From Bacteroidota bacterium (lineage in GTDB: Bacteria; Bacteroidota; Bacteroidia; NS11-12g; UBA9320): a stretch of DNA of 64,000 nt. Positions 1 to 64,000 of the stretch are shown here, piece after piece. The stretch is taken from contig WGNA01000005.1 of the NCBI GenBank assembly GCA_016124755.1, forward strand, positions 1-64,000, read 5' to 3'. Position numbers and translations under genes: made by a program. Each line of letters starts with the position of its first letter. The first letter of the stretch is position 1. A model generated the notes under the pieces. That model had not been told where the DNA came from. It worked only from the letters and a program-made list of their open reading frames with translations, and searched no databases.

Positions 1-19
1 GATATCTCGGAGGCTTTCG

Positions 20-120
20 TGACCTCGTCAGGATTCAAACCTGAAACCTTCTGATCCGTAGTCAGATGCTCCCTGCCCGCCACCGCTCTTGCCTTCAGGC
101 AGGCGGGTATTCAATTGAGC
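20..120 (-). pseudogene. Broken tRNA-Arg(ACG) copy with D-loop insert
   Basis: Read on the minus strand, this matches the intact tRNA-Arg at 176-249 from the D stem (GCTC) through the anticodon arm, T arm and 3' acceptor strand. The first nine tRNA bases (the 5' acceptor strand) are missing and replaced by unrelated sequence. A 36-bp insert (72-107) sits at the 3' edge of the D loop. Without a 5' acceptor strand it cannot fold into a tRNA. It is followed at 1-19 by the start of the same terminator stem that follows the intact tRNA, so tRNA and terminator were duplicated together. Confidence 0.85.
72..107. repeat. 36-bp palindromic insert in tRNA D loop, copy 1
   Basis: The ends CCTGCCCGCC and GGCAGGCGGG form a roughly 10-bp imperfect inverted repeat. 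A small inner hairpin (TGCC/GGCA) closes on a loop that reads TTC here and AAC in the two other copies. The insertion point is the same tRNA position in all three broken copies. It resembles a REP-type element. Confidence 0.8.
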
Positions 121-144
121 CTTAATTTCAAAATCTTCACATAT

Positions 145-170
145 AAAAAAGCCCCCGATATCTCGGAGGC
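145..170 (-). terminator. Rho-independent terminator of tRNA-Arg
   Basis: On the minus strand an 8-bp stem (GCCTCCGA / TCGGGGGC, one G-U pair) with a GATA loop is followed by six T. It starts six bases after the tRNA 3' end. Confidence 0.85.
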
Positions 171-175
171 TTTTG

Positions 176-249
176 TGACCTCGTCAGGATTCAAACCTGA
201 AACCTTCTGATCCGTAGTCAGATGCTCTATTCAATTGAGCTACGAGGCC
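176..249 (-). tRNA. tRNA-Arg (anticodon ACG)
   Basis: A complete cloverleaf can be drawn. The acceptor stem is GGCCTCG/CGAGGTC with discriminator A, the D stem is GCTC/GAGC, the anticodon stem is TCTGA/TCAGA with loop CTACGGA (anticodon ACG), and the T arm carries GGTTTGAATCC. CCA is not encoded. It is the only intact copy among four related segments and decodes CGN arginine codons. Its first 23 bases double as the 3' end of the upstream GIY-YIG gene. Confidence 0.95.
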
Positions 250-481
250 ATTTTCTTTTTATCCATTCACGTCCAAAACCACTTTTCAAATATAATTCGC
301 GCTTTCGGGCTTCCAGTCGTGTTTCAAATTCTTCAACATGTATCAACTCCCAGGGTCCATAGGGTTTGGTTGATTTAGTTCTTCCAGCATTATGTTGTTT
401 TAATCTTTGGTCAACATCCGAAGACATACCAACATAAAACCGTTTGTGTTCAACACTTCTTAATATGTATGTAAAGAACAT
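227..481 (-). CDS. Small GIY-YIG nuclease, copy 1 (ends in tRNA-Arg)
   Basis: 84-residue single-domain GIY-YIG (URI/UPF0213 type) protein. The core is visible: TYIL and YVG strands, the conserved Arg in QRLKQHN, and a C-terminal KRELYLKSG segment with the candidate catalytic Glu. GIY-YIG domains cut DNA phosphodiester bonds and occur in homing and repair nucleases. The start chosen is the ATG two bases after the displaced tRNA half at 483-557. An upstream ATG would add residues encoded only by the D-loop insert and tRNA fragment. The last eight residues (KWPRSSIE) and the stop codon run into the tRNA-Arg gene, overlapping it by 23 bases. The biological target is unknown. Confidence 0.75.
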   Translation of the reverse strand: MFFTYILRSVEHKRFYVGMSSDVDQRLKQHNAGRTKSTKPYGPWELIHVEEFETRLEARKRELYLKSGFGREWIKRKWPRSSIE

Positions 482-482
482 T

Positions 483-557
483 TCCGTAGTCAGATGCTCC
501 CTGCCCGCCACCGCTCTTGCCAACAGGCAGGCGGGTATTCAATTGAGCTACGAGGCC
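483..557 (-). pseudogene. Displaced tRNA-Arg 5' half, copy 2
   Basis: Contains tRNA-Arg bases 1 to 38 (acceptor 5' strand, D arm, 5' anticodon stem and the complete CTACGGA loop) with a 36-bp insert at 500-535 in the D loop. The 3' half is replaced by the GIY-YIG gene at 227-481. The breakpoint lies exactly at the 3' edge of the anticodon loop. Confidence 0.85.
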
Positions 558-789
558 ATTTACTTTTTATCCATTCGCGACCAAAACCACTTTTCAAATA
601 TACTTCGCGCTTTCGGGCTACCTGTCGTGTTTCAAATTCTTCAACATGTATCAACTCCCAGGGTCTATAGGGTTTTGTTGATTTTGTTCTTCCGGCATTA
701 TGTTGTTTTAATCTTTGGTCAACATCTGAAGACATACCAACGTAAAACCGTTTGTGTTCAACACTTCTTAATATGTATGTAAAGAACAT
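490..789 (-). CDS. Small GIY-YIG nuclease, copy 2 (extended tail)
   Basis: 99-residue near-duplicate of the 227-481 gene. In the shared part it differs at five residues, including LEA to QVA, while keeping TYIL, YVG, the Arg of QRLKQHN and the Glu of KRE. It starts two bases after the third tRNA half (791-865), in the same way as copy 1. The 36-bp insert in the downstream tRNA half is a multiple of three, so the frame stays open. Instead of stopping after SSIE it continues through the insert (YPPACWQERWRAGSI) and stops in the anticodon arm. Whether it is active is unclear, because the changed Glu lies near the catalytic helix. Confidence 0.7.
   Translation of the reverse strand: MFFTYILRSVEHKRFYVGMSSDVDQRLKQHNAGRTKSTKPYRPWELIHVEEFETRQVARKREVYLKSGFGREWIKSKWPRSSIEYPPACWQERWRAGSI
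500..535. repeat. 36-bp palindromic insert in tRNA D loop, copy 2
   Basis: Same element and same insertion point as 72-107, with AAC in the inner loop. It is read in frame by the GIY-YIG gene at 490-789. Confidence 0.8.
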
Positions 790-790
790 T

Positions 791-865
791 TCCGTAGTCA
801 GATGCTCCCTGCCCGCCACCGCTCTTGCCAACAGGCAGGCGGGTATTCAATTGAGCTACGAGGCC
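791..865 (-). pseudogene. Displaced tRNA-Arg 5' half, copy 3
   Basis: Outermost copy, with the same content as 483-557: tRNA bases 1 to 38 plus the 36-bp insert at 808-843. It directly precedes the ATG of the second GIY-YIG gene. No GIY-YIG gene lies upstream, so this may be the original 5' half of the tRNA locus. The 98 bases from 866 to 963 hold no gene or structure I recognise. Confidence 0.8.
808..843. repeat. 36-bp palindromic insert in tRNA D loop, copy 3
   Basis: Identical to the copy at 500-535 and in the same position of the tRNA fragment. Confidence 0.8.
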
Positions 866-963
866 ATTTTCTTAACACCGAAATCCGGTTCTCTGAAACG
901 GGGTGCAAATATAATTTTGTCAGGATCAATCGAAACAAGAAATAAAAAAATACTTCCCGGTTT

Positions 964-1329
964 CTACAACCGTAGAATATCAGACGGATTATCAAGCATT
1001 AATGCCCGGTTTCCGCGAATTGCGATCGGACTTCTGATTAACTCCGGATTGTTGATGAGTACGTTGAGCCAGTCTTCTTCCTCGAACTCCCGACCCCGGA
1101 TATTCTTCTGATAATACTCTTTGCTTTTGTCCAGCAGATCTTTTGGTCTCAATCCCAGATTGCCAATGATCTCTCTCCATTGTGTAGGTGTTCTTTTTTG
1201 TTTTGAATATTCGAAACTCAAAACTCTTCCCGAAAATGTTTTTGCATACGCGATAGCCTTTTTGGCTTTGGAACATTCAGGATTGTACAAGATGGAAATT
1301 TCATGTGAGTGAGTAGACTTTTTATGCAT
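964..1329 (-). CDS. ArsC/Spx-family thioredoxin-fold protein
   Basis: 121-residue protein with the ArsC/Spx layout: an N-terminal strand, then NPECSKAKKA with a single Cys (Cys19), and a C-terminal part ending IRSPIAIRGNRALML, which matches the RP(I/L) region of this family. Family members are glutaredoxin-linked arsenate reductases or redox regulators such as Spx. The sequence has no second cysteine and does not settle which role applies. It is transcribed toward the tRNA-Arg cluster. No arsenic-resistance genes lie nearby, so a general thiol role is as likely as arsenate reduction. Confidence 0.75.
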   Translation of the reverse strand: MHKKSTHSHEISILYNPECSKAKKAIAYAKTFSGRVLSFEYSKQKRTPTQWREIIGNLGLRPKDLLDKSKEYYQKNIRGREFEEEDWLNVLINNPELIRSPIAIRGNRALMLDNPSDILRL

Positions 1330-1493
1330 ACGATTTCAATTAGCCACATAATATTAACAAATAATTGCCGCTTAAACAACGCTTTTGATTTAACGCGGAA
1401 TAAATCAGAGACTTTTATTTTGTTCGTCAATCCGATTTTCGATTCGTTCCTTAAAATTTGAAGAAACGTTCTGCATTTTCAACTGTGAAAAAA

Positions 1494-2012
1494 ATGGATC
1501 TGATTCCCGAAAACCTCCCTTTGATGCATAAATTTCAATGGCAGAAACTTGCTGATGATTGTGCTGATAATCTGGATTTACTCACCGAAGTAATTCATCG
1601 GTTTTTAAACGATAATTCCCTCATCGGAATTAAATCCGCCGAGGTTATCCGATTGCTTACCGATAAACATCCGGGGCTTGTACAACCTCATGTAAATCAA
1701 TTAATCGATTGGCTTTCGACACCGGTTCCCAATGCAAAACTCAGAACCAGCGTGCGATCCCTTCAATTTCTGAAAATTCCGGAAAACCGGATTGATGAGG
1801 TCATTAATCAATGTTACGATCTGATGAAGGATGCGACAAAACCTGCTGCCATCCGAACATTTGCCATGACGACCATTTACCACATCGTGCGCTCTTATCC
1901 CGATCTGCTCGAAGAACTGGATCTTGAAATTAAGGAGATTTTACCTCACGAAAAAAGTCCGGCCTTCCTCAACCGGGCAAACAAAATCCTCGGCAGAAGC
2001 TGGAAATTTTAA
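1494..2012 (+). CDS. Helical-repeat protein of unknown function
   Basis: 172 residues from the ATG at 1494; in-frame TTG (1458) and GTG (1485) codons lie upstream. I do not recognise the family. The protein is almost all predicted helix, with a repeating pattern (ADDCADNLDLLTEVIHRFL, then SAEVIRLLTDKHPGLVQPHVNQ, then RTSVRSLQFL, then AAIRTFAMTTIYHIV) that looks like HEAT/ARM-type helical pairs. It has no signal peptide or membrane segment, so it is probably a cytoplasmic scaffold. It lies 38 bases upstream of the ChaN-like gene on the same strand and may share its transcript. Confidence 0.6.
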   Translation: MDLIPENLPLMHKFQWQKLADDCADNLDLLTEVIHRFLNDNSLIGIKSAEVIRLLTDKHPGLVQPHVNQLIDWLSTPVPNAKLRTSVRSLQFLKIPENRIDEVINQCYDLMKDATKPAAIRTFAMTTIYHIVRSYPDLLEELDLEIKEILPHEKSPAFLNRANKILGRSWKF

Positions 2013-2050
2013 CCATTTTTGCCTACTTAATTTTTTAAAATTCTCTCTTC

Positions 2051-2929
2051 ATGCGGCAACTTATATTGACAATTTCAATTCTGTTTTCGGTTTTAACAGG
2101 TTATTCTCAGGACAAGCCGGCTTATGTTATTTATAACAGCAAAGGCCGGAAAGTGAGTTACGGTCAGATGCTTAAGTCTTTCAAAAAAGCTGATGTCGTT
2201 TTATTCGGAGAATTCCACGACAACCCGATTTCACATTGGCTCGAATTTGAGTTGACCAAAGACATGAATAAACTCTACGATCTCACGCTGGGTGCTGAGA
2301 TGATTGAAGCCGATAACCAAAAGGAACTCGATTCATTTCTAACCCAAAAGACCGATGAAAAGCACTTTGATACTACCGCACGACTTTGGCCGAATTACAA
2401 AACGGATTACAAACCTTTGGTAGACTTTGCCCGCGATTCGGGACTAACTTTCGTTGCCACCAATGTTCCAAGAAGATATGCCCGTTCTGTTTCCAAAGGC
2501 GGCTTCGAAGCTTTAGACACAATTTCAGCACAGGAAAGAGAGTGGATTGCTCCGATGCCCATCGCGTTTCAGGCTGATCTTCCAACCTACGTGAACATGT
2601 TAAAAATGATGGGAGATCATGGAACGCCAAACGTTGTAAAAGCTCAGGCTCTGAAAGATGCAACCATGGCTCACTTCATCATGAAATATGTTCCGCCCAG
2701 AAAAGGTATGTTTAAAAAGAGTACTAAAAAATTTCTGCATTTCAATGGCGCCTATCACAGCGATCACCACGAAGGAATTGGCTGGTACATCAGCCAGATT
2801 AGTAAAAAAGTCCGGGTAATGACCATCACCACGGTTTACGCTTCTGATCTTTCAAAACTATCTGCGGAAGAGAAAGGCAAGGCAGACTTCATCATTGTGG
2901 TAGATGAAGATATGACCCGAACCTACTAA
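2051..2929 (+). CDS. ChaN-family haem-binding protein (DUF399)
   Basis: 292-residue exported protein with an N-terminal signal peptide ending near SVLTGYSQ. The ChaN hallmark GEFHDNPISHWLEFEL appears at about residue 56, and a second conserved block, HFNGAYHSDHHEGIGWY, near residue 235 supplies histidines. ChaN-like proteins bind haem or iron at the cell surface and are often iron regulated. The signal peptide here has no clear lipobox Cys, so it is probably periplasmic rather than a lipoprotein. Its stop codon overlaps that of the opposite-strand GCS2 gene by 4 bases. Confidence 0.8.
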   Translation: MRQLILTISILFSVLTGYSQDKPAYVIYNSKGRKVSYGQMLKSFKKADVVLFGEFHDNPISHWLEFELTKDMNKLYDLTLGAEMIEADNQKELDSFLTQKTDEKHFDTTARLWPNYKTDYKPLVDFARDSGLTFVATNVPRRYARSVSKGGFEALDTISAQEREWIAPMPIAFQADLPTYVNMLKMMGDHGTPNVVKAQALKDATMAHFIMKYVPPRKGMFKKSTKKFLHFNGAYHSDHHEGIGWYISQISKKVRVMTITTVYASDLSKLSAEEKGKADFIIVVDEDMTRTY

Positions 2930-4827
2930 TTGGCTTTATCGTTCATTAATCCGGTTAATTTCAAAACCTGAAGGATATCGCTTTCGGTAATTATCCCAAC
3001 CAATTTTCCCGCTTCATCCACTACAGGAAGAGCATCGGTTCTGTGTTCAGCCATCATTAATACGGCATCCGAAGTTTTGGTCTGAGGAGTAGTAACCGGA
3101 AATTCGGTGAGCATTATATCCTTTGCTTTCCGGTCTTCATCCGGATGGTTTTCGGTTAAATGATGTATCAGACTGTGTGTGTTAATCAGCCCCACCAATT
3201 CGTGTTCGTCGTTTTCTACCGGAACATGCCGGATATGCTGCCAATGCATCAGATTCACAACTAAGTCTAACGGATCTTCTTCATTAACGGTAAAAAGATC
3301 GGTCTCCATCACTTCTTTCACGCGGTGAAAATGCTTTACCGAGAGCTGAATTTCCGGAACGTCTTTCCACTGATCCACCGTCTTACCCGACATCTGTTGC
3401 TCGTACATATTGCGCGTTAAATGAACACTCGCTTCATACGGCGTACTGTCTTTCAGTAACATTCCGAAATTGTGCAATTGCCAGTTCGCCCCATTCTGCC
3501 CTTGTCGCAATCTGGCTTTAATTATATCGAGGTATTTCGTAATGTCGGCGGCATTAATTCCCATCGACTCCAAACCTTTTTTTGCTAACGGAATTAATCT
3601 GGAACGAATCAAATCTTTAGCGGGCATCACTTTGCCGAACCAGTTGAACTGACAATCGAGCCCTCTTCTGGCTGCGTTATAAAAGTTGTAACGAACCTCT
3701 TCGAATTCTACGGTTTCCGAAAGTTTCCGGGCTCTTTCCGGCATGGCAGTCATAAGCCCGAGCCAGAAAGCCGCATTGGCAATTTCGTCGGTTAATGTGG
3801 GGCCACTCGGGATGTAGCGATTCTCAATTCGCAAATGCGGGAGTCCGTTGGTAATTCCGTAACACGCCCGGTTCCACTTGTAAACGGTTCCGTTGTGTAG
3901 TGCTAAAGCCTTTAATTTTGGAATGCCTCCGTTCTTCAGAACCTCCGTAGAATCTTCTTCCAAACCTGCGGTAAAAAGCAGATTGAATCGGGCGATGTTG
4001 TCTTTATATAATTCGGTGATGGAGTTTTTGAGCCAACTGTTACCAAAAGCCACCCGCGGTTCCTGAGTTCGCTGCATTTTAGAAGCATTTCGCGTATCAA
4101 CACTTTGCTGAAATAAGGCAATCCGGGTTTCGTGCCACAACCTCTTTCCCATCAGTAAAGGAGAATTAGCCGAAACAGCCAGCACCGGTCCGGCGATAAA
4201 CTGTGCCCAGTTGTAATAATCTACAAAGTCTTCGGCGTCGAGTTGCAAATGCACCTGAAAGCTGGTGTTGCAGGCTTCGAAGAGAATGTTGTTGTGCGTG
4301 GTGATTAACTCGTCTTTGCCAACTATGTTCAGTTCGAAATCACCGCCCCGTTGATTTTTAATAACGTCATTGAGCGCTTTGTATCTGGGATTCGGCGTCA
4401 TGAATTCGAAGTGCAGATATTCTTTCCCGAGTGTGGGAGCGATGCCGGTGAGGAGAATTTTGGTTTCGCGTCTTTGGGCGGCTTCGTGCCCCAGATCGAT
4501 CAGGTTTTGCATTTGCTTTTCCAGATCGGATAATCCGGAACCGGTAAACATCATGGGCTCCGAGTTGATCTCCAGATTAAAGCAACCAATTTCAGTAGTG
4601 TACTGCGGATTCTTAAGATCATCCAACAGAGCCATGTTATTGGTGGCAGGTCGCCAGTCTTTGTCTAACAGTACTAATTCCTGTTCGGCTCCGATTCGGC
4701 GAACGCCTTTTTCAAACATTCCGTTCTGAAGCATCTGCTCCAACGCCTGAATGTCTTTCAGCAACATGCGGGTAAATTGTCGTTTCTCGGCAGGATCCGA
4801 AAACTGACTTACAACCTGATCTCCCAT
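2926..4827 (-). CDS. GCS2-type glutamate-cysteine ligase fused to CBS pair
   Basis: 633 residues from the ATG at 4827; an in-frame ATG at 4872 would add 15 residues. The N-terminal part (to about residue 490) is a carboxylate-amine ligase of the GCS2 family, with GAEQELVLLD, EINSEP and FQVHLQLDAED motifs. This fold makes gamma-glutamyl amides such as gamma-glutamylcysteine. The C-terminus carries two CBS domains (RHVPVENDEHELVGLI and DALPVVDEAGKLVGIITESD), which in other proteins bind adenine nucleotides. The fusion suggests ligase activity controlled by cell energy state. The true substrate cannot be read from the sequence. Confidence 0.75.
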   Translation of the reverse strand: MGDQVVSQFSDPAEKRQFTRMLLKDIQALEQMLQNGMFEKGVRRIGAEQELVLLDKDWRPATNNMALLDDLKNPQYTTEIGCFNLEINSEPMMFTGSGLSDLEKQMQNLIDLGHEAAQRRETKILLTGIAPTLGKEYLHFEFMTPNPRYKALNDVIKNQRGGDFELNIVGKDELITTHNNILFEACNTSFQVHLQLDAEDFVDYYNWAQFIAGPVLAVSANSPLLMGKRLWHETRIALFQQSVDTRNASKMQRTQEPRVAFGNSWLKNSITELYKDNIARFNLLFTAGLEEDSTEVLKNGGIPKLKALALHNGTVYKWNRACYGITNGLPHLRIENRYIPSGPTLTDEIANAAFWLGLMTAMPERARKLSETVEFEEVRYNFYNAARRGLDCQFNWFGKVMPAKDLIRSRLIPLAKKGLESMGINAADITKYLDIIKARLRQGQNGANWQLHNFGMLLKDSTPYEASVHLTRNMYEQQMSGKTVDQWKDVPEIQLSVKHFHRVKEVMETDLFTVNEEDPLDLVVNLMHWQHIRHVPVENDEHELVGLINTHSLIHHLTENHPDEDRKAKDIMLTEFPVTTPQTKTSDAVLMMAEHRTDALPVVDEAGKLVGIITESDILQVLKLTGLMNDKAN

Positions 4828-4920
4828 TTCAGTAGCTTTTGGTGATGTGTTGATGGCAAGATAACAACACATTCAATTGTTGCAAATGATTTATTACAAT
4901 TGAATCCGAGATTTTATCAC

Positions 4921-5514
4921 ATGAGGAAACCGTATTTATCCAAATTAATAATGTTGCTCATGGCTTTGCCTGAACTTTTAGGAGCACAAACCGCGGATAC
5001 AATTAAGTTCAAAATTTCCCGGACAACATACTTTGAGAAAGCCGCCATACTGGGCGATAAGATCTGGATTTCATCCGATGGTTCAGGAGTCGTAAAACTT
5101 GATTTAAACCAAGATTCATTTGAATATGTGAATTCACCGGATTGGCAATATCTAAACGTAACCAATCTAATTGTTCATAAAAATCAAATCTTTATTACCC
5201 ATAAATTTCATGGAGTTCTTCGATGGCAAAGTGATGAAAATAAGTGGGTAAACATTACCCCTCCGGTTGAAAGAGTTGATTCCACTTTTTTTGCCTTGAC
5301 AGAACACGGAAATACCCTGGCAACCGGTGGTGGTGACGGGCGATTGTATTTATCGGAAGATGGTGGAAACCACTGGAAAAAAATTCAGTTATCCCTGAAA
5401 GACTATATAATCAATGATATAATTTTCTTTGAAAACAACTGGTACATTGCCACGGAGAATTCAGAACTATATCAATACAATCCGGAAACAGGAAAAGTAA
5501 AAGAACGTGAATAA
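4921..5514 (+). pseudogene. Secreted BNR propeller protein, 5' part (split by IS)
   Basis: Begins at ATG 4921 with a signal peptide ending near ALPELLGAQ, followed by BNR/sortilin-like propeller repeats (for example LYLSEDGGNHWKKI, an Asp-box). An in-frame ATG at 4900 is the alternative start. The frame stops at 5514, just before the IS982-family transposase gene. The rest of the propeller resumes in the same frame beyond the element (6487-6897). The two parts plus the missing join would give a protein of roughly 330 residues. Both halves are free of other damage, so the disruption looks recent. Confidence 0.7.
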
Positions 5515-6486
5515 TGTTTAAGCGGCGATCATCAGTAATTGTTGACTTTCTTTTTCTTCTCTGGTTATATTCAGCGAAGGTTTTTTAGGCAGGAAGTGAT
5601 AAGCCGTTAAAGCGGAGATAATGTTTAGGATAAATCCTTTTGGAGCTCTATGACGCGTGTGCTCAATACTGCAAATATTTTTTAGTTCATCGTTCACCGA
5701 TTCAATCAATGCCCTTTTACGGAGCAGTATTCGATCTGTGTCGGAGAGATTCTGCCGCTTCATGTTATTTCTTCGTTTGTAAACCAGGTGTATACCGTCA
5801 TTCCAAAGGAAGTCGGAAAGAGCCTGTGATATATACCCTCTGTCACCAAATAATTTCCCAAAAATGTTCTCTGTCAAGCTGGTAATAACCTTTAAGTTCC
5901 TGTCATCAACATTGGCTTTGGTTAAGTAGAAACTGAGAATCTCACCTTTATCATTAATGATCAGATGGAGTTTAAATCCGAAGAACCACCCCATGGTTGA
6001 TTTCCCTTTGGAGGCAAATCCTTTTAGAACCTTGTGCTGATGCTCCCGTTTGATATGACACGATTTTAGGGTAGTTGAATCAATGAAATTAATTCCCCTG
6101 CTGGCACCCAAAGCGCGTGTTTTCAGGAATAACATCAGGGGAATCATTACCTTGTGTTGAATGCTGTTGAAGCGTTCATAGCTCACTAAATCGGGGAACA
6201 AGTCGGTCCAATATCGAACAACCAATTCGTTGTAGAAGGCTTTAAAGTTGGTGAAGTGTGAATGGTGAAAACAAACAAGAATGGTCATCACTTCCGAATC
6301 CGATAATTTCCCCTTTCTATTCCTATGTCCTGGTGTTTTGGACTCTATCCTGTATTTTTTAACCAACTCCTCAAAATCGTGGCAGAAATCATCTATGGCA
6401 ACGAATATTTCAATTACTTTTGAGTCTTCCATAAGGGCGTTTTTTTGTGTTGTAACTTTTTGATAATCTGTTACTAATATAAATAA
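5515..6486 (-). mobile_element. IS982-family insertion sequence
   Basis: A single transposase gene fills almost the whole segment between the two halves of the propeller gene. I could not identify convincing terminal inverted repeats or a target duplication by eye, so the boundaries are set by the flanking reading frames and may be off by tens of bases. Confidence 0.7.
5518..6432 (-). CDS. IS982-family transposase
   Basis: 304 residues, full length for the family. The DDE catalytic triad is visible: Asp in FIDSTTLKSC, Asp in LFGDRGYIS and Glu in ALIESVNDELK. The N-terminal helical region (LSDSEVMTILVCFHHSHF) is typical of IS982 transposases. It has no frameshift or internal stop, so it is probably active or recently so. 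It is transcribed opposite to the disrupted propeller gene. Confidence 0.92.
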   Translation of the reverse strand: MEDSKVIEIFVAIDDFCHDFEELVKKYRIESKTPGHRNRKGKLSDSEVMTILVCFHHSHFTNFKAFYNELVVRYWTDLFPDLVSYERFNSIQHKVMIPLMLFLKTRALGASRGINFIDSTTLKSCHIKREHQHKVLKGFASKGKSTMGWFFGFKLHLIINDKGEILSFYLTKANVDDRNLKVITSLTENIFGKLFGDRGYISQALSDFLWNDGIHLVYKRRNNMKRQNLSDTDRILLRKRALIESVNDELKNICSIEHTRHRAPKGFILNIISALTAYHFLPKKPSLNITREEKESQQLLMIAA

Positions 6487-6897
6487 ATGCCCTTTATTTT
6501 TAAAGACTTTTCTTATCCATTATTCACGTTAAAAGAATATAACCCACTAGTTCGCGGGAAGAGTCCGGTTGGCTTTATGTCAATTGTAAATAAAGGCGAT
6601 ACGTTGTTTGCTAATAATTGGTGTGAGTCGATTATGTATTCCAAAGACAAAGGCATGAGTTGGGAAAAATGGAGTCACAATGCTCTGTTGAATTGCACAT
6701 GGAAGATTTACCTTTTCGACAATGAATTGTTTTTCAGAGATGTCAAAAAAGGTATGCTAAAATCCTACGATGGCACAACTGTGAAACTTGAAGAATTCGG
6801 TCTCCATGATGAACTGGTTCGCTATATAAAAGACTTTGAAGATTTTCAGATCATCATCACCGACCAGTTTATCAGAGTATTAAAATTACAGAATTAG
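6487..6897 (+). pseudogene. Secreted BNR propeller protein, 3' part (split by IS)
   Basis: Continuation of the propeller gene at 4921-5514, in the same frame, on the far side of the IS. It holds another Asp-box-like repeat (SIMYSKDKGMSWEKW) and the natural C-terminus. It has no signal peptide and no plausible independent role. An in-frame stop at 6484 prevents reading from the IS. It ends one base before the convergent stop of the large propeller gene. Confidence 0.65.
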
Positions 6898-9800
6898 TTA
6901 TTCTGATGGAGCCAAAATCACAGGCAAATTCCGCTGGTTAATCATGCGGTTGAGTCGGACTAAATCTGCTTCGCAAATCTTTTTGAAGAGTTCGAGTCTC
7001 GAATCAACTTCAGCGATCAATTCATCTTTCACCTGAACTGCCTGATCGGTTGGTCCGTAACTTCCCATCGACACCAGAGAATTGAGATGCGCCAGTTTGT
7101 TATTCAGCTTAATCGGATAATTAATCGGATCCTGTTCGCTTTTTAATTTGGTTTGATACAAATCGTTTTCAAGGCTGTCGATGAGTTTTATTAAACGCTT
7201 AGACTCCTTATAAAGCGAATCGGATTTGGTGATCTCGGGATGATTTTTCAGAAACGAATTCAATTGTTTTTGAATCGAATGCATGTCGTCTATCGCATGA
7301 TGAACCGTATCAATTTTATTCACGACTTCGATTAGAAAGTCGAATTTTTTACGGGCTTCCTGTTCAGATGCTTCGTCGTTAGGATTGTGTTTTAGTTCAA
7401 ACTTTCGCTCCGACTTATTTCCATCTATCGTCAATCGGAACGTGTATTCACCCGGTGCAGCTCTGGGTCCGCCGGTATGCGCCCACCACAAAACCATATC
7501 GTCCGGCACATACGCATCCGGATAGCGGAGATTCCATTTGAAATAATTTACGCCTTTGGAAAAAGAATAATTCAATGTGTCTTTGGCTTTTGTTTTAGAC
7601 CAGGTGCGAACCACATTTCCGTTAAAGTCAATGATATCAATTAAGAGTGATTTATAATTTTTAACCGAATCGGGCAGATAAAATACGGCGGAAGTCCAGG
7701 CAGCATACGTAATGTAATCACCGGTAACCGATATTAATTCCGGTGCAGATTCAATCTTATTTCCCGCTTTCTGAATAGCCGAAACATCATCGATGATCCA
7801 GAAACCTCTGCCCTGTGTTGCAATAATGAGATCGTTGTCTTTTAGCGTAATATCGGTAATGGGAACCAACGGTAAATTGCGTTGAAAGCTTTGCCAGTGT
7901 TCACCAAAATCGTAAGAAATATAAAGTTCACGCTCTGTCCCGGCGTACAACAATCCCGGTATTTTGAGATCGCTTCGAACCACACGGACAAAATGATCTG
8001 CCGCAATACCTTTCACACAATTCTTCCAGGTTTTCCCGTAATCTTTAGTTACCCAGATCATCGGGCGGTTATCTCCCGACTTATACGTTGTGGCAACTGC
8101 ATATAAACATCCTTTTGAAAACGGATCGGTTTCGAGCGAGTTGATCATCGACCACTCGGGCAGATCTTTAGGCGTAATGTTGTCCCAATGTTCTCCGGCG
8201 TCTTTTGAAATATAAATGAGTCCGTCGTCGGAACCTGTGTACAAAAGCCCTTTTTCTAATTTCGATTCAACCGCAGCGAAGATGGTGCAGTAATATTCGA
8301 CTCCCGTATTGTCTTTGGTAATAGGTCCGCCGCTGGAAACCAGTTTGGCAGAATCATTTCGGGTTAGGTCTGGACTAATCACCTTCCAACTGTTTCCGCC
8401 ATCCCGAGAAATGTGCAGGTGATTGGAAGCCGTATAAAGCAACGATGAATCGTGAGGTGAAAAGAAGATCGGGAAGTTCCATTGAAATCGGTATTTCATT
8501 GCCTCTGCTCCCGCACCCATCGGATTATCCGGCCACACATTTATGCCACGTTGCTCATTCATTTTGTGATTATACCGGGTGAGATAACCTCCGTAATTTC
8601 CACCATAAACGATTTCCGGATTGCGTGGATCGATGGCGTGATGTGCGCTCTCCCCTCCTGCTGTGTTTTCGTATTGCCCGGTTAAATGATCAACCCGCAT
8701 CGAAGAATTATCCTGCTGTGCACCGTAAATCCGGTATGGAATAAAATTGTCGGTAACAACCCGATAGAATTGTTCGGTTGGTTGGTTGTGATACGACGAC
8801 CACGACAGTCCGCCATTATAGGAAACCTGCGCTCCTCCGTCGTTCGCCACAATCATCCGGCTGTTGTCGTTCGGATCAATCCACAAACCATGATGATCTA
8901 CGTGCGGTGTATTAACGGGATGAAAACTCCGTCCGCCATCGGTTGATTTTTCGAAACGAACATTCATCACATACACAACATCCGCATTTTTTGTATCGGC
9001 GTAAACCCGAAAAAAATACCAGGCGCGCTGCCGGATATCGGCCGACGAATTAACCAATTGCCACGAATCACCCCCGTCTGTGCTTTTATATAAACCTCCC
9101 TGAGTAGAGTGTTCGATCATTGCATACACCAAATCCCGTTGTGCCATTGAAGCCGAAATGGTAATCTTTCCGATGATGCCTTTGGGCAATCCGGGTTTAT
9201 TCATGATGTTCTCCCAGGTTTTGCCTTCGTCTTTACTTCTCCAAAGTGCAGAACCTTCACCACCACTCGAAAAACCATACGGTGTTCTGCGCACATTCCA
9301 AGAAGCCGCAAACATGATCCGGTGATTCATCGGATCAAAAGTCACCTCATTAAAACCTGCCTGATTACTAACTTTCTGAACTTGCTTCCAGCTTTTTCCT
9401 CCGTCTTCGGTGCGATACAAGCCGCGCATTTCGGAGTCTTTATACAAATCGCCCAAAACTGCCGCAATCGCTACATCCGGATTTTTCGGATGCACCGCTA
9501 TTTGCGGAATATGCCTAGAATCTTTTAGTCCGATAAAAGTCCAGGTTTTGCCGGCATCAACACTCCTCCACATTCCTTCGCCGGAAGAAACATTTCCTCT
9601 CAGGGTTTCTTCTCCGGTACCGACATAGATTACGTTTTCATCAGATGGAGCCACAGCAACCGAACCGATGCTGCCACCAAAAAATCCATCGCTGATGTTC
9701 TCCCATGAGTGCCCGCCGTTCTTTGTTCGCCAGACACCTCCTCCCACCGAACCCATGTAAAACAGATTGCGATCCACCACTGATCCGCAAACTGCAGCAG

Positions 9801-9933
9801 ATCTTCCGCCCCGATTGGGCCCGAGACTCCTGAATTCCAGATTGGAAAACCAGTTGGTATCCGGCACCTGAGCAAATGATTTCAGACCGGATATAAGAAT
9901 AATCGAAAGACAAAATTTTATTGAAACTCGCAT
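6898..9933 (-). CDS. Large secreted BNR/sortilin-type propeller protein
   Basis: 1011 residues from ATG 9933, chosen because it opens a clear signal peptide (ending near SGLKSFAQ); reading further upstream would run deep into maf. Two beta-propellers fill residues 30 to about 700, marked by repeated Asp-boxes such as TKNGGHSWENI, TEDGGKSWKQV and SRDGGNSWKVI. A beta-sandwich-like region and a helical C-terminus (about 850-1000) follow. Similar proteins are annotated as glycosyl hydrolase-like or sortilin-like, but no catalytic residues can be assigned. It overlaps maf by 16 bases, so translation may be coupled. There is no obvious T9SS tail. Confidence 0.8.
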   Translation of the reverse strand: MRVSIKFCLSIILISGLKSFAQVPDTNWFSNLEFRSLGPNRGGRSAAVCGSVVDRNLFYMGSVGGGVWRTKNGGHSWENISDGFFGGSIGSVAVAPSDENVIYVGTGEETLRGNVSSGEGMWRSVDAGKTWTFIGLKDSRHIPQIAVHPKNPDVAIAAVLGDLYKDSEMRGLYRTEDGGKSWKQVQKVSNQAGFNEVTFDPMNHRIMFAASWNVRRTPYGFSSGGEGSALWRSKDEGKTWENIMNKPGLPKGIIGKITISASMAQRDLVYAMIEHSTQGGLYKSTDGGDSWQLVNSSADIRQRAWYFFRVYADTKNADVVYVMNVRFEKSTDGGRSFHPVNTPHVDHHGLWIDPNDNSRMIVANDGGAQVSYNGGLSWSSYHNQPTEQFYRVVTDNFIPYRIYGAQQDNSSMRVDHLTGQYENTAGGESAHHAIDPRNPEIVYGGNYGGYLTRYNHKMNEQRGINVWPDNPMGAGAEAMKYRFQWNFPIFFSPHDSSLLYTASNHLHISRDGGNSWKVISPDLTRNDSAKLVSSGGPITKDNTGVEYYCTIFAAVESKLEKGLLYTGSDDGLIYISKDAGEHWDNITPKDLPEWSMINSLETDPFSKGCLYAVATTYKSGDNRPMIWVTKDYGKTWKNCVKGIAADHFVRVVRSDLKIPGLLYAGTERELYISYDFGEHWQSFQRNLPLVPITDITLKDNDLIIATQGRGFWIIDDVSAIQKAGNKIESAPELISVTGDYITYAAWTSAVFYLPDSVKNYKSLLIDIIDFNGNVVRTWSKTKAKDTLNYSFSKGVNYFKWNLRYPDAYVPDDMVLWWAHTGGPRAAPGEYTFRLTIDGNKSERKFELKHNPNDEASEQEARKKFDFLIEVVNKIDTVHHAIDDMHSIQKQLNSFLKNHPEITKSDSLYKESKRLIKLIDSLENDLYQTKLKSEQDPINYPIKLNNKLAHLNSLVSMGSYGPTDQAVQVKDELIAEVDSRLELFKKICEADLVRLNRMINQRNLPVILAPSE

Positions 9934-10514
9934 AATGCCTTGTAAAGTGATTGCATGGGAAGTCCCATTACGTTGTAATAACAGCCTTCCAGACGTTTGA
10001 TTGAAGTATAACCGATCCATTCCTGAACACCGTAGCTTCCGGCCTTATCATACGGTTTGTATTTGCTGATGTAATACCGGATTTCATCTTCATCCAGATG
10101 CCGGAAGAATACATCCGTCTTTTCGTTGAAAACTAACTGATTGTTGGAACTCCGCAAACAAACTCCGGTTACTACCGTGTGTTTGTTCCCGGAAAGTTCG
10201 GTTACCATTCGAACCGCATCATCAAAATCTACCGGTTTCTCTAAAACCTCTTCACCGAGAATCACAATGGTATCGGCTGTGATAAGCACTTCATCTTCCC
10301 TTAAATCCCGAAAAGCATCCGATTTTTTCTTTGCTAAAAAAGTGGCTACATCTTCCGGAAAAAGGTCGTTTGGGTAAATTTCTTCTGTGGAAATTTTAAC
10401 CACTTCGAAGGAAATATCTAATCCTCCCAAAAGCTGTTGCCTGCGGGGTGAAGCTGAACCCAAAAGATATTTTTTAATCGGAATCCGGGGTTGAATTAAA
10501 ACTGGTTCGGGCAT
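9918..10514 (-). CDS. maf: Maf-like nucleotide pyrophosphatase
   Basis: 198 residues, standard length for Maf. Family motifs are present: GSASPRRQQLL near the N-terminus, ADTIV for metal and phosphate binding, KPVDFDDAVRMV, and DKAGSYGVQ in the C-terminal half. Maf proteins hydrolyse non-canonical or specific nucleoside triphosphates (dTTP, UTP or modified forms) to monophosphates, limiting misincorporation and septum formation. The substrate subtype cannot be decided. It is the first gene of a likely two-gene unit with the large propeller protein. Confidence 0.9.
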   Translation of the reverse strand: MPEPVLIQPRIPIKKYLLGSASPRRQQLLGGLDISFEVVKISTEEIYPNDLFPEDVATFLAKKKSDAFRDLREDEVLITADTIVILGEEVLEKPVDFDDAVRMVTELSGNKHTVVTGVCLRSSNNQLVFNEKTDVFFRHLDEDEIRYYISKYKPYDKAGSYGVQEWIGYTSIKRLEGCYYNVMGLPMQSLYKALCEFQ

Positions 10515-10656
10515 GGTTCAAAGCACGCCATTCTGTTTAATTAACACAACCATAAATGCTCGGGAAAACGATTTCGAAAAACGTTTAATCGAATGAAGAC
10601 TGAGGACTGCCGCGAATCCCATTCTTGCTTTTCGTATAAAGCCGAGTGTTTTAATT

Positions 10657-10664
10657 TAATATTG
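10657..10664 (+). promoter_or_regulatory. -7 promoter box of exonuclease gene
   Basis: TAATATTG, one mismatch to the Bacteroidota consensus TAnnTTTG, only 4 bases before the ATG at 10669. The transcript should have almost no leader. Confidence 0.45.
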
Positions 10665-10668
10665 CACC

Positions 10669-11436
10669 ATGGCACTTGAGCTTCGAAAGCCGTTGGTTGT
10701 TTTTGATCTGGAGACTACCGGAATTAATGTTTCAGAAGACCGGATCGTGGAGATTTGTCTGATCAAACTTCTTCCCGACGGTTCAGAAAACATTTATCAC
10801 AGAAAGATAAATCCGGGGATTCCGATTCCTCCTGAGTCAACTGCCATTCATGGAATTTCGGATGCTGACGTAGCCGATTGTCCGACCTTTTCAGATGTCG
10901 CTTCCGAACTCAATTCATTTATCGGTGATGCGGATTTCGGTGGATTTAATTCAAACCGCTTTGACTTTCCGATGCTCGTGGAAGAATTTTACCGGGCCGG
11001 AGTTGACTTCGAAACCGAGAAACGGAAATTTCTTGATGCGCAGCGGATTTATCATTTAAAAGAGCCACGTAATCTTTCGGCAGCTTACAAATTCTATTGC
11101 GATAAAGACTTAGAAAATGCGCATTCGGCAGAGGCAGACACAAAGGCAACTTTAGAAGTAATTAAAGCACAGGTCGAAAAATATAACGACCTCACTCCCA
11201 CTGTTGAATATCTTCATCATTTTACCGGACAAGACGAACTCGTTGACCTCGCCGGACGAATCCGAAGAAATGATAAGGGCGTTCCGGTATTCGCATTCGG
11301 AAAACACAAAGGCAAAGAAGTTTCCCGTGTTTTTAAAGCCGAACCGTCGTATTACGAATGGATGATGAACGGCGACTTTCCGGAAAATACAAAACGGGTA
11401 ATCACCCGACTGAGATTAGAATCCAAATCTTCCTGA
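10669..11436 (+). CDS. DEDDh 3'-5' exonuclease with DUF3820-like tail
   Basis: 255 residues. The DnaQ-type exonuclease motifs are all present: FDLETTG (Asp and Glu), GFNSNRFDFPML (Asp) and HSAEADTKAT (catalytic His and Asp). After about residue 195 a short domain (FAFGKHKGKEV followed by YYEWMMNGDFP) matches the DUF3820 region often attached to these exonucleases. It degrades DNA or RNA 3' ends and may act in proofreading or repair. It is not linked here to a polymerase gene, so a stand-alone role is likely. Its last bases precede hutH by 20 bp. Confidence 0.88.
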   Translation: MALELRKPLVVFDLETTGINVSEDRIVEICLIKLLPDGSENIYHRKINPGIPIPPESTAIHGISDADVADCPTFSDVASELNSFIGDADFGGFNSNRFDFPMLVEEFYRAGVDFETEKRKFLDAQRIYHLKEPRNLSAAYKFYCDKDLENAHSAEADTKATLEVIKAQVEKYNDLTPTVEYLHHFTGQDELVDLAGRIRRNDKGVPVFAFGKHKGKEVSRVFKAEPSYYEWMMNGDFPENTKRVITRLRLESKSS

Positions 11437-11456
11437 TTACTAAAAATCTACTTTCA

Positions 11457-12923
11457 TTGAAAATAGGAGATCACATTAAACCGGCGGAATTGCTCGATGC
11501 AGTTTTATCCGGTATTCACCTCGAACTCAATAAAGCTTCGCGCGAAAAAACCATCCGTTGTTACGAATATTTACACGGAAAAATAGATCGATCCGAAAAT
11601 CCGATTTATGGTGTGAACACCGGTTTTGGTTCGCTTTGCAACACGGTTATTCCCGAACACCAACTCGAAGAACTTCAGAAAAACCTGTTGATTTCGCATG
11701 CCTGCGGAATGGGTGATGAAGTGAACACCGACATTGTAAATCTCATGCTGGTGCTAAAAGTTCTTTCATTGAGTAAAGGACATTCCGGCGTTCAGATCAA
11801 AACGGTTGAGAAACTTCTCGATCTGTATAATCAGCAAATAACTCCGGTGGTTTACGAGCAGGGTTCACTCGGTGCTTCCGGTGATCTGGCGCCACTTGCG
11901 CATCTTTCACTTCCTTTGATCGGTTACGGAGAAGTGCGGCAAAACGGGGAAATTAAATCCGCTGATTTTTTACGGGATAATACATTTCATCTCAAAGCAA
12001 AAGAAGGTCTTGCACTAATTAACGGAACCCAGTTTATGGGTGCTTATGGCGTTTATTGCATAGTTAAAGGCATTCGGCTGATATCGGTTGCCAACCACAT
12101 CGCAGCAATGAGTGCCGATGCATTCGACGCCCGGATGGATCCGTTTTTAGCCGTGAGTCACGAGATTCGGGGACAAGTGGGTCAACAACAATGTGCCGAA
12201 GAAATTTTGCAAATCCTTTCCGGAAGTTCCATCGCCCAAAAGAAAAAAACGCAGGTTCAGGATCCGTATAGTTTCCGTTGTATACCTCAGGTTCACGGTG
12301 CCAGTTTGGATGTTCTCACACATGCTGAAGTAATTTTCGAACGGGAGATAAATGCCGTAACCGACAACCCGAACATTTTCCCGGAAGAGGATATGATTTT
12401 ATCGGCAGGAAATTTCCATGGGCAAACACTTGCTCTTCAACTGGATGCGGCTGCGATGGCCATTGCCGAAATCGCCAACATCTCGGAAAGAAGAATTTAT
12501 AAACTCATCAGCGGTGAACGGGATCTGCCGGCTTTTCTGATTGGTAATCCCGGACTAAACAGCGGATTTATGATACCGCAATACACAGCCGCCTCGATCG
12601 TGAGTCAGAATAAACAATTGTGTTCACCGGCATCTGTCGACAGTATTGTTAGCAGCAATGGTCAGGAAGATCACGTGAGTATGGGGGCGAACGCAGCTAC
12701 GAAATGTTTGCGGGTTTTGGAAAATACGATTTCCGTACTTGCCATTGAGCTGATTGTTGCGGCACAGGCGCTCGAATTCCGCAGACCGGAAAGAAGTTCA
12801 GAGGCGGTTGAAGCTATCCATATAATGCTTCGTCAGCAGGTTCCTTTCATTGAACAGGATGATTACATGCACGCGATTCTGAAGACCGGACGGAAGTTCC
12901 TTTTAGAAGAAATGTTGCGATAA
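11457..12923 (+). CDS. hutH: Histidine ammonia-lyase
   Basis: 488 residues from a TTG at 11457; an open frame reaches back into the exonuclease gene, but the upstream residues do not resemble the family. The Ala140-Ser141-Gly142 triplet in GSLGASGDLAPLAHL forms the MIO electrophile that removes ammonia from histidine, giving urocanate. GVNTGFGSL near residue 52 and GQEDHVSMG near the C-terminal third are also conserved. The other hut genes are absent from this neighbourhood. Tyrosine or phenylalanine ammonia-lyase activity is possible but less likely from these motifs. Confidence 0.9.
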   Translation: MKIGDHIKPAELLDAVLSGIHLELNKASREKTIRCYEYLHGKIDRSENPIYGVNTGFGSLCNTVIPEHQLEELQKNLLISHACGMGDEVNTDIVNLMLVLKVLSLSKGHSGVQIKTVEKLLDLYNQQITPVVYEQGSLGASGDLAPLAHLSLPLIGYGEVRQNGEIKSADFLRDNTFHLKAKEGLALINGTQFMGAYGVYCIVKGIRLISVANHIAAMSADAFDARMDPFLAVSHEIRGQVGQQQCAEEILQILSGSSIAQKKKTQVQDPYSFRCIPQVHGASLDVLTHAEVIFEREINAVTDNPNIFPEEDMILSAGNFHGQTLALQLDAAAMAIAEIANISERRIYKLISGERDLPAFLIGNPGLNSGFMIPQYTAASIVSQNKQLCSPASVDSIVSSNGQEDHVSMGANAATKCLRVLENTISVLAIELIVAAQALEFRRPERSSEAVEAIHIMLRQQVPFIEQDDYMHAILKTGRKFLLEEMLR

Positions 12924-12926
12924 TTT

Positions 12927-13580
12927 TCAGATCCAACCTCCCACGGCTTTTGGCCTTCTTTCGAGAAAGGTCTTGTTGATTACAACGTGCATGAGTAAAT
13001 CGGAAATAACTTTTAGTCCGATAAAAATCTGAAATGCACGAGTGAGTCCGTCTGCATCCATATTAAATCCTACGATAATGAAAAGGTGCATGGGGAAGAT
13101 TCTTGCGTATGGTAAAAACTTTAAACCACCGGCGGCTTTTCCCTCTTCCTTATCTTTTCTTACATCGGAGAATAAAGACATTACCATATTTAAAAGCATG
13201 AATAGAAAGACGCCTTGAATTATAGCTATATCGTTTGGTGTTCCCGGAAGTTTTAAGGCAATCATTACCAAAAAAACAAAATAGACCAAATGAAATAATC
13301 CGTAATGCAAGGCAAAAAATAAGGGCGCTCCATATCGGGTTCCGAACGGTACCGCTCCTTTTTCCCGACTGCCTCTGAAAACCATTCTCACAAAAGCCTG
13401 AACTCCGATTAATACACTTTGCAGATAATAAAGAATAATAACCGATCGGGCACTGGTGACATCAACATAGAATGTGTAGAGAATGATCAGGTTAAAAATC
13501 AGAATCGCCCAGAATTCCGGATCTGTTAGAATGTTGTGAATGGCTGACTTCTTTGCCAATGGTGGTAGCTTTTTTGACAA
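12927..13580 (-). CDS. DUF6498-type integral membrane protein
   Basis: 217 residues with about five or six hydrophobic helices (for example FWAILIFNLIILYTFYV, YLQSVLIGVQAFV, YGLFHLVYFVFLVMIAL and GVFLFMLLNMVMSLF). The sequence resembles the DUF6498 family of inner-membrane proteins, whose function is unknown. It contains no catalytic motif I can name. It ends 4 bases from the hutH stop on the opposite strand and is otherwise isolated. Confidence 0.65.
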   Translation of the reverse strand: MSKKLPPLAKKSAIHNILTDPEFWAILIFNLIILYTFYVDVTSARSVIILYYLQSVLIGVQAFVRMVFRGSREKGAVPFGTRYGAPLFFALHYGLFHLVYFVFLVMIALKLPGTPNDIAIIQGVFLFMLLNMVMSLFSDVRKDKEEGKAAGGLKFLPYARIFPMHLFIIVGFNMDADGLTRAFQIFIGLKVISDLLMHVVINKTFLERRPKAVGGWI

Positions 13581-13700
13581 AGATACTGACGAAGTGACAC
13601 AAAAAATCCCTGTATATTTCTGATACCTCAGATGGTTTGGAGTTTGTGAATTGCGCGTTCTTAAAAACTAAATTTTAAAATCCATTAAAAAAGAAACAAT

Positions 13701-15518
13701 ATGGCAATGAAAGGAAAGGTGTCTGTGAACACCGAAAACATTTTCCCGATCATTAAAAAATTTCTGTATACCGATCATGAAATCTTTTTACGTGAATTAA
13801 TTTCCAATGCGGTTGATGCTTCTCAAAAGCTAAAAGTACTTGCCGCAAAAGGAGAAAAAGTGGGTGAAACCGACGACCTGAAGATTACCGTAAAGATTGA
13901 TGAATCAAAAAAAACCATTACGATTTCAGACAAAGGAATCGGAATGACGGAAGCCGAAATCGACAAATACATTAACCAAATTGCCTTTAGCGGCGCCGAG
14001 GAGTTTGTTGAGAAATTCAAAGACGACAAAGACAGCGCAAACATTATCGGGCACTTCGGACTCGGTTTTTATTCGTCGTTTATGGTTGCCGATAAAGTAG
14101 AAATTGACACTCTCAGTTATCAGGATGGAGCGGTTGCTGCGCACTGGACTTGTGAGGGAACCACCGATTTTAAAATCACCAAAGGCAAAAGAAAATCAAG
14201 AGGAACCGATATCATTCTTCACATCAATAGTGAAAATGAAGACTTCCTGAAATCCTATAAAATTTCAGAACTCCTCAACAAATACTGCAAATTCCTGCCG
14301 GTTGAGATTGAGTTTGAAGACAAGGTTATTAACGACACCACGCCGCTCTGGAAAAAATCTCCTTCCGATCTGAAAGAAGAAGACTACACCGAATTCTACA
14401 AAAAGCTTTATCCGTTTGCGGAAGCCCCTTTATTCTGGATTCACCTCAACGTTGATTATCCGTTCAACCTCACCGGTGTTTTGTATTTCCCGAAAATCAA
14501 AAAGGATATCGATCCGAACCGGAATAAAATTCAGTTGTACTCAAATCAGGTCTATGTAACCGACAATGTTGAGGACATTGTTCCCGAATACCTGATGCTG
14601 CTGCACGGAGTAATCGACAGTCCGGACATTCCGCTTAATGTGTCGCGAAGTGCATTACAGGCAGATGGAAACGTGAAGAAAATCACCGGTCACATCAGCA
14701 AAAAAGTAGCAGACAAACTCAACGATCTTAAAAAGGAAAATCAAAAAGACTTCGAAGACAAATGGGCGAACATCAGCTTGTTTGTGAAGTACGGAATGAT
14801 CAGCGACGAGAAGTTTTACGATCGGGTAAAGGACATTTGTTTGGTGAAAGATACCGACGGCAACTTCACATATCTCAATGATTTTGTTGAAAAGGTAAAA
14901 CCCCTTCAAACCGACAAAAACAACAACACCATTCTTTTATACGCAACCGATGCTGATGCTCAGTACAGCTACATTCAAAAGGCTAAAGACAAAGGATATG
15001 AGGTGCTGCTGATGGATGAAATCATCGACAACCACTTTATTTCCAACATGGAGCAAAAGCTCGAAAATGTTCAGATGAAGCGCGTTGATGCCGACATCGC
15101 ATCCAAACTCATTGAAAAGGATGAAACATCGGAATCTGTTATGAGCAGTGAAGATGTTGAGAAATTGAAAGGCCGGTTTGAAACGGTTTTAGACAAAGAA
15201 AAATTCAATGTTGAAACCACTGTTTCCACACCGGACGACGACTTTCTTACCATTACAAGATCTGAGTGGGAACGCCGGATGAGCGAAATGCAGGGCATGG
15301 GCGGAATGTCGATGTTCGGCGGTTTCCCGGAGAAATACACCGTGAGCATAAATACCAATCACCCGCTTTCGGGAAAGGTTGCTGATGCAGACGAAACCAC
15401 TTCGAATGAGATAATGTTGAACGCAATCGATTTAGCGAAACTGAGTCAGAACCTTCTCAAAGGAAAAGACCTGAACGATTTTGTTCAACGACAAATGAAA
15501 AATCTTCAGGAAGCCTGA
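13701..15518 (+). CDS. htpG: Molecular chaperone HtpG (Hsp90)
   Basis: 605 residues, with the Hsp90 N-terminal ATPase domain (ELISNAVDASQKL, DKGIGMTEAEI, GHFGLGFYSSFMVA), middle domain (GVIDSPDIPLNVSRS) and C-terminal dimerisation domain (NTNHPLSGKV). HtpG refolds or holds client proteins in the cytoplasm in an ATP-driven cycle. A second in-frame ATG two codons in (13707) is an equally possible start. It is a single-gene unit, and no heat-shock promoter motif could be assigned with confidence. Confidence 0.97.
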   Translation: MAMKGKVSVNTENIFPIIKKFLYTDHEIFLRELISNAVDASQKLKVLAAKGEKVGETDDLKITVKIDESKKTITISDKGIGMTEAEIDKYINQIAFSGAEEFVEKFKDDKDSANIIGHFGLGFYSSFMVADKVEIDTLSYQDGAVAAHWTCEGTTDFKITKGKRKSRGTDIILHINSENEDFLKSYKISELLNKYCKFLPVEIEFEDKVINDTTPLWKKSPSDLKEEDYTEFYKKLYPFAEAPLFWIHLNVDYPFNLTGVLYFPKIKKDIDPNRNKIQLYSNQVYVTDNVEDIVPEYLMLLHGVIDSPDIPLNVSRSALQADGNVKKITGHISKKVADKLNDLKKENQKDFEDKWANISLFVKYGMISDEKFYDRVKDICLVKDTDGNFTYLNDFVEKVKPLQTDKNNNTILLYATDADAQYSYIQKAKDKGYEVLLMDEIIDNHFISNMEQKLENVQMKRVDADIASKLIEKDETSESVMSSEDVEKLKGRFETVLDKEKFNVETTVSTPDDDFLTITRSEWERRMSEMQGMGGMSMFGGFPEKYTVSINTNHPLSGKVADADETTSNEIMLNAIDLAKLSQNLLKGKDLNDFVQRQMKNLQEA

Positions 15519-15965
15519 TCAGAAAATTTCAGTAATCTCCAAAGGGCGGTTGTTCATATTGAATGACTGCCCTTTTGTTTTTCCAAGCATTTGAACGGCA
15601 AGAGGCGATTTGGTTGAGATCATAAAAATTTCGTGATCTTCAAATTTCACTTTTCCCATATTAGGCCCGATATAAAACCACATCTCACCGGCGTGAATTA
15701 CAGACCCGGTTTGAACCGTATCGTGCGGTGCCGACATCGATGGGTGTTGAAGCATCGACATGTCTTTTAATAACAATGCTTTTTGTTGAAACAACCGGTC
15801 GAGATCTTCCTGAGCCATCGCCCTTCCCGTTTCGTATTTATCGCCAGCAGAGTTTTTATCTTCCGATTCTACAGCGTCCTGAACGTCTTGAATCGAATGA
15901 TCAATTACATCCAGTTTTTCTTTCATTATTTCCCGGCAACGCTCGAGCAATTTCACTTTATCCAT
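15519..15965 (-). CDS. GreA/GreB-family C-terminal-like protein
   Basis: 148 residues. An N-terminal helical coiled-coil-like region (KVKLLERCREIMKEKLDVI) is followed by a C-terminal FKBP-like Gre domain (SVIHAGEMWFYIGPNMGKVKF, STKSPLAVQMLGKTKG). The segment GDKYETGRAMAQEDLDRL is typical of these shortened Gre relatives, which have been mislabelled 3-oxoacyl-ACP synthase. Gre factors bind RNA polymerase through this domain. Whether this one stimulates transcript cleavage is unclear. Its stop abuts the htpG stop. Confidence 0.75.
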   Translation of the reverse strand: MDKVKLLERCREIMKEKLDVIDHSIQDVQDAVESEDKNSAGDKYETGRAMAQEDLDRLFQQKALLLKDMSMLQHPSMSAPHDTVQTGSVIHAGEMWFYIGPNMGKVKFEDHEIFMISTKSPLAVQMLGKTKGQSFNMNNRPLEITEIF

Positions 15966-15981
15966 TCTTGTTGTGTGCTAA

Positions 15982-17538
15982 TTATTTCAGTTTAAAAGAG
16001 GTAAAAAATCTCCTGAATTCGGGAGAGCTGAGTAGCGAATTATCTCCATTCATTTCGATTTCGTACGTGTAGATGACTCCCATTTCCGGATCTTCCTTTT
16101 CAACTTTCCAACTTAAGGAATGAGTCATTTTGTTATACATCAATTCCATGGTTTCTCCGGAGTTGCCGGTGAACGAAATCATCTCTTCACTACTCTTCCG
16201 CATGTTGCTCACATCAAGAGTTTGAGACAATTTCACAAATTCACCCATCAGACTCATCTTGAGTTTCTCAACATAACTTGCATTCGGGTCAACCGGCATG
16301 GGAGGAAAAACCGGTTCGTTTGAATTATTCTCAGAGTCATCGATGATTTCCTCATCATATTCTTCTACTTCTTCATATTCCTCAGCCATTTCCTCTTCGG
16401 TAGCTTCCTCTTCGTTATACGACATATAATTTTCCAACCTGGAAACTTTAAATGCCACACGACCTTGCTTTAAAACAAGATTATTAGCCATAGTTTCATT
16501 CCAATCGAAAAGATCGCGATACACTGAGTCTACTCCAACTGGAACATCAACCATAAACCACTCGTGATTGTACGTCTTCCATTTGATCTCCGGGAGTTTT
16601 GAATTTTCACCACCTGTAATATCAACCGGTTTTACCGTGTAGCCGGCCTTTTTGTATTGTTCGATTAATCCGTTCGGGCCGCAAAGATGTCCCGCTCCAA
16701 CACCTATGAACATGGATTGTTTACGGATGTCTTTGGACGTTCGTTTAAACATCACATCATTTCTGGCCAACAATAATTTTTCATAGAATTCCCGGATGGC
16801 TTTTATATCTGTTCCGGTGAGGCCGTTTATTTCAGAGCAAACAGCATTCAGATTATGCTGCGAATAAGACTGCAACAAAGTGGAAGGATTCATCAGATCG
16901 GCATTGGTGAGTACGCTCCAATCGTCCTTTTTCAAGAAACTAATTAATGCATCTTTAATAAATTTTTTATCGATGGATGTGAGTACATTGAGTTGTTCTG
17001 TCATGGTTTCGATTCCCATCATTTTCTTGCCTTGTTTTTTGGCATAATTGAAGAGAAACTGGTCAACAAAATCGAGTCGGGCAGAGTCAACCGACATCGC
17101 TTTTGCATAATTAATTACCGCCGGAACAACATATTTTACTATGCGATTTGCAAGCGTATCTGCCGGTATTGTCTTCTCCATCTCGGGGAGAATTTCTTTT
17201 GTAAAGTAGTCTGCCCATTCCTTGCCGATTTTAGCGTATCGCTTGTCCTTCATCTTAAATTTGATGTCGAGATCAAGCTCAAATGCAGCAACTTCGCAAG
17301 CGTTTATTGCATCAAAAACCTTGTCGTTCCAGTTGAACAGTTCTTCGTTTTTCAAATGCATCGTTCCAAACAGGTAGGAACTTTTCTTTAATCCGTTACC
17401 GGAAATCTCGTACAACAAAGTGTTTTGAGATTGTACAAAACCCGTTAATCCCGAAAGAAAAAGCAGTAGAATCCAGATTTTTTTCAAAGTCGCTTTTTGC
17501 GGCAAATAAACAGCAATCCGGAATTGTTTGAACCGCAT
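15982..17538 (-). CDS. TraB/GumN-family protein with acidic C-terminal extension
   Basis: 518 residues from ATG 17538, chosen because the hydrophobic signal segment IWILLLFLSGLTGFVQSQ follows within normal distance; a longer frame starts at 17592. The TraB/GumN domain spans about residues 40-320 (SYLFGTMHLKNEELF, EVAAFELDLD, FIGVGAGHLCGPNGLIEQ) and belongs to the EreA/ChaN-like metal-dependent clan. Beyond it lies an extension with a run rich in Glu and Asp (plus strand about 16340-16430) and a second folded-looking region. The protein is probably periplasmic. It precedes the Gre-like gene by 16 bases. Confidence 0.75.
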   Translation of the reverse strand: MRFKQFRIAVYLPQKATLKKIWILLLFLSGLTGFVQSQNTLLYEISGNGLKKSSYLFGTMHLKNEELFNWNDKVFDAINACEVAAFELDLDIKFKMKDKRYAKIGKEWADYFTKEILPEMEKTIPADTLANRIVKYVVPAVINYAKAMSVDSARLDFVDQFLFNYAKKQGKKMMGIETMTEQLNVLTSIDKKFIKDALISFLKKDDWSVLTNADLMNPSTLLQSYSQHNLNAVCSEINGLTGTDIKAIREFYEKLLLARNDVMFKRTSKDIRKQSMFIGVGAGHLCGPNGLIEQYKKAGYTVKPVDITGGENSKLPEIKWKTYNHEWFMVDVPVGVDSVYRDLFDWNETMANNLVLKQGRVAFKVSRLENYMSYNEEEATEEEMAEEYEEVEEYDEEIIDDSENNSNEPVFPPMPVDPNASYVEKLKMSLMGEFVKLSQTLDVSNMRKSSEEMISFTGNSGETMELMYNKMTHSLSWKVEKEDPEMGVIYTYEIEMNGDNSLLSSPEFRRFFTSFKLK

Positions 17539-17681
17539 GTTTGTAAATTTCGCGAATCGATGCAAACCGCTGTAAACACTATGCTTTTGCATTCTTTCAC
17601 TTCCGGTTTTGTGATAATATTCATATCACCTGCGTTCGGTTGCTTTCGAATTTCTGTTGTGTGTTGGATATTTGCCTCTTC

Positions 17682-18836
17682 ATGAGATTCCCTTCAGACA
17701 TTTCGTCTAAACTTCCACAGTCGGGCCGATCGATATTTTCGGTAATGACTGAAATGGCCAATAAGAACAACGCGCTGAATCTGGCTCAGGGCTTTCCGGA
17801 TTTTCCTCCTGCTACCGACCTGATCAAACTGGTGAATGAAGGAATGAAAAAAGGCTACAACCAATATGCACCCATGCCGGGACTAATGCCTCTCCGGGAA
17901 ATTATCGCAGAAAAAACGGAGCAAACGTATGGTGCACGCTATAATCCCGATACCGAAATTACTATAGTTCCCGGTGCAACCTTCGGAATTTATGCAGCTA
18001 TTACAGCATTTGTAAGGGATGGCGACGAAGTAATCATCTTTGAACCGGCATACGATTGCTATATCCCGGCTATTGATTTAAACGGTGGAAAAGCGGTTCG
18101 TGTTGAACTAAAATATCCGAACTACGACATCGACTGGTCGGAGGTAAAAAAGCTGATCAACTTTAAGACAAGGATGATTATCGTAAATACGCCTCATAAC
18201 CCAACGGGCAGTGTGCTTTCCAAAGATGCGGTTGCTCAGTTGGCTAAAATTGTGAAAGGCAGTGACATCATTATTCTGAGCGACGAGGTGTATGAACACA
18301 TCATTTTCGACGGACAGGAACATCAGAGCCTGGCCCGATATCCGGAACTCGCTGAACGAAGTCTGATCATTTCTTCATTCGGAAAAACTTATCACACCAC
18401 CGGATGGAAAATGGGTTACATCAACGCGCCGGAAAATCTCACTGAGCAAATCCGGAAGGTGTATCAATACATGGTTTTCAGTTGTTCGACACCGGTTCAA
18501 TATGCGTATGCCGAAATCTTAAAAAATCCGGAAACGTATCTGGGACTTTCAGCTTTCTATCAGGAAAAACGGGATGTATTCAGAGCTGCACTCTCCGGTT
18601 CCAGATTTCACATAATGCCGTGTAGTGGCTCGTATTTCCAATTACTCGGATATGAAAATATTTCGGAACTCGGCGATCTCGAATTCGCTCAGGAATTAAC
18701 CGAAAAACACAAGCTTGCTTCCATTCCCATTTCCGTTTTCTACCGAATGAAAACCGATAACCGCGTACTAAGATTCTGTTTTGCCAAGCAGAATTCAACT
18801 TTAGAACAAGCCGCCGAGATTTTATGTGCGATCTGA
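17682..18836 (+). CDS. Methionine/glutamine-type aminotransferase (PLP)
   Basis: 384 residues from ATG 17682, class I/II aminotransferase fold. The Schiff-base lysine is K235 in SSFGKTYHTTGWK, and NTPHNPTGSVL and SDEVYEHIIFD bind the cofactor. It most resembles E. coli YbdL and glutamine transaminase K, which transaminate methionine, aromatic amino acids or glutamine. Its stop overlaps the start of the omega-amidase gene by 13 bases. This pairing is known for salvaging 2-oxo acids, with glutamine as donor and the amidase pulling the reaction forward. Confidence 0.88.
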   Translation: MRFPSDISSKLPQSGRSIFSVMTEMANKNNALNLAQGFPDFPPATDLIKLVNEGMKKGYNQYAPMPGLMPLREIIAEKTEQTYGARYNPDTEITIVPGATFGIYAAITAFVRDGDEVIIFEPAYDCYIPAIDLNGGKAVRVELKYPNYDIDWSEVKKLINFKTRMIIVNTPHNPTGSVLSKDAVAQLAKIVKGSDIIILSDEVYEHIIFDGQEHQSLARYPELAERSLIISSFGKTYHTTGWKMGYINAPENLTEQIRKVYQYMVFSCSTPVQYAYAEILKNPETYLGLSAFYQEKRDVFRAALSGSRFHIMPCSGSYFQLLGYENISELGDLEFAQELTEKHKLASIPISVFYRMKTDNRVLRFCFAKQNSTLEQAAEILCAI

Positions 18837-19600
18837 AGATTTCACTAATTCAAACCCAGCTTTATTGGGAAGATGTGCCGGCTAATCTTCATCATTTTCA
18901 CAGCATGATTCAAGAATGTCCAGCTGAATCTGATTTGATTTTATTGCCGGAAATGTTCAACACCGGTTTTACTATGAAGGCTGATCAGTTCGCGGAATTG
19001 ATGAGTGGAGAAACCGTTCAATGGCTGACAAAGCAAGCCAAAATCAAAAATGCTGCGATTGCAGGAAGTCTTATAATTTCTGAAAACGACAAATTCTTCA
19101 ACCGGTTTGTATGCGCGTTTCCCGATGGCACAACAAAAGCCTATGATAAAAGACATCGCTTCAGCATGGGCAACGAAGACAAAGATTTTAGTGCCGGTAC
19201 AGAGAGAGTAGTATTTGAAATCAACGGTTGGAGAATATTTCCACAGGTGTGTTATGATCTTCGGTTCCCGGTTTGGAGCCGGAATCTGAATCACTACGAT
19301 GTTTTGATTTATGTCGCCAATTGGCCCGAGGTGAGAACTCCGCAATGGACGAAACTTCTTCAGGCCCGTGCAATCGAAAATCAATGTTATGTAGCGGCGG
19401 TAAACAGAATTGGTCGCGACGGAAACGGAATGAATCACATCGGCGCAAGTGCTGTTATTGATTTTATGGGCGAACCAATCGTGAGTTACAGCGAATCTTC
19501 CATAATTCTAAACGCAACTTTAAAACACGAAGAATTGATGAACTGGAGAGAACGTTTCCCGGTGATGAAAGACGCCGATTCGTTCGACATCCGACTTTGA
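18824..19600 (+). CDS. Nitrilase-family omega-amidase (YafV-like)
   Basis: 258 residues of the carbon-nitrogen hydrolase superfamily. The catalytic triad is visible as Glu43 (LLPEMFNTGF), Lys109 (AYDKRHRF) and Cys143 (PQVCYDLRFP). The sequence matches the YafV/Nit2 branch, which hydrolyses 2-oxoglutaramate or 2-oxosuccinamate to the oxo acid and ammonia. The 13-base overlap with the aminotransferase upstream strongly suggests joint expression and function in 4-methylthio-2-oxobutanoate (methionine) salvage. Confidence 0.88.
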   Translation: MCDLKISLIQTQLYWEDVPANLHHFHSMIQECPAESDLILLPEMFNTGFTMKADQFAELMSGETVQWLTKQAKIKNAAIAGSLIISENDKFFNRFVCAFPDGTTKAYDKRHRFSMGNEDKDFSAGTERVVFEINGWRIFPQVCYDLRFPVWSRNLNHYDVLIYVANWPEVRTPQWTKLLQARAIENQCYVAAVNRIGRDGNGMNHIGASAVIDFMGEPIVSYSESSIILNATLKHEELMNWRERFPVMKDADSFDIRL

Positions 19601-19613
19601 GTTCAATTTCAAC

Positions 19614-19621
19614 TAATTTTG
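19614..19621 (+). promoter_or_regulatory. -7 promoter box of map
   Basis: TAATTTTG, an exact TAnnTTTG match, 6 bases before the ATG at 19628. The close spacing implies a near-leaderless transcript and argues against the in-frame start at 19619, which would lie inside the box. Confidence 0.6.
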
Positions 19622-19627
19622 CCGGCC

Positions 19628-20392
19628 ATGTCAATCCGCATCAAAACGGCTCAGCAAATTGAAGGAATTCGGAAGAGTTCGCAACTGGCTGCTGAGTGTC
19701 TTAAATATTTAGAACAATTCGCTGTAGCCGGCAACACAACCGGATTTTTAGATCAGAAGGCAGCCGAATTCATGAAGGAACACGGAGCTGTCTCTGCCAC
19801 CAAAGGGTATAACGGTTTTACCGGAAATATCTGCACTTCCCCAAACGACGTGATTTGCCACGGAGTTCCGGGGGCTTATGAATTAAAAGACGGAGACATT
19901 CTGAATATTGATGTTACTACTGTGCTCAACGGCTATTACGGTGATACGTGTAAAATGTATTCGATCGGAACGGTTTCAGAAGAAGCCGAAAAACTAATGA
20001 AGGTCACACGGGAATGTCTTAAGATCGGAATGAAAGAATGTTATCCCGGGAATCGCTTTGGCAACATCGGTTATGAAATCTCTGAATATGTAAAGCCATT
20101 TGGTTATGGAGTGGTTTACGAATTCTGTGGTCATGGTGTTGGAGTGAAGTTTCATGAAGATCCCGACGTTTGTCACATTGCGCAAAAAAATACCGGAAAA
20201 CGAATGCGTCCCGGTATGATCTTCACGATTGAACCGATGATCAACATAGGAAAAGCCCGCTGTAAGATTGATAAACAAGATGGATGGACGGCACGAACGA
20301 TCGACGGAAAACTCTCAGCCCAATACGAACACACCATTCTGATCACAGAAAACGGATGTGAAGCGCTCACGGATGTTTATGGTGAGTTCTGA
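19628..20392 (+). CDS. map: Type I methionine aminopeptidase
   Basis: 254 residues. It removes the initiator methionine from nascent proteins using two metal ions. The metal ligands fall in conserved blocks: NIDVTTVLNGYYGDTCKM (two Asp), GHGVGVKFHEDP (His), FTIEPMIN (Glu) and YEHTILIT (Glu). CHGVPG supplies the substrate-binding His. It lacks the zinc-finger extension of eukaryotic forms. It lies 27 bases after the omega-amidase and has its own promoter box. Confidence 0.95.
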   Translation: MSIRIKTAQQIEGIRKSSQLAAECLKYLEQFAVAGNTTGFLDQKAAEFMKEHGAVSATKGYNGFTGNICTSPNDVICHGVPGAYELKDGDILNIDVTTVLNGYYGDTCKMYSIGTVSEEAEKLMKVTRECLKIGMKECYPGNRFGNIGYEISEYVKPFGYGVVYEFCGHGVGVKFHEDPDVCHIAQKNTGKRMRPGMIFTIEPMINIGKARCKIDKQDGWTARTIDGKLSAQYEHTILITENGCEALTDVYGEF

Positions 20393-20410
20393 TTTCTGCA
20401 TGTTTGCACT

Positions 20411-21907
20411 ATGCACAACAATCCGGTTTTTCTGCGTCGGCTTTCAGACGATCTGAGCAAAAGAATCGGAGGAAAAACGCTCGTACGTTGTGTAAGCACT
20501 TCTCCAACCGAAATCTATTTTCAATTTCAGGACTTTGTTCTGGAAGTTGTTTTCTCCGATAATTCCACCTTATTTCTGTTTCCGGAAATCAAATATTTCC
20601 CTGTTCGCAATACCATTCCTCAGTTTAAAGAATGCTGGGGGAAGGAGATTCTGAATTGTTCGGTTCCATTTCCCGACCGGGTAATTGAGCTGAACTTTAC
20701 GGATAATTCGACCCTATCTGTTTTGGCTTTTGGAAGAAACAGCGGAATTGTATTTCAGAAGAATCGGGAAATACTAAATAGGTTTAAATTACCCGAACAT
20801 CAGACTTTACCTGAGTTTAATGGAGTAATAGATCTTTCGGGTAATGAATCGGAAATATTAAAATCAAATCGCTTTTTACATACGGATTGGATTCGGGAAA
20901 TGAAGGAAAAAGGTTTTTTCGATACGTTAAATGATAGAGAGAAAGTCTGGAATTCTTTTTTAAATGAATTATCTCAGAGACCGGTTTGTATTAGCCCGGA
21001 ACCCAAATTAGATATTGTTAAAAACAGAACTGAATGTGCCGGAGAGCTCTTTCACGATTCGGTTTCAGCCATCCAGTATTTCTCAAAACAATTTCTTTCG
21101 GTTAAAAGGTTTAATCGTTTATTTACTTCTATTAATAATGAATTAACCAAACGAAAAAAAAATCTTGAAGACCGAATAAGAGGTGCTAAAATAAAATTAG
21201 AAAAAACTGCAACCGGCAATCATTACCGGGAATTAGCGGATATTCTGATGGCCAATTTACATGTTGATAAACCAGAAGGAAAATCGATTTCTGTTTTTAA
21301 TTTTTATACCAACAAACCCATAGAAATTAAAATTAATAAAGACCTGTCTCTTCAAAAAAATGCAGAGGTATTTTATCGCAAAGCAAGAAATCAACACAAA
21401 GAAATTGAGCATCTTGAATTAATGCTTGCCAAGATGCTGGATGAAATTTCTGTGGTTCAAAAGCATCTGGAAGTATTAAATAAATCTCACGATTTAAAAA
21501 CTCTTCAAAGCCTTTCAACTGAAATTGCAAACAAATCGGAAACAAAAAAACCGGTTCTGCCTTACAAGGTTTTTACCTGTGATGATTTCGAGATACGGGT
21601 TGGAAAGAATGCCCAATCGAATGACAAGTTATTGAAATCCGCCGGGAGATTTGATATATGGTTGCATGCACGCAATACTTCCGGTTCGCATGTCATCATT
21701 AGAAATCCATCAAATGAAACGATTCCGGAACATGTGCTGGAATACGCAGCAGCTTTGGCCGCAGGACATTCGGGAAATCAGCATGAAGGCTTAGCCGCTG
21801 TGATTCATACTCCGGTTAAATATGTTAGAAAATTCAAAGGAGCTTTACCGGGTCAGGTGAAAGTGGATCGTGAAGAGGTAATTCTTATAGAACCAAAAAA
21901 GGTGTGA
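20411..21907 (+). CDS. rqcH: NFACT protein RqcH (ribosome quality control)
   Basis: 498 residues with the NFACT layout: NFACT-N/HhH region to about 230, a long coiled coil at about 240-370 (NRLFTSINNELTKRKKNLED), and a C-terminal NFACT-R domain (RFDIWLHARNTSGSHVII, AALAAGHSG). Bacterial RqcH binds obstructed 50S subunits and recruits tRNA-Ala to add C-terminal alanine tails that mark stalled proteins for degradation. ATG 20411 is preceded by a weak -7-like CATGTTTG, 4 bases upstream. The stop codon lies in the terminator stem of the convergent gene. Confidence 0.88.
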   Translation: MHNNPVFLRRLSDDLSKRIGGKTLVRCVSTSPTEIYFQFQDFVLEVVFSDNSTLFLFPEIKYFPVRNTIPQFKECWGKEILNCSVPFPDRVIELNFTDNSTLSVLAFGRNSGIVFQKNREILNRFKLPEHQTLPEFNGVIDLSGNESEILKSNRFLHTDWIREMKEKGFFDTLNDREKVWNSFLNELSQRPVCISPEPKLDIVKNRTECAGELFHDSVSAIQYFSKQFLSVKRFNRLFTSINNELTKRKKNLEDRIRGAKIKLEKTATGNHYRELADILMANLHVDKPEGKSISVFNFYTNKPIEIKINKDLSLQKNAEVFYRKARNQHKEIEHLELMLAKMLDEISVVQKHLEVLNKSHDLKTLQSLSTEIANKSETKKPVLPYKVFTCDDFEIRVGKNAQSNDKLLKSAGRFDIWLHARNTSGSHVIIRNPSNETIPEHVLEYAAALAAGHSGNQHEGLAAVIHTPVKYVRKFKGALPGQVKVDREEVILIEPKKV

Positions 21908-21939
21908 ACCTTACCGGATATCCGGTGAAAGCTCACACC
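21895..21939 (-). terminator. Terminator of the Asp-rich T9SS gene
   Basis: On the minus strand a 7-bp outer stem (GGTGTGA/TCACACC) encloses a perfect 14-base palindrome (ACCGGATATCCGGT) and is followed by six T. The outer stem includes the stop codon of rqcH on the other strand. The 60 bases between it and the gene at 22009 contain small hairpins but no gene. Confidence 0.7.
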
Positions 21940-22008
21940 TCCTGAGGGCGGTGTATAACACACGCTCTACTGCGACTTGATCAGTACCACATGGGTACCG
22001 AAGGGGAA

Positions 22009-24120
22009 TTAGTGCCTAACCAGCACTTTAAAAGTTTTGCGTATGCGATCGTTGTATAATGTCATTACATAATAACCTCTCGGATAATCGGAGGTGATGA
22101 TGGTTTTGCGTTCGTTGACGCCTTCCTCAGTGAAGACAGTTCTTCCGGTTTGATCAACAATTGATATATTGAAGACCTGGCCGGGCAGTTCCACGTTCAA
22201 TTCCTGATCTGCCGGGTTTGGATAAACCTTGCCTTCACTGTGATCAGCTTCAAACCAGGAGAATGAAATCAACGGATGGAATTCGTCGTCACCGTTAAAG
22301 TCAAATTGGTGCAAACGGTAATAGATGTAATGTTCATCTTTTGGCGCGGTGCCATCGAGGAATACATATTCATTCCGGTTCATCGTGGTTCCGTTGCCGG
22401 TAACCTGACCAATTTTCTGAAACGTTACTCCGTCTGAACTTCTCTCAATATCGAAATGGCTGTTATTTTCTTCTGAAGCGGTTACCCATCTTAGTTCAAC
22501 CTGATCTCCGGAAGGATTTGCCGTAAACGAAATCAGTTCAACGGGAAGAAGTGTCTGTCCACCATTGTCCCAACCAGAGTGGCTGGCGAGGCAGAAACTG
22601 ATAGGAGCTTCATCGCCATAAGGGGAGATTACTGCTTCATCACCGAAATAAATTCTGGATTCATTATCGTCGTCGGTTAATCCGCTGTCTTCGTCATCGT
22701 CGTCGTCGTCACCATCATCCCCGCTATCGTTTCCGCCACCACTGCTGGTTGTAAGATCTAATGTTACGGTTCTGCTTGAAAGATTCGGGCCTTGTATGGT
22801 GAGTGCAATCTGCTCACAGAAACCGGAAATTGTGATTGTTCCGCAATCAGATGAGCTTCGCCAACTGTTGGACGTGGTTGCTGTTCCGGTTCCGCCGCTG
22901 TTGGGTAGATTGAAAAAGTTGTCGTTATCGCCATCTACAATCAGATTCGCCTGTAGTGTGTACATCGAAGACGGCACGTTGGTACCACTGAATGAAATGT
23001 TATAATCAATATCAGCAGTCCAGTTGTAACCATACGTACAGCTTCCAGGAATGTTAAGGGTTGCTACGGTAAACTCTGCGGTTACTGTGTATCCGTTTGT
23101 TGAATTAACTGTGAAAGTACAACCGGTTCCGCCACTGCTTCCGCTGTTGTTGTCATCATCATCTTCTTCGTCATCCCCGCTGCCATTATCATCGCCCGTA
23201 TTGTATTGTTCTCCCAGGTCGAGTGAAATGGTTTGAGAAGAAATACCGGGGCCTTCAATTTCTATTTCAATAGATTCACAGAGTTCATCAATTTTAATAG
23301 AATGACAATCGTGCTGACTTCTCCAGCTATTTGCGGTTGTAGTTGTTCCGGTTCCACCGCTGTTTGGCAGATCGAGGAAGTTATCGTCGTCTCCGTCGCA
23401 TACCAGATTTCCCTGTAGTGTATACAACGAGTTCGGGATGTTACTTCCGGTGAAAGACACGTGATACTTGAGATCTACTGTGTAATTGTAACCGTTTTGG
23501 CAATTGTTGGGTGTGTTAATTTTTGTCGGTTCGATTTCGATCCAGACCGTATAGCCGTTGGTTGAAGTAACAGAGAATGTACAACTGTTCGGATGTGAGT
23601 TTTTGTGGAACGAACAACTGGGATCCCCACAATCATAATTCTGGTCTGAGTCGTCGTCCTCATCGTCACCGATCGTCATGTCGTCGCAACCGGTTACTCC
23701 GACGTCTTCAACTTTTAAGTGATATCCGCTCCGACAAAGAATTACGGCATCTTCTCCAAGGTAAAGGCCTTTGTCCTGAGCGAAAATGATGTCACCACCT
23801 TTCATATTGATGATTACATCTTTCTTCGACATCTGATCACAATCTTCATCGATGTACAAATCACCTGTGAGTTCAAGTGTGTCACCATCAGACAGTGATT
23901 TCATAATGTTCTTGTTTGATTTTGTACTTGCGTTTCCACTGATGGTTTTTGTTTCCGGATCACTGGTGTGTTTCGCAAGTGCATTTTCCCGGGAAAGGAA
24001 ATTCGTTGAGGCAAAGAAGGCAAGGGTAAGTACGGTTCCAATGCCCGCCGTAATCAATAGGATACGCTTAATGTTCAGCTCATTGCGAACATCAGGGCGC
24101 GGGTCTAAATTTAGTTTCAT
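22009..24120 (-). CDS. Asp-rich T9SS surface protein with tandem repeats
   Basis: 703 residues. An N-terminal membrane-spanning or signal segment (ILLITAGIGTVLTLAFFAS) is followed by two similar domains of about 130 residues, both starting CTF(S/T)V and containing NGY(T/N), a DGD(N/D)DNF motif and paired cysteines. They are joined by runs of Asp/Gly. A jelly-roll-like region (ELRWVTASEENNSHFDIERS) and a T9SS type A sorting domain (KVYPNPADQELNVEL to the end) complete it. It should be exported and anchored outside. The Asp runs suggest calcium binding or flexible spacers. The function is unknown, and the response regulator gene lies 81 bases upstream. Confidence 0.75.
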   Translation of the reverse strand: MKLNLDPRPDVRNELNIKRILLITAGIGTVLTLAFFASTNFLSRENALAKHTSDPETKTISGNASTKSNKNIMKSLSDGDTLELTGDLYIDEDCDQMSKKDVIINMKGGDIIFAQDKGLYLGEDAVILCRSGYHLKVEDVGVTGCDDMTIGDDEDDDSDQNYDCGDPSCSFHKNSHPNSCTFSVTSTNGYTVWIEIEPTKINTPNNCQNGYNYTVDLKYHVSFTGSNIPNSLYTLQGNLVCDGDDDNFLDLPNSGGTGTTTTANSWRSQHDCHSIKIDELCESIEIEIEGPGISSQTISLDLGEQYNTGDDNGSGDDEEDDDDNNSGSSGGTGCTFTVNSTNGYTVTAEFTVATLNIPGSCTYGYNWTADIDYNISFSGTNVPSSMYTLQANLIVDGDNDNFFNLPNSGGTGTATTSNSWRSSSDCGTITISGFCEQIALTIQGPNLSSRTVTLDLTTSSGGGNDSGDDGDDDDDDEDSGLTDDDNESRIYFGDEAVISPYGDEAPISFCLASHSGWDNGGQTLLPVELISFTANPSGDQVELRWVTASEENNSHFDIERSSDGVTFQKIGQVTGNGTTMNRNEYVFLDGTAPKDEHYIYYRLHQFDFNGDDEFHPLISFSWFEADHSEGKVYPNPADQELNVELPGQVFNISIVDQTGRTVFTEEGVNERKTIITSDYPRGYYVMTLYNDRIRKTFKVLVRH

Positions 24121-24201
24121 CGTAGTAAGTAGTTAGTGAAATAGTTCGTGTTAATGTTTTTAATTCATATTGGGTTTATAATCCTTAATGACAATGGGTG
24201 T

Positions 24202-25527
24202 TCAATCCGGTCGTCCTCTTAAAGCGTGAAGTAAGGGTTCGAGTTGTTTGAGGTCTTCCAGTTTTTTGGAGAGTTCGGCAAGGTCTTGTCCGAACAACGA
24301 TTGCATTCCTGCAAGTTGTTTTGATAAATCCTGCTGTTCGGGTTTCTTTTCTTCCTCCGATAAATTGAGAATCAGATTATCGACGCTCACCACAGGAGTT
24401 TCACAGATGAGGGCAGTTCTTTCCATTACGGCAATTAATTCCCGCACGTTACCTGGCCATTTGTATTTGAGGAGTTCGTGTTGCGCCGCTTCGCTGAATG
24501 ATCTCGCGGGCATATAATTTTTTTCCGCATAAATTTTCAGGAAGTGCTCAGCCAGAATAAGAATATCTTTTCCGCGGTCTCGGAGTTTGGGTACCTGAAT
24601 CGGGAAACCCTGAATACGATAATAAAGGTCTTCTCTGAACGAACCTTCCCGTACCCGCTGAGCAAGGTCGCGGTGTGTGGCTGTAATTATCCGCACATCA
24701 AGTTTAATTTCTTTGTTGCTGCCGATTCGGGTCATTTTGCGTTCCTGAAGTACCCGAAGCAGTTTTGCCTGTAACCCGATTTCCATTTCCCCGATTTCAT
24801 CAAGAAAAATGGATCCGCCCTGAGCTTCTTCAAATTTTCCGATCCGCCGTCCGATCGCTCCGGTGAAAGCTCCCTTTTCGTGTCCGAACAATTCGTCTTC
24901 AATCAGATTGTCTGGAATTGCTGCAATGTTTACTGCCACAAAAGGCTTTCTTCTTCTGGCGGAATTGTGGTGTACAGCTTCCGCAACTAATTCCTTACCC
25001 GTGCCGCTGGCGCCGGTGATCATTACGTTGGCATCCGTTTTTTCTACCCGCTGAATCATTTTCAGCATACGCAAAGTGGCTGCACTGTTTCCGATAATAC
25101 GGGAATATTTTGAGCGGTCTTCCAGATCGGTTTCCAACAACTTCACCTCTTTTTTAAGGTTAATCGTGTTGAGGAGATTTCTTACTTTATGAGAAAGTTC
25201 GGCCATTGCGTTTTCGTCTTTCACGATGTAGCAATAGGCTCCGTGTTTATAGAATTGAGATACTTTACCAATATCCTCCTGACCAGAAAGAATTATAACC
25301 GATAACTCCGGATTTATTTCTTTGGATTTTATAAGAAGTTCGAGACCGGTTACGTCCGGAAGAAAGTGGTCGAGAATGGCGATGTCAACCGTTTCGTTGA
25401 GGTTTTTCAGGTAGTCTGTTCCGTTGTAAAATGTGCTGATGTCGAACAGGTCACGCTTAAATGCCTGTACCACTGTTTCAGCGTACATCGGGTTGTCATC
25501 AACTACATAGATCTTAGGTAAGCTCAT
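24202..25527 (-). CDS. Sigma-54-type response regulator without HTH
   Basis: 441 residues. The receiver domain has phospho-acceptor Asp53 (AILDHFLPD) and an acidic pair DD at 10-11. The AAA+ domain shows Walker A GASGTGKE, the sigma-54 contact loop GAFTGA and Walker B IFLDEIGEM. The usual C-terminal Fis-type helix-turn-helix is missing: after the AAA+ domain only a Glu/Leu-rich coiled-coil-like tail (SKKLEDLKQLEPLLHALRG) remains. It may activate sigma-54 promoters without binding DNA specifically, or through a partner. It is upstream of, and co-directional with, the Asp-rich surface gene. Confidence 0.85.
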   Translation of the reverse strand: MSLPKIYVVDDNPMYAETVVQAFKRDLFDISTFYNGTDYLKNLNETVDIAILDHFLPDVTGLELLIKSKEINPELSVIILSGQEDIGKVSQFYKHGAYCYIVKDENAMAELSHKVRNLLNTINLKKEVKLLETDLEDRSKYSRIIGNSAATLRMLKMIQRVEKTDANVMITGASGTGKELVAEAVHHNSARRRKPFVAVNIAAIPDNLIEDELFGHEKGAFTGAIGRRIGKFEEAQGGSIFLDEIGEMEIGLQAKLLRVLQERKMTRIGSNKEIKLDVRIITATHRDLAQRVREGSFREDLYYRIQGFPIQVPKLRDRGKDILILAEHFLKIYAEKNYMPARSFSEAAQHELLKYKWPGNVRELIAVMERTALICETPVVSVDNLILNLSEEEKKPEQQDLSKQLAGMQSLFGQDLAELSKKLEDLKQLEPLLHALRGRPD

Positions 25528-25972
25528 GTAATAATCATCTGTAAGTTAGTAGTAGCAATAGTTCGGATTTCCGAAACTCCAGACAACCAGAAATTAATGT
25601 GGAATCACTGAACTGTAAATGTCACCAACCCGATCTGGGCAAAGCGATATAACCTAAAAGTTATTTATACAGTAAAGAAAATTTTAATTGCACATTTCAT
25701 CAAAAGAAGTCGTAGTAGTCGCGTAAATCTTCCGCTAAAGTAGAATGACATTTCTAATTATGCAAATCATTCCCAAAAATATTTTTTTGTGGATAAGGCT
25801 TGGTTTGCGACGAATGCCCGTCAATCCTCAAATTTTAATCACAAAAAAAAGCAAACTCATTTTTAGAAAGATCAACAATGAAGTTCATCTGAATTCTTTT
25901 TCATCTCAAAGAGAGTTGGTAGTCACGCTAACCGGCCTTTATTGAAATTGTTAAGTTTGTCGCACTCCACAA
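25528..25972. other. Intergenic region without a gene
   Basis: 445 AT-rich bases between the divergent response-regulator and DPP IV genes. Apart from the -7 box at 25952-25959 I see no gene, strong hairpin, repeat or convincing sigma-54 (-24/-12) promoter. It probably holds the regulatory regions of both genes. Confidence 0.5.
25952..25959 (+). promoter_or_regulatory. -7 promoter box of DPP IV gene
   Basis: TAAGTTTG, an exact TAnnTTTG match, 13 bases before the ATG at 25973. No clear TTTG -33 box at the expected spacing. Confidence 0.5.
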
Positions 25973-28138
25973 ATGAAGATGAACCGAAAATTAATTCTAC
26001 TCCCGGTAATTGCTTTAGTAGCGTTTACATCAAAGGCTCAGGAAAAGAAAAACCTCACGATACACGACGCCATTCTGGGTCGACAGTTTTATCCGACGTC
26101 GCTCAGCCAGCTTCAATGGGCAGATGACAATCATTATTCTTACATGCCGGAGAATCAGGAAAATCCGGGAATCCTTTTAGTCGAATTAGAAAGAACTAAA
26201 AACGGAACCTCCAAATTCATTTCACTTCATGACATAAATTCTGCCATGGCTGCAGGCGAATCCGACACCTTGAAAAGATTTCCGTATCACTCCTGGATGA
26301 ATTCTTATGAACTGAGATTTAACTCAGGGAATAAATCATACGCTTATCATATCGGTGATAAAAAAGTACGAGAATTAGTTTTAACCGAAGATAGTTGGAT
26401 TGCTTCCTCAGAACATCCTAAAACCATGGATAATGCCTTCGTGATGGGCGACAACCTGTATATCCGAAAAGGATCTAAGGATATTAAAATCACTACCGAC
26501 GGAGGTAACGGAATTGTTTACGGACAATCGGTTCATCGAAATGAATTCGGAATTGACGGCGGACTTTTCTGGTCTGGTGCAGGTGATAAACTTGCCTTTT
26601 ACCGAATGGACGAATCGATGGTTACCGATTACCCGATTTATGATCTTTCACAAAAACCTGCCGGTGTTAAAAATATAAAATACCCTGTAGCCGGCGATCC
26701 GAGTCATCATGTTACCATTGGTGTTTACAGCATCTCTTCGGGTAAAACCATTTATCTCAAAACCGGTGAACCGAAAGAACAATATCTCACAAACGTGGCC
26801 TGGGGTCCTGATGATAAATACATTTATGTGGCTGTGGTTAACCGTGGACAAAATCACATGTGGCTTAAAAAGTTTGATGCCACAACCGGTGCTTTTATTA
26901 AAACGCTTTTTGAAGAAACCAACTCCCGATATGTTGAACCCGAACATCCGGTTCAGTTTTTAAAAACTAAAAAAGATCAGTTTATATGGTGGAGTGAACG
27001 CGACGGAAATAATCATCTTTACCTGTACGATACTTCCGGTAAAATGATTAAACAACTGACTTCCGGGAAATGGGAAGTGATGTCTTTCTTAGGATTTAAT
27101 TCCAAAGAAGATAAATTTTATATCACTTCAACAGCCAACGGCCCTCTGAACCGCGACCTATATTGTTTTAATCTTAAGAACGGCAAGTCGCAACGACTCA
27201 CAACCGGAGACGGAACACACCGGATATCGCCGAGTACAAATCTCAGCTTCTTCATCGATTATTTTTCGAATGTCACCACACCTTTGAATACCCAGATTAT
27301 TAAGGAAGATGGCACTTTGTTTCAGGTATTAAAAGAGGCAGAGAATCCACTGCAAGATTACCGGACCGGGGAAGTTTCGCTGGGATCGATAAAGGCAGAT
27401 GACGGAACCGAATTATTTTACCGACTCGTCAAACCTGCGAATTTCGACCCGACCAAAAAATATCCGGTTGTGGTTTATCTTTATGGAGGCCCGCATCTTC
27501 AACTCATAACCAATTCGTGGATGGGCGGTGCAAACAATTGGTATCAGTACATGGCTGAACAAGGTGTGATCATGTTCTCTATCGATAATCGCGGCTCGTC
27601 TAATCGCGGTTTTGAATTCGAAAGTGCTGTTCACCGTCAGTTGGGAACTTTGGAAATGAGTGATCAGATGGCGGGGGTTAACTGGCTGAAAAAGCAATCG
27701 TTTGTGGATACATCCAGAATGGGAATTCACGGCTGGAGTTTCGGAGGATTCATGACAACTTCCATGATGACCCGCAATCCGGGCGTGTTTAAAGTAGGCG
27801 TGGCCGGCGGTCCTGTTATCAATTGGGAGTACTACGAAATCATGTACACCGAGCGCTATATGGATACGCCGGAAGAAAACCCGGAAGGATATAAAAACAA
27901 CAATCTGTTAAACTATGTCGATAAGCTGCAAGGTCATTTGCTCATGATTCACGGCGCAGAAGACGATGTGGTACTTTGGCAACATTCTTTAATGTTCCTC
28001 CAAAAAGCGGAAGAACTCGATGTTACCGGACTTGATTATTTTGTTTATCCCGCGCACAAACACAATGTGCTTGGAAAAGATCGTGCACATCTGTATGAGA
28101 AAGTTACCAATTATCTGATGTTGTATCTGAAAGAGTAA
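25973..28138 (+). CDS. Dipeptidyl peptidase IV (S9 family)
   Basis: 721 residues. A signal peptide ends near ALVAFTSKAQ, then a DPP IV-type beta-propeller (about 60-480) precedes the alpha/beta-hydrolase catalytic domain. The catalytic triad is visible as Ser in HGWSFGGFMT, Asp in GAEDDVV and His in PAHKHNV. It cleaves X-Pro or X-Ala dipeptides from the N-termini of peptides in the periplasm and feeds amino acid use. A second ATG at 25979 is an alternative start. It is a single-gene unit. Confidence 0.92.
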   Translation: MKMNRKLILLPVIALVAFTSKAQEKKNLTIHDAILGRQFYPTSLSQLQWADDNHYSYMPENQENPGILLVELERTKNGTSKFISLHDINSAMAAGESDTLKRFPYHSWMNSYELRFNSGNKSYAYHIGDKKVRELVLTEDSWIASSEHPKTMDNAFVMGDNLYIRKGSKDIKITTDGGNGIVYGQSVHRNEFGIDGGLFWSGAGDKLAFYRMDESMVTDYPIYDLSQKPAGVKNIKYPVAGDPSHHVTIGVYSISSGKTIYLKTGEPKEQYLTNVAWGPDDKYIYVAVVNRGQNHMWLKKFDATTGAFIKTLFEETNSRYVEPEHPVQFLKTKKDQFIWWSERDGNNHLYLYDTSGKMIKQLTSGKWEVMSFLGFNSKEDKFYITSTANGPLNRDLYCFNLKNGKSQRLTTGDGTHRISPSTNLSFFIDYFSNVTTPLNTQIIKEDGTLFQVLKEAENPLQDYRTGEVSLGSIKADDGTELFYRLVKPANFDPTKKYPVVVYLYGGPHLQLITNSWMGGANNWYQYMAEQGVIMFSIDNRGSSNRGFEFESAVHRQLGTLEMSDQMAGVNWLKKQSFVDTSRMGIHGWSFGGFMTTSMMTRNPGVFKVGVAGGPVINWEYYEIMYTERYMDTPEENPEGYKNNNLLNYVDKLQGHLLMIHGAEDDVVLWQHSLMFLQKAEELDVTGLDYFVYPAHKHNVLGKDRAHLYEKVTNYLMLYLKE

Positions 28139-28149
28139 CGCATTTCAGA

Positions 28150-29733
28150 TCACTCTTTAAATTCGGATGTTTCGTGGAAAGTAATGTCCGGATTATTCTG
28201 TCTGGCCATCTGCAATACGAATGGCGATGATGCCAGATAAACCAGATTCTGGTCTTTGTCTTTTACGATTTCTTTGGGTCTGTATTGACAAAAGCTTCGG
28301 ATAGCATCCGGATCACCAGTCATCCAGCAAGCCTTATGAAAACTCACTGCTTCAAATCTGGCTTTTGCCGAATACTCATGCTCGAGCCGGTATTGAATAA
28401 CCTCAAACTGAAGTTCACCAACCACACCGATAAACTTCCGGTTACCGGGTTCCTGGCGGAATAACTGGGCAACTCCTTCATCAGTTAATTGTTCGATACC
28501 TTTTTCCAGTTGCTTGCTTTTCATCGGATCGAGGTTGATCACTTCTTTAAAAATTTCCGGTGAAAAACTCGGAATGCCTTTATAACGCATTTCCTCTCCT
28601 TCGGTAAGTGTATCTCCGATTTTAAAGTTACCGGTATCGTATAATCCGATAACATCTCCAGGGAAAGCCTCTTCAACAACTTCTTTAGACTGAGCTAAAA
28701 AGTTATACGGGTTGCTAAATTTTAAATCTTTATCGAGACGAACCTGATGATAAAATTTATTGCGTTCAAAAGTGCCGGAGCAAACGCGTAAAAAGGCAAT
28801 ACGGTCGCGGTGTTTCGGATCGAGATTGGCGTGAATTTTAAAAACAAAACCGGAGAATTTCTTCTCGTTCGGAAACACTTCTCTCTTATCCGTAAATCTT
28901 GGTACAGGTTCCGGCGCAATTTCCACAAACGTGTCGAGCAACTCACGGATTCCAAAATTGTTTACCGCCGAACCAAAGAATACCGGAGCCAATAATCCTT
29001 CGCGGTACATCTGCTCATCAAACGGCTCATAAACGCCTTCAATTAACTCCACATCTTCCCGCAGTTTGGCGGCGTCCTTCTCTCCCACCATCTCATCCAA
29101 TCGTGGGTCGTCGATGTTTTCAATAGATGTAACCGTGTCACTTTTACGCGTTTTATTCACCTCAAACAAATTGAGGGATTTATCGTGCAGCAGATAAACA
29201 CCCTTAAAGTGGCGACCCATATTTATCGGCCAGCTCAGCGGACGAACACTGATTTTTAATTCTTCTTCTAATTCATCCAACAGGTCAAAAGGATCTTTGC
29301 CATCGCGGTCGAGCTTGTTCACAAAAATGATAACCGGAGTATTCCGCATCCGGCACACTTCCATCAACCTTCGGGTTTGTTCCTCAACACCTTTTACGCA
29401 GTCGATCACCAGAATTACCGAATCCACGGCCGTTAAAGTTCTGAAAGTGTCTTCTGCAAAATCCTTGTGACCCGGAGTATCCAGAATATTAACAATGTGA
29501 TTTTTATAGTCAAACGCCATCACAGAAGTGGCCACCGAGATTCCTCGCTGCTTTTCAATCTCCATAAAATCGGAGGTTGCGGTCTTTGTGATCTTGTTGC
29601 TTTTTACCGCACCTGCAACCTGAATCGCTCCTCCAAACAACAGAAGTTTCTCTGTTAATGTGGTCTTTCCGGCATCCGGGTGGCTTATGATTCCAAACGT
29701 TCGGCGCTTTGATATTTCCTGTTCGAGTGTCAT
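28150..29733 (-). CDS. prfC: Peptide chain release factor 3
   Basis: 527 residues from ATG 29733; an open frame extends to 29781 but the extra residues are not family-like. The translational GTPase motifs are complete: [13 protein letters not shown] (P loop), [13 protein letters not shown] (switch I region), DTPGHKDF and [10 protein letters not shown]-terminal RF3 domains follow ([45 protein letters not shown]). RF3 recycles RF1 and RF2 from the ribosome after termination. It ends 11 bases from the convergent DPP IV stop. Confidence 0.95.
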
Positions 29734-29841
29734 GATTTTTCGGGGCGCAAAATAACCGAATGGTTTCCAATGAGCCGACATCTGTGTTTACAATGTGTTA
29801 AGACTAATTTTTCATTCTCTTGTGCTAATGCGATTTGAAGA

Positions 29842-29849
29842 TAATTTTG
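29842..29849 (+). promoter_or_regulatory. -7 promoter box of cyclophilin gene
   Basis: TAATTTTG, 16 bases before the ATG at 29866; exact TAnnTTTG match. Confidence 0.55.
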
Positions 29850-29865
29850 CGGCAAATTCACAATT

Positions 29866-30474
29866 ATGAAAATACGCGTTGTTGCTCTTGCTTTGCTGGC
29901 TTTGGTTTCATGCGGAAATCCCTATAAAAAAGTAATGAAAGATCTCGGTTATAAAGAAGGCATGTTTGCCGAAATGGTTACGTCTAAAGGCACCATCATT
30001 TTCTCATTAGAGTACCAGAAAGCGCCGATTACGGTCGCCAATTTTGTTGGTCTGTCGGAAGGAACTCTTGAAAACACATTCAGACCAATCGGTCAGCCTT
30101 TCTATGACGGATTAACGTTCCACCGTGTGGTTCCCAATTTTGTAATTCAGGGAGGTGACCCGCTCGGGAACGGAACCGGAAATCCCGGATATCGTTTTAA
30201 GACAGAAGTAAGTCCCGACTTAAAACACGATAAAGCAGGCACTGTTGCCATGGCGAACTCCGGTCCGAATACCAACGGCTGCCAATTTTATATTACCCAC
30301 ACTTCAACTCCACATCTTGACGGCGGTTACAACGTTTTCGGATACGTAGTTAAGGGAATGGATGTCGTAAATAAAATTTCGGTTGGCGACAAAATCATTT
30401 CTGTTAAGATTATTCGCCTCGGTCACGACGCCAAAAAATTTGATGCCGCCGCTTCGATGGAAAAACTCAAATGA
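29866..30474 (+). CDS. Cyclophilin-type peptidyl-prolyl isomerase lipoprotein
   Basis: 202 residues. The N-terminus is a lipoprotein signal with lipobox LALVSCG, so the mature protein is anchored by Cys16 in an envelope membrane. The cyclophilin domain follows with [34 protein letters not shown] and [10 protein letters not shown], which contain the catalytic Arg and substrate pocket. It speeds proline isomerisation during folding of exported proteins. Its stop overlaps the next gene by 4 bases (ATGA), so translation is probably coupled. Confidence 0.93.
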
Positions 30475-31313
30475 GCGTTTTTTCTGAAGAACTGATCATC
30501 CCCGGTTCCCGGGATCTTCCAATAACGTTTGATGTTACCTTTAATCCGGACCTGCGGAAATGTCCGGTGGTTATTTTTTGTCATGGTTTTAAAGGATTTA
30601 AAGATTGGGGCCCATGGAATCTGGTAGCAGAAAAATTTGCTTCGGCCGGTTTCTTCTTTATAAAATTTAACTTTTCGCACAACGGTGTTTCCGAAAGTGA
30701 TTTATCAGATATCACTGATCCGGAAGCTTTTGGGAAAAATACGTTTAGCACCGAACTCGAAGATCTGGGGTTGTTGCTCGACTGGGTAACCTCCGACAAT
30801 GAGATTTACCGGCACTATATGGATCAGGAAAACATTACGCTGATCGGTCACAGTCGTGGAGCCGGAATCGCATTAGTAAAAACCATAGACGACGAACGTG
30901 TAGACCGGGTTATTTGCTGGGCAGGGGCATACAATCTGAAAAAATTCGCCGAATTAGAAGACGATGCATCCTGGAAAGAACGCGGATTTACCGAGGTTAA
31001 AAATGCTCGAACCGGACAAGTTTACCCAATACGCTACGACTTCAGAAAAGATTATCTCGAACACACCGAAACCCTTGATCTCACGAAACGTCTCAACATT
31101 ATAGACAAGCCGTTGCTCATGATTCACGGCGAAAACGATGATGTTTCACCGGTTTCGAATGCACGAAAAATTCATGAAGTGGTATCACACGCACTTTTGG
31201 TTACGATTCCGGCGAACCACACCTTCGGGGCTTCTCATCCCTGGGAAGAAAAAGAATTACCCGATGCGTTGGATCAGGTAGTTCAGGCATCAATTGAATT
31301 TGCTCAGTTATAA
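30471..31313 (+). CDS. Alpha/beta hydrolase, cytoplasmic
   Basis: 280 residues, no signal peptide. The nucleophile elbow is GHSRGAG, with Ser as nucleophile. Before it the oxyanion region ([12 protein letters not shown]) is well kept, and the later block [11 protein letters not shown] supplies the Asp and PANHTFG the His. It resembles dienelactone hydrolase or acyl-peptide-hydrolase-like esterases. The substrate cannot be predicted. It is translationally coupled to the cyclophilin gene. Confidence 0.82.
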
Positions 31314-31323
31314 ACCCAAAAAA

Positions 31324-31674
31324 TTAATGTCCGCCCGGCTGACAACATTTCGGTAATTTCTTTTCTGCCGAACTTTCTGCCGAGCCTTTGTCTGTTGCAT
31401 ATCCGAGTTTGTGCATGATGTCGTGAATCTGATCGACGGTGTATTTGTCGTCGTTGTACTGAACCTTTAACATCTTGGTTTCAACATTCCATTCGGCGAA
31501 CGTAATTCCCGGAACATCTAAGGCTTTTTCAATTTTTTCTTTGCATTCGCCGCATTGCCCGTAAACCTTAAATTCTGTGGTAACCTTTTTAGCATAGGCA
31601 ATCTGCAGACTCATAATGAACAGGATTGCAATGGCTGTTAATGATCGGATTTGTGTTTTCATTTCTATTTTCAA
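31324..31674 (-). CDS. Periplasmic heavy-metal-associated (HMA) protein
   Basis: 116 residues with a signal peptide (ending near LQIAYA) and one HMA domain carrying the metal site CGEC (GQCGECKEKIEKAL). An additional CC pair lies near the C-terminus (LPKCCQPGGH). HMA domains bind Cu(I) or other soft metals and pass them on. The gene overlaps the stop of the TonB receptor by 4 bases; an ATG four codons in (31662) is an alternative start. With the receptor and the Cys-rich protein upstream it forms a probable metal-handling operon. Confidence 0.82.
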   Translation of the reverse strand: MKIEMKTQIRSLTAIAILFIMSLQIAYAKKVTTEFKVYGQCGECKEKIEKALDVPGITFAEWNVETKMLKVQYNDDKYTVDQIHDIMHKLGYATDKGSAESSAEKKLPKCCQPGGH

Positions 31675-33995
31675 ATTTGCTCTTTTTCTTTAATTGAATT
31701 GTTGCCATTTATTCGCCATCGGAATCCGGCGTAAAACATTCTACCGAAAACAGGGCCCCAAACAACCGACGCATCGAATCTGCCCGTGAGTGGATTTTGA
31801 GAACCGATGATCGGATTCGGTTGTTTGTAATTAAAAATGTTCTCGGATCCCAGATAGGCTTCAAATCTTGAAGTAATCTCTTTGCTGATCTGAAGATTCA
31901 CCATTACAAATTCCTTCGACCATCGGTTGGTAATGGCTGTCGCAGAAGTATCTTTTCCGGGAAGTCTTTGTCTTCCATACATCTGTATCGTTGAACTGAA
32001 TTGCCAGTGACTTCGGGTTCTTTGTGTGAAATTAATAAAGCCCCGGTTTCGTGCAACCATTGCTCTCTCCATTCTGCCTTCGAGATATTTTGTGCTTACA
32101 TCAAACATTCGATACGCTAATCTGAGGTCTGAACGCCGGAGAAAAGTGAAATCGAATTGCGCCTGAAAGCTGTTGGCAATTGTTCCGTTTTTCATATTGT
32201 AATATCGAACTGTGGCATCTTCTTCCCGATCCATCACCACTTCATTCAGGAACTGTGTCCGGAAATAATCCAGCGTAATGGTTGCCGGCCAGAGTCCGAA
32301 TTTCAATTTGTGTTCGAGGCTCAACCCGCCGTTCAACGCAACTTCCTGATTGAGTCCGTACGCATAATCTGTGTTGATTGAATTAATAATAAAAGTTCGG
32401 TTCGTCGCAAAAACCTGTTGATTCTGACTCAAAATATTGGAAGTTCTTCTGCCCAATCCACCGGAAATTCTAAGTGTGGTTTTTTCTTTATTAAAATTAA
32501 ATCGCGAATGAATTCTGGGCGTAACCGACAATCCGTAAATCGAATTGTAATCAGATCGCAAACCGGCAACTATCGAAATCTGCTCTTTCGGTTTATACGT
32601 GTATTCAGCAAAAACTCCCGGCACTAATTCCTGTCGCGAAAACTGAAAACGCTGAATTCCCGAAACCGTTTCTGTTAACGCATCACCCTGAAATGAAAAA
32701 CCAGTCTGATAGGTATGTCTCGTATCGTTAATTTTCGATTGCCAGATCAGGTTCACATACACCGATTTTGCGTCGGCCTGGTAGATGGTTTGATTTTCAG
32801 ACGACCCATAAATGCTTTTTAAATGGTGCGCATTAAATCCATATTGAGAACCGAAACTTCTCCAGGGTTTATCCGGATTTACTTTTCCGACTTTAGCCAA
32901 AAACTCCAACTGATCATTGTTAATGGAAATACCATAATGCTGTTTCGGATCTTCCGAATAAAAATCCTGCTGGCCGGCATTCTTATGATCGGTATTAAAA
33001 CCGGCACTGAATTCTCCTTCCCATTTTTTTCCATGAAACTGCCAGCGGTTTAAAAACTGAAACTGACGACCGGTCGGATTGTCCATGAAACCATCCTTAT
33101 TTCGGTCCATTCGAAACGGAAGAATCGCGGTTCGCACAAAAAAGGAAGTTGCGGCATTTTTTGAAAGATCGTGTCGATACATCAGATCGGTTTCGGTTCT
33201 TCCCGAAGAAGCCACAAACTGATCGTACAAAAATCTGGTGTGGTCAAATGGTTTTCTCAATTCGATGTTGATCTGACCCGCCAGACTTTCGTAACCGTTC
33301 ACAACACTGCCCACTCCTTTTGTTATTTGAATTCCTTTTACCCACGCCGCCGGAATAAAACTCATCCCGTAATAACTGTTTAATAACCGCACAGACGGCA
33401 TGTACTCTCTTGAGATCAATGCATAAAATCCATCGAGCCCGAGCATTTTAATCTGGCGGGTTCCGGTTACTGCATCACCGTAATTCACGTCGATGGCCGG
33501 TGCATTTTCAAAGCTTTCCGACAAATTGCAACAGGCGGCTTTTTGAAATTCCCTTTCGTGAATATTGATGGTGGTTTTTGCATTCAACTGATCGAGTCCG
33601 TACGTTTTGCGATGTACTTCCGCAACGGCGGTTTTCAGAATATCGGAACCGGCTTCGAGTATAATTTCGTAATGATGTTTATCGTGACTAACACTAATGG
33701 TATCCGGAAGCAACGAAATATGTTCTACCACCATTCTGTGCGATTCTTCGCAAAACTTAATTTCGAAATGGCCCATGCTGTCGGTCACCACTCCTTCCTC
33801 TTCGTTCAGGCAATGAACAAAGGCGCCGGGAACCGTTTGAAGCCCTTCGGATGTCTTTTCGTAAACAATTCCGTGAATGGTTTGCCCCGCACAATTGAGT
33901 GAATTGAGCAAACCTATACTGAAAATTAATTTTAGAACTAATGAATATTTTCCGCCGATCTTCCGGGCGGATAAATGGATTTTATTAAAATGCAT
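31671..33995 (-). CDS. TonB-dependent receptor, probable metal ligand
   Basis: 774 residues. After the signal peptide comes a carboxypeptidase-like regulatory domain (about 40-130), then the plug (FENAPAIDVNYGDAVTGTRQ, MLGLDGFYALIS, GVGSVVNGYESLAGQINIE) and the beta-barrel, ending with an aromatic residue-rich strand. It imports a ligand across the outer membrane using TonB energy. The gene lies between a Cys-rich secreted protein and an HMA protein, which suggests copper or another soft metal; this is inferred from context only. Confidence 0.85.
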   Translation of the reverse strand: MHFNKIHLSARKIGGKYSLVLKLIFSIGLLNSLNCAGQTIHGIVYEKTSEGLQTVPGAFVHCLNEEEGVVTDSMGHFEIKFCEESHRMVVEHISLLPDTISVSHDKHHYEIILEAGSDILKTAVAEVHRKTYGLDQLNAKTTINIHEREFQKAACCNLSESFENAPAIDVNYGDAVTGTRQIKMLGLDGFYALISREYMPSVRLLNSYYGMSFIPAAWVKGIQITKGVGSVVNGYESLAGQINIELRKPFDHTRFLYDQFVASSGRTETDLMYRHDLSKNAATSFFVRTAILPFRMDRNKDGFMDNPTGRQFQFLNRWQFHGKKWEGEFSAGFNTDHKNAGQQDFYSEDPKQHYGISINNDQLEFLAKVGKVNPDKPWRSFGSQYGFNAHHLKSIYGSSENQTIYQADAKSVYVNLIWQSKINDTRHTYQTGFSFQGDALTETVSGIQRFQFSRQELVPGVFAEYTYKPKEQISIVAGLRSDYNSIYGLSVTPRIHSRFNFNKEKTTLRISGGLGRRTSNILSQNQQVFATNRTFIINSINTDYAYGLNQEVALNGGLSLEHKLKFGLWPATITLDYFRTQFLNEVVMDREEDATVRYYNMKNGTIANSFQAQFDFTFLRRSDLRLAYRMFDVSTKYLEGRMERAMVARNRGFINFTQRTRSHWQFSSTIQMYGRQRLPGKDTSATAITNRWSKEFVMVNLQISKEITSRFEAYLGSENIFNYKQPNPIIGSQNPLTGRFDASVVWGPVFGRMFYAGFRWRINGNNSIKEKEQI

Positions 33996-34043
33996 ACAGA
34001 TGTTAAATGTTGGAAATAATGATTCTTCAGAAGGAAGAATTGC

Positions 34044-34418
34044 CTAACATCTGTACACCGAATTCAAAAGATAAATGGGAACGGAACTGTCCGGAATGAT
34101 CAAATCGGAAAACGGAATTTCCAATTGTGATATCTGAGGTTGAACAACCGTAAAGGAAGGAATTACAGCATTCGCTTTCTGCTTTGAATCGTTTCTTTTT
34201 GAAACCGAAACGGTTAATAAACCAGAATCTTTTTTAACGAAATAGCTCTGACAGCAATCGGGTTTTGAATTTCCTTTACAACAATCTTTATCACATTCTC
34301 CCGGACTCTGAAGCTTAATTTCAACATTTATATGGCAACACTTTTTAATGCTGATCTGAAAACCCAGAACAGAAAAAGTGAAGGCAAAAAGAAATGCTAT
34401 GATGCCGAAACGCTTCAT
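34044..34418 (-). CDS. Small Cys-rich secreted protein (HYC_CC_PP-like)
   Basis: 124 residues. The signal peptide ends about residue 20. The mature protein has clustered cysteines: KKCCH, then CDKDCCKGNSKPDCC within 20 residues. This spacing resembles the HYC_CC_PP family found next to metal-related TonB receptors in Bacteroidota, although the HYC motif itself is degenerate. A metal-binding or sensing role at the envelope is plausible but unproven. The receptor gene starts 48 bases downstream. Confidence 0.65.
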   Translation of the reverse strand: MKRFGIIAFLFAFTFSVLGFQISIKKCCHINVEIKLQSPGECDKDCCKGNSKPDCCQSYFVKKDSGLLTVSVSKRNDSKQKANAVIPSFTVVQPQISQLEIPFSDLIIPDSSVPIYLLNSVYRC

Positions 34419-34497
34419 CGGATTTCAAAACTAATGATTGAACTGTGTGATAACAACGAAAAAACCGATCGTGTTTTAATTATGAAATAAATCAATC

Positions 34498-35385
34498 TCA
34501 ATTCTTTAAGAGGAAATAGTTTTTATTCTCTCCAATTCGATGTCCGGTGAGTTTTTCGAAGTAGTAGAGCACAAACGTTTTAAAACCGAATTTTTTGGAT
34601 TTTGGGTCGTGATCAAATTTCCAGTTCTTTTCATCAATGCGTTTTTGCATCACCGCCGGATGGGTTCCCGAGAACCGTTGTACCGAATCAATGGCCGAAT
34701 AATCAAAGTCTTTTTCGGGATCAAACCGCTGCTCAACCCAATTATCGTCGTGCCATAATTTGTTGGCAGCATAGGCCTTTGCCATCATGTATTTCGGATG
34801 CCGTACCCAGCCATAATGATAAATATCGGCTGCTACTTTTTTTACCTGAAGCTTCTTACCGTCTTTCCGGAAACCCTGTGCATCTTTCCAGCTACGTATT
34901 CTTTTATCGTTCCGAATCACCCGGATTTCACTCCGATACCACGTGCGGCTGTCGCCAAGATAATCGTAGCTTCCGTAAAAGTGTTTGTATCCGAACAACA
35001 ATCCGTCGACACGTTTATCATCCACAAATTTTTCCATCGCTTCTTTGATCGCCGGAATAAATTTTTCGTGAAGACATTCATCTGCCTGAATGTAAAAACA
35101 CCAGTTGTACTCATCCGGAATCGCATCCATTGCTTTGTCGGTTTCAACGGCCAAAACCTTCCCTCCTTCCCGAAGCGAATCATCCCAAACCGTGTCGATA
35201 ATCCGGATTTGGGGACCGAGAGATTCCACTAATTCCCGTGTTGAATCTTCCGATTTTCCGACCGCAACAAACATTTCATCCACCAATGGCAGAACCGAAC
35301 GGATGGCTTCCGAAACCGGATAATCCAGAGAAACCGCATTGCGGATAAAAGAAAAGCCACAGACTTTCACCGCGCAAAGATGCAT
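34498..35385 (-). CDS. Family 2 glycosyltransferase (GT-A)
   Basis: 295 residues. A GT-A fold is indicated by FIRNAVSLDYPVSEAIRSVLP, the acceptor/metal region YIQADECLHE (in place of a classical DxD) and an inserted helical region WVRHPKYMMAKAYAANK. It probably transfers a sugar to a cell-surface polysaccharide or glycolipid. The QADE form of the metal motif occurs in some family 2 enzymes. It is a single-gene unit divergent from the cystathionine beta-synthase gene. Confidence 0.75.
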   Translation of the reverse strand: MHLCAVKVCGFSFIRNAVSLDYPVSEAIRSVLPLVDEMFVAVGKSEDSTRELVESLGPQIRIIDTVWDDSLREGGKVLAVETDKAMDAIPDEYNWCFYIQADECLHEKFIPAIKEAMEKFVDDKRVDGLLFGYKHFYGSYDYLGDSRTWYRSEIRVIRNDKRIRSWKDAQGFRKDGKKLQVKKVAADIYHYGWVRHPKYMMAKAYAANKLWHDDNWVEQRFDPEKDFDYSAIDSVQRFSGTHPAVMQKRIDEKNWKFDHDPKSKKFGFKTFVLYYFEKLTGHRIGENKNYFLLKN

Positions 35386-35448
35386 TAAACATTTGCGGAT
35401 TTGCTGCTAATTAAGTTCGCAATTTCCCCGGCGATTCTGAGGTAAGAT

Positions 35449-35456
35449 TAAATTTG
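35449..35456 (+). promoter_or_regulatory. -7 promoter box of cystathionine beta-synthase gene
   Basis: TAAATTTG, exact TAnnTTTG match, 5 bases before the ATG at 35462. Near-leaderless transcript expected. Confidence 0.6.
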
Positions 35457-35461
35457 CCGCG

Positions 35462-36826
35462 ATGTATTACAACAACATTCTCGAAACCATCGGAAACACT
35501 CCTTTGGTGAAACTCAACAAGATCGTAAAGGATATTCCGGCAACCATTTTAGCTAAAATCGAAACCACCAATCCGGGCAATTCGGTGAAAGACCGAATGG
35601 CTTTGAAGATGATTGAAGCTGCCGAAGCCGACGGTCGTTTGAAACCCGGTGGAACCATCGTAGAAGGAACTTCCGGTAATACGGGAATGGGGCTGGCAAT
35701 CGCCGGTTTAATAAAAGGGTATAAATGCATTTTCGTAACAACCGACAAACAAAGCCGCGAAAAAGTGGATATGCTAAAAGCGGTAGGTGCTGAGGTAATT
35801 GTTTGTCCGACCGACGTTGACCCCACCGATCCCCGCTCCTATTATTCGGTTTCGAGAAGATTGGGAACTGAGATTCCAGGCGGCTTTTACGTGAATCAAT
35901 ACGACAATCCGGCGAATGTGGAAGCGCATTACGAAAGCACCGGACCGGAAATCTGGGAACAAACCGAGGGAAAAATAACGCACTTTGTTGTGGGCGTTGG
36001 AACAGGTGGAACCATCAGCGGAGTCGGCCGATATCTGAAAGAAAAAAATCCGGACATTCAAGTTTGGGGAATTGATACGTATGGTTCGGTTTTTAAAAAA
36101 TATCACGAAACCGGAGTGTTTGATGAAGCTGAAATCTATCCTTACATAACAGAAGGAATCGGAGAAGACATCCTTCCCAAATGCGTGAATTTCGACGTGA
36201 TCGATCGGTTTGAAAAAGTCACCGACAGAGACGGATTGATTTACCAGAGAAAGCTCGCCAGAGAAGAAGGAATTTTGGTTGGGAATTCTGCCGGGAGTGC
36301 AATCGCCGGTATTCTTCAGTTAAAAGAATTATTAAAACCCGAAGATGTGGTGGTGGTATTATTCCACGATCACGCGACCCGTTACATGGGAAAAGCGTTC
36401 AACGACAACTGGATGCGCGAACGCGGCTTTTTGGAAGACCGTCCGAAAACCGCACTGGATCTGATTCAAAGTCATCAGCACCTACCACTGGTAACAGTTC
36501 TGGAGGATGATGCTGCCGGCAAAGCGATTGACAAAATGGAAAAGCACGGAATTTCCCAGTTACCTGTGGTGAACGGAAATGGTGATTTCACAGGATCGCT
36601 CAACGACAATCACTTGTTATCGATGATTCTCAAAAACCCGGATCTGGCTTCCATGAAAGTGAAAGATATCATGCAGCCTCCTTTTCCTTTTGTTGAATAC
36701 CACGAGGGAATTGAAGCGGTGTCTTCGAAAATCAACCACAACTCGCCCGCGGTAATGGTGAGAGATTTGGCGGGCATCGTTCATATTCTTACCCGAAACG
36801 ATATCATCGCAGCCCTCGCTCATTGA
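35462..36826 (+). CDS. Cystathionine beta-synthase with CBS domain pair
   Basis: 454 residues. The PLP-dependent domain holds the Schiff-base lysine K43 (NSVKDRMALKM), the phosphate and substrate loop EGTSGNTGMGL, and GVGTGGTISGVGRYL. Residues from about 335 form two CBS domains (HQHLPLVTVLEDDAAGK onwards). It condenses serine, or O-acetylserine, with homocysteine or sulfide; cysteine synthase activity is possible. The tandem CBS domains of this family bind nucleotides or S-adenosylmethionine in some species. It overlaps the next gene by 4 bases. Confidence 0.9.
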   Translation: MYYNNILETIGNTPLVKLNKIVKDIPATILAKIETTNPGNSVKDRMALKMIEAAEADGRLKPGGTIVEGTSGNTGMGLAIAGLIKGYKCIFVTTDKQSREKVDMLKAVGAEVIVCPTDVDPTDPRSYYSVSRRLGTEIPGGFYVNQYDNPANVEAHYESTGPEIWEQTEGKITHFVVGVGTGGTISGVGRYLKEKNPDIQVWGIDTYGSVFKKYHETGVFDEAEIYPYITEGIGEDILPKCVNFDVIDRFEKVTDRDGLIYQRKLAREEGILVGNSAGSAIAGILQLKELLKPEDVVVVLFHDHATRYMGKAFNDNWMRERGFLEDRPKTALDLIQSHQHLPLVTVLEDDAAGKAIDKMEKHGISQLPVVNGNGDFTGSLNDNHLLSMILKNPDLASMKVKDIMQPPFPFVEYHEGIEAVSSKINHNSPAVMVRDLAGIVHILTRNDIIAALAH

Positions 36827-37593
36827 TTTTTAAAGATCAGTTAGGTGAAGAAATCGAACTGAAATCAGTTCCGGAACGAATCATTTCGCTAGTTCCTTCC
36901 CAAACCGAATTGCTTTACGATCTAGGTGTAAAACCATTGGCCCAAACCATTTTTTGTATTCATCCTAAATCAGAATTTAAAACTGCACAAAAAATCGGCG
37001 GGACAAAAAAGCTGAATATTTCCAAAATCAAATCGCTGCAACCCGATCTTATCATTGGTAATAAAGAGGAGAATGTTCGGGAACAGATTGAAGAACTCCG
37101 ATCGATCGCACCGGTTTGGATGAGCGATGTTAATTCGGTTTCGGGTGGCGTTGAAATGATCCGGTCGGTCGCACAAATGGTTGGAAAAGAAGCGGAATCT
37201 AAAGAAATGATTTCCCGAATCGAATCCGGCATTAATCGTTTAATAACCGAAAAGCCTAAAACTAAATCCTGCATTTATCTGATCTGGAATCAACCCATGA
37301 TGGCGGTTGGAACGGAGACGTATATAAACGATGTGTTGCGTCTCGGAGGTTTTGAAAATCGAATTCAAGTAAGCCGGTATCCGGAAATTTCCGATGCAGA
37401 AATTGCTCAGTTAAATCCCGACGAGATACTCTTGTCGACCGAACCATTTCCTTTTAAGGAAGAACACGTCGCAGAATTTCAGAAGCGGTTCCTGGCCTCA
37501 AAAGTTCGGTTGATCGATGCGGAAATTATCAGTTGGTATGGAAGCCGTATGAAAAGTCTGCCGGATTATTTATTGGAGTTTCGGAGTTTATAG
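36823..37593 (+). CDS. BtuF-like helical-backbone binding protein, no signal peptide
   Basis: 256 residues from a TTG start overlapping the preceding stop (TTGA). It has the class III periplasmic binding-protein fold used for cobalamin or iron-siderophore capture: VPERIISLVPSQTELLYDLG, SKIKSLQPDLIIGNKEENV and LGGFENRI. It has no signal peptide, so it should stay in the cytoplasm, and no ABC permease or ATPase is adjacent. Coupling to cystathionine beta-synthase suggests a soluble corrinoid- or haem-binding role. The ligand is unknown; a longer N-terminus would run into the preceding gene. Confidence 0.75.
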   Translation: MIFKDQLGEEIELKSVPERIISLVPSQTELLYDLGVKPLAQTIFCIHPKSEFKTAQKIGGTKKLNISKIKSLQPDLIIGNKEENVREQIEELRSIAPVWMSDVNSVSGGVEMIRSVAQMVGKEAESKEMISRIESGINRLITEKPKTKSCIYLIWNQPMMAVGTETYINDVLRLGGFENRIQVSRYPEISDAEIAQLNPDEILLSTEPFPFKEEHVAEFQKRFLASKVRLIDAEIISWYGSRMKSLPDYLLEFRSL

Positions 37594-37598
37594 ATCTC

Positions 37599-38978
37599 CT
37601 AAGCCAATTCCAGAATCTCTTTTTTAATTCTTTCGGTGAGCTCGTTTGCTCGTTGTGCAGATGAACTTTCAGCATAAATACGGATGATCGGTTCTGTGTT
37701 CGATGGTCGCAAATGCACCCACTCTTCAGCAAAATCGATTTTTACACCGTCTATGGTATTGATGTTTTCATGCGCGTATATCTCCGCCATCTTTTTCAGA
37801 ATTCCCTGAACATCCATTTCCGGTTTCAGTTCAATTTTATTCTTCGACATCTCGTAATGCGGATACGACTTTCGCAGTGCGCTGATCGACATTTTCTTTT
37901 TTGCGAGGTGCGTGAGAAACAAGGCAATTCCTGCCAGCGCATCACGACCGTAATGAAGTTTCGGCCAGATCACGCCGCCGTTTCCTTCTCCACCGATTAC
38001 TGCATTCACCTCTTTCATTTTCTCCACCACGTTCACCTCTCCCACTGCACTTGCCGAATACGATCCGCCGAAACCTTTGGTAACATCTGCCAGAGCACGG
38101 GTTGATGAAAGATTGGAAACCGTATTACCCGGAGTTAAACCCAACAGGTAATCCGACACCGCAACGAGCGTATATTCCTCTCCGAACATCTCGCCATTGT
38201 CCATCACGAAGCAAAGGCGATCCACATCCGGATCGACAACGATTCCCAGATCAGCACCTTCGCTTTTTACCCGGGCAGAAATTTCCGTAAGGTTCTCCGC
38301 TAATGGTTCGGGATTGTGGGGAAAGTGTCCGGTTGGTTCGCAATACATTTCCGTAACCTTATTAACACCTAGTTTTTTCAACAGGGGCGGAACAGAAATT
38401 CCACCGGTGCTGTTCACCGCGTCCACCACTACTTTAAAATCTGCGGCAGCGATGGCATTCACGTCAACTTCGTCACATTTCAGAATGGCCTCGATATGCT
38501 TTTCAATCCAGCCATCTTCGGTTGAGTACGACCCGATTGAATCAATTTCGGAAAACTCTACATCGCCTCTTTCAACCACGTCCATCAGCCATTTTCCGTC
38601 GGCTGCTGAAATAAATTCTCCTTTGTGGTTTAATAATTTGAGAGCGTTCCACTGCCCTGGATTGTGGCTGGCTGTGAGGATAATTCCACCGGCTGCATTT
38701 CTCGCCGGAACCGCCATTTCTACAGTAGGTGTGGTGCTCAAACCGATGTCGATTACATCCATCCCCATTGCAACAAGTGTCTGACAAACAAGCGAAGAAA
38801 TCATCGAACCACTGAGTCGGGCATCTCGCCCAACCACGATCGTTTTTCCTGCGTTCTGTTGTTTGATGAAACTTGCATACGCTGCGGCAAATTTTACGGC
38901 GTCGATCGGTGTTAGTCCTTCACCTTCTTTTCCGCCAATGGTTCCCCTGATTCCGGAGATGGATTTTATCAATGTCAT
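37599..38978 (-). CDS. glmM: Phosphoglucosamine mutase (GlmM-type)
   Basis: 459 residues from ATG 38978. The phosphoserine is S104 in TASHNPGQWN, the metal loop is VVDPDVDRL, the sugar loop GEGNGGVI, and the phosphate-binding C-terminus RPSNTEPIIRIY. It converts glucosamine-6-phosphate to glucosamine-1-phosphate for UDP-GlcNAc, peptidoglycan and LPS synthesis. Phosphomannomutase activity is possible. The -7 box at 38985-38992 lies 6 bases upstream of this ATG and overlaps the alternative start at 38987, supporting the shorter protein. Confidence 0.88.
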   Translation of the reverse strand: MTLIKSISGIRGTIGGKEGEGLTPIDAVKFAAAYASFIKQQNAGKTIVVGRDARLSGSMISSLVCQTLVAMGMDVIDIGLSTTPTVEMAVPARNAAGGIILTASHNPGQWNALKLLNHKGEFISAADGKWLMDVVERGDVEFSEIDSIGSYSTEDGWIEKHIEAILKCDEVDVNAIAAADFKVVVDAVNSTGGISVPPLLKKLGVNKVTEMYCEPTGHFPHNPEPLAENLTEISARVKSEGADLGIVVDPDVDRLCFVMDNGEMFGEEYTLVAVSDYLLGLTPGNTVSNLSSTRALADVTKGFGGSYSASAVGEVNVVEKMKEVNAVIGGEGNGGVIWPKLHYGRDALAGIALFLTHLAKKKMSISALRKSYPHYEMSKNKIELKPEMDVQGILKKMAEIYAHENINTIDGVKIDFAEEWVHLRPSNTEPIIRIYAESSSAQRANELTERIKKEILELA

Positions 38979-38984
38979 GGTGCA

Positions 38985-38992
38985 CAAAACTA
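38985..38992 (-). promoter_or_regulatory. -7 promoter box of glmM
   Basis: TAGTTTTG on the minus strand, exact TAnnTTTG match, 6 bases before the ATG at 38978. Confidence 0.6.
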
Positions 38993-39037
38993 ATAAGTGC
39001 TAAACATTCACTTTACACAGGTTTTAACCAACGGATG

Positions 39038-39045
39038 TAATTTTG
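39038..39045 (+). promoter_or_regulatory. -7 promoter box of endonuclease/phosphatase gene
   Basis: TAATTTTG, exact match, 4 bases before the ATG at 39050. Confidence 0.6.
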
Positions 39046-39049
39046 GCCA

Positions 39050-40069
39050 ATGCGAATCAGCTTACTCATTACGGCTATTGTTGCGGCATTCCTGACTTTT
39101 TCGGGTTGCAAATCCAACAAGGTTATCTCATTCGGATTTTATAATGTGGAGAATTTGTTTGATACATTGGATGATCCGGAAACTGCAGACGAAGAATTTC
39201 TACCGGATGCCGACAAGCATTGGGATACGCAGAAGTACAACAGCAAAATCTCTCATTTGAGCAAGGTAATTTCTGGTCTGTGTAACGGAACAGCTCCTGA
39301 TTTTCTGGGACTCTGTGAAATCGAAAACAAAACCGTGATTGAAGATCTGATCGCTTCCGGGGAATTACAATCAACCCCGTACAAAATCATTCATTTCGAA
39401 AGCATCGATCCCCGGGGAATTGATGTAGGAGCGATTTATAATTCCGAGAAGTTTACCATGATTGACGGCGGAACCCGAAGAGTAGATCTGTATTCCATGG
39501 ACGATGTTACCCGGGATATTCTATGGGCTCGTATGCATCCCAAAGAAGGATCTGATATTTATTTTATCGTGAATCACTGGCCATCCAGATGGGGAGGTCA
39601 GTTAGAATCGGAACCAAAACGCGTTCGTGCCGCCGAAACACTGAAGAAATTAGTGCAGGATATTCAGGCGGAAGATTCAAATGCGGCGATGATCATTCTC
39701 GGAGATTTCAACGACGAACCGAACAACAAAAGCATTCGCGAAGTGCTGGGTTCCGACTCAGTTTCGCCAACAAGTAATTCACAACTTTTCAACGCAACTG
39801 CTCTTTTAATGAACCGCGGTTTGGGTTCTTATTGTTATCGCGGCGACTGGAATATGCTCGATCAGATTATAATGACCCGTTCCCTTTTAGACCATAAAGA
39901 CTGGGATTACGCCGCCAATTCAGCGACTATTTACGGTCCCGACTGGATGAGGCAGCACGGAAATGATTACGAAGGATATCCGCTACGCACATTTGGTGGC
40001 AAGACTTATCTCGACGGATTCAGCGATCATTTTCCGGTTTACGGCTATCTCCACCTCGACCGCCGTTGA
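39050..40069 (+). CDS. Endonuclease/exonuclease/phosphatase-family lipoprotein
   Basis: 339 residues. The N-terminus is a lipoprotein signal with lipobox TFSGCKS. The EEP fold motifs follow: FGFYNVENLFDT (Asn and Glu metal ligands), GLCEIENKTVI, HWPSRWGG, LGDFNDEPNNKSI and SDHFPVYG (catalytic His). Family members cleave phosphodiesters in DNA, RNA or lipids. This one is exported, so nucleic-acid scavenging or lipid hydrolysis at the cell surface are the likely roles. It ends 39 bases before rnpB. Confidence 0.87.
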   Translation: MRISLLITAIVAAFLTFSGCKSNKVISFGFYNVENLFDTLDDPETADEEFLPDADKHWDTQKYNSKISHLSKVISGLCNGTAPDFLGLCEIENKTVIEDLIASGELQSTPYKIIHFESIDPRGIDVGAIYNSEKFTMIDGGTRRVDLYSMDDVTRDILWARMHPKEGSDIYFIVNHWPSRWGGQLESEPKRVRAAETLKKLVQDIQAEDSNAAMIILGDFNDEPNNKSIREVLGSDSVSPTSNSQLFNATALLMNRGLGSYCYRGDWNMLDQIIMTRSLLDHKDWDYAANSATIYGPDWMRQHGNDYEGYPLRTFGGKTYLDGFSDHFPVYGYLHLDRR

Positions 40070-40096
40070 GCGTCAATTTTTATATACGTTTTTACA

Positions 40097-40104
40097 TACT
40101 TTTG
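40097..40104 (+). promoter_or_regulatory. -7 promoter box of rnpB
   Basis: TACTTTTG, exact TAnnTTTG match, ending 4 bases before the first paired base of RNase P RNA. This agrees with the transcription start expected for the RNA. Confidence 0.6.
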
Positions 40105-40108
40105 TTTC

Positions 40109-40501
40109 GGACAAATCGGTCTGTCGCTCCGCCAAACTTCGGTTGATGCGGGGAGGAAAGTCCGGGCAACACAGGGCGATGTACTCCGGGAAAACCGGAG
40201 GGAGCCACAATGTTCGCATTGTAGTTCACAGCAAGTGTAACAGAGAATAACAGCCGATGACGGTGCCTTCGGGAACCGGCAGGTGATGGTGAAAACGCGA
40301 GGTAAGAGCTCACGACTTCCGGAGGTAAATGCCGGTTGTGTACAAACCTTACATGTTGAAAGACCAAGTAAACCCTGATGCGACGGCCCGTTGCAGTGCT
40401 TGCACACAGGGAGGGTAGGTCGATGAACACCGGTTGCGGTGCAGACAAATGGCAGACATCCCGACTCGTTGGGATACAGAACCCGGCTTACAGATTTGTC
40501 C
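40109..40501 (+). ncRNA. rnpB: RNase P RNA (bacterial class A)
   Basis: 393 bases. The conserved core is present: GAGGAAAGTCCGGGC near the 5' end, ACAGAGAATAACAGCC, GGTAAGAGCTCAC and the 3' element ATACAGAACCCGGCTTACAG. The first nine bases (GGACAAATC) pair with the last nine (GATTTGTCC) to form P1, which sets the ends. It is the catalytic subunit that trims the 5' leaders of tRNA precursors. Confidence 0.96.
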
Positions 40502-40521
40502 TTTATTGATGAATAAAAACT

Positions 40522-41883
40522 ATGGCAAGAATTCTAATTGTCGACGACGAAAAAAGCATCCGCGAAACGCTGAAGGAAATTCTTCAGTACGAAGATTATG
40601 AAGTGGAGGAAGCCGAAAACGGGAAGAAGGCTTTGGAGATGATCAAGAAATTTAATTACGACGCGGTGCTTTGCGATATCAAGATGCCGGGCATGGACGG
40701 AATTGAGTTGCTCGATCAGGCTTCGGAAATGGTTCCCGAATTACCGTTCATTATGATCTCCGGTCACGGAACGATTGAGACAGCGCTCGAAGCCACCAAA
40801 AAAGGTGCGTTCGATTTTATCTCTAAACCGCCGGATCTCAACAAACTCCTGATCACGGTTCGCAATGCTACGGAAAAAAACAGCCTCGTAATCGAGACGA
40901 AAGTTCTGAAGCGTAAAATCACCAAAACCCGCGAAATCATTGGCGACAGTCCGTCGATTAAAAAGATCAAAGACACCATTGATAAGGTGGCTCCCACTGA
41001 TGCGCGCGTTCTGATAACAGGTGAAAACGGAACCGGGAAAGAACTCGTTGCGAGATGGATTCACGAGCGCAGCAACCGGAATGAAGAGTCGTTTGTGGAA
41101 GTGAATTGTGCGGCGATACCATCCGAATTAATTGAAAGTGAATTGTTCGGTCATGAAAAAGGAAGTTTTACATCTGCCCATAAACAGCGCATTGGAAAAT
41201 TCGAAATAGCCAATAACGGAACGCTCTTCCTCGACGAAATCGGAGATATGAGTCCTTCCGCACAAGCCAAGGTTTTGCGGGCACTGCAGGAAAATAAAAT
41301 CACGCGTGTTGGAGGTGAAAAAGACATCGATGTAAATGTGCGCATCGTTGCCGCAACAAACAAAGACCTTCGTCTCGAGATTGAAGAAGGACGATTCCGG
41401 GAAGATCTTTATCACCGTATTAGTGTTATTCTGATTCACGTTCCGTCGCTCAATGAAAGAAGCGATGATATTCCGTTGATCGCCGAAAAATTCATTCAGG
41501 AAATCTGTGAAGACAACGGCATGCCCCGAAAGACACTCACTCCGAGTGCGCTTACCGAACTCCGTAAAATAAACTGGACCGGAAACATCCGGGAACTTCG
41601 AAATGTTATTGAAAGATTAGTAATCCTCTGCGATTCGAAAATTACCGGAGAAGACGTGCTTAATTTCTCCAATGCTTCGAGCCGCAGAACGAGTTCATTG
41701 GACGTAGTGGAACAGTTTGAGAAGTTTCAGGATTTTAAAGATTACGCCGAAAAAGTGTTTATCGATTCAAAACTGAAAAAGAACAAATGGAATGTTGCGA
41801 AAACTGCCCAGGAAATCGACATTCAGCGAAGTCACCTTTATAACAAAATTGACAAATACGGATTAAAACGAACCAAAAAATAA
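40522..41883 (+). CDS. NtrC-type response regulator with GSFTSA loop
   Basis: 453 residues. Receiver domain with Asp52 (AVLCDIKMPGMDG), AAA+ domain with Walker A GENGTGKE and Walker B LFLDEIGDM, and a C-terminal Fis-type helix-turn-helix (WNVAKTAQEIDIQRSHLYNKI). The sigma-54 contact loop reads GSFTSA rather than GAFTGA; the central Phe-Thr is kept. It probably activates sigma-54 promoters in response to a histidine kinase, which is not encoded nearby. It starts 20 bases after rnpB. Confidence 0.9.
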   Translation: MARILIVDDEKSIRETLKEILQYEDYEVEEAENGKKALEMIKKFNYDAVLCDIKMPGMDGIELLDQASEMVPELPFIMISGHGTIETALEATKKGAFDFISKPPDLNKLLITVRNATEKNSLVIETKVLKRKITKTREIIGDSPSIKKIKDTIDKVAPTDARVLITGENGTGKELVARWIHERSNRNEESFVEVNCAAIPSELIESELFGHEKGSFTSAHKQRIGKFEIANNGTLFLDEIGDMSPSAQAKVLRALQENKITRVGGEKDIDVNVRIVAATNKDLRLEIEEGRFREDLYHRISVILIHVPSLNERSDDIPLIAEKFIQEICEDNGMPRKTLTPSALTELRKINWTGNIRELRNVIERLVILCDSKITGEDVLNFSNASSRRTSSLDVVEQFEKFQDFKDYAEKVFIDSKLKKNKWNVAKTAQEIDIQRSHLYNKIDKYGLKRTKK

Positions 41884-41886
41884 TGA

Positions 41887-42816
41887 ATGACAGGTACTGA
41901 CGTGCTTCATGCCGCTGATCTCCTACGTGCCGGAGAAATTGTGGCAATACCAACTGAAACGGTTTACGGGCTTGCAGCGAACGCATTGGAGGAGAAAGCC
42001 GTGATTAAAATTTTTGAAGCCAAGAACCGTCCTTTCTTCGATCCGTTAATTGTTCACATCGGCCATCTTGATCAAATGCACAAGCTGGTTGCTCATTTCC
42101 CGGAAAAAGCAAAACAACTTGCAAATGCGTTTTGGCCGGGCCCTTTAACCATCGTGCTTCCCAAGTCTTTTTTGATTCCGGATATCGTTACTTCCGGACT
42201 CCCTTTCGTGGGAATACGTATGCCGGATCATCCTGTTTTGCAACAATTATTTGCGGAAACCGATCTCCCGCTTGCTGCTCCGAGTGCGAATCCGTTTGGA
42301 TATGTGAGTCCGACCACGGCTCAACATGTTGAGGAACAATTAGGGGATAAGATTCCGTACATTCTGGATGGCGGACCTTGCGCTGTCGGAGTGGAATCAA
42401 CCATTATTTCGTTAGCCGATCCCGACGATCCGATTTTGTTGCGATACGGTGGAATTGAATTAGAAAAAATTTCTGACCTGATCGGTCATGTGAGTGTTCA
42501 GGTTGCTGTAGGAAGTAATCCGAATTCGCCTGGACAGTTGGATAAACATTATGCAACGAGTAAAGAGATAATTCTGATGAATCCGGAAGATGAAAAACCG
42601 GAAGGTGATTTTACGACTATCGGATTCGGAGGTGAGGGGGTCTTTGATATTAACTTGTCTAAATCGGGAAGTTTGTCGGAGGCTGCGACTCATCTTTTCG
42701 CAGCTCTTCGCGAAGCTGACAAATCACCCAAACCCACAATTCTTATTGAACGTGTACCGGATACCGGTTTGGGCAAAGCCATAAACGACCGGCTAAACAG
42801 GGCAGCCAGAAGGTGA
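41887..42816 (+). CDS. sua5: Threonylcarbamoyl-AMP synthase (Sua5)
   Basis: 309 residues, the long Sua5 form. The N-terminal YrdC domain (about 1-190) has IPTETVYGLA, KNRPFFDPLIVHI, GIRMPDHPV and SANPFGYVSPT. The C-terminal Sua5 domain follows a linker (SPGQLDKHYA). It makes threonylcarbamoyl-AMP from threonine, bicarbonate and ATP, the first step of t6A37 formation on ANN-decoding tRNAs. It is separated by 3 bases from the response regulator and probably co-transcribed. Confidence 0.93.
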   Translation: MTGTDVLHAADLLRAGEIVAIPTETVYGLAANALEEKAVIKIFEAKNRPFFDPLIVHIGHLDQMHKLVAHFPEKAKQLANAFWPGPLTIVLPKSFLIPDIVTSGLPFVGIRMPDHPVLQQLFAETDLPLAAPSANPFGYVSPTTAQHVEEQLGDKIPYILDGGPCAVGVESTIISLADPDDPILLRYGGIELEKISDLIGHVSVQVAVGSNPNSPGQLDKHYATSKEIILMNPEDEKPEGDFTTIGFGGEGVFDINLSKSGSLSEAATHLFAALREADKSPKPTILIERVPDTGLGKAINDRLNRAARR

Positions 42817-42817
42817 G

Positions 42818-43198
42818 TTACAATTGATTTACTATACGGTGAATTCCATCTTTCAACAGATTCACCTGAAAATTCATCAGAAGTCCGAGTTTCAGTTCCG
42901 AGAGTTTTAAGTAGGTGAGCGTTTGTTTGAGATGAACTGGTGCAACATTTTCGATTGATTTAATTTCTACAAGTACCAAATTCTCGATTATTAAATCTAC
43001 TCTGAATCCATGTTCCAGTTTAATCTCTTCCCAAACTACAGGCAAGGCTACCTGACGTTGAAATTTTATTCCCCGTTTCTTCAATTCAAAACATAAGATC
43101 TGCTCATAAACAGATTCAAATAATCCCGGACCAAGCTTTTGATGGATCTTAAATCCTATATCGATGATTTGCCCGGAAATATAATTGTGTGCATTCAT
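42818..43198 (-). CDS. GxxExxY-family protein (PD-(D/E)XK-like fold)
   Basis: 126 residues. The hallmark is LGPGLFESVYE (G-x-x-E-x-x-Y) near residue 25. A nuclease-like core follows: FRVDLIIENLVLVEIKS, where Asp, Glu and Lys sit as in PD-(D/E)XK enzymes. The family is widespread, short and of unproven function, with occasional annotation as a nuclease. It lies next to the tandem repeats at 43401-43935; CTCTGCG-type repeats are often seen near this family. It ends one base from the Sua5 stop. Confidence 0.8.
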   Translation of the reverse strand: MNAHNYISGQIIDIGFKIHQKLGPGLFESVYEQILCFELKKRGIKFQRQVALPVVWEEIKLEHGFRVDLIIENLVLVEIKSIENVAPVHLKQTLTYLKLSELKLGLLMNFQVNLLKDGIHRIVNQL

Positions 43199-43400
43199 GA
43201 TCTATCGGTTTGAGGGAAATCTACGCTCAATTATGGAATCTATGAGATTTTAAGGTATTGATTTTACTGAACGTTGCTGATGGTATGCTCAACGTTTTCA
43301 AAATGCCCGGCGTTTTCACGCAGAGCCGCAGTAAACTCGATTCCATATAACAAATCATGTAATAATTGAGAATTCTACGGTCAACTATAGATTTCGAATT
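43199..43400. other. Spacer with inverted repeat arm
   Basis: No gene is seen. Bases 43313-43330 (TTTTCACGCAGAGCCGCA) are an inverted copy, with one mismatch, of the TGCGTCTCTGCGTGAAAA core that recurs in the downstream tandem array. The array is therefore flanked on this side by an opposed copy. Confidence 0.6.
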
Positions 43401-43935
43401 GAGCCGCAGATGCACACTCCGCGAACTCAATACATCCTGCAAAAGAATTCCAAGATTAACTGCGTCTCTGCGTGAAAAATGATGTCAAATTAGCTTCTCG
43501 TTTATAACCAGAACATTTACCCGTTTTCGGCACAAAGCACTAAACGCCCTAAGTCACAGACGCAAACTCAGCGAACTCAATTCGTCATGCAAAAGAATTC
43601 AAAGATTAACCGCGTCTCTGCGTGAAAGATGAAATCAAATTAGCTACTCATTTACAACCAAAACATTTACCCGTTTTCGGCACAAGGCGTTGAAAGCAAT
43701 AAGTCGCAGACGCAAACTCTGCGAACTCAATTCGTCATGCAAAAGGATTAAAGGATTAACTGCGTCTCTTCGTGAAAATAAAATCAAATTAACAACTCAC
43801 TTAGAACCGATTTATCTAACCCTTTTCGACTCAAAGCGTTAAAAGCCTTAAGTCGCAGACGCAAACTCTGCGAACTCACTACGTCATGCAAAAGAATTCC
43901 AAAATTAACTGCGTCTCTGCGTGAAAAATGATGTT
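43401..43935. repeat. Tandem ~150-bp repeats (CTCTGCG type)
   Basis: Four copies with a spacing of 150, 150 and 149 bases, judged from the shared block GCGAACTCA at 43421, 43571, 43721 and 43870. The last copy is partial. Each contains ATGCAAAAG, then ATTAAC(T/C)GCGTCTCTGCGTGAAA, then (in the first three) ACCCG/ACCC-TTTTCG. Divergence grows through the array and no ORF runs across it. It lies between the GxxExxY gene and the MsbA-like gene. Confidence 0.85.
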
Positions 43936-43943
43936 ACGCCAGT

Positions 43944-45773
43944 CTACACCCCAATCCCCTGTAAATCCACGAGTTTTCGGTAGAGCCCGTTTTCGGAGAT
44001 AAGGGATTGATGACTTCCGCGTTCGGCAATTTCACCGCGATCGATCACCAAAATTTCATCCGCATTTTTAACCGTAGAAAGCCTGTGAGCTATTACCAGA
44101 GTCGTTCTTCCTTTCATCAGATTTTCGATGGCCTGTTGAACGATTTGTTCCGATTCCGTATCCAATGCAGATGTAGCTTCATCTAAAATCAGAATTTCCG
44201 GATTTTGCAAAACCGCACGAGCGATCGCCAGACGCTGTCGCTGTCCGCCACTTAATTTATTTCCCCGATCGCCGATGTTCGTGTCATAACCATCCGGAAA
44301 ACCCACGATGAATTCATGCGCATTTGCAATTTTCGCAGCGGCAGTAACCTGCTCCAACGTCGACTCTTGCTTGCCCAGCCGGATATTCTCCAGAATCGAA
44401 TCGTTAAATAAAATCGGTTCCTGCGTTACAACACCCATCAGATTTCGGAGCTGTTTTACACTTATTTCGCGGATATCGGTATCGTCTATAAAAATTCCGC
44501 CTTTCGTTACATCGTAAAATCTCGGAAGCAAATCGGCAATCGTTGACTTACCGCCACCCGACGCACCAACGAGCGCAAGGGTTTTCCCTTTTTTTAGTTT
44601 AAAACTTACCTCTTTAACAACTTCTTTATCGGTGTAGGCAAAACTCACCAACCGGTATTCAACCGCCTTTTCAAAAGTTTTGAGTTCGCGGGGATTCACC
44701 GGATCTTTAATTTTATTCTCGGCTTCCAGAATTTCGCTCAACCGGTCAAAAGATGCAGACGCTTTTTGAACCCGGAAGTACGCCTCACTCAGAGATTTAG
44801 CCGGATTAATCAGTTGAGAAAAAATGATTACGAAAAGGATAAAATATTTTCCGTCGATGATCTGACTTTCATTTAAAACCATTGAACCTCCGAAAATCAG
44901 AATGGCCGAAATCACGACGGAACCTAAAAATTCACTAACCGGAGAAGCAGCCAGTTCGCGGCGGTTTACCTTCACCATCAGGCGAAAATGTTCATCATTT
45001 TTTTTGTGAAATAAATTGCGCAATTGACTTTCAGCATTAAAAGCCTTAATCACTTTTAGGCCGCCGAGAGTTTCCTCAATTACGTTCATTACCTCACCGA
45101 GTTTTATTTGTCCGCGGTGCGCAGTGCCCTTTAAACTTTTAGCAATTCGGGAAATAATATATCCGCTGATCGGTAAAATCAGCATTACAAAAAGAGTGAG
45201 TTCCCAACTGATAAAGAAAAGAGAACCCAAATAGAAAAGAATGTAAAACGGATGTTTAAAGACTAATTCGATGGCGCCAACAACGCCCCATTCCACCTCT
45301 TTGGCATCGTTCGTCATTCTCGATAAAATGTCTCCTTTACGTTCTTCCGAATAATAAGAAATCGGCAGGTCAACTAATTTGTCGTAAACGCGGCTCCTGA
45401 GATCCCGAACCACTATGCTACGGGTGTAGGCGATGTTATAAAACGACAGGTAATTAAAGAGATTCTTCGCCAGAAAAAGAATGATAATGGCACCACTGAA
45501 AATGTAAAGGCTATTGAGTTTGCCAACCTGCGAAATATACTCTTTGAGCCAAATATCAAGATTGTAAAGGAGTTGTTCCGAAACGCTCATGTCTCCTACA
45601 GGTTTTGCTGTAACTGCAGAGTTTCCTGTTTCAAAGATTACTTCCAGAAAAGGAATGATTGCGGCAATTGATACAATCGAAAATACCGAAGCGAGTATGT
45701 TTAGTAGCACATAGCTTACGTGCCTTGTTTTATGATCTGCGGTTATCCCGAGAATTCTCCTGAGCTGTTTCAA
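43944..45773 (-). CDS. MsbA-type ABC exporter (permease and ATPase)
   Basis: 609 residues, starting at TTG 45773. Six transmembrane helices occupy the first 330 residues. The ATPase domain has Walker A GASGGGKST, Q-loop VVTQEPI, signature LSGGQRQRLAIARA, Walker B ILILDEATSALD and H-loop IAHRLST. It works as a homo- or heterodimer. The closest roles are lipid A or lipid export, or drug efflux. The TTG start is 7 bases from an exact -7 box (45781-45788), the main reason for accepting it. Confidence 0.88.
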   Translation of the reverse strand: MKQLRRILGITADHKTRHVSYVLLNILASVFSIVSIAAIIPFLEVIFETGNSAVTAKPVGDMSVSEQLLYNLDIWLKEYISQVGKLNSLYIFSGAIIILFLAKNLFNYLSFYNIAYTRSIVVRDLRSRVYDKLVDLPISYYSEERKGDILSRMTNDAKEVEWGVVGAIELVFKHPFYILFYLGSLFFISWELTLFVMLILPISGYIISRIAKSLKGTAHRGQIKLGEVMNVIEETLGGLKVIKAFNAESQLRNLFHKKNDEHFRLMVKVNRRELAASPVSEFLGSVVISAILIFGGSMVLNESQIIDGKYFILFVIIFSQLINPAKSLSEAYFRVQKASASFDRLSEILEAENKIKDPVNPRELKTFEKAVEYRLVSFAYTDKEVVKEVSFKLKKGKTLALVGASGGGKSTIADLLPRFYDVTKGGIFIDDTDIREISVKQLRNLMGVVTQEPILFNDSILENIRLGKQESTLEQVTAAAKIANAHEFIVGFPDGYDTNIGDRGNKLSGGQRQRLAIARAVLQNPEILILDEATSALDTESEQIVQQAIENLMKGRTTLVIAHRLSTVKNADEILVIDRGEIAERGSHQSLISENGLYRKLVDLQGIGV

Positions 45774-45780
45774 ACCGGCG

Positions 45781-45788
45781 CAAAATTA
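45781..45788 (-). promoter_or_regulatory. -7 promoter box of MsbA-like gene
   Basis: TAATTTTG on the minus strand, 7 bases before the TTG start at 45773. Confidence 0.55.
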
Positions 45789-45797
45789 ACTTCTATC

Positions 45798-46910
45798 TCA
45801 TGGCTTTTCGTCAAACAGAAATCCGCTTGTGTTAATACCGGCATCAAAGTTTACAACCGCATTAAAATTCTTATCGAATACCGAAACCCTGCTATTCTCA
45901 ACAAAGTCGCGGGCATCTGCGAAATAGAACTCACCATTAGCGCGAATATTAAAACCATAAATGTATCCGCTCAGATCAAGCACCTTTTCGACCGGCTCAA
46001 ATAAAACCGGATCAAATTCCCACAAACCCTCCTGCACAAAATACAGTTTTTGATTCACCTCATGCCAGCGCAGGAATTTGGGTTTTCCTTCGGCGAATGT
46101 GAATCTGCGCACAACCGAATCAGCCATCAGGTCAAATTCAATTACTTCCGATTTTTCTCCACTTCCGAGTTTTCCATCACAAAGTATCAGTAGCTTGTTG
46201 CCTGCCACAGAAAGAATGGTGTTGGCCTCATTGGCTATTCTAAAGCTGTCGGTAATTATCTCTTTATCGGGATCCACTTTATACAAATAAGGTCTCTGCT
46301 GATTGGTTACCCAAAGACTTCCATTTGCAGAAATAATATGCTCCGTCCACCCGTCAATTTTAATTTTACCGGTAACGGCAAAACTGTTTTTATCAATAAC
46401 AGAAATGGCATTCGCATACAGGTCGGTCACAAAAACCTTATTCCCGGTTTGCGCCAATCTTCTCGGAGACGTGAGTCCTTCTATAGTTTGAACCACAATA
46501 AAACCGGATGAATCGATCACCTGAATTTTACCGGAATTATTAACAACACACCAATAATTCCCGTCGATCCTTTTCATTTCATAAAACACATCACCGATCG
46601 GAAAACCATTTTGTTTTTCAAAAATCTGATCGGTGTATTTACTGTCACTAATGGTAAATCTTCCGAGGCTTGCATTGCCCCGTTGAAAATTCCCTTCATT
46701 AATAATTAATACCGACGACTCTGATTTTATGGAAACGGGAGTTGGTTTGGGCTCGTCGGAACAAGAAGAAAGGAGGAGAGTGAAGAGCGGGAAAACGTGA
46801 TGCCAAGAGCAGGTGAACGTGATACGAAGAGCGGAAGAGCGTGAGAGCAGAGAGACAAAGAGCGAGGGGTGAACGTCAACATTTGCTTTTTTCGAATTGA
46901 GAATTTTCAT
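45798..46910 (-). CDS. BtuG-like surface cobalamin-binding propeller
   Basis: 370 residues, last gene of the B12 operon. A lipobox LLLSSCS marks Cys50 as the lipid anchor, so the signal region is unusually long. The mature part is a YncE/DUF5074-type beta-propeller ([38 protein letters not shown]), the fold of BtuG, which holds cobalamin above BtuB in Bacteroides. The first 50 codons include degenerate tandem repeats (46782-46880). The ATG overlaps the previous stop by 4 bases. The B12 role is inferred from fold and operon. Confidence 0.8.
46782..46880. repeat. Degenerate ~21-bp tandem repeats in signal-peptide coding region
   Basis: Units resembling AAGAGCGGGTGAACGTGATAC follow one another three to four times with variation (46782, 46805, 46826 and on to about 46880). 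They lie within the first 45 codons of the BtuG-like gene on the other strand and encode most of its long pre-lipobox segment. Confidence 0.55.
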
Positions 46911-47866
46911 TCGGTTACCATCACCTTTTGTACGAACTGGTTTCCATCTTTATATACAAGAACCCAATACAATCCCGGAGCGGAGGGAGCCTGATCTTTC
47001 GGGCAATTCACCGCTGAACCGGCAATGTTTCGCCAAACAAAATCACCGGTAAAATGAATCGGTTCTGATGTTTTAAATAGGGTTGGAAAATTAAAACCCT
47101 GTTGCATTAAACGATTATTTACCCATGAAGCATGACCCGAAATCACACCCACTGCATCGAGATCAAATCCTGCATTTTTATTGGGTTCAGGCGGATTGGG
47201 CCACGGATCATTAATCGGAAAACCCCGAGAATCCCGACGTTTAAAAGAATCCAATAAACATCCCACTACATCGGTAAGACGAACAAAACGGATGGAATTC
47301 AGATTCAGCGAATCACTTTTTGGAAGTGAGTCGAGATCGAACAAGGTACCATACGGCGCCTGATGTTTCCCAGCCAGGTTGTGATACCATTCGGGTTGCA
47401 TGTACGAAAGGTTTTCAATCTGACTGCTTGTGTCTCCCGAATAAACCGCCGGAAACTGAACAAAATTTCTCCCGTTGGAACTCACTTCAACAAAAGCCAG
47501 TTCCAGAAAATACCCACCATTCCAGGCAAATCCGTTTTCAAAAACCGCGAAGTCAAATCCTTCCTGATTGCCAAAGGGTGGATCAAATTCTAACAGCGCA
47601 ATTCCTCCGTCGCCCAAACTTACCACTCTCCCATCGGCAGCTCCTTTTCCTTCGTCGGGTGTTCCCGCATCGGCAAATCCCAAAGCAGAATCATTGATTT
47701 GTTGCAAGCCGCGTTGAATGCTTACCGAAGTTGCCCAGGCGATTAATGAAGGATCATCGCGCTTCACGGACAATGATCCCGGTTCACCTCCTGCCGGATC
47801 AAATTGAGCATAACCTAAAACAGGAATTATGGCCAGAACCAAAAGCCAGAAACCAGATTTACGCAT
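46907..47866 (-). CDS. Secreted cell-surface protein of the B12 operon
   Basis: 319 residues. A signal peptide ends near PVLGYAQ. The rest is a lectin-like beta-sandwich protein with [24 protein letters not shown] and [15 protein letters not shown], motifs shared by surface proteins that accompany BtuB in Bacteroidota. No catalytic residues are apparent. It overlaps the BtuG-like gene by 4 bases and follows the DUF4465 gene by one base, so it is part of the riboswitch-controlled operon. Direct corrinoid binding is a guess. Confidence 0.7.
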
Positions 47867-47867
47867 C

Positions 47868-49502
47868 TTAATTTTTAATAAATATCTGGCTTCCGGATCC
47901 TTCTTCGGTTACCACATTCAGGATATACATTCCATTGGCGAGTAAAGCAATGTCGATGGCCCCGGTTGAATTTCCCTCGATAAATTCGCGCCCGTCAAGA
48001 CCGATTATCCGGAATTGAATTTCTCCGGTTAATCCCGAAAGATTAATGGTTTCGTTTGCCGGATTTGGGAACATATTAAAGTTAATTGTTTTTAACTTTT
48101 TAATGCCCACGGCTTTGTATTGGAACACAGAGTCCATACAGAAATACGCAGGAGTATTTAACCCGAACTGCCCGGTATCGCTTCCCTCGAGCCAAAAATC
48201 CAGTCGAACCGGAGCCGAAGTATTTCCCCCGTTTTCGAACAAATATGAAATGTCGAGATAGTTCCAATCTTTTAGAATATAGTCTTTTGAATTATCGCCG
48301 AATCTAAAATCGGCTAACATCAAACTCACTGTATCCAGCGACTTTCCTTCGTAATTCACTCCCGAAACTTTTAGCTCGAGATAATCCGGATCATTGCCGG
48401 AAGTTCCGCCAAATTTTTTCGCAAACTGATCGCCGTTTTTCATGGTGTAATAGCCATAAGTAGAATTAGAAACCAACAGACCGAAGCCCACATCCTGATA
48501 AACATAATGTATGTCTTCATTGAAAGGCAAATAAATACTCGCCTTACCATAGGCCGTTAAATAGGTATTCTCATCAAAATTAGCAACCACCGAACTGTAT
48601 TGATTTGAGAACCCAACTGTTATTGAATCTGATTTGGATGAAAGAGAAAATCCCGACCACGTATTCCAATCCGGATTAAAGGTATTTGCGAAATAATATC
48701 CATTTGTATAAAATCCGCCATTAGCTTCTGAGCCATTATCAAATGTGTCGGCAGCCAGATTAATCGAAGAAAAATCGCACAACTTTGAGTATTTTGAATC
48801 GTCAGGATTAACGGAGTTGAAATCATCCAGACAAAAGAACGCCGGTGTATTCATTCCGAACTGCCCGGTATCCGAACTGCTGAGTGAAAAAACAATGGAA
48901 TCGACATCACCCAAAACTTCCAACGGAAAATATTTCCATTCTTTTAGAATAAAATCTTCCGACTTTTTATCACTTCTAAAATCTGCCAGATAAAATTCTG
49001 TCGTGTTGGAAATTCCGTTTCTAAATCCGGTTGCTGTTAACAAGAAATAATCTTTATCGGTTCCGTTTGAACCACCGAATTTCTTGGCAAACTGATCGCC
49101 GTCACGCATAGAAATGGCCGAATATGTTGAGTTCGAAACATAGCATCCGCGAATCGTTTGAGATTTCGAAAAACGCACCGTTCCGGAGATACCGAAAACG
49201 GCGAATTGATTCGAATAACTCACGGCATGACCGGCATAGGTGGAATATAAATTCGTGAATCCTGTGGTTGATGTATCGAAATTCGCCGAAACAGCGAATC
49301 CGCCCCAGGTCATCCAATCGGTATTAAAGTCGTTAACAAAAAATGCATTCTTATCCTGAAATCCTCCGGACAAATCGGAGCCATCGCTGTAATGCAGTAA
49401 TCCATCGAGTTGAAAAGATTCGAAACTCGACATCCAGTCTGATTGGGCAAAAAGATTCGAACAAATAAAAGAAATGATAAGTGTGAGGTTGAAGTGTTTC
49501 AT
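47868..49502 (-). CDS. Double DUF4465 protein with T9SS tail
   Basis: 544 residues. After the signal peptide (to about residue 20) come two tandem DUF4465 domains, about 30-230 and 240-460. Each has a W(M/N)TW(G/S)GF block, the phrase [11 protein letters not shown] or [11 protein letters not shown], and ends [19 protein letters not shown] or a close variant. The C-terminal 80 residues look like a T9SS sorting domain ([15 protein letters not shown]). DUF4465 proteins recur in B12 uptake loci and are thought to bind corrinoids at the surface. It overlaps btuB by 4 bases. Confidence 0.82.
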
Positions 49503-51367
49503 TGTTTTTTGATTTCGATGAGGGAGGAGGTTTTCTGAGGTTTCATGGTTTTAAATCGATAACTCAGATTTATTAAAAAATTTCGCCCGGGCATGGGTCT
49601 GTTTGGCTGGAAACTGTAATAATGGTTCAGGATATTATTGACAGACACGTCTATGGAAAAATTTTTTATTTCTCGGTGAGCCTGAAATCCGATGAGAACA
49701 AAAAATTCTAAATAATTAGTGTTTAAAACATTGGTAAAGCGCTTCGACTGATATTGAACCGTAGCACCGCAAAACCCGTTTTTTGCCTTGTATTTCGCGA
49801 CATAGGCCATCTGAAAATACGGAACATAAAGTTGCTGAGACACGTCCGTTTTAAAATTCGAATCAAGATTTCCGGATCGTGTAAAATTGGCATTGATGCG
49901 TTGATCAAATTTTTTCAGCACATAATGAACGTCGCATTCAAGACCTCTGTTCCAACGCGTCTTGTCTGTGATTTGAACGGCTTCAAAATACCCGGAAGAA
50001 CCGGGAAGCCATTGAATCTGGTTCTGAATAAAAATGCTAAAAGCTCTGAAATCAACTTCCCATTTGCGTTTGTGATAGGCAGAACTCAACTCCTGCCGAT
50101 GCGATTTTTCAGGAATCAGATCTGGGTTTCCACCTGGTCGCCAATATAAATTATTAAATGTGGGAACCCGGTAATTACTATTTAAGGCGAATTGATTTGT
50201 GAAGTGACCGATATTTTTTGAAATAATTAGTGAATACAAAATTGGAGATGAATTAAAGGAAGAATAAGTCGCCCATCTCAAACCCATATTCACCCGAACA
50301 AAACCGTAATACTGATGATGTAAAGCCAAAGCCAGTTCACTCCGGTTTCGTTTATAAAATGTATCTGCGTCGGCATTATAGTTTCGGGTTTCGATATCAA
50401 TTCCCGATCGCGAACGGCGCATCACGGATCTCGTATAATGCAATAGAAGTGTTGAAGTATTGGAGAAATAATTAAAAGTGTCGTATTCCCGGTAAATTAG
50501 GTTCTCTATAAACTCTGCCGCATTAATTTTTAAAGTTCCACCGATTAAACGGGTACTCCAATCACCTTGAAATCTCAAAAAATTATCGGTCTGACTTTTA
50601 ATTGAAGAAGCTTCAAGTATAGTTGGTGGAATTTCTCTTTCACTGTTTTGCGCCCAGATTCTGAGATGAAGCGATCCGGATTTTTTGGTTCTGAGATCCA
50701 TTTGATGCATTACAGAAAATAATGATCGGGATGCGTGTTTTAACGTTTCGGGTTCTGTTGCTTTATAATTTGGTGATGGATACGTGTAATTGTTTTTTGC
50801 ATTGTATTGAAGTATGCGGGTTTGATGATATGAGTTACCCACGCGGTAATTCAGAACTCCGAAAAATTGTTTAGTTCCGAAACTGCCCAGACCTATTGAA
50901 ATCTTTGAGAGACTGTCGTTGAGGAATGATTTGTTTTTCAGATCCAGACTTCCGGCGATGCTTCCACTTCCACGACCCGCAGAATTAATATTGTTGAAGT
51001 CGGCGTAATCAAAAATCTGAACCGGAAACAGATTCATATCCGTAACACCATTGGTATTATTCTGAAGAGAAATACCATTCCAGTACACCGTCGATTGTTC
51101 CGGACTTCCTCCGCGAATGGCAAGAGTTGAAAGCGATCCGGCTCCGTTGTCACGGATTTGCATTCCGGGTGCTTGCCCCAGTGTTTCGGTGAATGAAATG
51201 CGGGAATTATCTGTGCTCAGGTTTAGCTGTGAATGCAGTTCTGCCTCTCCCCGCACCAAAACAGTTGCTTGAGGAAGCTCATGAATCACAGAATCGGATT
51301 GTGCTTGTGCTAAAAGTACACAGACACATAACCCTGTGAGGGCCGCAAAATGCTTTACTAAAAACAT
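49499..51367 (-). CDS. btuB: BtuB-type TonB-dependent cobalamin receptor
   Basis: 622 residues. Signal peptide to about 22, TonB-box region, plug domain (SFTETLGQAPGMQIRDNGAGSL as two parts, then RGGSPEQSTVYWNG and GSGSIAGSLDLKNK) and a beta-barrel ending in an aromatic strand (NFLINLSYRFK followed by a short tail). The cobalamin riboswitch lies directly upstream and surface binders follow, so the ligand is very likely vitamin B12 or another corrinoid. It is the first gene of a four-gene operon with 4-base or 1-base junctions. Confidence 0.9.
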   Translation of the reverse strand: MFLVKHFAALTGLCVCVLLAQAQSDSVIHELPQATVLVRGEAELHSQLNLSTDNSRISFTETLGQAPGMQIRDNGAGSLSTLAIRGGSPEQSTVYWNGISLQNNTNGVTDMNLFPVQIFDYADFNNINSAGRGSGSIAGSLDLKNKSFLNDSLSKISIGLGSFGTKQFFGVLNYRVGNSYHQTRILQYNAKNNYTYPSPNYKATEPETLKHASRSLFSVMHQMDLRTKKSGSLHLRIWAQNSEREIPPTILEASSIKSQTDNFLRFQGDWSTRLIGGTLKINAAEFIENLIYREYDTFNYFSNTSTLLLHYTRSVMRRSRSGIDIETRNYNADADTFYKRNRSELALALHHQYYGFVRVNMGLRWATYSSFNSSPILYSLIISKNIGHFTNQFALNSNYRVPTFNNLYWRPGGNPDLIPEKSHRQELSSAYHKRKWEVDFRAFSIFIQNQIQWLPGSSGYFEAVQITDKTRWNRGLECDVHYVLKKFDQRINANFTRSGNLDSNFKTDVSQQLYVPYFQMAYVAKYKAKNGFCGATVQYQSKRFTNVLNTNYLEFFVLIGFQAHREIKNFSIDVSVNNILNHYYSFQPNRPMPGRNFLINLSYRFKTMKPQKTSSLIEIKKQ

Positions 51368-51420
51368 GATATAAAAATCAATTCGTACCGCTGCCTTTCA
51401 CCCGAAAGCAGAAATCTGCT

Positions 51421-51589
51421 GATACTGGCAGGTCTTCTGACTTGCCCCGGAGAAACGTCTTCCCATCCGCCTGCCGGCGCACAGTGACCAAAGAGTGTTT
51501 CACCTTGTTTGGGGGCTCACAGCTGCGGGTACAGTCGGGGATTTACACCCCGGTTCCCATTTTAATCGACTGAGTGCCGAACCAATATC
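51421..51589 (-). promoter_or_regulatory. Cobalamin riboswitch
   Basis: On the minus strand the P1 stem is GATATTG/CAGTATC. Conserved parts are GGGAACC, GGTGTAAATCCCCGACTG, CCGCAGCTGTGAGCC, a GGTCACTG segment and the B12 box AAGTCAGAAGACCTGCC. Between it and btuB lie a small hairpin (AGCAGATTTCTGCT) and a second (CTTTCGGGTGAAAG), which may be the switching region. Cobalamin binding should lower btuB-operon expression. Confidence 0.95.
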
Positions 51590-51708
51590 CGGTTCAAATA
51601 ACGCTCAATAAATTTAAAAATCAGGCCGTGAATAAAAGTTTGTGGAAATCCGGATTGTTAATTCAGATGGAAGAATCGAATCGCCTTTAACCAAATTGAA
51701 TGTGCGTC

Positions 51709-51716
51709 TATATTTG
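51709..51716 (+). promoter_or_regulatory. -7 promoter box of efp
   Basis: TATATTTG, exact TAnnTTTG match, 15 bases before the ATG at 51732. Confidence 0.6.
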
Positions 51717-51731
51717 CCGCACTGAAAAATT

Positions 51732-52295
51732 ATGGCAACTACACAGGATCTTTCCAGAGGAATTTTTATCCGGCATCAGGGACAACTTTGCCGGGTAGTT
51801 GATTACAAACACACCATGCCCGGAAAAGGCGGTGCGTTTTATCAGGTTAAAATGAAAAACGCGGTTACCGGCAAGTCGTCGGATTACCGATTCCGTTCGG
51901 GAGAAAATATCGACCTGGTTCGGGTGGATGAAAAAGAAATGCAGTATCTGTATAAGGAAGGTAACAACCTTGTATTAATGGATAGCGAAACGTATGAGCA
52001 GATCACCATTCCGGAAGAAATGGTTGGAGATTCCATGAAGTTCGTGAAAGAAGAAATGATGCTCACGGTTTATCTCGATGCCGGGAATCCGATAATGGCG
52101 GATGCTCCTTCTCACGTTGTTTTGGAAATCACCTATTCTGAGCCTGGCATTAAAGGCGATACTGCGAACAATCCTTTAAAACCGGCAACATTAGAAACAG
52201 GTGCCATTGTGAATGTTCCGTTGTTTGTTGAACAAGGGGAACGCATTAAGGTAGATACAAGAACCGGCGAATACGTAGAAAGGGCAAAAGACTAA
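51732..52295 (+). CDS. efp: Translation elongation factor P
   Basis: 187 residues, three beta-barrel domains as in all EF-P. The tip of domain I is TMPGKGGAFYQVK, with K32 at the position modified in some bacteria; YRFRSGENIDLV and the C-terminal FVEQGERIKVDTRTGEYVER complete the family signature. EF-P relieves ribosome stalling at runs of proline. No lysine-modifying enzymes lie in the window, so the modification state is unknown. It has its own promoter and terminator. Confidence 0.97.
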   Translation: MATTQDLSRGIFIRHQGQLCRVVDYKHTMPGKGGAFYQVKMKNAVTGKSSDYRFRSGENIDLVRVDEKEMQYLYKEGNNLVLMDSETYEQITIPEEMVGDSMKFVKEEMMLTVYLDAGNPIMADAPSHVVLEITYSEPGIKGDTANNPLKPATLETGAIVNVPLFVEQGERIKVDTRTGEYVERAKD

Positions 52296-52314
52296 TTCAC
52301 TTCGAAACGTAAAT

Positions 52315-52349
52315 AAAAAAGGAGACTGAATCATCGGTCTCCTTTTTTT
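52315..52349 (+). terminator. Terminator after efp (may act on both strands)
   Basis: Stem GGAGAC/GTCTCC, extended by flanking A and T runs, loop of ten bases, T7 tail on the plus strand and A6 before it. Because the A run precedes the stem, it may also terminate the opposing lipoprotein gene at 52365-52940. Confidence 0.85.
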
Positions 52350-52364
52350 ATGCGTCTTTGATTT

Positions 52365-52940
52365 TTACCACCAATGCAAAATATGGCCGATCAACAGCAC
52401 CAGCAATATCAGAATGAAAAGTGGATAAAGACCTCCCAGAATATCTCTCAGAATGGTGAGAATGATCAGTATTAATAACGCTACTAAAATCCAATAGAGC
52501 AGATTATCAACGTCGCCTCCGGGTGTACTTTTGGACTGAGAAGCTATTTTATCCGCTATCTTATTAACTCGATTATTGAGTTTTTTCCCAACCAGTTTTT
52601 CACCAATTTGAGTAACGACTTTTCGGGATTTATTCTCCTTGATGGCTGAAACCACTGCATCGTTTCCATAAGATCCATTTAACTCAACTTCTTCATTGAA
52701 CGATTCCTGACCATTTGTGAGAGATATATTGTTTATATCCGTTTCTGGTTTTACCTGACTTGATTCAAGTGTAGAAGATTCAACAGAATACGTCCAGCTA
52801 TTCCATTGAGTTGATGTGTCGGCAGATACGGTTTCATGCACCTTTTTAGATGAAGATGTTGAAACGGTTTTAACCGAGGAGCATGATGAAATGAGTGCAA
52901 CTCCGGTGATTAAAGCGAATAGTCGAAATGAAATTTTCAT
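52365..52940 (-). CDS. Lipoprotein with C-terminal membrane helices, unknown role
   Basis: 191 residues, family not recognised. The N-terminal lipobox is ALISSCSS; the following 100 residues are Ser/Thr- and Lys-rich and look disordered (KTVSTSSSKKVHETVS). Residues after 140 form two strongly hydrophobic helices separated by a short turn (LLYWILVALLILIILTIL, then GGLYPLFILILLVLLIGHIL). This combination of lipid anchor and C-terminal membrane hairpin is odd. It may be a small envelope-stress or membrane-tether protein, but I have no firm evidence. Confidence 0.6.
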   Translation of the reverse strand: MKISFRLFALITGVALISSCSSVKTVSTSSSKKVHETVSADTSTQWNSWTYSVESSTLESSQVKPETDINNISLTNGQESFNEEVELNGSYGNDAVVSAIKENKSRKVVTQIGEKLVGKKLNNRVNKIADKIASQSKSTPGGDVDNLLYWILVALLILIILTILRDILGGLYPLFILILLVLLIGHILHWW

Positions 52941-53032
52941 GTGAGATTAATTGAGGGGAAAATTAGGAAAAAAGACTTTTCCTTTCGAACGAGCGCGGTG
53001 AAAATCATTCAAAGTTCAAAGTGTGTAAATGC

Positions 53033-53040
53033 TAATTTTG
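53033..53040 (+). promoter_or_regulatory. -7 promoter box of ureohydrolase gene
   Basis: TAATTTTG, exact match. It lies downstream of the first in-frame ATG (53029), which argues that this ATG is not used. Confidence 0.55.
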
Positions 53041-53055
53041 CCAAAAAAATCAGCG

Positions 53056-53961
53056 TTGAAATTTTATTCTACCGACAAAAATTTTCTGGGAATCGAACAT
53101 CCGGAACTTTTTGATTACAAAACTTCCAAAGCAGTTATTCAACTTCTTCCATACGAACATACTTCCTCGTATTTATCCGGTTCCGATAAAGGCCCGAAAG
53201 CCATTTTGAAAGCTTCTCATTATGTTGAGTTTTACGATGAAGAATTGGATCAGGAAACGTATTTAAACATAGGAATCGCTTCTCAGAAAGAACTGGATTT
53301 TGAAGGTAAAGTTGATAAAGATGCGGTTGCACTGATTGAAAAAAACACCAAGTACCATTTGGATCACGGCAAATTTGTGATCAGTTTCGGAGCAGAACAC
53401 ACAGTGACTTACGGTATCTTCAAAGCTTTTCACAAAAAGAAAAAAGGGGTTTCGATTCTTCAGATTGATGCCCACAGCGATTTGCGAAAAGCGTATCAGG
53501 GAAACCCGTATTCGCATGCAAGTGTGATGGCGAGAATTCACGAATTAGGCGTACAGATCGCGCAGGTGGGAATTCGGGCTCAATGTATAGAAGAGGCTGA
53601 ACTTATTAAAAACTCTCCAAACATTCTGACCTTCTACGGTCACCAATTGCAAGCCGGCAAAAATTATATCGACCGTATTCTTGAGCATCTTACCGATGAG
53701 GTTTATATAACCATTGATGCGGATGGATTTGATCCCTCGATTGTTCCAGCTGTTGGAACCGCTGAACCGGGTGGTTTGCAATGGTACGAAACCCTCGAAC
53801 TGTTAAAAGCTGTCGCGACAAAAAAGAAAGTGGTCGGTTTCGACATTGTTGAATGCGCTCCGATAAAAGGGCAGATTCGTTCTGAATATCTGCTGGCTCA
53901 ACTCGCTTATAAGCTACTCGGGTACTGTAGTCTCAATCCCGTTACTTTTGCCAATTCGTGA
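53056..53961 (+). CDS. Arginase/agmatinase-family ureohydrolase
   Basis: 301 residues from TTG 53056; ATG 53029 would give 310 but sits upstream of the -7 box. Binuclear metal ligands are in GAEHTVTYG (usually GGDH), QIDAHSDLRKAY and TIDADGFDPSIVP. The enzyme should cleave a guanidino group, most often agmatine to putrescine plus urea. GAEH in place of GGDH keeps the metal-binding His but changes its neighbour. It lies 20 bases before the cysteine desulfurase gene and may be co-transcribed with it. Confidence 0.85.
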   Translation: MKFYSTDKNFLGIEHPELFDYKTSKAVIQLLPYEHTSSYLSGSDKGPKAILKASHYVEFYDEELDQETYLNIGIASQKELDFEGKVDKDAVALIEKNTKYHLDHGKFVISFGAEHTVTYGIFKAFHKKKKGVSILQIDAHSDLRKAYQGNPYSHASVMARIHELGVQIAQVGIRAQCIEEAELIKNSPNILTFYGHQLQAGKNYIDRILEHLTDEVYITIDADGFDPSIVPAVGTAEPGGLQWYETLELLKAVATKKKVVGFDIVECAPIKGQIRSEYLLAQLAYKLLGYCSLNPVTFANS

Positions 53962-53981
53962 AATAAAAAAAATCCGAACCG

Positions 53982-55142
53982 ATGAAATCTAATTTGTACA
54001 GAGCATATCTCGACAATGCAGCCACAACTCCTATGGATGAGCGAGTGATTGAAGCGATGACCGCTGTGATGCGCGAAACTTTCGGAAATCCTTCTTCAAC
54101 ACACAGTTTCGGACGCAATGCGAAAGGGGTTTTAGAAACGGCCAGAAAAAAGATTTCCTCATTAATTGGCGCGGAATCAAAAGAGATTTTGTTTACATCG
54201 GGAGGAACGGAAGCCGACAACATCGCCATCAGAAGTTCGGTTCGTGATCTCGGTATCAAGCATATAATCACATCTCCATTAGAACATAAAGCAGTTCTTT
54301 CAACTGCCGAAGAAATGGATGCCAGCGGTGACGCAAGTCTTCATCTGGTGCGGGTCGATAACAAAGGACATATCGATTACGATCACCTTTCAGAACTCGC
54401 AACTTCATATCCGGGTGCGCTAATTTCATTGATGCATGCGAACAATGAAATCGGGACACTCCTCGATGTTGATCGCGTTAAGGAAATTGCCGCTGCCAAC
54501 AACTGTTTGTTTCATTGCGACACGGTTCAGACTATGGGGCATTACCCGATTGATGTGAAAACTTTCGGAGCGGATTTTCTGACATGCTCTGCTCACAAAC
54601 TTTCCGGTCCGAAAGGGAGTGGATTCCTTTATATTAAAAATGGTCTGCGCATTCACCCGATGATTACCGGTGGCGGACAGGAACGAAATCTTCGTGCCGG
54701 AACCGAAAATATTACCGGAATTGTCGGCTTGGCAAAAGCACTTGAATTGGCTTATCAGGAATTGGGTGAAGAGTTAAAGCGTATTTCAGATTTCAAACAA
54801 GAGATGGTTTCTCTTCTCAAAACAGAAATTCCGGGAATTGAATTTAATGGCGACATTACGGCAAACGGAGCCTTATACACCGTGTTGAATTGCGCACTCC
54901 CTCCTACTGAGAAAAATGCACTTCTGCTATTTCAGTTAGATATGGCGGGCGTTTGTGTTTCCGGAGGATCCGCATGTAACTCCGGTGCCGCAAAAGGTTC
55001 ACATGTACTTAATGCAATTGGAGCTGATCCCGACCGGCAGGCAGTGCGTTTCTCGTTCGGTAGGTTTACAACGATGGCTGATATTCGTCATGCAGTTGAT
55101 AGTTTAAAAGTCATATTGAAAAGCGAAACCGTTCAGGCCTGA
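53982..55142 (+). CDS. Cysteine desulfurase (NifS/IscS family)
   Basis: 386 residues, class V aminotransferase fold. It starts MKSNLYRAYLDNAATTPMD, with FGNPSSTHSFGR, TSGGTEADN and the PLP lysine in SAHKLSGPKGSGFLY. The mobile-loop cysteine is in SGGSACNSGAAKGSHV. It removes sulfur from cysteine to give alanine and a persulfide for iron-sulfur clusters or thiolated tRNA. No scaffold gene (IscU, SufE) is nearby. The thioredoxin-like gene follows by 16 bases. Confidence 0.92.
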   Translation: MKSNLYRAYLDNAATTPMDERVIEAMTAVMRETFGNPSSTHSFGRNAKGVLETARKKISSLIGAESKEILFTSGGTEADNIAIRSSVRDLGIKHIITSPLEHKAVLSTAEEMDASGDASLHLVRVDNKGHIDYDHLSELATSYPGALISLMHANNEIGTLLDVDRVKEIAAANNCLFHCDTVQTMGHYPIDVKTFGADFLTCSAHKLSGPKGSGFLYIKNGLRIHPMITGGGQERNLRAGTENITGIVGLAKALELAYQELGEELKRISDFKQEMVSLLKTEIPGIEFNGDITANGALYTVLNCALPPTEKNALLLFQLDMAGVCVSGGSACNSGAAKGSHVLNAIGADPDRQAVRFSFGRFTTMADIRHAVDSLKVILKSETVQA

Positions 55143-55158
55143 GCGATGTTCTGACTTC

Positions 55159-55767
55159 ATGAAATTTACTTTTACTCCCAAAAACGATTTGGGTTTTGAG
55201 GAATATCTCAAAATGGTTGAAGAACTTAGTGAGCAACGTTCCACAACCGGAAACGATAAAACTGAAGAAAGAGCAGAATTTACGAAGCTCAATTTTCACC
55301 GAATGAAAAGGCTTGCCAAAACCGGGGAAATTTATCCCGAATTTGCTGAAACTTTCAGAGAACTTCAGGAACCACAACATTGGTATGTAATTGTGGAATC
55401 GTGGTGCGGTGATGCGGCTCAAGTGCTTCCCTATATTTACCATATTACGGAAACCAATTCCAACATAAACCTGCACATCATCTTACGCGATGATAATCCG
55501 GAAATTATGGACGCCTTTCTCACAAACGGCACCCGCTCTATTCCAAAACTTATTATAACCGATGATGAAGGCGAGATTCTTGTGACCTGGGGTCCAAGAC
55601 CCGAATGGCCGAGAGAAAGAATGGCCAGATTTATACGGGAGAGAGATTCCGGATCCGATGTTAAAAAAGCGGATGCCAATAAAGAAATTCAACTTTGGTA
55701 TGGTTCGGATAAGGGCCGTGAGATTCAATCGGAAATTGCAGAGTTGATTCGAACGGTTTCGGTATAA
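55159..55767 (+). CDS. Thioredoxin-like protein with single Cys (WCGD)
   Basis: 202 residues without a signal peptide. A thioredoxin fold occupies about residues 70-170. The active-site stretch VESWCGDAAQVLPYI has only Cys83, and the second Cys of CxxC is replaced by Asp85-Ala86. RSIPKLIITDDEGE is the cis-proline region. This family recurs in Bacteroidota, and the loss of the resolving Cys suggests a mono-thiol or non-redox binding role. It is probably co-transcribed with the desulfurase gene. Confidence 0.78.
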   Translation: MKFTFTPKNDLGFEEYLKMVEELSEQRSTTGNDKTEERAEFTKLNFHRMKRLAKTGEIYPEFAETFRELQEPQHWYVIVESWCGDAAQVLPYIYHITETNSNINLHIILRDDNPEIMDAFLTNGTRSIPKLIITDDEGEILVTWGPRPEWPRERMARFIRERDSGSDVKKADANKEIQLWYGSDKGREIQSEIAELIRTVSV

Positions 55768-55844
55768 GTAAGTTAACCATCATTCACCGGAAGCCCTGTT
55801 TTTTCAAGTCTCTTAAGCTATGTTAGCTTATCCAAATTTGACAC

Positions 55845-55873
55845 TTGCCATTATTAATTATGTGTTAATTTTG
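55845..55873 (+). promoter_or_regulatory. Bacteroidota promoter (-33 and -7) of Omp28 gene
   Basis: TTG at 55845-55847 and TAATTTTG at 55866-55873 with an 18-base spacer, close to the TTTG/N19/TAnnTTTG consensus. The ATG is 28 bases further at 55902. Confidence 0.65.
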
Positions 55874-55901
55874 GCCTGATAACAACAACACTATCGAGAT
55901 T

Positions 55902-58070
55902 ATGAAAAAAATTCTACCAGCATTGTTGCTTGCTACTCTTAGTACTGCATCAATGGCTCAGAATTACTATCACATTGAATTCACTGATGACATTACGAAA
56001 AGCTACATTTATGGAGACTATGCCTCCGGAAAAGTGGTAATGTCGAAACCTTCCAGTGGCGTTTCAAATGATGTGTACTCTGCAAAACAAACAATTCCTT
56101 TTTCTTTTAAATTTTACGGTCAGGAAGTAACTGAGTATTTAGTAAGTGATAATGGATACATCACTTTCAATACTTCTGCGACCAACAGTACAGGACAAAA
56201 AATGGCTTTACCTGCCGGAGGAGATCCGAACAATGCCATTTATGCATTTTGGAATGACTTTGAAATGAAGGCTGCACCAAATGCGAGTTTCCCTGTAAAT
56301 GTTTACTCGTATACCAAAGGAACTTCGCCAAATCGTATGCATGTAATTCAGTGGTTTGGTATTTCTAATCAGGGTACCAGCATCGCTGCCAATTCAGATG
56401 TATTTGCTTTTGCGCTGGTTCTTCATGAGCAGGACGGCATGTTCGATGTTGTGAACGGACCTTTCGGTTCTTCATCAATCAAAGGAACGATCGGAGCAGA
56501 AAATGCCGACGGTTCTGTTGGATATTCAATTTCCGGATCGCCTAATTTCTCATTTCCGGTAGCTTCGGGTTCTACTCCCGACAAGCTTACGGTTTACCGG
56601 TTTTACTACGGGGTTCAAGCGGCAAACGATGCCGGTGTTGTATCCTCAACTCTTCCAAGAATGGTTAGTGCTTCGAACTCGAGTACCGTTGGAGCAAGAG
56701 TAGTAAACTTCGGAACCAGCAACATCACTTCTTTCGATTTGAATTATACGGTTGATGGAGGCGCGGTTCAGACTAAATCTTTCACAGGATATAACATTCC
56801 TGCCGGAAGTTCAATCGCCGTTAATCACGACATTAAATGGAACTCCGGAAATGCGGGTGTTGATCACTCATTTGAGATTTACACATCAAATATCAACGGA
56901 AGCGGTGATGACAACAGTTCAAACGACTCTTACTCAACCAACGTTTTGGTAAATTCCGGTACAACTACTACACGCAGAGTACTGGCTGAAGAAAGTTCCG
57001 GAGCATGGTGTGGTTACTGTCCGGATGGACACGTTACCGCTAAAACCATTATGCAGCAATATCCGGATGTAATCTTTGTGATACAGCATTACGGTGATGC
57101 CATGCAAACTACCGAAAGTTATGATGTGAGCACAACGTTCGCCAGCGGTTATCCAAACATGGTTGCAGACAGAACACTTAACCCCGGTTCAAGCCGAACT
57201 GCATGGCCAGGTTCAGTTTCAACCCGACGTTCAGTTGGAGCACCGGCTTCCATTGAAATTATGAATAAGAATTTTAACCCAACAACACGGGTTATTTCTT
57301 ATGATGTGAAAGTAACCTTCGTTGACGATTACGCAGGTGATATCCGAATTGGAGCCATCATCTCTGAAGACAAGGTTCGCGGTCCGGATAACAATCAGTG
57401 GACTCAAACCAACTATTACAGTAAAGACTATCCGAACGGAGTTGGTACAGTAGGCCATCCTATGTACGAGCAACATCCGCACATGGAGGGTTATTACCAC
57501 AACCACGTTGCGATCGCAATGCCGAACGGAGCATGGGGAAAAGCCGGTATTATTCCGGAAGTGGTTAAAGCCGGAAGTTCTTATACCACAACAATTTCCT
57601 ACACTTTACCAGCGATGACCGTTCTTTCTGCTTACAGCACTGATAACAATACGGAATACTGTTCAACCCTTACGGATGGCGAATATCAATATGGTGAATA
57701 CAAACCTGCCGATATCTCTTTGATCGCGTTTGTTTCAACTTACGATGATTTCATTAAAACGAATCGCCCTATCCTTAACGCTGCAGAAGTTGCACTTTGG
57801 GATCGTGCAGCAGGTGTTGAAAAAACCATCAACAGCAACATGAATGTATATCCGAACCCGGCTAATACTTCTGTAACTGTTCAATTGGCTGAAAATACTT
57901 CAACCGCAACTGTGAAGATTATGGATCTGAACGGCAAAGTGGTTAAAGAAGCTACCATTGAAAACGGAAACGGAACGCTTAGCATCGACGGATTAACAAA
58001 TGGCATCTACGTTATTGAAGTTGCTGCCGATAATTTCAATGCAACTCAAAAGTTGATTGTAACTCACTAA
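55902..58070 (+). CDS. Omp28-type T9SS surface protein
   Basis: 722 residues. A signal peptide ends near LSTASMAQ. An N-terminal beta-sandwich region (about 20-350) precedes an Omp28/thioredoxin-like domain with a CxxC site (EESSGAWCGYCPDGH) and the strand region VIFVIQHYGDAMQ. The last 80 residues form a T9SS type A sorting domain (NVYPNPANTSVTVQL to the end). It should be exported to the cell surface. Omp28-like proteins occur in fibrous or adhesive surface layers, and a disulfide role is possible from the CxxC. Confidence 0.87.
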   Translation: MKKILPALLLATLSTASMAQNYYHIEFTDDITKSYIYGDYASGKVVMSKPSSGVSNDVYSAKQTIPFSFKFYGQEVTEYLVSDNGYITFNTSATNSTGQKMALPAGGDPNNAIYAFWNDFEMKAAPNASFPVNVYSYTKGTSPNRMHVIQWFGISNQGTSIAANSDVFAFALVLHEQDGMFDVVNGPFGSSSIKGTIGAENADGSVGYSISGSPNFSFPVASGSTPDKLTVYRFYYGVQAANDAGVVSSTLPRMVSASNSSTVGARVVNFGTSNITSFDLNYTVDGGAVQTKSFTGYNIPAGSSIAVNHDIKWNSGNAGVDHSFEIYTSNINGSGDDNSSNDSYSTNVLVNSGTTTTRRVLAEESSGAWCGYCPDGHVTAKTIMQQYPDVIFVIQHYGDAMQTTESYDVSTTFASGYPNMVADRTLNPGSSRTAWPGSVSTRRSVGAPASIEIMNKNFNPTTRVISYDVKVTFVDDYAGDIRIGAIISEDKVRGPDNNQWTQTNYYSKDYPNGVGTVGHPMYEQHPHMEGYYHNHVAIAMPNGAWGKAGIIPEVVKAGSSYTTTISYTLPAMTVLSAYSTDNNTEYCSTLTDGEYQYGEYKPADISLIAFVSTYDDFIKTNRPILNAAEVALWDRAAGVEKTINSNMNVYPNPANTSVTVQLAENTSTATVKIMDLNGKVVKEATIENGNGTLSIDGLTNGIYVIEVAADNFNATQKLIVTH

Positions 58071-58094
58071 GACTTTATCTGGTTTTATGAAAAG

Positions 58095-58122
58095 GGCTGG
58101 TTAGAAATAACCGGCCTTTTTT
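58095..58122 (+). terminator. Terminator after Omp28 gene
   Basis: A 9-bp stem (GGCTGGTTA/TAACCGGCC, one G-U pair) with a GAAA tetraloop, followed by six T. Confidence 0.9.
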
Positions 58123-58125
58123 GTT

Positions 58126-58893
58126 TCAGGTGTTTCGTTTTTTCTCTAGCCCTAAAGTGAATAACGCATAATCGAACCTTACCGGATCCTCTTTATCTAT
58201 CGACTTTAAAACATCCGTTATTTCGACAGCGGTTTTCCAATCGGCTGGTTTTCGTTTTGTTATTTCCATTTCAAGTGCAACCCGATGCACATGAACATCC
58301 AAAGGGCAAATCAAATCGCGTGGTTTAATTTTCTTCCATATTCCGAAATCCACACCATTATCATCGCATCGCACCATCCATCTCAAATACATATTTAAAC
58401 GTTTACAAGCCGAGCCGGTTCGGGGATCTGAAACGTGTTTTCGGGTTCTAACTTTTTCTAATCCGACAGGAAAAACCGATTGATTAAATTGAATGAGAGC
58501 ATCTTCAATCGTGGAAAATTCTTCGGGAACAAAGGCTGATTCTAGTGATTCGTTTTCCTGATAATGTCGTTTTAAAAAATCCAATAGAAAGAGAACATCT
58601 TCGCCATTCAGGGTTCGATGCACAAAAGAAGAAACGGGTGATTTGTCTACGGAACTTGCATTTAGCACAAAATCATGTGGCGAATTTCCCATCAGGTTTA
58701 TGAGCTCATTTGCCTTTCGTATAATGGTAGTTCGGTTGCCCCAAGACATGATTGCAGCAAAAAAACCGGCAATTTCAATATCCTGCTTTTGGAAAAATGC
58801 ATGCGGAATCGAAACCGGATCTGACTCCACAAAACCCGAATGGTTGGAGCGCTTATATGCTTCTTCCAGAATTTGCCGGATACCGGACTTCAC
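58126..58893 (-). CDS. TIGR02757 family protein (unknown function)
   Basis: 255 residues, conserved across Bacteroidota and other phyla under this family name. Recognised blocks are SDPVSIPHAFFQKQDIEIAG, MSWGNRTTIIRKANEL and RDLICPLDVHVHRVALEMEI. The layout suggests an all-helical protein distantly related to HhH-type DNA glycosylases, though no catalytic Asp/Lys could be fixed. It is the last of three genes joined by 4-base overlaps (with prsW-like and cystathionine synthase genes). Confidence 0.75.
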   Translation of the reverse strand: MKSGIRQILEEAYKRSNHSGFVESDPVSIPHAFFQKQDIEIAGFFAAIMSWGNRTTIIRKANELINLMGNSPHDFVLNASSVDKSPVSSFVHRTLNGEDVLFLLDFLKRHYQENESLESAFVPEEFSTIEDALIQFNQSVFPVGLEKVRTRKHVSDPRTGSACKRLNMYLRWMVRCDDNGVDFGIWKKIKPRDLICPLDVHVHRVALEMEITKRKPADWKTAVEITDVLKSIDKEDPVRFDYALFTLGLEKKRNT

Positions 58894-59579
58894 TCCTTTT
58901 TAATTCGGAACGGGGAATTTTTCTGATGTAAACGGATCGCACTTCTCGACAAGATAATACCGAGTACCAGACTGGCAACGGCTCCACCGAACTTTAACAT
59001 TATGTCGTCGTAAAAGGTCTGAATTAATGCGAAGTCGTACCAACCGTGGAAAAGAACGGGCACCATCACCGAATACAAAATCAACCGGTTCGATTCTTCG
59101 TGGCGAAATTTGGCCAGACCCAAAAAATATCCCATGATAATTCCGAATGTTGCATGAGCAGGTACAGCGGTGAACATTCGTAAAATTGCCACGTCCATTC
59201 CGTGTTGCATTACATAAGCGATATTTTCAAGAGTTGCAAAGCCCATGGAAACCATAACCGAATAAGTGATTCCGTCGAAAGGTTCATTGAAATCCGGTTT
59301 TCGATAAAGATACCGGAACACAAAGTAGAATTTGCACAACTCTTCTACAGCGGCGACCCCGATAAAAGTGCGGACGCCTGTTGTTAATAAATCCTGAGAA
59401 ACTTCCAGACCCAATCTTGAAACCAGCACTTCAATAAAGAATGCCGGCACTGTACTGATCATTCCCAGAACAAACGCCAGCATCAGCAACCTTGCAGGTT
59501 CCCGGTCAAATTTATCTTTCCAGTAAATATAAATACTGATGGCGAGTCCGGGCGCTATTGCAAGGGCGAGTAAGATCAT
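58890..59579 (-). CDS. PrsW-family intramembrane metalloprotease
   Basis: 229 residues with about eight transmembrane helices. Zinc site candidates are Glu-Glu in AVEELCKFYFV, plus His in VPAHATFGIIMG and FHGWYDFAL, which follow the PrsW/Abi layout. PrsW cleaves anti-sigma factors in Bacillus; other members have unknown targets. No anti-sigma or sigma gene is nearby. Four-base overlaps on both sides indicate coupled translation with the two neighbours. Confidence 0.85.
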   Translation of the reverse strand: MILLALAIAPGLAISIYIYWKDKFDREPARLLMLAFVLGMISTVPAFFIEVLVSRLGLEVSQDLLTTGVRTFIGVAAVEELCKFYFVFRYLYRKPDFNEPFDGITYSVMVSMGFATLENIAYVMQHGMDVAILRMFTAVPAHATFGIIMGYFLGLAKFRHEESNRLILYSVMVPVLFHGWYDFALIQTFYDDIMLKFGGAVASLVLGIILSRSAIRLHQKNSPFRIKKE

Positions 59580-60715
59580 CCGATTGCTTGTTTTAAATCT
59601 TCAATAAGATCATCCACATCTTCGATTCCAACGCTCAGGCGAATCAAGGTGTCTTTCAATCCGGCTTTTTCACGTTCCTCTTTCGGAATCGAGGCATGTG
59701 TCATACTTGCCGGGTGACCGCAAAGCGATTCTACTCCGCCAAGTGATTCGGCCAGAGTAAACAGTTTGGTTGAGCTAATTACCTTAAAGGCATCTTCGAG
59801 TTTGTCGCCTTTTAACGTGAAGGACATCATTCCACCAAAGGCTCTCATCTGTGTTTTGGCAATTTCGTGGTTAGGATGTTCGGTAAAACCCGGCCAGTAA
59901 ACCTTATCTACTTTCGGATGATTATGCAGAAAATGAGCAATGGCTTCTCCGTTCTCACAATGACGCTGCATGCGGAGGTGGAGCGTTTTTATTCCTCTTA
60001 AGGCTAAAAAACAATCCTGAGGGCCAGGCGTTCCTCCGCAGCTATTCTGAATAAAAGTTAGTCTTTCATGCAGATTTTCATCGTTGCAAACTAAGGCACC
60101 CATCACCACATCCGAATGTCCATTGATATATTTTGTAACCGAGTGCATCACGATATCTGCACCGAGATCCATTGGATTTTGAAGGTATGGTGAGGCAAAG
60201 GTGTTATCGACACAAAGCAGGCACGAATTAGATTTTGCAATGTCCGCCATGGCACTGATGTCAATAATTTTAAGAAGCGGATTGGTTGGAGTTTCTACCC
60301 AGATAAGTTTCGTCTTATCGTTTATCTTTTGCTTAACGTTTTCGACATCCGACATGTCTACGAAATGAAAAACGATTCCGTAGGCAGCAAAAACTTTAGT
60401 AAAAATGCGGTACGAACCTCCGTATAAATCGTTCGTTGCAATTACTTCATCTCCGGGATGAAGAAGTTTAATCACCGCATCAATAGCTGCCATTCCGGTC
60501 GAAAAACACATTCCGAAACGGGCATTTTCCAATGCAGCCAGATTGTTTTGCAATTGCGTTCTCGTCGGGTTGTGCGTTCGGCTGTACTCGTATCCTTTAT
60601 GATCCCCGGGAGCCTTTTGGGCATAAGTGGAGGTCTGGTATATCGGAGTCATTATCGCTCCGGTTTCAGGATCCGGATGAACACCGGCATGAATAGTCTT
60701 TGTATTGAATTTCAT
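59576..60715 (-). CDS. Cystathionine gamma-synthase/lyase (PLP)
   Basis: 379 residues from ATG 60715. PLP motifs include TPIYQTSTYAQ, FSTGMAAIDAVIKLL, VDNTFASPYLQ and the Schiff-base lysine in SVTKYINGHSDVVMG. Family members either make cystathionine from an activated homoserine or cleave it to cysteine; the sequence alone does not decide. With a cystathionine beta-synthase in the same window, a lyase in reverse transsulfuration is the more economical reading. The in-frame TTG at 60727 lies inside the -7 box and is unlikely. Confidence 0.9.
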   Translation of the reverse strand: MKFNTKTIHAGVHPDPETGAIMTPIYQTSTYAQKAPGDHKGYEYSRTHNPTRTQLQNNLAALENARFGMCFSTGMAAIDAVIKLLHPGDEVIATNDLYGGSYRIFTKVFAAYGIVFHFVDMSDVENVKQKINDKTKLIWVETPTNPLLKIIDISAMADIAKSNSCLLCVDNTFASPYLQNPMDLGADIVMHSVTKYINGHSDVVMGALVCNDENLHERLTFIQNSCGGTPGPQDCFLALRGIKTLHLRMQRHCENGEAIAHFLHNHPKVDKVYWPGFTEHPNHEIAKTQMRAFGGMMSFTLKGDKLEDAFKVISSTKLFTLAESLGGVESLCGHPASMTHASIPKEEREKAGLKDTLIRLSVGIEDVDDLIEDLKQAIG

Positions 60716-60724
60716 AACTGCCGG

Positions 60725-60732
60725 CAAATATA
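60725..60732 (-). promoter_or_regulatory. -7 promoter box of cystathionine gamma-synthase/lyase
   Basis: TATATTTG on the minus strand, exact match, 9 bases before the ATG at 60715. It drives the three-gene operon. Confidence 0.6.
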
Positions 60733-60752
60733 AAATGTGCCGTTATCGCAGC

Positions 60753-63242
60753 CTAATACTGCCAGGACCGTGTTGAACTATTATAGGAATCAAAACCAAT
60801 CTTTATCGCTTGGGTGAATCCATTAATGTTATCAACTCCTGCGGTGTAATAAACCCCTACCCTAAAAATTTGTCCCCACAATCGGAATGGTTTTTCCAAA
60901 CCTACAAAAGTTTCAAAATGTTTCAATCCGGTTTCTTCCAGATACAAGGCGCTCGCTCCAACAGCAGACTGCAAGGAGATGTAGTTAAACATTTTAATCC
61001 GGCCGAGAATGGCACCATTAAAATGATGTGCGTAGTGCACCTGCAAATAGGTTTTAGCTGTGCGTAAACTGGTATCACCAATCAACTGAAAGGTGCTGAG
61101 TGCATTGGAGAAATAATACCGGTCTGAACCCCGGAAGTACCGGAGATTTGATAACCGAACTTCCCGGTTATTCAGGTATCGGCCAAGTCGAAATGAAAAT
61201 CTTGAAATTCCCATTCTTGCGATTCGCTTATCGTAATCTGAACGTATTTCTAGTTTATCAAAATTCACATCGCTTTTCAAAAAGGGTTTTATTCCCTTGC
61301 TGTAATAAATAAATACAACCGGATAACGGGTTCCGAGAATTACTTTTCTGTCGGGTTTTATTTCATAATGCTGTCGGAACGTGATTCGCGCCGTAAGATC
61401 CAACACCAGTTCTTCAAAAGGTTTGAAATCTTTAGGGTTAGCGAATAGTGGGAAATTATCCCACAAGGCTTCCAGGGTTTTGCCTTTGTAAGGTCTGAAT
61501 AAATTGTACTGAACATTTGAAGTTAACAGAAAACCATTGAACAACTCCCTTCCATAACCAAAACTGTAACCGACATTATCCGAATAATTGGAAGGACTCA
61601 GAGTTCCCCGAATAGAATTATTCGTATTGATCATTGTGTACTCATGTGTGTATTGAAAGCTGACCCGGGTAAAATGAAAAGGATCAAACATGTATCGAAA
61701 ACCTCCCTGCCCTCTCACATTCTCGTTCACCGCTCCGTAACTCACATTACCATGCAGATAGAGATCAGTTTCATTTTTCCATGTTTTAGTATAACTGCCA
61801 CCCAGCTTATGGCGGTAACCATCGACATTGTTGATCTGAATTTGCTGAATCAATGGATCCAGGTACCAGCTATTTCCTTTTTTGTGATTGCTATGGGTGA
61901 TACCATAAATAATGAAGTCCCAGAATTTAAGATCGTTAATAATGGAATCCTGCATGTCAAGATATTCCACACTGTGATGATACGCGAATATGCTATCCTG
62001 AACCCGGATGAATTTCCTTTCAATTGATTTTAAGGAAACAGGTCTGAGATTATCCCAATAATCTTCTCCCCTTTTCATACTTTCTTTATCATACACTACC
62101 GATCCTTGTCTCATAAATTTGGAAGTAACCGGAAGATTTATCTGGTAATTGCTGAAATAAACCTGTGTGTTTCCAAAAGTTGTTTTGTGATGTTCGATAG
62201 CCGCATCGTAATTAAATTCCTCGCGAACCGGCATGCAATAATTCGGAGCAACTTCTTTATAATCCTGAAGAATGTGGAAGTGATCGAAAAACAATAAATC
62301 ACCTTCCTGTAATTCCAGATCAACTGCCTTAATGGTAAAGTCTTTATCGTTGATGTAAATAATTCCGCTAACCGAATTCTTCAGCGTTTTGGGTGTTACT
62401 CTGATTTTATAAATAAGAACTGAGTCTTCCGTAAATGATCCTAACAGTCGGTACGAATACAATCGGATTGCGTTATCCGCTATTGGTGAAACGAAAGGTA
62501 TTGAACTCAAAACAGGGACATTTAAAAGTTCTGAATTGAAATTAATGTCTCCATCATTAATTCCGGTGAAGTAGAGATACGGATTGACAACCTTAACATT
62601 CTGAACAGGTGATTCCCCCCCCAATTGAATTGTAACACTTGATGTCTGCGCTTTTTGACTGGCTAGATCACGATAGGCTTTTATAATTTCCTTAAAACCA
62701 TCCCCCTCTTTATAATACACTTCACTAATGGATTCAATAAGATTAATGCTGGTTCGTGTGGTAAGATCCGGAGTTGAAGTGTCGGGGCGATTAAGATTTT
62801 CCACTTCTAATGAAGCCTTTATATACATGTCGCTCTTCCAGGTTTCAAGATTAAGGTTGAGCGACTTTCTTCTTTTTATGGCTTCACGAATAATCCTATA
62901 AGCAGGATCTTCCCGGTTTTTATCCACTTCAACAGCCGTGAGCATTTCGGTTGATGAACTCAGTTTCACATTTAATTCGACATCGCCGCTCACACTTATT
63001 TGTTGGGAAAACTCCTGAAAACCCAAACTGCTGAATGTAACTATATAGGTTCCGGCGTCCAGATTCATCCGGTACTGTCCTTTGATATTCGAAACTACTC
63101 CATACGAAGTTCCCTTTATGTAGGCGGTTGCATATGCGATCGGATCTGTTCCGTCGGTAATAGTTCCGTAAAGGGTGAATGCGCGAACATTCGTAAAAGC
63201 AAGACAACTTAAGAGGGCAAAGAGTATGGTTTTTTTCGACAT
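60753..63242 (-). CDS. DUF5686 outer-membrane protein with CarboxypepD_reg domain
   Basis: 829 residues from ATG 63242, chosen because a signal peptide (ILFALLSCLAFTNVRA) follows at once; the frame itself is open to 63374. Residues 25-110 are a carboxypeptidase regulatory-like domain (LYGTITDGTDPIAYATAYI). The rest is DUF5686, with a central region (FTIKAVDLELQEGDLLFFDHF) and a C-terminal beta-barrel-like part rich in aromatic strands, ending RSWQY. It is probably an outer-membrane protein of the surface-assembly type. Its role is not known. Confidence 0.82.
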   Translation of the reverse strand: MSKKTILFALLSCLAFTNVRAFTLYGTITDGTDPIAYATAYIKGTSYGVVSNIKGQYRMNLDAGTYIVTFSSLGFQEFSQQISVSGDVELNVKLSSSTEMLTAVEVDKNREDPAYRIIREAIKRRKSLNLNLETWKSDMYIKASLEVENLNRPDTSTPDLTTRTSINLIESISEVYYKEGDGFKEIIKAYRDLASQKAQTSSVTIQLGGESPVQNVKVVNPYLYFTGINDGDINFNSELLNVPVLSSIPFVSPIADNAIRLYSYRLLGSFTEDSVLIYKIRVTPKTLKNSVSGIIYINDKDFTIKAVDLELQEGDLLFFDHFHILQDYKEVAPNYCMPVREEFNYDAAIEHHKTTFGNTQVYFSNYQINLPVTSKFMRQGSVVYDKESMKRGEDYWDNLRPVSLKSIERKFIRVQDSIFAYHHSVEYLDMQDSIINDLKFWDFIIYGITHSNHKKGNSWYLDPLIQQIQINNVDGYRHKLGGSYTKTWKNETDLYLHGNVSYGAVNENVRGQGGFRYMFDPFHFTRVSFQYTHEYTMINTNNSIRGTLSPSNYSDNVGYSFGYGRELFNGFLLTSNVQYNLFRPYKGKTLEALWDNFPLFANPKDFKPFEELVLDLTARITFRQHYEIKPDRKVILGTRYPVVFIYYSKGIKPFLKSDVNFDKLEIRSDYDKRIARMGISRFSFRLGRYLNNREVRLSNLRYFRGSDRYYFSNALSTFQLIGDTSLRTAKTYLQVHYAHHFNGAILGRIKMFNYISLQSAVGASALYLEETGLKHFETFVGLEKPFRLWGQIFRVGVYYTAGVDNINGFTQAIKIGFDSYNSSTRSWQY

Positions 63243-63410
63243 ATCCGAAATACGGAGTGAGTTAATAGTGGTTACAGTGTTCCGACAAAAGCAGCATCTG
63301 TTCAGATTAAATAAATTTGAACAGGGTGAATTAACGATTCTGTTATTCACCTGCCGCAGATTTGTTTTGCTCAAAGCAAGGCGAATTGTTGAATATCAAA
63401 AACTAAATTT

Positions 63411-64000
63411 ATGAATACAGATCAAATCATTGTTAAACTCACAGAAATTCTGGTTGAGTACGGTCCGAAGTTGATCGGTGCCATTGTCGTACTGATTGTG
63501 GGAACCTGGGTAATCAAACTTTTGGTAAAAGGCTTTACCCGATTGATGGAGAAGAGTAATGTTGATAATACCATCAGACCGTTTTTCAGAACCTTGGTTC
63601 ACGCATTACTAAGAGTGCTTTTAGTGCTGAGTGTTTTGGGAATGCTCGGAATTGAAATGACATCGTTCATTGCCATTCTGGGAGCGGTGGGTCTGGCAAT
63701 CGGCATGGCACTTTCCGGAACGCTGCAGAATTTTGCAGGCGGTGTGATTATACTGATATTTAAACCGTATAAAGTCGGTGATGTGATCGAAGCACAGGGC
63801 TACAAAGGTGTGGTAACAGCGATTCAGATTTTTAACACCATTCTTAGAACTCCCAATAACCGAACGGTAATTATTCCGAACGGACAAATGTCTACTTCAT
63901 CTATGGTCAACAACACAATGGAGGAAGATATGTGTGTGGAATGGATTTTTTCCATCAGTTACGGCGATAGCTATCCCAAAGCCAAAGAAGTAATTAAACA
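63411..64000 (+). CDS. mscS: MscS-family mechanosensitive channel (partial, runs off window)
   Basis: About 196 residues before the window ends. Two hydrophobic helices (LIGAIVVLIVGTWVIKLLV and LLRVLLVLSVLGMLGI) precede the pore helix GAVGLAIGMALSGTLQNFAGG, the MscS signature, and the beta domain (FKPYKVGDVIEAQGYKGVV, RTPNNRTVIIPNGQM). It opens under membrane tension to release solutes after osmotic downshock. The ATG at 63411 is the first in frame. The 3' end lies outside the window. Confidence 0.93.
   Translation, partial: MNTDQIIVKLTEILVEYGPKLIGAIVVLIVGTWVIKLLVKGFTRLMEKSNVDNTIRPFFRTLVHALLRVLLVLSVLGMLGIEMTSFIAILGAVGLAIGMALSGTLQNFAGGVIILIFKPYKVGDVIEAQGYKGVVTAIQIFNTILRTPNNRTVIIPNGQMSTSSMVNNTMEEDMCVEWIFSISYGDSYPKAKEVIK

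Follow-up and report, generated by a model that had tools for sequence, protein, structure and literature searches.

What is a gene for a GIY-YIG nuclease doing between broken and intact copies of one and the same tRNA gene? This question is raised by the beginning of the window, the stretch of 64,000 nucleotides of a Bacteroidota genome that was analysed here. On the minus strand the window contains, in the order that a sequence-only reading had described, a tRNA 5' part (865-791), a GIY-YIG gene (core 789-538), another tRNA 5' part (557-483), another GIY-YIG gene (481-230) and an intact tRNA-Arg(ACG) (249-175). The series is composed of two 308-bp minus-strand units, each with a broken tRNA-Arg(ACG) 5' part followed by a GIY-YIG gene, located upstream of the intact tRNA-Arg(ACG). 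Direct repeats at 228-527 and 536-835 are 96% identical across 300 bp, supporting the earlier view of the tandem copies as repeated units. The intact tRNA (175..249, minus strand) was identified with ARAGORN and Rfam (tRNA, 64 bits), and a whole-genome search revealed no second intact tRNA that has this anticodon; an 80% match on contig C38 is tRNA-Arg(TCT).

The nuclease gene next to the intact tRNA (227..481, minus strand, 84 aa, identified as an open reading frame and by Pfam) has its final eight codons and its TAG stop inside this tRNA (overlap 227-249), with the TAG in the D-loop. The second gene (490..789, minus strand, likewise found as an open reading frame and by Pfam) lacks its own stop, and its frame runs into the neighbouring broken tRNA, resulting in 99 aa. 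Five of 84 residues differ between the two proteins, the number counted earlier, and the GIY-YIG domain was detected by Pfam with an E value of 2e-18. Each tRNA part includes the anticodon loop (CTACGGA) up to its final base, two bases before the start of the ATG, as had been seen from the letters alone. The 39 tRNA bases ascribed to each unit are also present (bases 1-39, in the broken copies 483..557 and 791..865, both minus strand), but each part is 75 bp long: a GC-rich hairpin of 36 bp (CCCGCCTGCCTG..GGCGGGCAGG), overlooked in that reading, is inserted in the D-loop after base 22 (500..535 and 808..843, minus strand). The same reading had also missed a third copy, a minus-strand pseudo-tRNA-Arg (19..120) with intact tRNA bases 23-75, a 36-bp D-loop hairpin (72..107, minus strand) and no 5' acceptor strand. 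A terminator-like stem-loop with a T run is found downstream of the intact tRNA (143..171, minus strand) and is repeated after the pseudo-tRNA at 1-15.

Window position 1 is the start of contig C23 (the genome comprises 4.05 Mb in 39 contigs), and the pseudo-tRNA is one unit of a 156-bp tandem array, two further units of which end contig C31. Thus, the array spans the gap between C31 and C23, and its copy number is uncertain. About 0.8 kb from the array, a relic of tRNA-Arg(ACG) bases 48-75 with the terminator was observed (L012:4204-4262, G000:C31). A window that begins at a contig end within an array could suggest a short-repeat assembly artefact. However, the units are 4-5% divergent, the same genome has a second locus at tRNA-Glu, and the same anatomy occurs inside long contigs and in single-contig genomes, where tandem arrays were also found (for example 450-bp units in G293); we therefore regard an artefact as extremely improbable. 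Neither is the layout due to chance, given the 300-bp repeats of 96% identity and about 150 loci with the same layout.

The second locus, likewise missed in the earlier reading, is located on contig C28. Its GIY-YIG gene is divergent (45% identity) and flanked by two copies of tRNA-Glu(TTC), one broken and one intact. The broken tRNA is interrupted by inserts in the D-loop as well as close to the variable region, and its break is in the T-loop, showing that the layout is bound neither to tRNA-Arg nor to the anticodon loop. Relatives of the nuclease were gathered from 58 order-level relatives, 296 Bacteroidota genomes and GTDB contigs; the latter include Patescibacteria, Nitrospirota, Omnitrophota and Elusimicrobia, with Patescibacteria sampled solely through this set. 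Loci were picked by protein similarity and not by tRNA proximity. Matches with an E value below 1e-7 yielded 215 close relatives in Bacteroidota, Patescibacteria, Nitrospirota and Elusimicrobiota. A same-strand tRNA is located within about 600 bp in 181 of the 215 and within 150 bp in 145, a tRNA on the opposite strand alone was found once (1/215), and a partial copy of the adjacent tRNA is present across the gene in 155. After removal of duplicates 203 relatives are left, with a same-strand tRNA in 169 (within 150 bp in 141) and a partial copy in 144. Several relatives without the tRNA pattern sit at contig ends or inside arrays. Genomes contain some 40-50 tRNA genes, so a random gene would rarely be so near to one. 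With an E value of 1e-12 or better, 81 of the 296 sampled Bacteroidota genomes (about 27%) have close relatives, with up to 16 copies each.

Altogether, 34 anticodon types were found beside the GIY-YIG relatives. The proposal of a minimal GIY-YIG element that is associated with tRNA genes and preserves an intact tRNA for the host is supported by this recurrence, and the search for an equal layout at other tRNAs that had been suggested was positive. Two parts of the proposal did not hold. An anticodon loop as fixed target is contradicted by the relatives, the breakpoints of which range from the D arm through the variable and T arms and differ even within one isotype. A mobile unit made of the gene and a 5' half does not account for the mirror layout, intact tRNA, GIY-YIG gene and 3' part, which is at least as common (86 distinct pairs versus 58 with the partial copy first). 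That the layout recurs with almost all kinds of tRNA gene, and in several phyla, suggests that a family of minimal mobile elements, which would target tRNA genes, has been overlooked.

The comparison of filled and empty sites, which had also been proposed, was possible within one genus. In 16 genomes the site is empty, a plain tRNA-Ser(TGA) between atpG and a tolC-like gene, while five further genomes of this genus have a filled site with the nuclease gene alongside additional tRNA copies, the intact tRNA-Ser being kept. In a sixth filled locus (L239), truncated by a contig end, the GIY-YIG gene and the broken tRNA are visible and no intact copy is seen. Both mirror layouts were found at this single atpG-tRNA-Ser-tolC locus. 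Some alleles of the target locus thus carry the gene and others lack it, the pattern looked for in free-standing homing endonucleases of the SegB type.

To characterise the nuclease, 179 sequences were compared. The active site is intact, with the catalytic residues Y5, Y16, R26 and E62, as well as G18, conserved at 99-100%. Purifying selection acts on the tandem nuclease copies, as indicated by a pooled pN/pS of 0.28 over 34 tandem pairs; the window pair alone has 5 nonsynonymous changes per 181.7 sites and 7 synonymous changes per 46.3 sites. The predicted fold of the 84-aa protein (pLDDT 94) is a bare GIY-YIG domain, and no separate DNA-binding domain was found within the 84 residues. Nearest by sequence and fold are UPF0213 (YazA) and the structure-specific nuclease SLX1. 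SLX1, a larger protein, acts together with SLX4, and to our knowledge neither UPF0213 nor SLX1 is known as a tRNA-associated mobile gene. In the protein tree, which rests on 80 columns and has many weakly supported forks, 39 changes were counted in the amino acid of the neighbouring tRNA, compared to 93 in shuffles, and 87 in the host family, compared to 108. The nuclease tree thus follows the tRNA isotype far better than the host, and lineages track their target, as would be expected of target-bound homing lineages.

These data also bear on a simpler history without homing, in which a GIY-YIG gene has long resided near tRNA genes, units are duplicated by unequal recombination and surplus tRNAs decay. 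Part of the pattern could be imitated by tandem duplication in a tRNA-rich neighbourhood; arrays of near-identical units and decayed copies do exist, and the amplification described for SegB (see below) is an example of recombination driving such arrays, which can be unstable. However, a resident gene fits poorly with 34 anticodon types in several phyla, with filled and empty sites inside one genus in both layouts, with a nuclease tree sorted by isotype across host families and with purifying selection on the nuclease, and we judge it unlikely.

The hairpins in the broken copies are placed in tRNA loops with striking regularity. Among 155 inserts of at least 8 nt, 109 are located in cloverleaf hairpin loops compared to 64 expected (p 6e-13, with related loci counted as independent), and 33 in stems compared to 59 expected. 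In several copies two or three of the D-, anticodon-, variable- and T-loops carry inserts together, while the stems are unchanged, and 25 T-loop inserts have the junction GTTC|GA in common. A recurrent 22-nt insert consists of two adjacent short hairpins; it showed 20 two-sided changes compared to 3.9 in shuffles, a test on 17 sequences chosen for this shape, with two other 22-nt inserts omitted, which describes the type and is no proof of selection. A long single hairpin of 22 bp was discarded for these inserts, since the pairing test favours two short ones.

Retained tRNA stems with hairpins in the loops, and the paired changes in the set chosen for the double hairpin, might mean that the pseudo-tRNA works as an RNA, either controlling the nuclease in the manner of an RNA antitoxin or serving as a decoy against tRNA-cutting enzymes. 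We consider such a function quite unlikely: the pseudo-copies are frequently truncated halves, sequence and length of the hairpin vary between loci, and similar hairpins are found outside tRNA copies too. The latter were detected in 14 of 197 genomes, and 11 of these 14 carry the nuclease (Fisher p 8e-5, uncorrected for host phylogeny).

This enrichment, together with the loop preference, the common T-loop junction and the structure-specific SLX1 among the nearest folds, would also suit a GIY-YIG protein that is mainly a hairpin mobiliser, bringing small palindromes into single-stranded loops, where they would be tolerated in tRNA relics. REP/REPIN sequences with their RAYT proteins likewise combine small dispersed palindromes with a short nuclease, and the double hairpins recall REPIN pairs; in contrast to these, the element gene encodes a GIY-YIG protein and not a Y1 tyrosine transposase, and the palindromes sit in tRNA loops. 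Mobilisation of hairpins by GIY-YIG would be a hypothetical counterpart to that by RAYT. The association with the nuclease is confounded by host phylogeny, three hairpin-bearing genomes have no close nuclease relative, and hairpin sequences vary inside one genome. In addition, dispersed palindromes are few in the window's genome, with just two others, which is not the picture of a TnpA-REP (Y1) transposase with flanking REPs. We give the mobiliser a low probability.

The idea that the hairpins represent a single abundant repeat dispersed over the window's genome was likewise rejected, as only two other sites exist, both in a MITE-like repeat. This repeat of roughly 190 bp (CCCACTTTATGCATTGGAACTTCGTAG...) with the CCTGCCGGCAGGCAGG palindrome is located at G000:C16 about 240-560 (L182) and G000:C29 about 118030-118330 (L184), and its palindromes are the only such ones outside tRNA copies in this genome. 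Another Bacteroidota genome, G187 (L187-L211), contains 29 matches to a CCCGCCCGAACG..GGGCGGG palindrome, mostly within short repeats of the GTGATGC/GTGATAC type. Furthermore, a CCCGCCCGAACG-type palindrome was observed in the loop of an apparent terminator hairpin (AAAAAAGC..GCTTTTTT) at L190 (G065:C1:362746).

The closest known case is SegB, a free-standing GIY-YIG homing endonuclease of T-even phages (T6) that cuts within tRNA genes, prefers the motif RAWTSGAAC, lies close to tRNAs of many isotypes in phage genomes and causes tRNA and segB to be amplified in tandem in a recombination-dependent manner (PMC13096335). We read this motif as the complement of the sequence GTTCSAWTY, a match to the T-loop that is suggested by the present analysis. 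Common to both are a GIY-YIG nuclease adjoining tRNA genes of many isotypes, tandem units of tRNA and gene, and the sparing of the neighbouring intact tRNA. SegB differs in being phage-borne and larger, whereas the present family is chromosomal, encodes about 80 aa and occurs in other phyla; split and rebuilt tRNAs, loop hairpins and isotype-specific lineages are not reported for SegB (PMC13096335). Searches for a plasmid, phage or IMG/VR carrier found no close relatives, and a phage or plasmid vehicle was dropped for this reason.

Group I introns with GIY-YIG homing endonucleases share the insertion in tRNA genes, the nuclease and the preserved tRNA function. In the present element, however, tRNA function is kept by a duplicated tRNA part and not by splicing. 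No Rfam intron match was obtained, the search of 1-1500 yielding tRNA and sub-threshold matches only, and a group I intron was ruled out, as no catalytic intron RNA lies between the halves. Integrative elements with attachment sites in tRNA genes similarly bring the tRNA end that their insertion would replace. In contrast to these, the present element measures about 300-450 bp as a whole, has no integrase and breaks the tRNA body, and either end can be duplicated; with GIY-YIG as the sole ORF of the element, an integrase-borne element was ruled out.

The arrangement is probably best explained by a minimal chromosomal, isotype-specific homing-like element, which would insert in tRNA genes and bring along the part of the tRNA that is missing. 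We infer that the nuclease would recognise one kind of tRNA gene and break it, and that recombinational repair off an element-bearing copy would install both the nuclease gene and the part of the tRNA otherwise destroyed. One intact tRNA would thereby always be left to the host, and the displaced copy would become a hairpin-filled relic, which may also resist cutting. Should the donor's own intact tRNA be broken, repair out of register between the tRNA repeats could, by analogy with SegB, generate tandem arrays. Several observations argue against this explanation. The displaced copies are interrupted in their loops, yet an intact tRNA persists beside the gene and should itself be a target. Moreover, breakpoints vary within an isotype, which is at odds with a classical homing site, and neither a separate DNA-binding domain nor a plasmid, phage or IMG/VR carrier was found.

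The arrangement is real and general, and it is apparently undescribed in the searchable literature: the open-access literature searched, with subscription papers and preprints outside its scope, yielded no account of these chromosomal loci. It most likely represents a variant of homing endonucleases, although its anatomy might yet turn out to constitute a separate class. With slightly less than even confidence we suggest a class of minimal mobile elements, widespread in Bacteroidota and several other phyla, with isotype-specific GIY-YIG nucleases, for which tRNA genes would be both target and self-restoring homology, and in which the loop hairpins of spent copies would be part of the mechanism, either as a lock against re-cutting or as a product of the nuclease. 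If the homing-like mechanism is true, essential single-copy tRNA genes would routinely be invaded by elements of about 300 bp that repair their own damage, and many tRNA relics would be explained. The loci would then allow tests of how a nuclease coexists with an adjacent target of its own, and they offer natural nucleases sorted by tRNA isotype.

Weak GIY-YIG matches, possibly older members, were observed in the window's genome about 430 bp after the tmRNA (L005, G000:C1:119845) and about 50 bp after tRNA-Lys(TTT) (L006, G000:C31:108531). Two other matches, at G188:C41:17814-18038 and G320:C27:15124-15351, are located within long open frames of 717 and 1339 codons, respectively, and are perhaps domain fusions.
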